Below are positions 1 through 23,575 of a stretch of DNA of 23,575 nt, piece by piece (within the stretch, counting starts at the first letter, position 1; each line of letters begins with the position of its first letter). The DNA lies in the IMG/VR virus record IMGVR_UViG_3300032213_001433, positions 1 through 23,575 of that record. The stretch is one strand, 5' to 3'. Origin of the DNA: a virus. Under the pieces are notes generated by a model. The model searched no databases and was not told the origin of the DNA. It saw nothing but the letters and a program-made list of their open reading frames with translations. The translations under genes were made by a program, and so were the position numbers.

Positions 1-59
1 CTCTCAAATACCCCGAATTAAAAAATTGTTAGACCCCTTCCCAAAGGAGGAAAAAAGAT

Positions 60-425
60 ATGAGAGAATCGAGCGAGAAAAACAAAGATTGGCGAATATC
101 TCAAGAGTTCAGTCAACTTAAGAAACTATTAAAGGACATACCCAAAGATAAGTTCAAAGCAGCTGAGGGACTCATGCAACGCGCGGCCTTTATGCGCATC
201 AATCTCGAGGAGCTGGAGAGGGATATCAACGAGAACGGCACGATGGAAATGTTCTCCCAGACCAAGGATGTCGAATATGAGAGAGAACGCCCAGCGACCC
301 GCATCTACAACGCAACGGTGAAAAACTATCAAGCCATCTGCCGACAGCTGTTTGACATGCTCCCACAAGAGACTGCCAAGGTGGAAGCTGATGAACTCAT
401 GGGCTTTGTCAAAAGGGCAAAATGA
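60..425 (+). CDS. terS: Terminase small subunit (P27-like)
   Basis: This 121-aa basic and acidic helical protein sits directly upstream of the large terminase. P27-type small subunits bind phage DNA and load the packaging motor in the cytoplasm. No catalytic motif is expected or seen, so the call rests on size, helical composition, the C-terminal half (which resembles P27 family members) and gene position. The start is set by a strong AAAGGAGG site about 8 bases upstream. The stop overlaps the next start as ATGA, so the two terminase subunits are translationally coupled. The first 59 bases of the window hold only this leader and its ribosome binding site. Confidence 0.8.
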   Translation: MRESSEKNKDWRISQEFSQLKKLLKDIPKDKFKAAEGLMQRAAFMRINLEELERDINENGTMEMFSQTKDVEYERERPATRIYNATVKNYQAICRQLFDMLPQETAKVEADELMGFVKRAK

Positions 426-2065
426 ACCATATCATCGAATACTGGCAGAAAATCGAATCAGGGGAAATCCAAGCTTGTCGCAGACTCAAACAGCAATACC
501 AAAAAATCATAGACGAGATCAACCATCCACGTGACCCGTGGATTTTTGATATAGACAAGGCCAACCGTCCCATCGAGTTTATCGAAAGGTTTTGCAAGCA
601 CTCTAAGGGAAGATGGATTGGCAAGGGTGTCACCCTCGAACTCTTTCAAAAGGCCAATATGCAAGCGGTCTACGGATTCGTTCACAAGGACACAGGCTTC
701 AGGCGCGCGCGCGAGGTGTTCACCCTGGTTGGCCGAAAGAATGGCAAATCGACGGAGAAAGCCGCCACGGGTCTGTATATGATGGTCGGCGATGGTGAGG
801 GTGGAAGCGAGGCCTATGCGATTGCCACTAAAAAAGACCAAGCCAGAATCGTCTTTTCGGAAGCAGTCAACATGGTCAGCCAGTCGCCTGCGCTTTCCAA
901 GCATGTAAAGAAACGAAAGACGGACATCTACTTTCCAGTGACCTTCTCAAAGTTTGAACCCTTGGCGAGTGATTCCAACTCACTAGACGGACTGAATGTC
1001 CACAACGGCATTATGGACGAGCTTCACGCGATCAAGGACCGTAACCTCTATGACGTGGTTAAGCAAGCCATGTCCGCGAGGGAGCAACCTCTACTCGACA
1101 TGATCACCACCGCAGGGTTCGTGAGGGAGTGTATCTTTGACTCCATCTACGACTACGCCTGCAAAGTTTTGGACGGCGCCATAGAGGATGAACGCTTTAT
1201 GAGTTTCATTTACGAACTCGATGAACGCTCCGAGTGGACAGACTTTCGGATGTGGGAGAAAGCTAACCCTGGACTCGGGACTATCAAATCATACGAGGAA
1301 CTTGCGGCCAATGTGGAAAGGGCAAAGAATGACCCAGACTTTTTGCCAACCGTCTTAACAAAGGACTTCAATGTCAGGGACACTGTCGCGGGGACATGGT
1401 TAACCTTTGACGCCATCAACAACGAGGAGACCTTTGACATCGAAGACCTCCACAACACCTACGCCATCGGTGGAGTGGACTTATCAGCGACGACAGACTT
1501 GACTTGTGCCTCCTTAATCATCATGCGACCGAACGACGAAAAGAAATATGTCATTCAGCAATATTTCCTTCCGTCAGAGTTACTGGAGCAACGGGTCGTC
1601 GAGGACAAGATTCCTTACGACAAATGGCGCGACAGGGGTCTCCTGACTCTCTCCCAAGGCAACAAGGTCAACTATTCAGACGTCACCGACTGGTTCCTCA
1701 GAATGCTGAACGACCACTCCATCCACCCTCTCTACATCGGTTACGACCCGTGGAACTCATCCTACTGGGTGGACGAGATGAAGTCTAGAGGCTTCAGCAT
1801 GCTGGAGGTTCGCCAAGGGGTCAAGAGCATGAGCCAACCCATGAAGGAGCTTGGAGCTGATTTAATGGCGAAAAAGATAAATTATAACAACAATCCGATA
1901 CTCAAATGGAATTTAACCAACGTCTCGGTTAAGAGAGATGAAAATGACAATATTCGCCCAGTGAAGGGACAGAACCAGAGGCAGAGAATCGACGGGGCTG
2001 TCTCTTTGACTATCGCCTACGTGGTGCTATTTGAGAAAATGTCAGATTATCAAGCTTTGATATAG
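422..2065 (+). CDS. terL: Terminase large subunit
   Basis: This 547-aa packaging ATPase and nuclease cuts concatemeric DNA and pumps it into proheads through the portal. The N-terminal ATPase domain has a Walker A variant GRKNGKS (residues 104-110), a Walker B GIMDE (196-200) and a coupling motif ITTAG (228-232). The C-terminal RNase H-like nuclease domain starts at about residue 345. Its probable metal-binding aspartates are D353 (GVDLS), D442 (GYDPW) and D524 (RIDGAVS). Length and motif order fit the HK97/P27-associated TerL family, which often goes with cos-type packaging; the end type itself is not visible here. It overlaps terS by 4 bases. Confidence 0.96.
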   Translation: MNHIIEYWQKIESGEIQACRRLKQQYQKIIDEINHPRDPWIFDIDKANRPIEFIERFCKHSKGRWIGKGVTLELFQKANMQAVYGFVHKDTGFRRAREVFTLVGRKNGKSTEKAATGLYMMVGDGEGGSEAYAIATKKDQARIVFSEAVNMVSQSPALSKHVKKRKTDIYFPVTFSKFEPLASDSNSLDGLNVHNGIMDELHAIKDRNLYDVVKQAMSAREQPLLDMITTAGFVRECIFDSIYDYACKVLDGAIEDERFMSFIYELDERSEWTDFRMWEKANPGLGTIKSYEELAANVERAKNDPDFLPTVLTKDFNVRDTVAGTWLTFDAINNEETFDIEDLHNTYAIGGVDLSATTDLTCASLIIMRPNDEKKYVIQQYFLPSELLEQRVVEDKIPYDKWRDRGLLTLSQGNKVNYSDVTDWFLRMLNDHSIHPLYIGYDPWNSSYWVDEMKSRGFSMLEVRQGVKSMSQPMKELGADLMAKKINYNNNPILKWNLTNVSVKRDENDNIRPVKGQNQRQRIDGAVSLTIAYVVLFEKMSDYQALI

Positions 2066-2077
2066 GGAGGTGATGAC

Positions 2078-3298
2078 TTGGAAAGACGGTCACTTTATCA
2101 GATAATTTTCGGCCAGAAGCAACAAAAGCAACAAAACACTTATACTCAACTAAAAATGCTCCAAGGGTACCAGCCGACCTTTAGCACATGGTCAGGCTCC
2201 GCCTACGACTCCGATGTGGTGAGGGCGTGCGTGGATTCTATCGCTCGCCATGCAGCAAAACTGCGACCCAAGCACATCCGACGGATGAACGGGGAGATAC
2301 AAGCGGTCAACTCGACCACGGTGAGACTGTTGCAGACGTCTCCGAACCCGTATATGAGTGCTTATGACTTTTTTTACAAGTTAGTGAGCCTCTTAATGGT
2401 CAAAAACAACGCTTTCGTCTATGTCGACTATGACCCGATGGGCAATCCCAAGGCCTTCTACCCCATCGACTATAGCCAAGTGGAGTTTCTGGAGCCAAGG
2501 ACGGGCAAACCCGAGATCATCGCCAAGTTTCAATTTAACTCGGGTCAAACGTATGTTCTACCCTATACGGAACTCATCCATTTACGGAGATTCTACTTTG
2601 ACAATGACCTATTCGGCTCGTCGAACGACAAAGCCATCAATCCAACCCTCGAACTCATCCAGACGTCAAACGAGGGGATTATCAACGCAGTCAAGCAGTC
2701 AGCGTTTCTGAGGGGCTTACTCAAATACACGAACATCCTCAAGGCTGAGGACATGAAAGCGGCCAAGGATAAGTTTGTGGAGGACTACTTAACCGTCACC
2801 AATCAAGGCGGGATCGCGGCGATTGACAACAAAGCGGACTATGTGGAACTCAAGAACGAACCCAAGATGGTGGACGCCAAGCAGATGGAATTAATAGACT
2901 CCAAAGTCTACCGATTTTTCGGGGTCAACGAAAAAATCGTCAAGTCGAATTTCTCGGAGGAGGAATTTGGCTCTTTTTATGAGAGCGTCATCGAGCCTCT
3001 GGCCATCCAGATGAGCCTTGCGTTCACCAATCAACTTTTCAGCAACCGAGAGCAAGGTTTCGGGAACGAAATCATCTTCGAGGGCAATCGACTGCAGTAT
3101 GCAAGCAATCAAACGAAACTACAATTCTTAGCCATGGTGGATCGCGGGGCGATGACACCAAACGAATGGCGAGAGATTTTCAACTGGGCGCCCGTGGAAG
3201 GTGGAGACCAACCCGTGAGACGCCTAGATACCGCAACTATAGGAGGTGAACCGAATGGACAAGGAACGCAGACTGACAATGGAGATCAGGTCACTTGA
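2078..3298 (+). CDS. Portal protein (HK97 family)
   Basis: This 406-aa protein should form the dodecameric ring at the capsid vertex through which DNA enters and to which the tail attaches. It has features typical of the HK97 family: an N-terminal segment with YDSDVVRACVDSIARH (about residues 42-57), a central region with NPYMSAYDFF and LLMVKNNAFV, and a late segment with FFGVNEKIV. The start is TTG, supported by GGGAGGTGA six bases upstream; no in-frame ATG lies near it. The C-terminal tail is rich in Gly, Gln, Thr and Asp and overlaps the next gene in another frame, a common arrangement for portal and protease pairs. Confidence 0.95.
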   Translation: MERRSLYQIIFGQKQQKQQNTYTQLKMLQGYQPTFSTWSGSAYDSDVVRACVDSIARHAAKLRPKHIRRMNGEIQAVNSTTVRLLQTSPNPYMSAYDFFYKLVSLLMVKNNAFVYVDYDPMGNPKAFYPIDYSQVEFLEPRTGKPEIIAKFQFNSGQTYVLPYTELIHLRRFYFDNDLFGSSNDKAINPTLELIQTSNEGIINAVKQSAFLRGLLKYTNILKAEDMKAAKDKFVEDYLTVTNQGGIAAIDNKADYVELKNEPKMVDAKQMELIDSKVYRFFGVNEKIVKSNFSEEEFGSFYESVIEPLAIQMSLAFTNQLFSNREQGFGNEIIFEGNRLQYASNQTKLQFLAMVDRGAMTPNEWREIFNWAPVEGGDQPVRRLDTATIGGEPNGQGTQTDNGDQVT

Positions 3299-3833
3299 CA
3301 TAGAGGATGAGCAAATGATTGTGGAGGGGTACGCACTGAAATTTGACTCTCCGACTGTCCTCTACGAAATCGACGGGGTTGAGTATTCAGAGGTCATCGA
3401 GCGGGGTGCGTTGGACAACGCAGACCTGACAGACGTGCCGTTCAAATACAACCACTCTGATCACGTCATGATCATGGCAAGAACTCGTAGCAAGACTTTG
3501 AGACTCGTGCCAGATGACCAAGGGCTGTTTATACAAGCCAACTTAGCGAAAACAACCGCGGGCAAGGACTTATATGAGCTGATCAAACGGGGAGACATCG
3601 ACAAGATGTCTTTTGCTTTTACTGTCGGGGAAGATGCCTACGACAAAAAGACCAGAACCCGCAAAATCAGGGGAATCAAAAAATTATGGGATGTCGCGGC
3701 GGTTGAAACGCCCGCTTATGATACCACTTCTATTTCTGCAAGGAGTTTCTTCGAGGTGGAGGCCGAAAAGGAACGCAAAGCATCGGAGGATGCCCAATTG
3801 CGACGGAAGTTGCTTTTGAAAACTTATTTCTAG
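3255..3833 (+). CDS. Prohead maturation protease (HK97 family, U35)
   Basis: This 192-aa serine protease should cleave the N-terminal delta domain from the major capsid protein during head maturation. The herpesvirus-protease-like fold is suggested by the catalytic His in YNHS (H67), the nucleophile Ser in KMSFAF (S119) and an acidic residue in AVETPAY (E151), all in the expected order. The start is placed at the ATG at 3255, about six bases after AGGAGGTGA. A GTG at 3246 is in frame but lies inside that ribosome binding site. The gene overlaps the portal 3' end by 44 bases. Confidence 0.93.
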   Translation: MDKERRLTMEIRSLDIEDEQMIVEGYALKFDSPTVLYEIDGVEYSEVIERGALDNADLTDVPFKYNHSDHVMIMARTRSKTLRLVPDDQGLFIQANLAKTTAGKDLYELIKRGDIDKMSFAFTVGEDAYDKKTRTRKIRGIKKLWDVAAVETPAYDTTSISARSFFEVEAEKERKASEDAQLRRKLLLKTYF

Positions 3834-3843
3834 GAGGTTCAAA

Positions 3844-4974
3844 ATGACAATCGAGCAAATAAAGGCAAGAAAACTAGAAATCCGCTCCATGCTTGAGCAA
3901 GACGATGCGGATTTGACTGCCCTTGAAGTGGAGCTGAGAGACCTTGAGGCTCAAGAGGAGAAAATCCAGAAGCGTGCGGCTTTGATTAGCGCGGTGGCTT
4001 CGGGAGAAGTTGAGACACGCAAAATTGACAAACCAGGAGATGACATTATGGACAAAGACATGGAAATTCGCAAAGCCTCTGAGCAACGCGGACGCGAGTT
4101 AATCGAAAAGCGTTCGGTGACTCTCTCGAACAACGTGATTCTGCCTCGTTATGACGCACCTGACCTGAAACCGACTTTCAACGAAGTATCGACTCTGCTT
4201 GACCGTGTAGGCGTGAGAGTCCTTTTAGGCGGCGAAACTTTCCGCCAGCCCTACATCACAGGCTATGGCGAAGGCGGTTACACAGCAGAAGAGGCCAACT
4301 ACACTACTGCTGAGCCGACTTTTAACTATGCAACGATTAATAAAGCCAAAATCACCGCCTATGCAGAGGACACCGAGGAAGTCATCAAGTTGCCTCTAGC
4401 CAACTATGACGCAGAAGTCGTAAACGGCATCACCATCGCTCTTCGGAAGCGTATCACTCGCCAAATCTTGATCGGCGCAGGTACAACAAACACTTTCACT
4501 GGGATTTTCTCGGCCAACGCGACTGCAATCGACGCGGCAACTGACATCTCCGTCACTGACATCGACGAGACGACTCTTGATGAGATCATCTACTCCTACG
4601 GTGGCACTGAGGACGTTGAGGGGACTGCGGTGCTTATCCTCAACAAGTTGGACTTGAAGAAATTCGCCACTCTACGCACAAATGACGGCGAGAAAATCTA
4701 CAACGTCACCAACAATGGCAACACTGGCACCATCGACGGAGTACCGTACATCATCAACAGTGAGTGCAAGGCGACTGCAACTGCGACAACTGGTCAGTAT
4801 CTCATGGCTTACGGTTCGCTTTCGAACTACACCATGACAGTTTTCAGCCCAATCACAGTCGAGCGCTCCATGGACTATCAATTCAAAAATGGCAACATCG
4901 CTCACCGCGGGTCCATCTTCGCAGGCGGCAACGTCACAGCTAAAAACGGCTTCTTGCGCGTAAAACGAGCTTAA
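3844..4974 (+). CDS. Major capsid protein (HK97 gp5 fold)
   Basis: This 376-aa protein is the building block of the icosahedral head. Residues 1 to about 57 form a charged coiled coil (EIRSMLEQDD through EEKIQKRAAL), the typical scaffolding delta domain removed by the upstream protease. The rest contains typical HK97-fold stretches: a glycine-rich loop GYGEGGYTAEE at about residue 140, the segment GTTNTFTGIF near 220, and a C-terminal FSPITVERSMDYQFKNGNIAHRG. The ribosome binding site is AGGAGG about six bases upstream. A UUCG-capped hairpin follows the stop codon. Codon use is strongly biased to C-ending codons, which suits high expression. Confidence 0.95.
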   Translation: MTIEQIKARKLEIRSMLEQDDADLTALEVELRDLEAQEEKIQKRAALISAVASGEVETRKIDKPGDDIMDKDMEIRKASEQRGRELIEKRSVTLSNNVILPRYDAPDLKPTFNEVSTLLDRVGVRVLLGGETFRQPYITGYGEGGYTAEEANYTTAEPTFNYATINKAKITAYAEDTEEVIKLPLANYDAEVVNGITIALRKRITRQILIGAGTTNTFTGIFSANATAIDAATDISVTDIDETTLDEIIYSYGGTEDVEGTAVLILNKLDLKKFATLRTNDGEKIYNVTNNGNTGTIDGVPYIINSECKATATATTGQYLMAYGSLSNYTMTVFSPITVERSMDYQFKNGNIAHRGSIFAGGNVTAKNGFLRVKRA

Positions 4975-4978
4975 TTTA

Positions 4979-5001
4979 GGGGAGCTTCGGCTCCCTATTT
5001 T
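4979..5001 (+). terminator. UUCG-tetraloop hairpin after major capsid gene
   Basis: GGGAGC (4980-4985) and GCTCCC (4990-4995) form a 6-bp GC-rich stem closed by TTCG, plus one G-T pair outside. The C(UUCG)G loop is unusually stable. Only a short TTTT run (4998-5001) follows, so it could be a leaky terminator or a 3' end that shields capsid mRNA while allowing read-through. Confidence 0.6.
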
Positions 5002-5016
5002 CATGGAGGTGGCAAA

Positions 5017-5622
5017 ATGGTCAGAATCGGCATACAAGCTAAAAACACATTCTTAAAATCCGACGGTCTCTCTGACGTTGATCGCGGCTACATCGCTCAT
5101 ATCGAAGTCCCTGCGGCGGCGGCTGTTGTCGCCAATACCACAGCAGTCCTTGCGGCAGTCACATCGACAGCGTTGACGCAAGTCATCACCACAGGCATCA
5201 CAAACCCTGCTTATGCTCGCAACATCACAGCCACAGCAGGCGGCACAGCTGGTGACATCAAAGCGATTCAGGTCATCATCGAGGGTACGAACATGGACAA
5301 CGAAACTATCACTGAAACCTTGCCAGCGTTTACGGTCGATACCGCAGGGACTGTTGCAGGCGCGAAAGCATTCCGCACCGTCACTAAAGTGACTATCCCA
5401 GCGCACGATGGCACAGGAGCGACGACGGCGATTGGATTCGGGGAAGTGCTTGGCATCCCTTATAAACTGCCTCACAACACGGTTCTGTTGGCTTACCACA
5501 ACAACGCTCGCGAGGGGACTCTGCCAACAGTGGCAACATCGGCAACCGTACTCGAGAGCAACACGTTTGACCTTAACACAGCTTTAAATGGGTCGAAGGT
5601 AGACGTCTACCTGGTGGTCTAG
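5017..5622 (+). CDS. Hypothetical head protein (decoration or head fibre candidate)
   Basis: I do not recognise a firm family for this 201-aa protein. It is rich in Ala, Thr, Val and Gly, with alternating hydrophobic and small residues suggesting beta structure. There are no charged catalytic clusters and no membrane segment. It begins with VRIGIQAKNTFLKSDGLSD and ends in a beta-like VDVYLVV. The gene lies directly after the major capsid gene, where many HK97-like phages encode capsid decoration or head fibre proteins. GGAGGTGG provides its ribosome binding site just past the capsid hairpin. The structural role is inferred from position and composition only. Confidence 0.55.
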   Translation: MVRIGIQAKNTFLKSDGLSDVDRGYIAHIEVPAAAAVVANTTAVLAAVTSTALTQVITTGITNPAYARNITATAGGTAGDIKAIQVIIEGTNMDNETITETLPAFTVDTAGTVAGAKAFRTVTKVTIPAHDGTGATTAIGFGEVLGIPYKLPHNTVLLAYHNNAREGTLPTVATSATVLESNTFDLNTALNGSKVDVYLVV

Positions 5623-5623
5623 T

Positions 5624-6124
5624 ATGACTTTTCTCGCTGACGTCAAAAAAGTCTTACGAATCTCCTCCTCGGCCTTTGATACAGAGATTTCGAACCTCAT
5701 CTCAGCTGCCCAAGAGGACTTGAAAATATTCTCGATTGTCCCAGAAAAGGTCGTGGACACTGACCCACTTGTGAGAAACGCCATCATCACCTACGTCAAA
5801 GCTCAGTTCGGCTGGGACAACCCTGACGCAGAGAAGCTCATGACCAGTTATGAGTCCCAGAAGTCTGCTCTCGCTCTAGTCAGGAAGTACAACGGGTACA
5901 CCATCACCTTTTCAGTGACGTCCTCTGGGGCTTTGGCGGATGCGACGGTGGAGTTTCAGGGGCAAAAGAAAATCACCAACGCTAGTGGGCAGGCTGTGTT
6001 CCTCGGAGTGCAACCTAATCAAAACCAGAAGTATGTCGTGACCAAAGAAAACTACACGACCGTAACGGGTGAGGTTGATGTGTCTGTAGATGCAACCGTC
6101 AACGTGGCAATGGTGGTGGTTTAA
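5624..6124 (+). CDS. Head-tail connector (gp6-like) fused to an Ig-like domain
   Basis: This 166-aa protein appears to have two parts. Residues 1 to about 88 are helical (LADVKKVLRISSSAFDTEIS, then LVRNAIITYVKAQFGWDNPD) and match HK97 gp6-like adaptors that form a ring under the portal. Residues about 91-166 look like a beta-sandwich of the carboxypeptidase-regulatory or Ig-like type, with TVEFQGQKKITNASGQAVF and the pattern YVVTKENYTTVTGEVDVSV. The usual gp6-like proteins are about 90-110 aa, so the C-terminal domain is an addition, probably exposed at the head-tail neck. The start follows the previous stop by one base; the stop overlaps the next start as TAATG. Confidence 0.75.
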   Translation: MTFLADVKKVLRISSSAFDTEISNLISAAQEDLKIFSIVPEKVVDTDPLVRNAIITYVKAQFGWDNPDAEKLMTSYESQKSALALVRKYNGYTITFSVTSSGALADATVEFQGQKKITNASGQAVFLGVQPNQNQKYVVTKENYTTVTGEVDVSVDATVNVAMVVV

Positions 6125-6429
6125 TGCTTTGGAGAGACGTTGTAGACCTGATCACGACTGTCCAGACTCAGAACTCCTTCGGCGAGTACGTTGACGGCAC
6201 TCCTGCCAAAAGGACAGTGTTCGCGAACAAAAAGTCGATAAGACAGAGTGAGTTTTACCAAGCCCACGCCCAAGGGATTCGTCCTGAGGTCATGTTTGAG
6301 GTGAGGGTGATTGACTACGCTGACGAGACTCGGCTTGAGTATGACTCAAAACTGTATTACATCGTCCGCACCTACTCTAAAAATGATGAAATCGTTGAGC
6401 TCATCTGCTCACGGCATCCGATGGGGTGA
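6124..6429 (+). CDS. Head closure protein (phage head-tail adaptor)
   Basis: This 101-aa protein resembles the SPP1 gp16 / HK97 gp7-type head-tail adaptor family, small beta-barrels that seal the connector after packaging. Support comes from the early TVQTQNSFGEYVDG, the middle VMFEVRVIDYADE and the closing YYIVRTYSKNDEIVELICS, a typical arrangement of strands. It sits between the gp6-like and gp10-like genes as expected. Translation is coupled to the upstream gene through TAATG. Confidence 0.8.
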   Translation: MLWRDVVDLITTVQTQNSFGEYVDGTPAKRTVFANKKSIRQSEFYQAHAQGIRPEVMFEVRVIDYADETRLEYDSKLYYIVRTYSKNDEIVELICSRHPMG

Positions 6430-6433
6430 TGAC

Positions 6434-6874
6434 ATGGCTAGAAAAGCTTACGTAGAAATCCGCGGACTCGACGAACTCATAAAATCCATCAAGGAGCTCG
6501 GCAAAGCTCCTGGTGTCACTCCTGCGGCACGAAAAGGTATGACCATCGCCTACAATGCCGCTGTATCGAAAGCTCCTGAGGACACGGGGAACCTTAAAAA
6601 AGGCATCATCATGAAAAAGGAACGTGGCCGACGGGGCAAAGCGGTGTATCAGGTGACGATGGATTCGAGCATGAACGATGTTTTTGTGAAAGTCTCCAGT
6701 AACGGAAAACGGAGTTACTACCCTGCGGCGCAGGAATACGGCTTTATCACGCGTGGGGGCGAGTACAAGAGCGGGCGGTATTTTATGCGAGATGCCCTCC
6801 AAGATAATCAAGCCAAAATCGAGAAGACCATCATCGACTCGATGTGGAAATCGATAGACAGAGCCATGAGGTGA
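6434..6874 (+). CDS. HK97 gp10-like head-tail joining protein
   Basis: This 146-aa protein fits the HK97 gp10 family involved in head-tail joining or tail completion. Typical features are an N-terminal VEIRGLDELIKSIKELG, a central KAPEDTGNLKKGI (the APxDTGxL motif, residues about 45-57) and PAAQEYGF plus GRYFMRDAL near the C-terminus. A longer reading frame begins at 6311, but the ATG at 6434 is preferred because GGGGTGATGAC precedes it and the family begins here. It is separated by only four bases from the upstream stop. Confidence 0.88.
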   Translation: MARKAYVEIRGLDELIKSIKELGKAPGVTPAARKGMTIAYNAAVSKAPEDTGNLKKGIIMKKERGRRGKAVYQVTMDSSMNDVFVKVSSNGKRSYYPAAQEYGFITRGGEYKSGRYFMRDALQDNQAKIEKTIIDSMWKSIDRAMR

Positions 6875-6878
6875 GTCC

Positions 6879-7271
6879 ATGACATTTGAAGAGGCCTTAC
6901 GTAACGAGGTGAGTTCAGTTTCTGGACTCGCCTCTAAAGTTTTCCCGCTCCTCGCACGGAGTCAGAATCAATCCCTTTTAGCGGCTCCTTATGTGGCTTA
7001 TGTGTCCACAGAGGGCTTGCAAGAGAAGTCCCTAGAGGGCTATGAGGCCTCAAAAAGAGTCTCGTGCGAAATCCACGTGGTGCAGACAAGTTATACGGGG
7101 ATGAAGTCCCTCACGAAACTGGTGATGGCGAAGATACTGACGTTTCAAAGCCGAGTCATCGGCACAGGTGGACCTTTCATCCAAAACGTGACTTATCAGG
7201 AACCCGTGGAGCTTTATGACGATGAACCGAAGTTATATCGGTGCGTCATCCAATACGAATTTTATTTTTAG
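6879..7271 (+). CDS. Tail terminator / completion protein (DUF3168-like)
   Basis: This 130-aa protein lies between the gp10-like and major tail genes, the usual place of the tail terminator that caps the tail tube and sets its end. The pattern PYVAYVSTEG, a central helix around GMKSLTKLVMAKIL and the closing CVIQYEFYF strand fit the DUF3168/gp17-like fold. Its ribosome binding site GAGGTGAG overlaps the end of the previous gene. No enzymatic motif is present. Confidence 0.72.
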   Translation: MTFEEALRNEVSSVSGLASKVFPLLARSQNQSLLAAPYVAYVSTEGLQEKSLEGYEASKRVSCEIHVVQTSYTGMKSLTKLVMAKILTFQSRVIGTGGPFIQNVTYQEPVELYDDEPKLYRCVIQYEFYF

Positions 7272-7282
7272 GAGGTTAAACA

Positions 7283-7993
7283 ATGGCGAAGCACGCATTC
7301 GGCACTCGTTTAAAAATCGGTGCCAATCACATCGCAGGGTTAACGTCAGTTTCGGGCATCGACCTGACGGCTGACACGATCGACGTAACGACATTAGAGT
7401 CTGCTGACACGTATCGCGAATTTATTCAAGGGATGCGCGACGGCGGCGAAGTCTCCATCTCGGGATTCTTCGAGCCAAGCGACACCAACGGGCAAAATCA
7501 AATCTACACACTTTTCAACTCGGGCGCAGTCACGTCGTTCTCCATCCTCTTTCCTTCGACTCTTGGAGCGGAGTGGACGTTTAGCGGCATCGTGACCCAA
7601 GCCACCACCAACGCAGAAATGGAAGAGGCGGCAACATTCGAAGCCACAATCAAGGTCACAGGCAAGCCATCCCTCGGGTTAACGGCTTCCGCAGGGCTTT
7701 CCGCTCTCGCGCTTACAGGCACAGGTGGGAGCTTGTCGCCAACGTTCTCAGCATCCGTGTTCTACTACACCTACGGGGGCGTCTCGGCGACATCCGTCAC
7801 AGTCACCGCGACCGCGGCATCGCACACGATTCAACTTTATGTGGACGGGGTGTTTTCGCAAAACCTCACCACAGCGGTTGCGTCCAACTCAATCAGCTTG
7901 ACGCTGAACGTGGGTAAAAAATTGACTATCGTCGCTTTTGAAGCAGGCAAGACGTCAAAGACTACTGAAATTATTGTTGTGAAGACGAGTTAA
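7283..7993 (+). CDS. Major tail (tube) protein with C-terminal Ig/cadherin-like domain
   Basis: This 236-aa protein should polymerise into the tail tube. Residues 1 to about 145 match phage tail tube proteins: GTRLKIG, SGIDLTADTIDVTTLES and GGEVSISGFF near residue 55. Residues about 148-236 form a Thr/Ser-rich beta-sandwich resembling the cadherin-like or Ig-like domains often appended to siphovirus tail proteins (LSPTFSASVFYYTY, then VTVTATAASHTIQLYVDG). The extra domain is expected to project from the tail surface. The ribosome binding site is AGGAGG, and a GCAA-capped hairpin follows the stop codon. Confidence 0.93.
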   Translation: MAKHAFGTRLKIGANHIAGLTSVSGIDLTADTIDVTTLESADTYREFIQGMRDGGEVSISGFFEPSDTNGQNQIYTLFNSGAVTSFSILFPSTLGAEWTFSGIVTQATTNAEMEEAATFEATIKVTGKPSLGLTASAGLSALALTGTGGSLSPTFSASVFYYTYGGVSATSVTVTATAASHTIQLYVDGVFSQNLTTAVASNSISLTLNVGKKLTIVAFEAGKTSKTTEIIVVKTS

Positions 7994-7999
7994 CACGGA

Positions 8000-8026
8000 G
8001 CCAGAGGCAACTCTGGCTTTTATTTT
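8000..8026 (+). terminator. GNRA-tetraloop hairpin terminator after major tail gene
   Basis: GCCAGAG (8000-8006) and CTCTGGC (8011-8017) form a perfect 7-bp stem around a GCAA tetraloop, followed by TTTTATTTTT. This is a good intrinsic terminator shape, probably leaky because tail genes follow with no promoter that I can see. Confidence 0.72.
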
Positions 8027-8038
8027 TAGGGAGGGACT

Positions 8039-8350
8039 ATGTACACACCTATCCAATTGGACAAGATACGCAACCTAAGATACGGCATGAAAGCCATATC
8101 ACAGTTTGAGAAAATCCTAGGAAAAAACCTCGCCAAAATCGACATGGAGAATCTCACCATGGAGGAGCAAGCGGTCATCATCTGGGCTGGCTTAGTCCAT
8201 GAGGACTCATCGTTGACTCCCGACAGAGTCATGGAACTCATCGACGAACACTCTGACATCCAGACAGCACTCGAAACGATGGGGAAAGCATTCGAGTCAG
8301 CATTCGGCAAAAAGGAAAAAAACGCACAGAGGGTAGCGAGTTCGAGTTAG
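8039..8350 (+). CDS. Tail assembly chaperone, short form (gpG-like)
   Basis: This 103-aa acidic helical protein, between major tail and tape measure genes, is in the position of lambda gpG-type chaperones that coat the tape measure during tail assembly. The sequence LTMEEQAVIIWAGLVHEDSS is typical of Gram-positive tail chaperones. Its last codons run through an A-rich slippery stretch before a TAG stop. The start follows GGGAGG. A fraction of ribosomes should shift frame at 8317-8323 to make the longer form. Confidence 0.88.
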   Translation: MYTPIQLDKIRNLRYGMKAISQFEKILGKNLAKIDMENLTMEEQAVIIWAGLVHEDSSLTPDRVMELIDEHSDIQTALETMGKAFESAFGKKEKNAQRVASSS

Positions 8351-8634
8351 AAAATGCACTTCGGACTGCTGCCCAGATTGGCTTATCGATATTAGAGTTT
8401 TGGCAACTTACACCGTTTGAGTTTTCGGTATTGGTCGAGGCGTACGTTGAAAACGAAAAGAAGCATCACGACATGATGGTGACTCAATCGTACCTCACGG
8501 CCTACCTCCACAGGGTGAAAAAGATGCCCAAGCTCCAAAGCATGCTCATTCAGAAACCAAAGGAGCAGTCTCCTGAGGAGATGCTACAGAAAATCAAAGC
8601 CCTCAATGCCCAAATGGGCGGGGACGTATACTAG
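8039..8634 (+). CDS. Tail assembly chaperone, -1 frameshifted long form (gpGT-like)
   Basis: Reading 95 codons from 8039 to 8323 and slipping back one base on A AAA AAC gives an open frame from 8323 to 8634, so the fusion would be 198 aa. The appended part starts RTEGSEFELENALRTAAQIG and includes the motif ILEFWQLTPFEFSVLVEAY, which resembles the T domain that contacts the tape measure. No ribosome binding site or good start codon precedes the second frame, which supports expression only by frameshift. Translating both halves by hand found no stop between 8323 and 8632. Family precedent (lambda G/GT) is strong. Confidence 0.88.
8317..8323 (+). other. Programmed -1 ribosomal frameshift site
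   Basis: The heptamer A AAA AAC fits the X XXY YYZ rule, and its codons AAA and AAC are exactly in the frame of the short chaperone. It lies nine codons before the frame-0 stop. I found no obvious downstream pseudoknot by eye; a purine-rich AAAAAGG just upstream might act as an internal Shine-Dalgarno. Confidence 0.85.
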
Positions 8635-8644
8635 GGGGTGAAAC

Positions 8645-11053
8645 ATGGTCACAAAGAACCTTCTCGTCCGTGGTGGCGCGGACTTTTCAAGCCTCACAAA
8701 GTCACTTAAAAAAGTTAACAAAGACTTAGACGGATTCGGCCAAACAACGCGCAGATCACTGTCTGGAGCCAATCAGAACATCCGAACAACTCAAAAGCGG
8801 ATGCAGAGTTTTGGAGCTGAGTCCAAAGATGTTTTCAAAAATATGCTTAGCCAAAAAGGCATCCCAGCCATTGGCAACGCATTGCAAGGGTTAACCCGCT
8901 CCATCCCAGTGGTTGGCTCGCTCACGGCAGGCCTTGCGGGTATGGGCGGAGCATTAGGTGGAGTTTCTGCGGCTCTCGGACCCGTCGGAGTAGCGATCGC
9001 GGCTGTCACTGTGGCAATAGGCGCAGGAGTCGCCATCATTGGAGCGGCCTCACAACAAGCGGTGCGGTACGAGTCGTCAATCAATCGATTGAGTCTAGCT
9101 CTTGGAGCAGGGACTCAGGCCTATTTAGACTGGGGCAAGGCTCAAGGACGAGCGTTGGGACTCAGTGAGCAAGCGGTGGCCGACATCGGAGCGACTCAAG
9201 GGATGCTTTTATCATCATTCATCCCTGACAAGCGACAACTGTCCCAAGCGACGCAAGAGATGGTGAAAGCCATCACGGTCATTGCCTCCAACTCAGGTCG
9301 GAACGTGCAAGACGTTGCGGAAAGAATCCGCTCAGGGATGTTGGGTTCAACCGAGGCGATTGAGGACCTTGGGATTTATATCAATATCTCCATGATTGAG
9401 TCTACCAATGCCTTTCGAAGGTTTGCTGGCGACAAAAGTTGGGCGCAACTCGATTTCCAGACACAACAACTCATCAGACAACAAGCAATTATTGAGCAAG
9501 CGGCCGCTCGATACGGCAACGAACTCGCTGGCAACACGTCAAGCGCACAGGCTCGACTTGTAGCGGGACTACAAGACATTCAACTCAATCTTTCGCGAGC
9601 TTTTAAGCCCATCTGGGACGAGATTTTGCCTGCTTTGGAAAGTCTTGTGAATGGGTTGGTCACAGTCACTGAAAATATCGCTCGCTTCGTCCATTGGATG
9701 AAAGGCATTCCTTACAATCCGACGATTCGCAACACGGAAGAAACGAGTCAAGCGGTGGGAGACTTGGCCGAAGGCTATGACGACGTCACGAAAGCGGTAA
9801 AAAAGGCCACTTTAGGGGTGGCGGGGTTTGATGAGGTTAATCAGTTAAACTGGCAAAGCGGCTCAGAATCGACAGCAACAAGTGGAGCCAAGGGGACAGG
9901 CTTGTCTTCGGCAAATCCATTTCCCGCTATCGACAAAAGCCTTCAAGAGCCTATTCAAATCCCTGGGATTGTGTTTGGTCCTCCCACTCCTCCAGATATG
10001 GGGATGGGCCCGCCAGCGGCATTGGCCATGCAAATTGTCAACTCACTCCCACCAGGCTTAGCAATTCCGCTTGGTCTCGTCACAGGTCAGTGGACAACGA
10101 TGCTCAACGGACTCATGTCGTCACTATCTTCTGCAAAAACATCGATCGACGAAAAGTGGGATGGGTTAAAAACCAAAATTTCATCCATCAACACCAGCAC
10201 GACAGGAGCTAGCTCCGCTTGGTCGCTGATGCTCAGCAGTATGCTAGGTGCGCTGAATGGTTTTAAACCTCTGATTGAGACGTCGTGGGACGGTTTAAAA
10301 ACAAGTGTAAACTCAATTAAAACGACTTTTAACAGTGTCAAAACGTCTTGGAGCCAGACTTTAACCGATATGCTTAACACAATTAAATCTAAAGCATCTA
10401 GCATCATCACAGAAATTGGCAAAATGGCTTCATCGTTTGCCGATATGGTCAAAGACTTTGCCAAACCCATCACAATTCCAGCTCCAAAAGTGACGGAACC
10501 CAAATCGTCGACGTCGCCAAGCTACGGCCAGTTTATGACCAACGCAATAAAGCAAACTTTTGACCCGAAAACACTTGGCGAAGGCTTTGCCAAGATTTTT
10601 TCTGCAGAAAATATGAAAAATATGCAAGCGGGCGCATCACAATGGGTTGAAGAAAATAAAATTCCGCTTGCTGTTATGTCAACTTTAGCCCCTTTCGCAA
10701 GAGTGGGCGGAGCTGTAGCAAAAGCGGCGGGTCCTGTTATCAACGCAGTCAAAAATGCATTTGGTGGTCTCGGCAAGGCTGTCCCAGCTTTTGCCACGGG
10801 TGGCATCGTCGGAGCCAACTCTCCCATGCTCGCGATGGTGGGCGACAACCGCACTCAAAAGGAAGCCATCGCACCAGTGGATGACCTCATGACGATGATC
10901 TCCTCTGCTGTCTTAGCGGCAATGAACACGCAAGGCAACCGCACAGGGGACATCGTCTTAAACATCGACGGAGTCAGTTTTGCGAGGGTGACAAACCCGT
11001 ATCAAGCCAAGGAAGCCACCAGAATCGGCGCAAACATGATCACAGTCAGTTAG
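8645..11053 (+). CDS. Tape measure protein
   Basis: This 802-aa protein is expected to fix tail length and to help DNA enter the cell. It has a basic helical N-terminus, a long Gly/Ala-rich hydrophobic stretch (about residues 87-135, including GPVGVAIAAVTVAIGAG) typical of tape measures, and a middle region with evenly spaced tryptophans at 483, 505, 526, 548 and 569. The C-terminus has FATGGIVGANSPMLAMVGD followed by a small beta region ending IGANMITVS, common in Gram-positive phages. At about 0.15 nm per residue the tail would be near 120 nm (inference). The ribosome binding site is GGGGGTGA. Confidence 0.93.
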   Translation: MVTKNLLVRGGADFSSLTKSLKKVNKDLDGFGQTTRRSLSGANQNIRTTQKRMQSFGAESKDVFKNMLSQKGIPAIGNALQGLTRSIPVVGSLTAGLAGMGGALGGVSAALGPVGVAIAAVTVAIGAGVAIIGAASQQAVRYESSINRLSLALGAGTQAYLDWGKAQGRALGLSEQAVADIGATQGMLLSSFIPDKRQLSQATQEMVKAITVIASNSGRNVQDVAERIRSGMLGSTEAIEDLGIYINISMIESTNAFRRFAGDKSWAQLDFQTQQLIRQQAIIEQAAARYGNELAGNTSSAQARLVAGLQDIQLNLSRAFKPIWDEILPALESLVNGLVTVTENIARFVHWMKGIPYNPTIRNTEETSQAVGDLAEGYDDVTKAVKKATLGVAGFDEVNQLNWQSGSESTATSGAKGTGLSSANPFPAIDKSLQEPIQIPGIVFGPPTPPDMGMGPPAALAMQIVNSLPPGLAIPLGLVTGQWTTMLNGLMSSLSSAKTSIDEKWDGLKTKISSINTSTTGASSAWSLMLSSMLGALNGFKPLIETSWDGLKTSVNSIKTTFNSVKTSWSQTLTDMLNTIKSKASSIITEIGKMASSFADMVKDFAKPITIPAPKVTEPKSSTSPSYGQFMTNAIKQTFDPKTLGEGFAKIFSAENMKNMQAGASQWVEENKIPLAVMSTLAPFARVGGAVAKAAGPVINAVKNAFGGLGKAVPAFATGGIVGANSPMLAMVGDNRTQKEAIAPVDDLMTMISSAVLAAMNTQGNRTGDIVLNIDGVSFARVTNPYQAKEATRIGANMITVS

Positions 11054-11063
11054 GAGGAGTATT

Positions 11064-11414
11064 ATGGCAATCATCACAATAGGCTCCACAGTCTTGCCGT
11101 CTCCCTCTGACTGGACGGTGGGAGTCATGGACATCTCAAAAGCGGAGCGGAACGCCTCAGGGACGATGATTATCGAGAGGGTGACCACCAAGCGGAAGAT
11201 CGAGCTGTCGTGGAAGTTTCTGTCTGCGGCGAATCTCTCGACTGTTCTCAATGCAGTCGCTCCCGTGTCATTCTCGGTGACCTACCCTGACCCTGTGACA
11301 AATTCTAATCTCACAAAGACCTTTTACTGTGGCGACAGGTCAGTGGGGATGATTGACTATCAAGGCGGGGTCGCGCGGTACAAAGACGTCAAATTTAACT
11401 TGGTGGAGTTCTAG
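11064..11414 (+). CDS. Small tail protein, possible distal-tail component (DUF6711-like)
   Basis: This 116-aa protein has the N-terminal pattern TIGSTVLPSPSDWTVGVMDIS followed by KAERNASGTMIIERV, which I recall from small tail proteins of Gram-positive phages (DUF6711-like); the family assignment is from memory. It lies between the tape measure and the large tail protein, where a distal tail or hub adaptor is usually encoded. AGGAGGAG precedes the start. It ends VKFNLVEF and overlaps the next GTG start as TAGTG. Confidence 0.62.
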   Translation: MAIITIGSTVLPSPSDWTVGVMDISKAERNASGTMIIERVTTKRKIELSWKFLSAANLSTVLNAVAPVSFSVTYPDPVTNSNLTKTFYCGDRSVGMIDYQGGVARYKDVKFNLVEF

Positions 11415-12976
11415 TGTATCCCACATCGACCCTTTACAAAACGGCAGTCTACGCCACAGCAAGGACTGTCGCTGGTAAAGTTACTTTCGCGATCGTGGAC
11501 ACCACAGCAATAGGGGACATCTCCAGCATCACCGTGACGACGCAAGCGGCGATCTCGGATAAAGACCAAGTGGCCAACGGGGTGAGGGACATCACCTATA
11601 ATCTAATTACATGGGAGACAGATCGGTTCAAACTCGATGGGTCGTTCTCTTTCCCAGATTCAACGGTAGCCAATAACGGCGAGGTGGGCTACATCTCGAA
11701 TGAGCTTAGCAACGCGTCTCGGCAATATTCGGTCAATCCCACCATCACGATACTGTTCACAGGCAACCACTCCTCCGCAGGTCTCTCCGTGGAGTTTGAC
11801 GAGGTCAACAACGAATACGCAGAGGACTTTATAATCAGGACTTACAACTCCTCCAACGTGCTTTTGAACACGGTTACTGTCACCGCCAACACCAAGGCAC
11901 TCTACACCTACATCGGCAATCTCAACAATTACCGCAAGGTAGAGGTGGAGATACAAAAGTGGAGCAAGGTTGACCGTCGGGCAAGGGTACTTGAGATTGA
12001 CTTCGGCGTGATTCAAGTTTACACCGACGATTCTCTCATCAGGATGAGTCTCGTCGAGGATATGGACTTGATCACAGGGACGCTCCCGTCACCAGAGTTC
12101 AAATTCACCGTGGACAACTCGGCCAAACTGTTCAACATTCTGAATCCCACAGGGTTCTACGCCTATCTCCAAGAGCGTCAACCCATCACCGCACAGCTTG
12201 GCGTCGACATCGGCGGGGGATTCTTCGAGTGGGTACCTTTAGGAGAGTTTCTCCTCTTGGAGTGGGTATCCGACGAGGGGACGCTGACGGCATCGTTTAC
12301 CGCAAGGACCAATTTAGACCTAATGGCCAACTTTGACTATGAGCGACTCACGACTAACAGCCAAAGCCTATACAACTTGGCCGTGTCGCTCTTTACAACG
12401 TGCGGCATCACCAACTACTCGATTGACACCGCACTCCAAAGCATCACCACCAACAGCATGGCCAAGAAAACGACTTGCCGAAACGCTCTCCAGATGGTGG
12501 CAATCGCAGGAGAGGCTAACATTTTCGTCTCCCGTGACAACACAATCACACTTAAGCAGCTCACTCTCGGGACGGCAGATGACAGGATAGACTTTGACAA
12601 CACCTATCAAGAGCCAGAGATTACTTTAGACCCCATCGTCAAGCAAGTGGACGTGACTTACTGGACTGACCTTTCGACCTCGGCGGTCTCTACGGTGCTA
12701 TCCTCCGCTACGGTGGGAGAGGTTCTCAAGCTCGAAAACAACACTTTCATTAACAACGCCACGCGAGGGACTGCGGTCGCGAACTGGATACTTGCCCAAA
12801 AAGGGAATCGTGCCAAGTATCGCATCAACTGGCGCGGGAACCCTGCTCAGGAGCTGGCGGACGTCATCGACATCGAGAACGCCTACACCACCGACAAAAA
12901 AGGCTACATCACCAAAAACGACATAAGGTATGAAGGTTTCCTTTCCTCCGTCACCGAAGCCAAGGGGGCGATCTAA
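11414..12976 (+). CDS. Large tail tip / baseplate hub protein
   Basis: This 520-aa protein starts with GTG, overlapping the previous TAG stop. Residues 1 to about 200 look like beta-sandwich domains that might bind carbohydrate. From about residue 210 (IRMSLVEDMDLITGTLPSPE) the sequence resembles hub proteins of Gram-positive siphoviruses: FTARTNLDLMANFDYERL, then FVSRDNTITLKQL and a C-terminal RINWRGNPAQELADVIDIEN. These are reminiscent of the gp27/Tal N-terminal fold that closes the tube tip. No peptidase motif is seen. The role in host contact and tube closure is inferred. Confidence 0.68.
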   Translation: MYPTSTLYKTAVYATARTVAGKVTFAIVDTTAIGDISSITVTTQAAISDKDQVANGVRDITYNLITWETDRFKLDGSFSFPDSTVANNGEVGYISNELSNASRQYSVNPTITILFTGNHSSAGLSVEFDEVNNEYAEDFIIRTYNSSNVLLNTVTVTANTKALYTYIGNLNNYRKVEVEIQKWSKVDRRARVLEIDFGVIQVYTDDSLIRMSLVEDMDLITGTLPSPEFKFTVDNSAKLFNILNPTGFYAYLQERQPITAQLGVDIGGGFFEWVPLGEFLLLEWVSDEGTLTASFTARTNLDLMANFDYERLTTNSQSLYNLAVSLFTTCGITNYSIDTALQSITTNSMAKKTTCRNALQMVAIAGEANIFVSRDNTITLKQLTLGTADDRIDFDNTYQEPEITLDPIVKQVDVTYWTDLSTSAVSTVLSSATVGEVLKLENNTFINNATRGTAVANWILAQKGNRAKYRINWRGNPAQELADVIDIENAYTTDKKGYITKNDIRYEGFLSSVTEAKGAI

Positions 12977-13425
12977 TGGTCACCTATAGCAAAACCATTT
13001 CAGGCACGACCTACACGATAGATGTTAAAACGAATTGGGTGTCAACTGACGCTATAAATTTCGCTGACTTTAACCGACTAGAGGACAACATCATCATTCT
13101 TCGCAATTTTATCATCGCGATATCGTATACTATCCCGTCAATTACGACGGAGACGGGCAGGACAAAGGCTTTCTTGGAGTATTTCTCATCCATCAATCGT
13201 ATCGAGTCTAACTTACAAACCATTCGCAACAACTCCTTTACGCCTTCAGGCTACGGGGGTTCAGTGACATGGTCACTCGGCCTAGGATTCGACTTTGCCC
13301 AAGCGAACCGCCTTGAAAACAACGTCTTAAGCCTCTTTCTCGCGGGCGGGAATATTGTCGACAGTTTTGTTTACGCGGGACAGGTCAACGCTGGCTACTC
13401 TCGCGGCGACATCGCACTAGTATAG
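12976..13425 (+). CDS. Tail-associated protein with three NR(L/I)ExN repeats
   Basis: I cannot name this 149-aa protein. It contains three copies of a motif F-x3-N-R-(L/I)-E-x-N: FADFNRLEDN (residues 29-38), FSSINRIESN (70-79) and FAQANRLENN (107-116). Each sits in a predicted helix at roughly 40-residue spacing. It lies between the tail tip protein and fibre-like proteins, and its start overlaps the previous stop as TAATG. A structural or fibre-attachment role is inferred from position only. Confidence 0.6.
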   Translation: MVTYSKTISGTTYTIDVKTNWVSTDAINFADFNRLEDNIIILRNFIIAISYTIPSITTETGRTKAFLEYFSSINRIESNLQTIRNNSFTPSGYGGSVTWSLGLGFDFAQANRLENNVLSLFLAGGNIVDSFVYAGQVNAGYSRGDIALV

Positions 13426-13434
13426 GAGGTTAAT

Positions 13435-13665
13435 ATGGCATACTCAAAAACCACATGGGTGGACAGGCTCGTTCAGTTCCCAGGGAGATTCACCAAGTCC
13501 AACGAGACCTCGGGGAGTGTCACATTGGCCGCAGACCCTGGGACAGTGACCAACGCAGGAACGGCACTCTCAGCAACAAACTTAAACAAAATGGAAAATG
13601 GCATCGAGGCGGCTAATGCTTACTCAGTCGTCTATGCTTATCGAAACTATGGAGGTGCTTTATGA
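13435..13665 (+). CDS. Short fibre/linker-like tail protein
   Basis: This 76-aa protein contains VTLAADPGTVTNAGTALSAT followed by NLNKMENGI (about residues 29-57). Such linker segments are common in tail fibres of Gram-positive phages. The NKMENG motif resembles the NR(L/I)ExN repeats of the upstream gene. AGGAGG precedes the ATG. The stop overlaps the next start as ATGA. It could be a free-standing fragment of what is one longer fibre protein in related phages. Confidence 0.6.
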   Translation: MAYSKTTWVDRLVQFPGRFTKSNETSGSVTLAADPGTVTNAGTALSATNLNKMENGIEAANAYSVVYAYRNYGGAL

Positions 13666-14099
13666 CCGCGAACACGCAACCTATTTTTCCCTTAATTCCC
13701 AAGGTGTCTTGGGGAACCGTTACAACCGCCAATACCGCAAAGGATGGCACAGGCACCGTCGTCACCGTCTTTACGGCAGGAGCTGACGGGTCACGGATTG
13801 ACCAAATCAAGGTTCGCGCACTCGGTACCAACGTTGCCACTGTCATAAGATTTTTCGTCAACAATGGCTCGACGAACGCAACCGCGGCCAACAACTCTCT
13901 GGTACACGATACCACGATCGCGGCCACGACCAACTCCGAGACGGCGGCACTGGTGGACAATAATATCTTACTAACAATCAACACAACCGAAACCGTCCCA
14001 CCGATTCCGTATCTACCCGCGGGTTACAAGATTAATGTCACCATAGGCACAACCGTCGCGGCTGGTCTCCAGATCACCGTCTGGGGAGCGGATTATTAA
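13662..14099 (+). CDS. Hypothetical tail/fibre beta protein
   Basis: This 145-aa Thr/Ala/Asn-rich protein has the conserved-looking segment TANTAKDGTGTVVTVFTAGA, then DGSRIDQIKVRALGTN and VIRFFVNNG. I recall similar small proteins in tail modules of many phages without known function. It is predicted to be mostly beta strand, compatible with a jelly-roll fibre tip or accessory head-group. There is no signal peptide or catalytic motif. Its start and stop are both coupled to neighbours (ATGA, TAATG), placing it firmly in the tail operon. Confidence 0.6.
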   Translation: MTANTQPIFPLIPKVSWGTVTTANTAKDGTGTVVTVFTAGADGSRIDQIKVRALGTNVATVIRFFVNNGSTNATAANNSLVHDTTIAATTNSETAALVDNNILLTINTTETVPPIPYLPAGYKINVTIGTTVAAGLQITVWGADY

Positions 14100-15064
14100 T
14101 GTCTTTTAACGACGGGATAATCCAAAAGCCAAATATCCTCGACAAACAAAAAAAGAAAAAATACGCCAGCTTTAGCCCTTTATTCCGACCTCGCCAACCA
14201 AAGGAAGCTCTAGAAATCGAAGTGGAGTATCTCGTCATCGCTGGCGGTGGTGGAGGTGGTGGAGCAGGTGGCTCTTCCAACGCATCAGGAGGCGGAGGAG
14301 CTGGGGGTTATCGCTCCTCGGTCACAGGCGAAAACTCTGGTGGCGGCGCGTCTGCCGAAACCAAAGTCAAATGGAAGTTTGCCCAAAGCTACACCGTCAC
14401 AGTCGGCGGCGGAGGGTCTGGAGGCACATCCACCAACCGCGGCACTGACGGAACTGGCTCCACTTTCACTGTCACCTCAACAGGAGGGGGCGGTGGCTCA
14501 AGTCCATTTAGCGGCCAACCCGCTCAAACAGGAGGCTCGGGTGGTGGTGGAGGCTCCTCTACAGGCACCGCGGGAGCTTCGGGAACCACGAATCAAGGTT
14601 TCGCAGGAGGCAACGGCGGAGCCAACGGAGTCACTGGCGGCGGTGGTGGAGCTTCGGCAGTTGGAGTCAACGGAGACGCAGGAGCGGCGAGAAAAAGCGG
14701 AAACGGTGGCGGAGGGGTCTCTTCATCCATCACAGGCTCAAGCACAGCAAGGGCTGGTGGCGGAGGTGGCGGTCAAGGCTCACTCGCTTTTGCCATCGGC
14801 TCAGGTGGCACTGGTGGCGGAGGGAATGGCGGACTATCAGGGACAGCAGGCGCGGCAGGGACAGTCAACACAGGTAGCGGCGGCGGTGGCGGAGGCAATG
14901 GTTCGGTAGGTGGCAACGGTGGCTCTGGCGTGGTCATCCTCAGATACAACGCGGCTTATCCAGACTTAAAATCCATCGGAGCAGGACTAACATTTTCCTT
15001 GACCACTAGCGGAGGCTTCAAAATCTACACTTTTACGGCAGGTACCGACTCCATTACGATATGA
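14099..15064 (+). CDS. Glycine-rich tail adhesin-like protein
   Basis: This 321-aa protein starts with a basic segment (residues 1-35). The glycine-rich domain begins VEYLVIAGGGGGGGAGG (about residue 42) and ends GSGVVILRY near residue 284, bracketing many G-rich runs separated by Ser, Thr and Asn loops. This is the layout of Gly_rich domains in tail fibres and is comparable to the polyglycine-II sandwich of phage S16 gp38 adhesin. A short beta domain (FSLTTSGGFKIYTFTAG) ends the protein. Receptor binding is a family-based inference; loops between Gly runs would set specificity. A second long frame in the same stretch is a composition artefact. Confidence 0.8.
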   Translation: MSFNDGIIQKPNILDKQKKKKYASFSPLFRPRQPKEALEIEVEYLVIAGGGGGGGAGGSSNASGGGGAGGYRSSVTGENSGGGASAETKVKWKFAQSYTVTVGGGGSGGTSTNRGTDGTGSTFTVTSTGGGGGSSPFSGQPAQTGGSGGGGGSSTGTAGASGTTNQGFAGGNGGANGVTGGGGGASAVGVNGDAGAARKSGNGGGGVSSSITGSSTARAGGGGGGQGSLAFAIGSGGTGGGGNGGLSGTAGAAGTVNTGSGGGGGGNGSVGGNGGSGVVILRYNAAYPDLKSIGAGLTFSLTTSGGFKIYTFTAGTDSITI

Positions 15065-15073
15065 GGTGACACT

Positions 15074-15385
15074 ATGGCACATTATGCGTTTATAGACGAT
15101 GACTCAATCGTCACGGAAGTCATCGTCGGCAAAGACGAAGGCGAGGATGGCATCGATTGGGAGGCTTACTACGGCGATTTCCGCGGGCAAGTCTGCAAGC
15201 GGACATCGTACAACACTCGCGCAGGAACTCACATCTCAGGAGGCGAACCGTTTCGCAAAAACTACGCAGGGATAGGGTACACCTACGACCCTGTGAGAGA
15301 TGCATTTATCCCTCCGCGACCTGACGGAGAGGGATGGATATTAGACGAACAATCATGCCTATGGGACTGGGAGGAAGTCACATGA
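15074..15385 (+). CDS. Conserved phage protein with NYAGIGYTYD motif
   Basis: This 103-aa protein begins MAHYAFIDDDSIVTEVIVG and contains KQ/KR-TSYN then FRKNYAGIGYTYD, DAFIPPRP and GWILDEQSCLW. I recall this set of motifs, in this order, from a small family common in marine cyanophages and other environmental phages near tail fibre genes. Function is unknown. GAGGTGAC precedes the ATG. The last codons overlap the holin start as ATGA. Being the last gene before lysis, it may be a fibre accessory protein. Confidence 0.72.
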   Translation: MAHYAFIDDDSIVTEVIVGKDEGEDGIDWEAYYGDFRGQVCKRTSYNTRAGTHISGGEPFRKNYAGIGYTYDPVRDAFIPPRPDGEGWILDEQSCLWDWEEVT

Positions 15386-15762
15386 AAATTGCAGTTAACA
15401 GCGTCGGAGGAGCAGTCGGCGTCATCATCGGCTTGATAGGGGAGTGGACGCCAATGTTATCTCTATTTTTCACCGTTTTGGTCATCGACTATGTTTCTGG
15501 CGTGATGGCTGCGGTCATCGAAAAGAAACTTTCAAGCTCCGTCGGCTTAAAGGGACTTATGAAAAAATTTGCGATGGTGCTTATCGTGGTGCTCGCGCAT
15601 CAATTAGACCAATATGCAGGGACTCATCTGATACAAAGCGGCGTGATTATGTTTTTTATCGTCAACGAGCTCATCAGCATCACCGAAAACTATGGCAGAA
15701 TTGGCTTACCCTTGCCGCCACAAATCAAAAACGCCATCGCCATGTTGAGGGAAAAGAAATGA
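15382..15762 (+). CDS. Holin, phage family 4 (Cph1/TcdE type)
   Basis: This 126-aa membrane protein should form pores in the cytoplasmic membrane that release or activate the endolysin. It has hydrophobic segments at about residues 8-20, 24-45, 61-74 and 85-100. Family-typical features include FTVLVIDYVSGVMAAV and the conserved tail NELISITENYGRIGLPLP. A longer frame opens at 15334, but the ATG at 15382 has GGGAGGAAG upstream and gives the usual holin length. It is coupled on both sides by ATGA overlaps, and the endolysin follows at once. Confidence 0.92.
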   Translation: MKIAVNSVGGAVGVIIGLIGEWTPMLSLFFTVLVIDYVSGVMAAVIEKKLSSSVGLKGLMKKFAMVLIVVLAHQLDQYAGTHLIQSGVIMFFIVNELISITENYGRIGLPLPPQIKNAIAMLREKK

Positions 15763-16388
15763 GCTACATCGTGGACCACATCCCGAAAACGACCGCGAAC
15801 AATCGACGACCCGCCATAGCGATGACGGCTGAGACCATCACGATACACAACACAGGCAACCCTCGCTCCACAGCACGAGCAGAGCGGAACTGGCTCGTGA
15901 GTCCGCAGAACTCCCGTCAAGCCTCGTACCACATCGTCATCGACGACAAGGAGACGATAGAGTGCCTTCCACTCAATGAGGTGGCATGGCATGCAGGGGA
16001 TGGCAGGGGAAATGGCAACATGAAAAGTATCGGAATCGAGATATGCGAGTCGGGGGACTATGCAAAAACTCTCGAAAGAGCTGTGGAACTCGTCGCCAAG
16101 ATGCTCAAGGATTGGGGCTGGAAGACGGATCGGCTCCGCAGGCACTGGGACTGGTCAAAAAAAATCTGTCCTCGACTCATGTATGACAATGGAACGTGGA
16201 AAGGGTGGACTGATTTTATGAGCAAGGTGGAAAATAAACTGAACCCTCTCGCTGATCTCTCCCACTGGGCAAAGGATGCGTGGCTGTGGGCAATCAAAGA
16301 GGGTCTCATCGACGGCAAGGACCCCAAGGGAATCATCACCAGGGAACAACTGATAACGATATTGTATCGAATGAAAAACCGCCCCTAG
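15759..16388 (+). CDS. Endolysin: N-acetylmuramoyl-L-alanine amidase with SLH-like C-terminus
   Basis: This 209-aa lysin should cut the amide bond between N-acetylmuramic acid and L-alanine. The amidase-2 domain covers residues 3 to about 155. Probable zinc ligands are H30 (ITIHNTGN), H129 (RRHWDWSKK) and C137 (KICPRLM); E94 in IGIEICES is a likely catalytic residue. The C-terminal 45 residues (ADLSHWAKDAWLWAIKEGLI through ITREQLITILYR) look like a single S-layer-homology motif, probably the wall-binding part. The true start is the ATG overlapping the holin stop, not the much longer frame that runs back through the holin gene. Confidence 0.93.
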   Translation: MSYIVDHIPKTTANNRRPAIAMTAETITIHNTGNPRSTARAERNWLVSPQNSRQASYHIVIDDKETIECLPLNEVAWHAGDGRGNGNMKSIGIEICESGDYAKTLERAVELVAKMLKDWGWKTDRLRRHWDWSKKICPRLMYDNGTWKGWTDFMSKVENKLNPLADLSHWAKDAWLWAIKEGLIDGKDPKGIITREQLITILYRMKNRP

Positions 16389-16402
16389 AGGCTGCTTTTT
16401 TT
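16374..16402 (+). terminator. Possible imperfect terminator at the end of the endolysin gene
   Basis: An A-run and GCC (16381-16383) can pair imperfectly with GGC (16390-16392) and the T7 run at 16396-16402. The inner stem is short and mismatched, so this is weak and overlaps the endolysin stop. Confidence 0.35.
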
Positions 16403-16441
16403 GTTTTGATTATTTTTAATTTGTGATTATAATTAACCTTG

Positions 16442-16473
16442 CCTCGGCGGAAAGCATCCGTCGGGGTTTATTT
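16442..16473 (+). terminator. Intrinsic terminator of the late/lysis operon
   Basis: CCTCGGCGG (16442-16450) pairs with CCGTCGGGG (16458-16466) as nine pairs including two G-T wobbles, with a 7-base loop. It is followed by TTTATTT. It separates the lysis genes from the ParM-like cassette. Confidence 0.75.
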
Positions 16474-16502
16474 GTCATATAAATAATTAACCATCATATA
16501 CT
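16472..16502 (+). promoter_or_regulatory. Candidate sigma-A promoter for the segregation cassette
   Basis: TTGTCA (16472-16477) and TATACT (16497-16502) resemble -35 and -10 boxes. The 19-base spacer is longer than ideal; CATATA at 16495 would give 17. The site lies just past the late terminator and upstream of the actin-like gene. Confidence 0.5.
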
Positions 16503-16505
16503 ACC

Positions 16506-16558
16506 TACATCACACCCAAAGCCCATAAAGGCTCGGGTACATCACATCTAGGGGTGAT
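16506..16558 (+). repeat. TACATCACA direct repeats upstream of the actin-like gene
   Basis: TACATCACA occurs at 16506-16514 and again at 16538-16546, 32 bases (about three helical turns) apart. GTGAT at 16554-16558 is the inverted form of ATCAC and overlaps the ribosome binding site. AGCC/GGCT at 16520-16533 forms a further small dyad. It could be an operator or centromere-like site for the partner protein; this is inference. Confidence 0.45.
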
Positions 16559-16561
16559 CTC

Positions 16562-17347
16562 ATGATCGTAGGCTTAGACATCGGCCGCTCAAGCGTCAAA
16601 GTGTTCACAGGCGACAAAATGGAGCATTTTCCCTCTTTCCTCGGCGAGTGGCGAAAACGAAAACTCTCCTCTGAACACAAGGATGACATTGAGGTGGAGT
16701 TTCAAGGCGAGAAGTACTTCGCGGGTGCGTTGGCTCAAAACGAATCAGAGTTTGCCAGAAGTATGATGACAGAAGAAAAGGCTCACTCCGACACTCTCCT
16801 GCTCGCCTTGATCGCGCTTCACCGCGTGACCACGGAGGCGAACATCATCACAGGGTTACCCGTCTATCTCCATGACACGGAGCGGAAAAACGCACTCAAG
16901 CAACTCTTGAGAGGCAATGGAAAGTGGGAAATCACGGTCAACGGAGTCAAAAAGACCATCTCCGTCCCGCGGATTGAAGTGGCGGTAGAAGGTGGCGCGG
17001 CGTTCTGGTCCTCTCCACGGGATGGACTGGTCAGAGTCATCGACGCGGGTAGTCGCACCGTGAACTATGTGACCCTCAAAGACAAAAGATACGTCGATCG
17101 GGACTCCGGGACGCTCCCTTTCGGCTTCGGGACTACTATCTCAGGCGACCTCCGTCAAATGGCCGCTCGTATCGCAGGCGAACTCGGGAGAAAATGGAGA
17201 GAGACGGATGCCGTCCTAGTCGCTGGGGGTAGGGCGGAGGAACTGGCAAAGGAGTTGAAGCAATATTTCCCACAGACTGAGTGCTTCGTGAACCCACTTT
17301 TTGCCAACGCCATCGGCTACTACCGAATAGGACGGAAACTCCTATGA
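16562..17347 (+). CDS. ParM/Alp-like actin ATPase
   Basis: This 261-aa protein has the actin-fold nucleotide motifs in order: phosphate-1 GLDIGRSSVKVF (residues 4-15), a VEGGAAFW segment (142-149), phosphate-2 RVIDAGSRTVNYV (158-170), adenosine motif VLVAGGRAEEL (218-228) and a connect-2-like NPLFANAIGYYRIG (244-257). Such proteins polymerise to push plasmid or phage DNA apart; AlpC of a Corynebacterium prophage is one phage example. It is about 60 aa shorter than typical ParM, with little sequence between the phosphate-2 and adenosine motifs, so part of subdomain II may be reduced. It is coupled by ATGA to a small partner gene. Confidence 0.85.
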   Translation: MIVGLDIGRSSVKVFTGDKMEHFPSFLGEWRKRKLSSEHKDDIEVEFQGEKYFAGALAQNESEFARSMMTEEKAHSDTLLLALIALHRVTTEANIITGLPVYLHDTERKNALKQLLRGNGKWEITVNGVKKTISVPRIEVAVEGGAAFWSSPRDGLVRVIDAGSRTVNYVTLKDKRYVDRDSGTLPFGFGTTISGDLRQMAARIAGELGRKWRETDAVLVAGGRAEELAKELKQYFPQTECFVNPLFANAIGYYRIGRKLL

Positions 17348-17547
17348 AAAACTTCAAACGCATGCACATCGTTTTTAACCTCGACAATCCGCACCAGAGA
17401 GAGCTGTTCGAATGGTGCATGTCGCAGTCAACCAACTTCTCAGGCTTCGCCAGATCAGTCCTTTTCGCCTACAAAGAACGCACTCCCTCCGCTCCAGTCA
17501 TCACCCACTCTTCCGACGACTCTTCCGCGATGGCTGACCTACTCTAA
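17344..17547 (+). CDS. Small ribbon-helix-helix-like partner of the actin (ParR candidate)
   Basis: This 67-aa protein has a short strand (KRMHIVFNLD, residues 4-13), two helices (HQRELFEWCMSQS, then FSGFARSVLFAYKE, to about residue 46) and a Ser/Asp-rich disordered tail ending DSSAMADLL. Strand-helix-helix is the layout of CopG/ParR-like DNA-binding dimers. In ParMRC systems ParR binds parC and its C-terminal tail caps the actin filament, so the acidic tail fits. The frame extends back to 17281 but the ATG at 17344 overlaps the actin stop. I cannot exclude an unrelated small protein. Confidence 0.6.
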   Translation: MKNFKRMHIVFNLDNPHQRELFEWCMSQSTNFSGFARSVLFAYKERTPSAPVITHSSDDSSAMADLL

Positions 17548-17634
17548 TCCGACCGATATTCCGACGCGGCATTCGTCTCGGACACGAAAAACCCACTTAT
17601 ACCAACACTTTCACCCATTTTTCTCCCTTCCGAC
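17512..17634 (+). repeat. TCCGAC repeats around the actin-partner/FtsK junction
   Basis: TCCGAC occurs at 17512, 17548, 17560 and 17629, with TCGGA (inverted) at 17578-17582. The first copy is in the partner gene, the others in the 132-base gap before the FtsK-like gene. These may be iterons for a centromere or transfer origin, but a six-base word repeated four times could arise by chance. Confidence 0.35.
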
Positions 17635-17644
17635 CAAGGCAAAC

Positions 17645-17660
17645 TATCCTTAAAAGGATA
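17645..17660 (+). promoter_or_regulatory. TATCCTT-AA-AAGGATA palindrome before the FtsK-like gene
   Basis: The arms TATCCTT (17645-17651) and AAGGATA (17654-17660) are perfectly complementary around AA. It lies about 20 bases before the start codon and could be an operator or a nick-region element. Too tight for a normal RNA terminator and no T-run follows. Confidence 0.45.
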
Positions 17661-17679
17661 TCTAAAATGGAGGTGGCGC

Positions 17680-18957
17680 ATGCTACTTGAAATCATCGGC
17701 TCATTAGGCGCGGCTGGACTGCTCACATACACTCTCGTTGAGCAGAATGCCTCCCTCACCGACGCAGGCAAGATTCAGAGGGTGGCCAACAACTGCGGAC
17801 TCACCATTTCGGAGAAGGGTCGCAAGCAAACGATTCATCTCCTGCGGAAAAGTCGCCATGCGTGGGGGAGCGAATACGTCTACCGCATCCCTCTTGGACT
17901 CTCGTTTGATGATGTCCAGCGCAAAAAGTCCCACATTGAAGATGGGCTTAACCACAAGAGAGGAGTCTTGGACTTAACCTTGGATGATTTCCTCTCCCTC
18001 GACCTGAAGCAAGACCTCCTGACGCAGATCAGGAAGCTCCTGACGTCCACCAAACACAAAAAAGAGATTGTGATGGAGTACGACGGCACCTTGAAAATCA
18101 AAGTTTACCACGACCCGATGCCCGAGCGAGTCAATTTTCACTCTGGCAGAGACTGGAAAGTGTGCGTCGGGGTCTCCAGAGAGGGACTCGTGTATCACGA
18201 CTTCGAAACCATCCCTCACATGGTAGTCGCGGGCATGACTAGATACGGGAAATCAGTGTTTTTGAAGAACATCATCACCAGTCTCATCGCTCAACCCGTC
18301 ACCTTTACCCTTGTAGACCTTAAAGGTGGCCTCGCGTTTAACCGTTTCTTAAGCGTCTCCAAGGTGGAAACGGTAGCATCCGACGTATCCGAAACACTGA
18401 CGGCTCTGAGGGGCATTTCTGACGCTCTGAAAGCCAAGCAGAAAGAGTTGCTCAAGATGAAAAAAGAGGACGTGAAAGAGTCTAGCGACCGCACGAGACA
18501 CTTCATCGTCATCGACGAGGGCGCGGAAATCGCGTCACAGGGCGAAACTAATGCGGAAAGAAAGAAAATGAAAATTGAATGCGAGCAAATCCTTGGAGAG
18601 ATTGCGAGAATCGGCGGGGCGTTGGGGTATCGGCTTATATTTGCGACTCAGTATCCGACCGCGGACACTCTGCCCCGTCAGGTCAAACAGAACGCCGATG
18701 CGAGACTGTGCTTCCGCTTACCCACAGAAACTGCCTCAAGGGTGGTGCTAGACGACTCTGGAGCGGAGACGCTTCCTTTAATAAAGGGTAGAGCCATCTA
18801 CCGAACTGACCGTGTCACCATCGTGCAGACGCCATACGTCGAAAACAACTATATAGATGAGGCGATACGACCTTACATCACAATCAAGCCTCGGAAGGAG
18901 GAGTATGAGAAACCACGAGAGAGACGAAATGATACTCTCATCATTGAAGAAACTTGA
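17680..18957 (+). CDS. FtsK/SpoIIIE-like DNA translocase (TcpA-type coupling protein)
   Basis: This 425-aa ATPase has a short hydrophobic N-terminus (residues 5-20), a Walker A GMTRYGKS (185-192), the downstream LVDLKGGLAF and a Walker B HFIVIDEGAE (274-283). It then has LIFATQYPTADTLPRQVKQN, a typical FtsK-HerA segment. Members pump double-stranded DNA; in Gram-positive plasmids TcpA is the conjugation coupling protein, and B. anthracis gamma-type phages carry FtsK-like genes near their lysin (from memory). It lacks the long linker and gamma domain of cellular FtsK. GGAGGTGG precedes the start. The next gene begins inside its 3' end. Confidence 0.9.
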   Translation: MLLEIIGSLGAAGLLTYTLVEQNASLTDAGKIQRVANNCGLTISEKGRKQTIHLLRKSRHAWGSEYVYRIPLGLSFDDVQRKKSHIEDGLNHKRGVLDLTLDDFLSLDLKQDLLTQIRKLLTSTKHKKEIVMEYDGTLKIKVYHDPMPERVNFHSGRDWKVCVGVSREGLVYHDFETIPHMVVAGMTRYGKSVFLKNIITSLIAQPVTFTLVDLKGGLAFNRFLSVSKVETVASDVSETLTALRGISDALKAKQKELLKMKKEDVKESSDRTRHFIVIDEGAEIASQGETNAERKKMKIECEQILGEIARIGGALGYRLIFATQYPTADTLPRQVKQNADARLCFRLPTETASRVVLDDSGAETLPLIKGRAIYRTDRVTIVQTPYVENNYIDEAIRPYITIKPRKEEYEKPRERRNDTLIIEET

Positions 18958-19498
18958 CTATCTATCACGGAGTCAGCTCCAGAAGCTCCATAGTCTCGGA
19001 GGCGAACGGAACGCACGTAGGGTCATGGCGTCGCTAGGGGACTATCTATCGAGCTTCCGCGGCGACAATGGGGAGAGCATCTACTATTTGACCAAGGCTG
19101 GCCGTGAGCGAGTGGGGGCGGATAAAGTAAGGGCTAAGCTAGCGGATGCGAATCACTATTTGATGCGAAACGATGCGTATCTATTTTTTAAAGGGAACGA
19201 TTGGAAAAATGAGATGAAATTTACGATTCCCGGGACTGTGCAGGTCATCCCAGACGCCTATTTTATGCTCAATATGCGGAGGCATTTCCTCGAAGTCGAC
19301 CATCTCCAGAGCATGGCGAAGAACAAGGAGAAGCTGGAAAAATATCGCAAGCTCAAGTCGTCGAATCTCCTACAAGAGCGTCTCCGATATTTTCCCGCAC
19401 TCATCTGGGTCACCTTGACGGAGACGCGAAAAAAACAATTGGAAAATTGGTCAGAAGGATTAGAAACTAAAATATACTTATGGCAAGAAATCAAATAG
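18905..19498 (+). CDS. Replication-relaxation family protein
   Basis: This 197-aa protein has an N-terminal winged-helix-like region (DEMILSSLKKLDYLSRSQLQ, then HSLGGERNARRVMASL and IYYLTKAGRERVG) and a C-terminal alpha-beta domain. The latter contains IPDAYFMLNMRRHFLEVDH and a lysine-rich helix KNKEKLEKYRKL. The P-D...E-x-D plus downstream Lys/Tyr pattern is seen in replication-relaxation proteins and recalls PD-(D/E)XK nucleases. Such proteins are found next to FtsK-like genes on Gram-positive plasmids and phages and may act in DNA mobilisation or replication. AGGAGGAG supports the ATG at 18905; an upstream start at 18857 lacks such a site. It overlaps the FtsK-like gene by 53 bases. Confidence 0.8.
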   Translation: MRNHERDEMILSSLKKLDYLSRSQLQKLHSLGGERNARRVMASLGDYLSSFRGDNGESIYYLTKAGRERVGADKVRAKLADANHYLMRNDAYLFFKGNDWKNEMKFTIPGTVQVIPDAYFMLNMRRHFLEVDHLQSMAKNKEKLEKYRKLKSSNLLQERLRYFPALIWVTLTETRKKQLENWSEGLETKIYLWQEIK

Positions 19499-19510
19499 GA
19501 GGAATGGAAA

Positions 19511-19930
19511 ATGAACATTACAATGGGCGTTAAAGGTGGCGAAAGAGTCAGTCTGACTCAGGCAGAGGCCATCATCATGGAGAAGGTTAAGCTCGACCCC
19601 AAGCTAGGCAGAATCGCGGGACTACTCCCTCTAGGCATACTGGTCACTTCCATCCCACATCATGCGTTTGCCGCTCCTGAGGCGGTGCCTGTTATCGGGG
19701 GAGCTATCAAAGACAAAATCATCCACTCGTTTGACCCGTTGATTGACCTCATCCAAGCTCTAGCCTTCCCGATCGCTGGCGTCATGATCGCAGGGGGATG
19801 CCTGTTTATCATGGTAGGCAACCGTGAGCGTGGGATGCAGATGCTCCAAAATGCGGCAATAGGTTATATCCTTGTCCAACTGTCACCTTTAATGTTAGAC
19901 TTGCTGGTAGGAATTGGGCAGTCTGTTTGA
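19511..19930 (+). CDS. Secreted two-helix membrane protein, VirB2/TrbC pilin-like
   Basis: This 139-aa protein has an N-terminal charged stretch and a hydrophobic segment (about residues 36-50) ending HHAFA-A, a good signal peptidase site around residue 54. Two transmembrane helices follow (about 79-102 and 114-136) joined by the charged turn GNRERG. Long leader plus two helices is the layout of VirB2/TrbC type IV secretion pilins and of related small conjugation membrane proteins. I cannot confirm family membership from sequence alone. AGGAGG lies just upstream, 12 bases after the previous gene, so it belongs to the same operon. A second holin is an alternative, but the leader and long N-terminus argue against it. 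Confidence 0.6.
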   Translation: MNITMGVKGGERVSLTQAEAIIMEKVKLDPKLGRIAGLLPLGILVTSIPHHAFAAPEAVPVIGGAIKDKIIHSFDPLIDLIQALAFPIAGVMIAGGCLFIMVGNRERGMQMLQNAAIGYILVQLSPLMLDLLVGIGQSV

Positions 19931-19944
19931 GTTCAAAATGGTTA

Positions 19945-19982
19945 CTTTGAGATGAGCATGGAGACCCTTTCAAATCTCAAAG
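19945..19982. repeat. Inverted repeat between cassette and integrase: attP candidate
   Basis: CTTTGAGAT (19945-19953) and ATCTCAAAG (19974-19982) are perfect 9-bp inverted arms with a 20-base centre. No T-run follows on either strand, so it is a poor terminator. Serine integrase attP sites are about 40-50 bp imperfect palindromes next to int, with a 2-bp core at the centre; here the geometric centre is GA (19963-19964). Confidence 0.45.
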
Positions 19983-19994
19983 ATATGACTTTGA

Positions 19995-21398
19995 CTAGGT
20001 CAATTCTAGATCTGTGATGGTGAGGACGGCCTGCTTACCAGGGCTTCCTCTCCCTTGCGACACAGCCATCACGGTGATGGACTTAAACAGTTCCCTGACG
20101 AACATTTTCTTCTCGCGATCTTCGGCATGGCTCCAGAGATCGTTCAGCTCATTCAAAGTGTTAAGAATTTCCTTTTTATCAATCGACGGCTTCACGGTCT
20201 TAAGCTCAGATTCAATCTCAGCTTCCCGCTTGACATCTTCCGCGATACGGTCTTTATAATCCTGGAGAGAGATGGCATCGTCTGCATAGGCGATTTGCCA
20301 TTTCTTTTTGCGTTTCCTTAAAGATTCAAGCTCACTTACAAGCTTATCTTTCTTCTGGCCATCGTCGGTGGTGACATTGAAATATTTCCGCATCTGCTCG
20401 GAGTCGTACTTGATCGACTCCAAAAACATCTCCTCGAGTCGAGTTGATTTGACGATGGGCTGTTTGCAGTCGTTATAATTTGCCCTGCGGACACATCTAT
20501 AATACTTTGATTTATTGGCTGAGAACCCCACCATAGCAGACCCACATCTGGCACACTTGAGAATCCCAGAAAAAATGTGATCGGAGACGACCGTCTTGCC
20601 ACCCTTGGAGCGGGACGCAATCTCATGATTGACCTTTTCAAACGTCTCCGCGGAGATTATCGGCTCGTGATCGGCCTCGGCCAGAATTTCCTTGCCGTCT
20701 ATTTTTCCTCCAGAACGATGGTTCCATCTTAGCTTTCCAGTATAAATGGGATTCATTAGGGCGTACCTCACCGTCGAGTAGCTCCAGAGACGATCGGGAT
20801 ACTCTTGATTTATTTTTATGGCGATGCCGCGGAACCCTTCCAAACTTTGATACATGTCAAATATCTTGCGTATGACCTCAGCTTGGGACTCCACGACCAC
20901 AAGCTTCCCGTCCCTCAACTCATACCCATAGGGAGCTTTGGCACCGTTCCTCATGCCTTTTAAGTGGCGCTCCATCATCACAAAATGAACCCTTTCGCTG
21001 ATCTGCTCGCGCTCGAATTGGCCAAGGAGAACATTTAAGCCAACGTTAAAACGATTAAAGGCAGTCTCCTCGTTGGTGTTTTCTCCGATGGCACTTCTCA
21101 ACTTGATTCCTTTGGTCAAGTCCTTGAGCTGATGCCAATCTTTACCTTGGCGTGTCCATCTGTCGAGCTTCCAAAAGGCAATAAAGTCTGGCTTAGTCTG
21201 GGGAAGCTCCTGTATTAACCTTTGCAGATCGGGGCGATTGAGATTCTTGGCAGAGTAGCCATCATCAATGTAGACCCCATCGCAAGTGGCTTCCCACTCC
21301 TTAAATTTGCGGTCTAGCATCGCTTTTTGGGCTTGGATAGAAAAGCCCTCTATGGCCTGTTCCTCATCAGATACTCGAATATATTGTATGCCTCGCAT
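19995..21398 (-). CDS. int: Large serine recombinase (phage integrase)
   Basis: This 467-aa enzyme should join attP and attB through a 5' phosphoserine and excise with a directionality factor. The resolvase domain begins YIRVSDEEQ with catalytic S10; it also has DGYSAKNLNRPDLQRL and WKLDRWTR. A recombinase domain follows (AKAPYGYELRDGK through IYTGKLRW). The zinc ribbon cysteines are at C282, C285, C302 and C311, followed by a coiled coil at about residues 345-420. The frame extends upstream to 21461, but the ATG at 21398 starts at the family's usual place and has AGGTGA just before it. It is convergent with the pilin-like gene. Confidence 0.95.
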   Translation of the reverse strand: MRGIQYIRVSDEEQAIEGFSIQAQKAMLDRKFKEWEATCDGVYIDDGYSAKNLNRPDLQRLIQELPQTKPDFIAFWKLDRWTRQGKDWHQLKDLTKGIKLRSAIGENTNEETAFNRFNVGLNVLLGQFEREQISERVHFVMMERHLKGMRNGAKAPYGYELRDGKLVVVESQAEVIRKIFDMYQSLEGFRGIAIKINQEYPDRLWSYSTVRYALMNPIYTGKLRWNHRSGGKIDGKEILAEADHEPIISAETFEKVNHEIASRSKGGKTVVSDHIFSGILKCARCGSAMVGFSANKSKYYRCVRRANYNDCKQPIVKSTRLEEMFLESIKYDSEQMRKYFNVTTDDGQKKDKLVSELESLRKRKKKWQIAYADDAISLQDYKDRIAEDVKREAEIESELKTVKPSIDKKEILNTLNELNDLWSHAEDREKKMFVRELFKSITVMAVSQGRGSPGKQAVLTITDLELT

Positions 21399-21443
21399 GT
21401 CGTCACCTGTTAGTTTTTGTCGTATCGTGTCGGTAAATGCACA

Positions 21444-21472
21444 TTGCAAAAAAGAACGCATATTCGTATAAT
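21444..21472 (+). promoter_or_regulatory. Strong sigma-A promoter for the 41-aa gene
   Basis: TTGCAA (21444-21449) and TATAAT (21467-21472) are separated by 17 bases. AACGCATATTCGTAT (21455-21469), similar to the immunity operators, overlaps the -10 box, so the phage repressor may control it. Confidence 0.75.
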
Positions 21473-21505
21473 TAACCTACAAATTCAAAAAAAGGAAGTG
21501 AATTG

Positions 21506-21631
21506 ATGGATAAAGAAATTTCTGAATTTATCATAGAGGCGAATGATGACGAAAAAAATAAATTTATCGACTTTTTACGTCAATTTGCAGAGGCGAACAA
21601 ACTTATTGATTTGATTTCTGAAAGCGAATGA
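21506..21631 (+). CDS. 41-aa acidic peptide between integrase and repressor
   Basis: The peptide starts MDKEISEFIIEANDDEKNKF and ends LIDLISESE. It is acidic and probably a pair of helices. An AAAGGAAGTG site lies about eight bases before the ATG, a near-consensus promoter lies upstream and a terminator overlaps the stop, making it a complete one-gene unit. Its 3' end overlaps the convergent repressor gene by 29 bases. I do not recognise it. A regulator of lysogeny or a small partner of the integrase or repressor would fit the place, but nothing in the sequence shows this. Confidence 0.65.
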   Translation: MDKEISEFIIEANDDEKNKFIDFLRQFAEANKLIDLISESE

Positions 21632-21911
21632 ACTTTAGAATTTCTTTTTTTACATTTTCATCTAAGTTAAGTAGTTCCTGTAGGATCCTAGTTTCAAGCT
21701 CGCTTAATTTTTCCTGTTTACCCGTCAAAAGCCACTCAACAGAAACCTCATAAAGTTTAGCCAATTCAGCCAAAGTGTCCGTGTCTGGATCGCGGTATTC
21801 CGTCTCATACCCAGAGAGAGTAGGGATGGAAAATCCCATGATTCTACACACTTCTCGCTGTGTCATTTTCTTCTTTTGTCGAGCTTCTTTTAACCTGACT
21901 CCCAGACTCAT
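21603..21911 (-). CDS. XRE-family repressor (CI-like)
   Basis: This 102-aa protein has a clear N-terminal HTH_3 domain: LGVRLKEARQKKKMTQREVC, recognition region GFSIPTLSGYETEYRDPD, then LAELAKLYEVSVEWLLTG (residues about 3-65). A short helical tail (LSELETRILQELLNLDENVK) probably dimerises. It lacks a peptidase domain, so induction would not be by LexA-like self-cleavage. The start is placed at the ATG at 21911, five bases after GGAGTGA; the frame extends to a GTG at 21950 without a comparable site. It is divergent from the Cro-like gene across a region with several operator-like palindromes. Confidence 0.9.
   Translation of the reverse strand: MSLGVRLKEARQKKKMTQREVCRIMGFSIPTLSGYETEYRDPDTDTLAELAKLYEVSVEWLLTGKQEKLSELETRILQELLNLDENVKKEILKFIRFQKSNQ
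21616..21651 (+). terminator. Terminator of the 41-aa gene, inside the repressor 3' end
   Basis: TTCTGAAAG (21616-21624) pairs with CTTTAGAA (21633-21640), eight pairs with one bulged G and an 8-base loop. TTTC and a T7 run (21645-21651) follow. It would stop + strand transcription before most of the repressor gene is read antisense. Confidence 0.65.
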
Positions 21912-21964
21912 TTTAATCACTCCTTCGACAATAATATCACTATTCACCAAACGCGAAAATAATA

Positions 21965-21979
21965 TACGCTAAAAGCGAC
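21965..21979. promoter_or_regulatory. Operator-like palindrome 1
   Basis: TACGCTAAAAGCGAC matches the perfect copy at 22263 at 12 of 15 positions. It lies 54 bases upstream of the repressor start, where it could control the repressor's own promoter. Confidence 0.65.
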
Positions 21980-21989
21980 ATAAAACTTA

Positions 21990-22018
21990 TTGACAACGCG
22001 ATTAGTGTACTATATAGT
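21990..22018 (+). promoter_or_regulatory. Rightward early promoter with embedded operator
   Basis: TTGACA (21990-21995) and TATAGT (22013-22018) are 17 bases apart, a near-ideal sigma-A promoter. AACGCGATTAGTGTA (21996-22010), a degenerate operator (10 of 15 matches), fills the spacer. It should drive the Cro-like gene and the early genes. Confidence 0.75.
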
Positions 22019-22028
22019 CATATTATAG

Positions 22029-22043
22029 TACGCATTAAGCGAA
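22029..22043. promoter_or_regulatory. Operator-like palindrome 3
   Basis: TACGCATTAAGCGAA (13 of 15 matches to the perfect copy) lies just downstream of the expected transcription start of the rightward promoter. Confidence 0.65.
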
Positions 22044-22063
22044 CAGAAAGCGAGGTGTAAATA

Positions 22064-22261
22064 TTGGTAGAAGTTTATCGAAAAATAGAGGAAGTGCGTA
22101 AGAGCAGAGGCGTTTCTAAGACTTTTATTGCTAAGAAGTGCAATAAAACTTTGCAATGGTATCACGGAATTTCAATAGGCAGAAGAACGCCAAACGTGAA
22201 CACCATTCAAGAGATCGCGGCCGCTCTACACGTCAAACCAGCTATTTTTTTTGAAGAATAA
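22064..22261 (+). CDS. Cro-like XRE regulator
   Basis: This 65-aa protein is almost entirely a helix-turn-helix domain: KIEEVRKSRGVSKTFIAKKC, then RTPNVNTIQEIAAALHVKPA and a closing IFFEE. The start is TTG, with GAGGTG six bases upstream; no ATG is available near the N-terminus. It is the first gene after the rightward promoter and divergent from the repressor, the classic place of Cro. The region after the first helix (NKTLQWYHGISIGRR) departs from the usual turn. It may bind the same operators, including the one just downstream of its own stop. Confidence 0.82.
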   Translation: MVEVYRKIEEVRKSRGVSKTFIAKKCNKTLQWYHGISIGRRTPNVNTIQEIAAALHVKPAIFFEE

Positions 22262-22262
22262 G

Positions 22263-22277
22263 TACGCTTTAAGCGTA
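22263..22277. promoter_or_regulatory. Operator-like palindrome 4 (perfect)
   Basis: TACGCTTTAAGCGTA is a perfect 15-bp palindrome around a central T. It lies between the Cro-like stop and the ribosome binding site of the next small gene, suggesting a second control point or roadblock in the early operon. Confidence 0.7.
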
Positions 22278-22286
22278 TTGGAGGTG

Positions 22287-22397
22287 ATGACCATCAAGAT
22301 TGAGATTCCACCAGAAAAGCTGGCGGCAGCTATCCAGAAATGTTTTATGCAAACGGCCATCCGCATAGTTTTGGCAGAAAAGGAGGCGAAGAAATGA
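22287..22397 (+). CDS. 36-aa early protein
   Basis: The frame encodes MTIKIEIPPEKLAAAIQKCF and ends VLAEKEAKK. It is a single amphipathic helix after a short strand. The stop overlaps the next start as ATGA, supporting a real coupled gene. The start is uncertain: the only in-frame ATG (22287) lies two bases after GGAGG, too close for efficient initiation. The ATC at 22293 has ideal spacing but is a very rare start codon. Function unknown. Confidence 0.55.
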   Translation: MTIKIEIPPEKLAAAIQKCFMQTAIRIVLAEKEAKK

Positions 22398-22558
22398 CTA
22401 AAGGCCAGAAGAGGATCATCAACAAGATCGAGAAGCTCGAAGATTTGCTACTTGACGGCGAACTTAATTTACAAGAAAAAATCCGCATCAAAGGCATGAT
22501 TCAAGGTTTGGAGCTAGCATTTCACATGGTGAAGGAGGTGACACATGAAGCCATTTAA
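22394..22558 (+). CDS. 54-aa early helical protein
   Basis: The start at 22394 is set by AGGAGG about eight bases upstream and the ATGA overlap with the previous gene; a frame opening at 22340 lacks a site. The protein is a charged two-helix peptide (KRIINKIEKLEDLLLDGELN, then KIRIKGMIQGLELAFHMVKE). No family is recognised. It overlaps the next gene by 14 bases. Confidence 0.65.
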   Translation: MTKGQKRIINKIEKLEDLLLDGELNLQEKIRIKGMIQGLELAFHMVKEVTHEAI

Positions 22559-22766
22559 CAGTTTTTCAGTCTTGCCGATGAACAGCAAGGTGGAGGCGGA
22601 GGTTTGCCACACCAACACAGCTCACAGCCTCACCATCAACCTAAACAGTTTTGGCAACGAGTACGACGGCAACACAGCGGTGCATTTCCAGTTTAAGACA
22701 CAGGCGGAGCTTAACAATCTTATCATCGCCATCAACGAAGCATTTGAGAAGGGGGTAAAACAATGA
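22545..22766 (+). CDS. 73-aa early protein, unknown function
   Basis: It begins MKPFNSFSVLPMNSKVEAEV and has alternating strands (HSLTINLNSF, AVHFQFKTQ) followed by a helix (ELNNLIIAINEAFEKG). Such small alpha-beta proteins are common in early operons of Bacillota phages. AAGGAGGTGA precedes the start. The stop overlaps the next start as ATGA. I do not recognise a named family. Confidence 0.65.
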   Translation: MKPFNSFSVLPMNSKVEAEVCHTNTAHSLTINLNSFGNEYDGNTAVHFQFKTQAELNNLIIAINEAFEKGVKQ

Positions 22767-22945
22767 ACTGTGCGGATGCAGATTTTGTCTACGGCGTGAA
22801 AAGTCACATCGAAGCTGAGTTGGACAAGCTTGCGAAGATGGAGCAGACATTGGCCATCATATGCAACGGTGATCTGCCTGACTCGGTCAGACAGGAACAC
22901 GCGGACTATTGTGAGTTTCTTAAAAATTTCTACTTGGAGGTGTGA
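22763..22945 (+). CDS. 60-aa early protein, unknown function
   Basis: The acidic helical sequence (FVYGVKSHIEAELDKLAKME, then SVRQEHADYCEFLKNFYLEV) contains three cysteines (residues 3, 34 and 50). There is no zinc motif in a recognisable arrangement. It is coupled upstream through ATGA, with GGGGG before the start. Its final codons overlap the ribosome binding site of the next gene. Confidence 0.62.
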   Translation: MNCADADFVYGVKSHIEAELDKLAKMEQTLAIICNGDLPDSVRQEHADYCEFLKNFYLEV

Positions 22946-22946
22946 A

Positions 22947-23099
22947 ATGCTTTTTGACAGCAGATTGGACAAGCTTGGCGAAGTGTTCGTTAACCTCGAC
23001 CTAGCCCAGAAGCACGGCATCACTTTTACGCAGTATGTGGAGATAATCAGATCTGGACGCTGGAAGGAGGTGACGGAGATTGATGCGAGATGTGTTTAA
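22947..23099 (+). CDS. 50-aa early protein, unknown function
   Basis: The ATG at 22947 follows GGAGGTGTGA. A frame in the same phase extends back to 22830 but has no site there and would overlap the whole previous gene. The sequence LAQKHGITFTQYVEIIRSGR looks like a small helix-turn-helix, but it is too short to be sure. Its 3' end contains the ribosome binding site of the next membrane peptide. Confidence 0.62.
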   Translation: MLFDSRLDKLGEVFVNLDLAQKHGITFTQYVEIIRSGRWKEVTEIDARCV

Positions 23100-23163
23100 G
23101 GCGATGGCACTTGGTGGACTGTTTGCAATTATCCTTAGCCTCGGTTTTCTGTATGGAATGTAA
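23083..23163 (+). CDS. 26-aa single-pass membrane peptide
   Basis: The peptide starts MRDVFKAMALGGLFAIILSL and ends GFLYGM: a short charged head and one membrane helix (about residues 7-25). AAGGAGGTGA lies 9-19 bases upstream, and a TTG just before the ATG could also serve as start. It overlaps the previous gene by 17 bases and a hairpin follows. Function unknown. Confidence 0.55.
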   Translation: MRDVFKAMALGGLFAIILSLGFLYGM

Positions 23164-23166
23164 AAA

Positions 23167-23186
23167 CCACCTGCGGGATCAGGTGG
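23167..23186 (+). repeat. Hairpin CCACCTG-CAGGTGG
   Basis: A perfect 7-bp stem (23167-23173, 23180-23186) with loop CGGGAT. It follows AAAAA but lacks a T-run on the + strand, so it is not a standard + strand terminator; the A-run would serve as a T-run for - strand transcription. It may process or stabilise the early transcript. Confidence 0.5.
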
Positions 23187-23233
23187 CGAAGAAAATATTT
23201 ATCGCAATCATTTTATCACATTGGAGGCAGATT

Positions 23234-23575
23234 ATGAAGCTGTATGAGTTATCGGAAATTTATAGCAAAGTTTTAGACCTGATCGAAGCAGGCGAGGAGC
23301 TGGGAGACACGTTAGAAGCCATCGAGGAAGCCATCGAGTTAAAGGTGGAGAACATCGCGAAAGTGATGAAAACCGTCGAGGGAGAGGCAGACATCATCCG
23401 TGAGGAAGAGAAGCGTCTGGCTGATCGGCGTCGGTCGTTAGAAGCGGAAGTAAGTCGCTTGAAGGCATTCGTTGAGAGCAACATGAAAGCGGCAGGGATT
23501 GACAAGGTCAAGGGTAGACTGTTCACGTTGGCGTTCCAGAAAAATCCCCCGAGCGTGGAAGTCATGGATGAATCA
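23234..23575 (+). CDS. Siphovirus Gp157-like early protein (3' end cut by window)
   Basis: The visible 114 residues start MKLYELSEIYSKVLDLIEAG and continue with a long charged coiled coil (about residues 36-85, IREEEKRLADRRRSLEAEVS) and the segment AAGIDKVKGRLFTLAFQKNP typical of the Gp157 family. In Gram-positive phages this gene usually precedes the recombination and single-strand binding genes; in streptococci a Gp157 protein has been linked to phage resistance. GGAGGCAG precedes the start. The frame is open at the window edge. Confidence 0.85.
   Translation, partial: MKLYELSEIYSKVLDLIEAGEELGDTLEAIEEAIELKVENIAKVMKTVEGEADIIREEEKRLADRRRSLEAEVSRLKAFVESNMKAAGIDKVKGRLFTLAFQKNPPSVEVMDES

Follow-up and report, generated by a model that had tools for sequence, protein, structure and literature searches.

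A pilin-like membrane protein gene linked to DNA-pump ATPase and relaxase genes in phages of the Bacillus group

The DNA analysed here, called the window throughout, is a stretch of 23,575 nucleotides that corresponds to positions 1 to 23,575 of the IMG/VR virus record IMGVR_UViG_3300032213_001433. The gene under study is preceded on the same strand by genes for a ParM-type actin-like protein, a small RHH-like protein, an FtsK/TcpA-like DNA-pump ATPase and a MOBC-type relaxase (Table 1). The serine integrase gene and the repressor-like ORF found downstream make the window phage look temperate. The window also encodes its own holin and endolysin, and a glycine-rich ORF (14099-15064) lies between the tail and lysis genes.

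Table 1. Positions in the window of the pilin-like gene, its parts and its neighbours
Feature	Position	Strand	Basis and remarks
ParM-type actin-like protein (ALP_N)	16562-17347	+	95.8 bits, cut-off 26.3
Small RHH-like protein	17344-17547	+	Ribbon-helix-helix fold inferred from sequence
FtsK/TcpA-like DNA-pump ATPase	17680-18957	+	FtsK/SpoIIIE domain; N-terminal hydrophobic segment
MOBC-type relaxase	18905-19498	+	Replic_Relax PF13814, 60 bits, cut-off 25.3
Ribosome-binding site AGGAGG	19497-19502	+	Sequence; overlaps relaxase gene end
Pilin-like membrane protein gene	19511-19930	+	139 aa, ATG start; profile matches, dN/dS 0.028-0.077
Leader, residues 1-54, ends AFA, then A55	19511-19672	+	Sequence; candidate cleavage site
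First mature membrane helix, about residues 81-101	19751-19813	+	Hydrophobicity and AlphaFold2 model
Short charged turn, residues 102-108, VGNRERG	19814-19834	+	Model and family alignment
Second mature membrane helix, about residues 111-137	19841-19921	+	Model and family alignment
Serine integrase	19995-21461	opposite	Downstream of pilin-like gene
Repressor-like ORF	21603-21950	opposite	Downstream of pilin-like gene

Only 12 nt separate the stop of the relaxase gene from the start of ORF 19511-19930, and a scan for promoters and terminators gave results at about chance level. The dN/dS values against two relatives (0.028 and 0.077) indicate that the ORF is a real, constrained gene, and it is under purifying selection. 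Within the leader a hydrophobic stretch covers about residues 35-53, with AFA (52-54) right behind it, and two further hydrophobic segments follow at residues 76-104 and 114-138, with the charged turn between them at 103-108 by this measure (GNRERG). AlphaFold2, with 65 relatives as input, placed helices at residues 64-73, 75-101 and 105-138; the block means of pLDDT were 88-98 over residues 71-130, the last nine residues reached 81, and the leader was modelled with low confidence. Three residues of the second mature helix, G118, Q123 and P126, show little or no variation within the family.

Of 91 relatives, 61 carried the AxA signature behind the leader, where shuffled tails would give 43.5; the signature is thus enriched but not universal. 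We also observed that a leader motif, of the form F-x-x-F-M-x-G or EVVPES-x-YT, is common among the relatives (loci L010-L107, L135 2940-3212 and L137 2508-2846); vB_BhaS-171 has it too, in a protein with two helices that is encoded upstream of its ATPase. Loosely defined, one or the other form occurs in 67 of 93 sequences, but not clearly in the window protein. The sharing of this motif suggests that the leader itself may have a function.

Among the neighbouring genes, the one for the RHH-like protein is conserved beside the module in many loci, and its product in the window had no match in Pfam. The best solved relative of the ATPase is the coupling protein 6o1z (E 6.6e-24, versus 4e-11 for FtsK); the 'DNA translocase coupling protein' chains 6o1w-6o1z are presumably TcpA of pCW3. 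Its domain, its closest structure and its N-terminal anchor mark this ATPase as a putative TcpA-type coupling protein. The relaxase residues D117, E130, D132, K143 and Y147 are invariant in 37 phage sequences. PF13814 stands for the MobC relaxase superfamily in PMC5357655, and PD-(D/E)XK nucleases are relatives of the MOBC enzymes (PMC12857230). On the grounds of the PF13814 match and the conserved acidic nuclease residues, the protein is a putative MOBC relaxase that is predicted to nick DNA. These data agree with a preliminary description of the locus, which had reported a long leader with AFA-A at its end, a short charged turn between two membrane helices and, next to the gene, a TcpA-like ATPase and a relaxase-like gene; the VirB2-like layout that it proposed is supported.

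The same description had considered such a layout rare for a phage, which proved wrong, as relatives were found in 67 phage records, nearly all from Bacillus-group hosts. Further relatives came from 78 IMG/VR loci and 26 Bacillales genome loci. Removal of cores more than 90% identical left a non-redundant set of 96 loci, in which the pilin-like gene is accompanied by both ATPase and relaxase (76 loci), by a TcpA-like ATPase only (five) or by a second ATPase type (12); one locus is at a contig edge, and two without partners (L021 and L133) are short fragments that are probably degraded. A DNA-pump ATPase therefore adjoins the pilin-like gene in 93 of the 95 evaluable loci. A search started from the ATPase found the pilin-like gene in 76/76 collected loci with enough downstream sequence, a count that is no census, the ATPase-started loci being the closest 80 of 331. 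The phages Pony, vB_BhaS-171 and PK3.6 retain ATPase and relaxase but lack the pilin-like gene; in these phages a different small hydrophobic protein is encoded immediately upstream of the ATPase.

Several loci depart from the common arrangement. Two pilin-like genes or fragments lie close together in L025, L053, L067, L080 and L124, and a variant represented by L112, L127, L121, L123 and L111 has an RHH-like gene immediately ahead of a shorter ATPase, which is followed by the pilin-like gene with no relaxase between. The 'Staphylococcus' phages MVC_VPHSA1/2 (L026, L233, OR670592.1, OR670591.1) have split genes and are Bacillus-phage-like, with about 69% nucleotide identity to vB_BpsS-36; either the assigned host or the quality of the sequences may be questionable.

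A second version of the module was detected in D6E, TP-84, 035JT001 and vB_BpsM-61, where the pilin-like gene is followed by an ATPase of 700-750 aa with Walker motifs. The corresponding D6E gene, ORF23 (L015 6147-8405), is annotated as an MsbA lipid A exporter in GU568037.1, and its product groups with phage VirD4/HerA-like ATPases. All five parts of the window module were matched in SPO1 (L022, FJ230960.1, 4830-10234; L234 320-1144): gp29.1 is a relative of the pilin-like protein, gp27.9 is ParM-type, gp27.8 is RHH-like, gp27.4 is an ATPase of the second type, unlike the window motor, and gp27.3 matches Replic_Relax with E 2.9e-12. The relaxase residues D, E, D, K and Y are kept in gp27.3 and in PJN02. 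In our view, the recurrence of the five-part set with a different motor is the strongest evidence for a shared function.

To place the pilin-like family, profile searches and profile comparisons were combined. The window protein matched the Pfam family T4SS_pilin (PF18895) with E 2e-5 and 25.0 bits, below the cut-off of 26.6, and did not itself match TrbC/VirB2 (PF04956) in Pfam. Across 65 family members, counting matches at E 0.01 or better, 51 matched T4SS_pilin and 18 matched TrbC/VirB2, and any other Pfam family was matched by at most three. In a smaller set of 21 members these numbers were 20 and 10, with a best E of 3.3e-6, and none of 16 reversed sequences of family members gave any match. 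When the phage family was aligned by hhalign with ten Bacillota pilin-like hairpins gathered from Bacillales genomes, the result was a probability of 67% (P 5e-5) with the helix-turn-helix in register, versus 0.1-1.2% for the controls, which were reversed profiles and 40 phage holins. Two of these hairpins (L223 and L225) adjoin apparent conjugation genes, whose PrgI-, VirB6- and VirB4-type appearance in sequence was not confirmed by Pfam. The T4SS_pilin model also gave 31.8 bits, above its cut-off, for a 292-aa transporter-like protein (L228, L229), which is likely a false positive.

Neither the single protein nor profiles of the family retrieved anything relevant in sequence searches against solved structures, and Foldseek (PDB, BFVD) and VIA-align returned generic helical hairpins, which are non-discriminating, with no pilin among the matches listed. 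A holin identity was rejected because the family matched no holin family in Pfam or PHROGs and hhalign gave 0.2% against the 40 holins. Judged from the profiles, the phage family and T4SS pilins are remotely homologous, and their similarity goes beyond hydrophobic composition. As the Pfam score of the window protein falls short of the cut-off and the fold searches were uninformative, we call it 'pilin-like': it is not a pilin member by the curated Pfam threshold, and not a proven pilin.

The proposal of a type IV secretion pilin in the preliminary description consequently stands as a remote, specific similarity to T4SS pilins and falls short of Pfam membership for the window protein; the profile comparison that it suggested favoured T4SS pilins over all controls, and the contrary outcome that it named, a best match to a holin or other membrane family, was not seen in Pfam, PHROGs or hhalign. 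The structural agreement with a pilin that it called for did not appear among the listed Foldseek and VIA-align matches. An operating type IV pilus or secretion apparatus is not supported. Complete relatives were searched for VirB4 (AAA_10, PF12846), VirB6 (TrbL, PF04610) and VirB8 (TpcC, PF12642), the window's own record being a fragment, and in 13 complete phage or plasmid records none scored above the cut-off. The module is therefore not a full T4SS, and this candidate was rejected.

Our preferred reading, which we hold to be somewhat probable, is that a compact DNA-translocation module, carried by phages and derived from conjugation parts, has the product of this gene as its small membrane subunit. 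In such a module, the relaxase would nick phage DNA at an oriT-like site, a membrane-anchored hexameric ATPase would pump the DNA, and the pilin-like protein, in oligomeric form, would make up or line a passage in the cytoplasmic membrane, or dock the motor there. Since ATPase and relaxase have to be produced inside the infected or lysogenic cell, movement of phage DNA outward or from compartment to compartment would be favoured over genome entry. It is a more doubtful proposition that Bacillus-group phages, lytic ones included, transfer their DNA without virions by means of this pilin, relaxase and pump of conjugative origin; the DNA may go, for example, to an adjacent cell or a daughter cell, or into the forespore when the host sporulates. 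Almost all hosts of the phages with the pilin-like gene are endospore formers, which would fit DNA movement into the forespore, although host phylogeny confounds this association.

Several observations argue against a translocation module. The operon occurs in lytic phages such as SPO1, for which conjugation would have no obvious use; Pony, vB_BhaS-171 and PK3.6 do without the pilin-like gene, and five loci do without the relaxase. The sub-threshold Pfam score of the window protein, the likely misfire of the T4SS_pilin model on a transporter-like protein, the structure searches that listed no pilin and the lack of VirB4-, VirB6- and VirB8-like genes in the 13 complete records also count on this side. 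In addition, the comparable relaxase-translocase-anchor operon of 0305phi8-36 is dispensable in culture according to a review (PMC4113786), which also describes the FtsK-type gene of phage Fah as a delayed gene.

It is possible, although unlikely, that the genes serve instead the replication and segregation of a plasmid prophage, with ParM, RHH-like protein, ATPase and nickase keeping or resolving an extrachromosomal prophage and the pilin-like protein merely anchoring the ATPase at the membrane or septum, without transport across the envelope. The position of the ParM-type and RHH-like genes directly upstream in the window, and their presence in SPO1, D6E and PJN02, are consistent with this, as are the relative on the 43-kb element pGspE55-2 and the opinion of the Bolokhovo/Novomoskovsk authors, who see remnants of plasmid replication and segregation (PMC9658697). 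However, phages, among them the Andromeda group, retain the pilin-like gene together with the ATPase, in many cases without ParM, and ParM-type matches were detected in 10 of the 96 loci, an undercount owing to short flanks. Moreover, the window phage has a serine integrase, and a leader plus a pilin-like hairpin exceed the needs of an anchor.

A role in genome entry, in which a virion-borne pilin-like protein would serve as cytoplasmic-membrane conduit at ejection and the ATPase would pull the rest of the DNA in, appears quite improbable. TP84_47 (L024 5863-6243) was detected by MS with at least two peptides in purified TP-84 particles and is among the 14 listed structural proteins of that phage, but its partner ATPase, TP84_48, was not detected in the particles (PMC5889276). 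This particle evidence comes from one phage, and membrane fragments can contaminate preparations; for other relatives, virion proteins are documented by gels only (PMC6483233). The authors of the Pony study proposed a DNA-injection role for its FtsK-like protein (PMC3853050); yet a Sec-type leader would be odd for a packaged protein, and a nicking enzyme would be unneeded. Finally, an unrelated small membrane protein (holin-like, antiholin or superinfection-exclusion) with convergent resemblance to pilins is very improbable, for although short hydrophobic hairpins match easily, Foldseek was uninformative and the window protein is below the Pfam cut-off, reversed sequences and holins do not match, the window already has a holin and an endolysin, and the linkage to two types of DNA-pump ATPase is near-strict.

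A 2025 review stated that VirB2-type pilins do not occur in Gram-positive T4SSs except in Patescibacteria (PMC12857230). Against this statement, we find a pilin-like family that is conserved across Bacillales phages and tied to DNA pumps and MOBC-type relaxases, for whose use export, genome entry and plasmid-prophage upkeep are the candidates. The single parts, and even a similar operon, are already known, and the module is easily overlooked because its parts are annotated singly, as FtsK, 'replication-relaxation' or hypothetical proteins. The pilin homology with its controls, the linkage over about 95 loci and the five-part set of SPO1 are not described in the limited collection of literature that we found. 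Because SPO1, a model phage with a laboratory host, has the module, its function can be tested directly.

Among known systems, the 'DNA translocation operon' of the Bacillus thuringiensis phage 0305phi8-36 (Pathria et al. 2012) would be comparable, as far as a review describes it, and its deletion had no detectable effect on growth (PMC4113786). The likeness to the Tcp system of pCW3 lies in the ATPase, which is closest to coupling protein chains 6o1w-6o1z, whereas the full Tcp channel is absent from the phage module, with no TcpC/VirB8-like gene in the 13 complete records. With the MOBC relaxases of mobilizable elements that have their own coupling protein (pAD1 TraX, CloDF13 MobC), the phage relaxase has PF13814 and the PD-(D/E)XK-type residues in common; unlike them, it is phage-borne and accompanied by a pilin-like gene, and its nicking activity is predicted. 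The VirB2/TrbC and T4SS_pilin pilins, including L223 and L225, share the charged turn, the two-helix hairpin and, in some, a leader, but the phage family has a longer, partly conserved leader and no VirB4 or VirB6 partners, its partner being a TcpA-like or VirD4/HerA-like ATPase. Archaeal Ced/Ted DNA import resembles the module by description, as it also relies on an FtsK/HerA-type ATPase with few partners. The same description applies to Streptomyces TraB and Thermus TdtA (PMC5365140), in which an FtsK/HerA-type ATPase likewise works with few partners.
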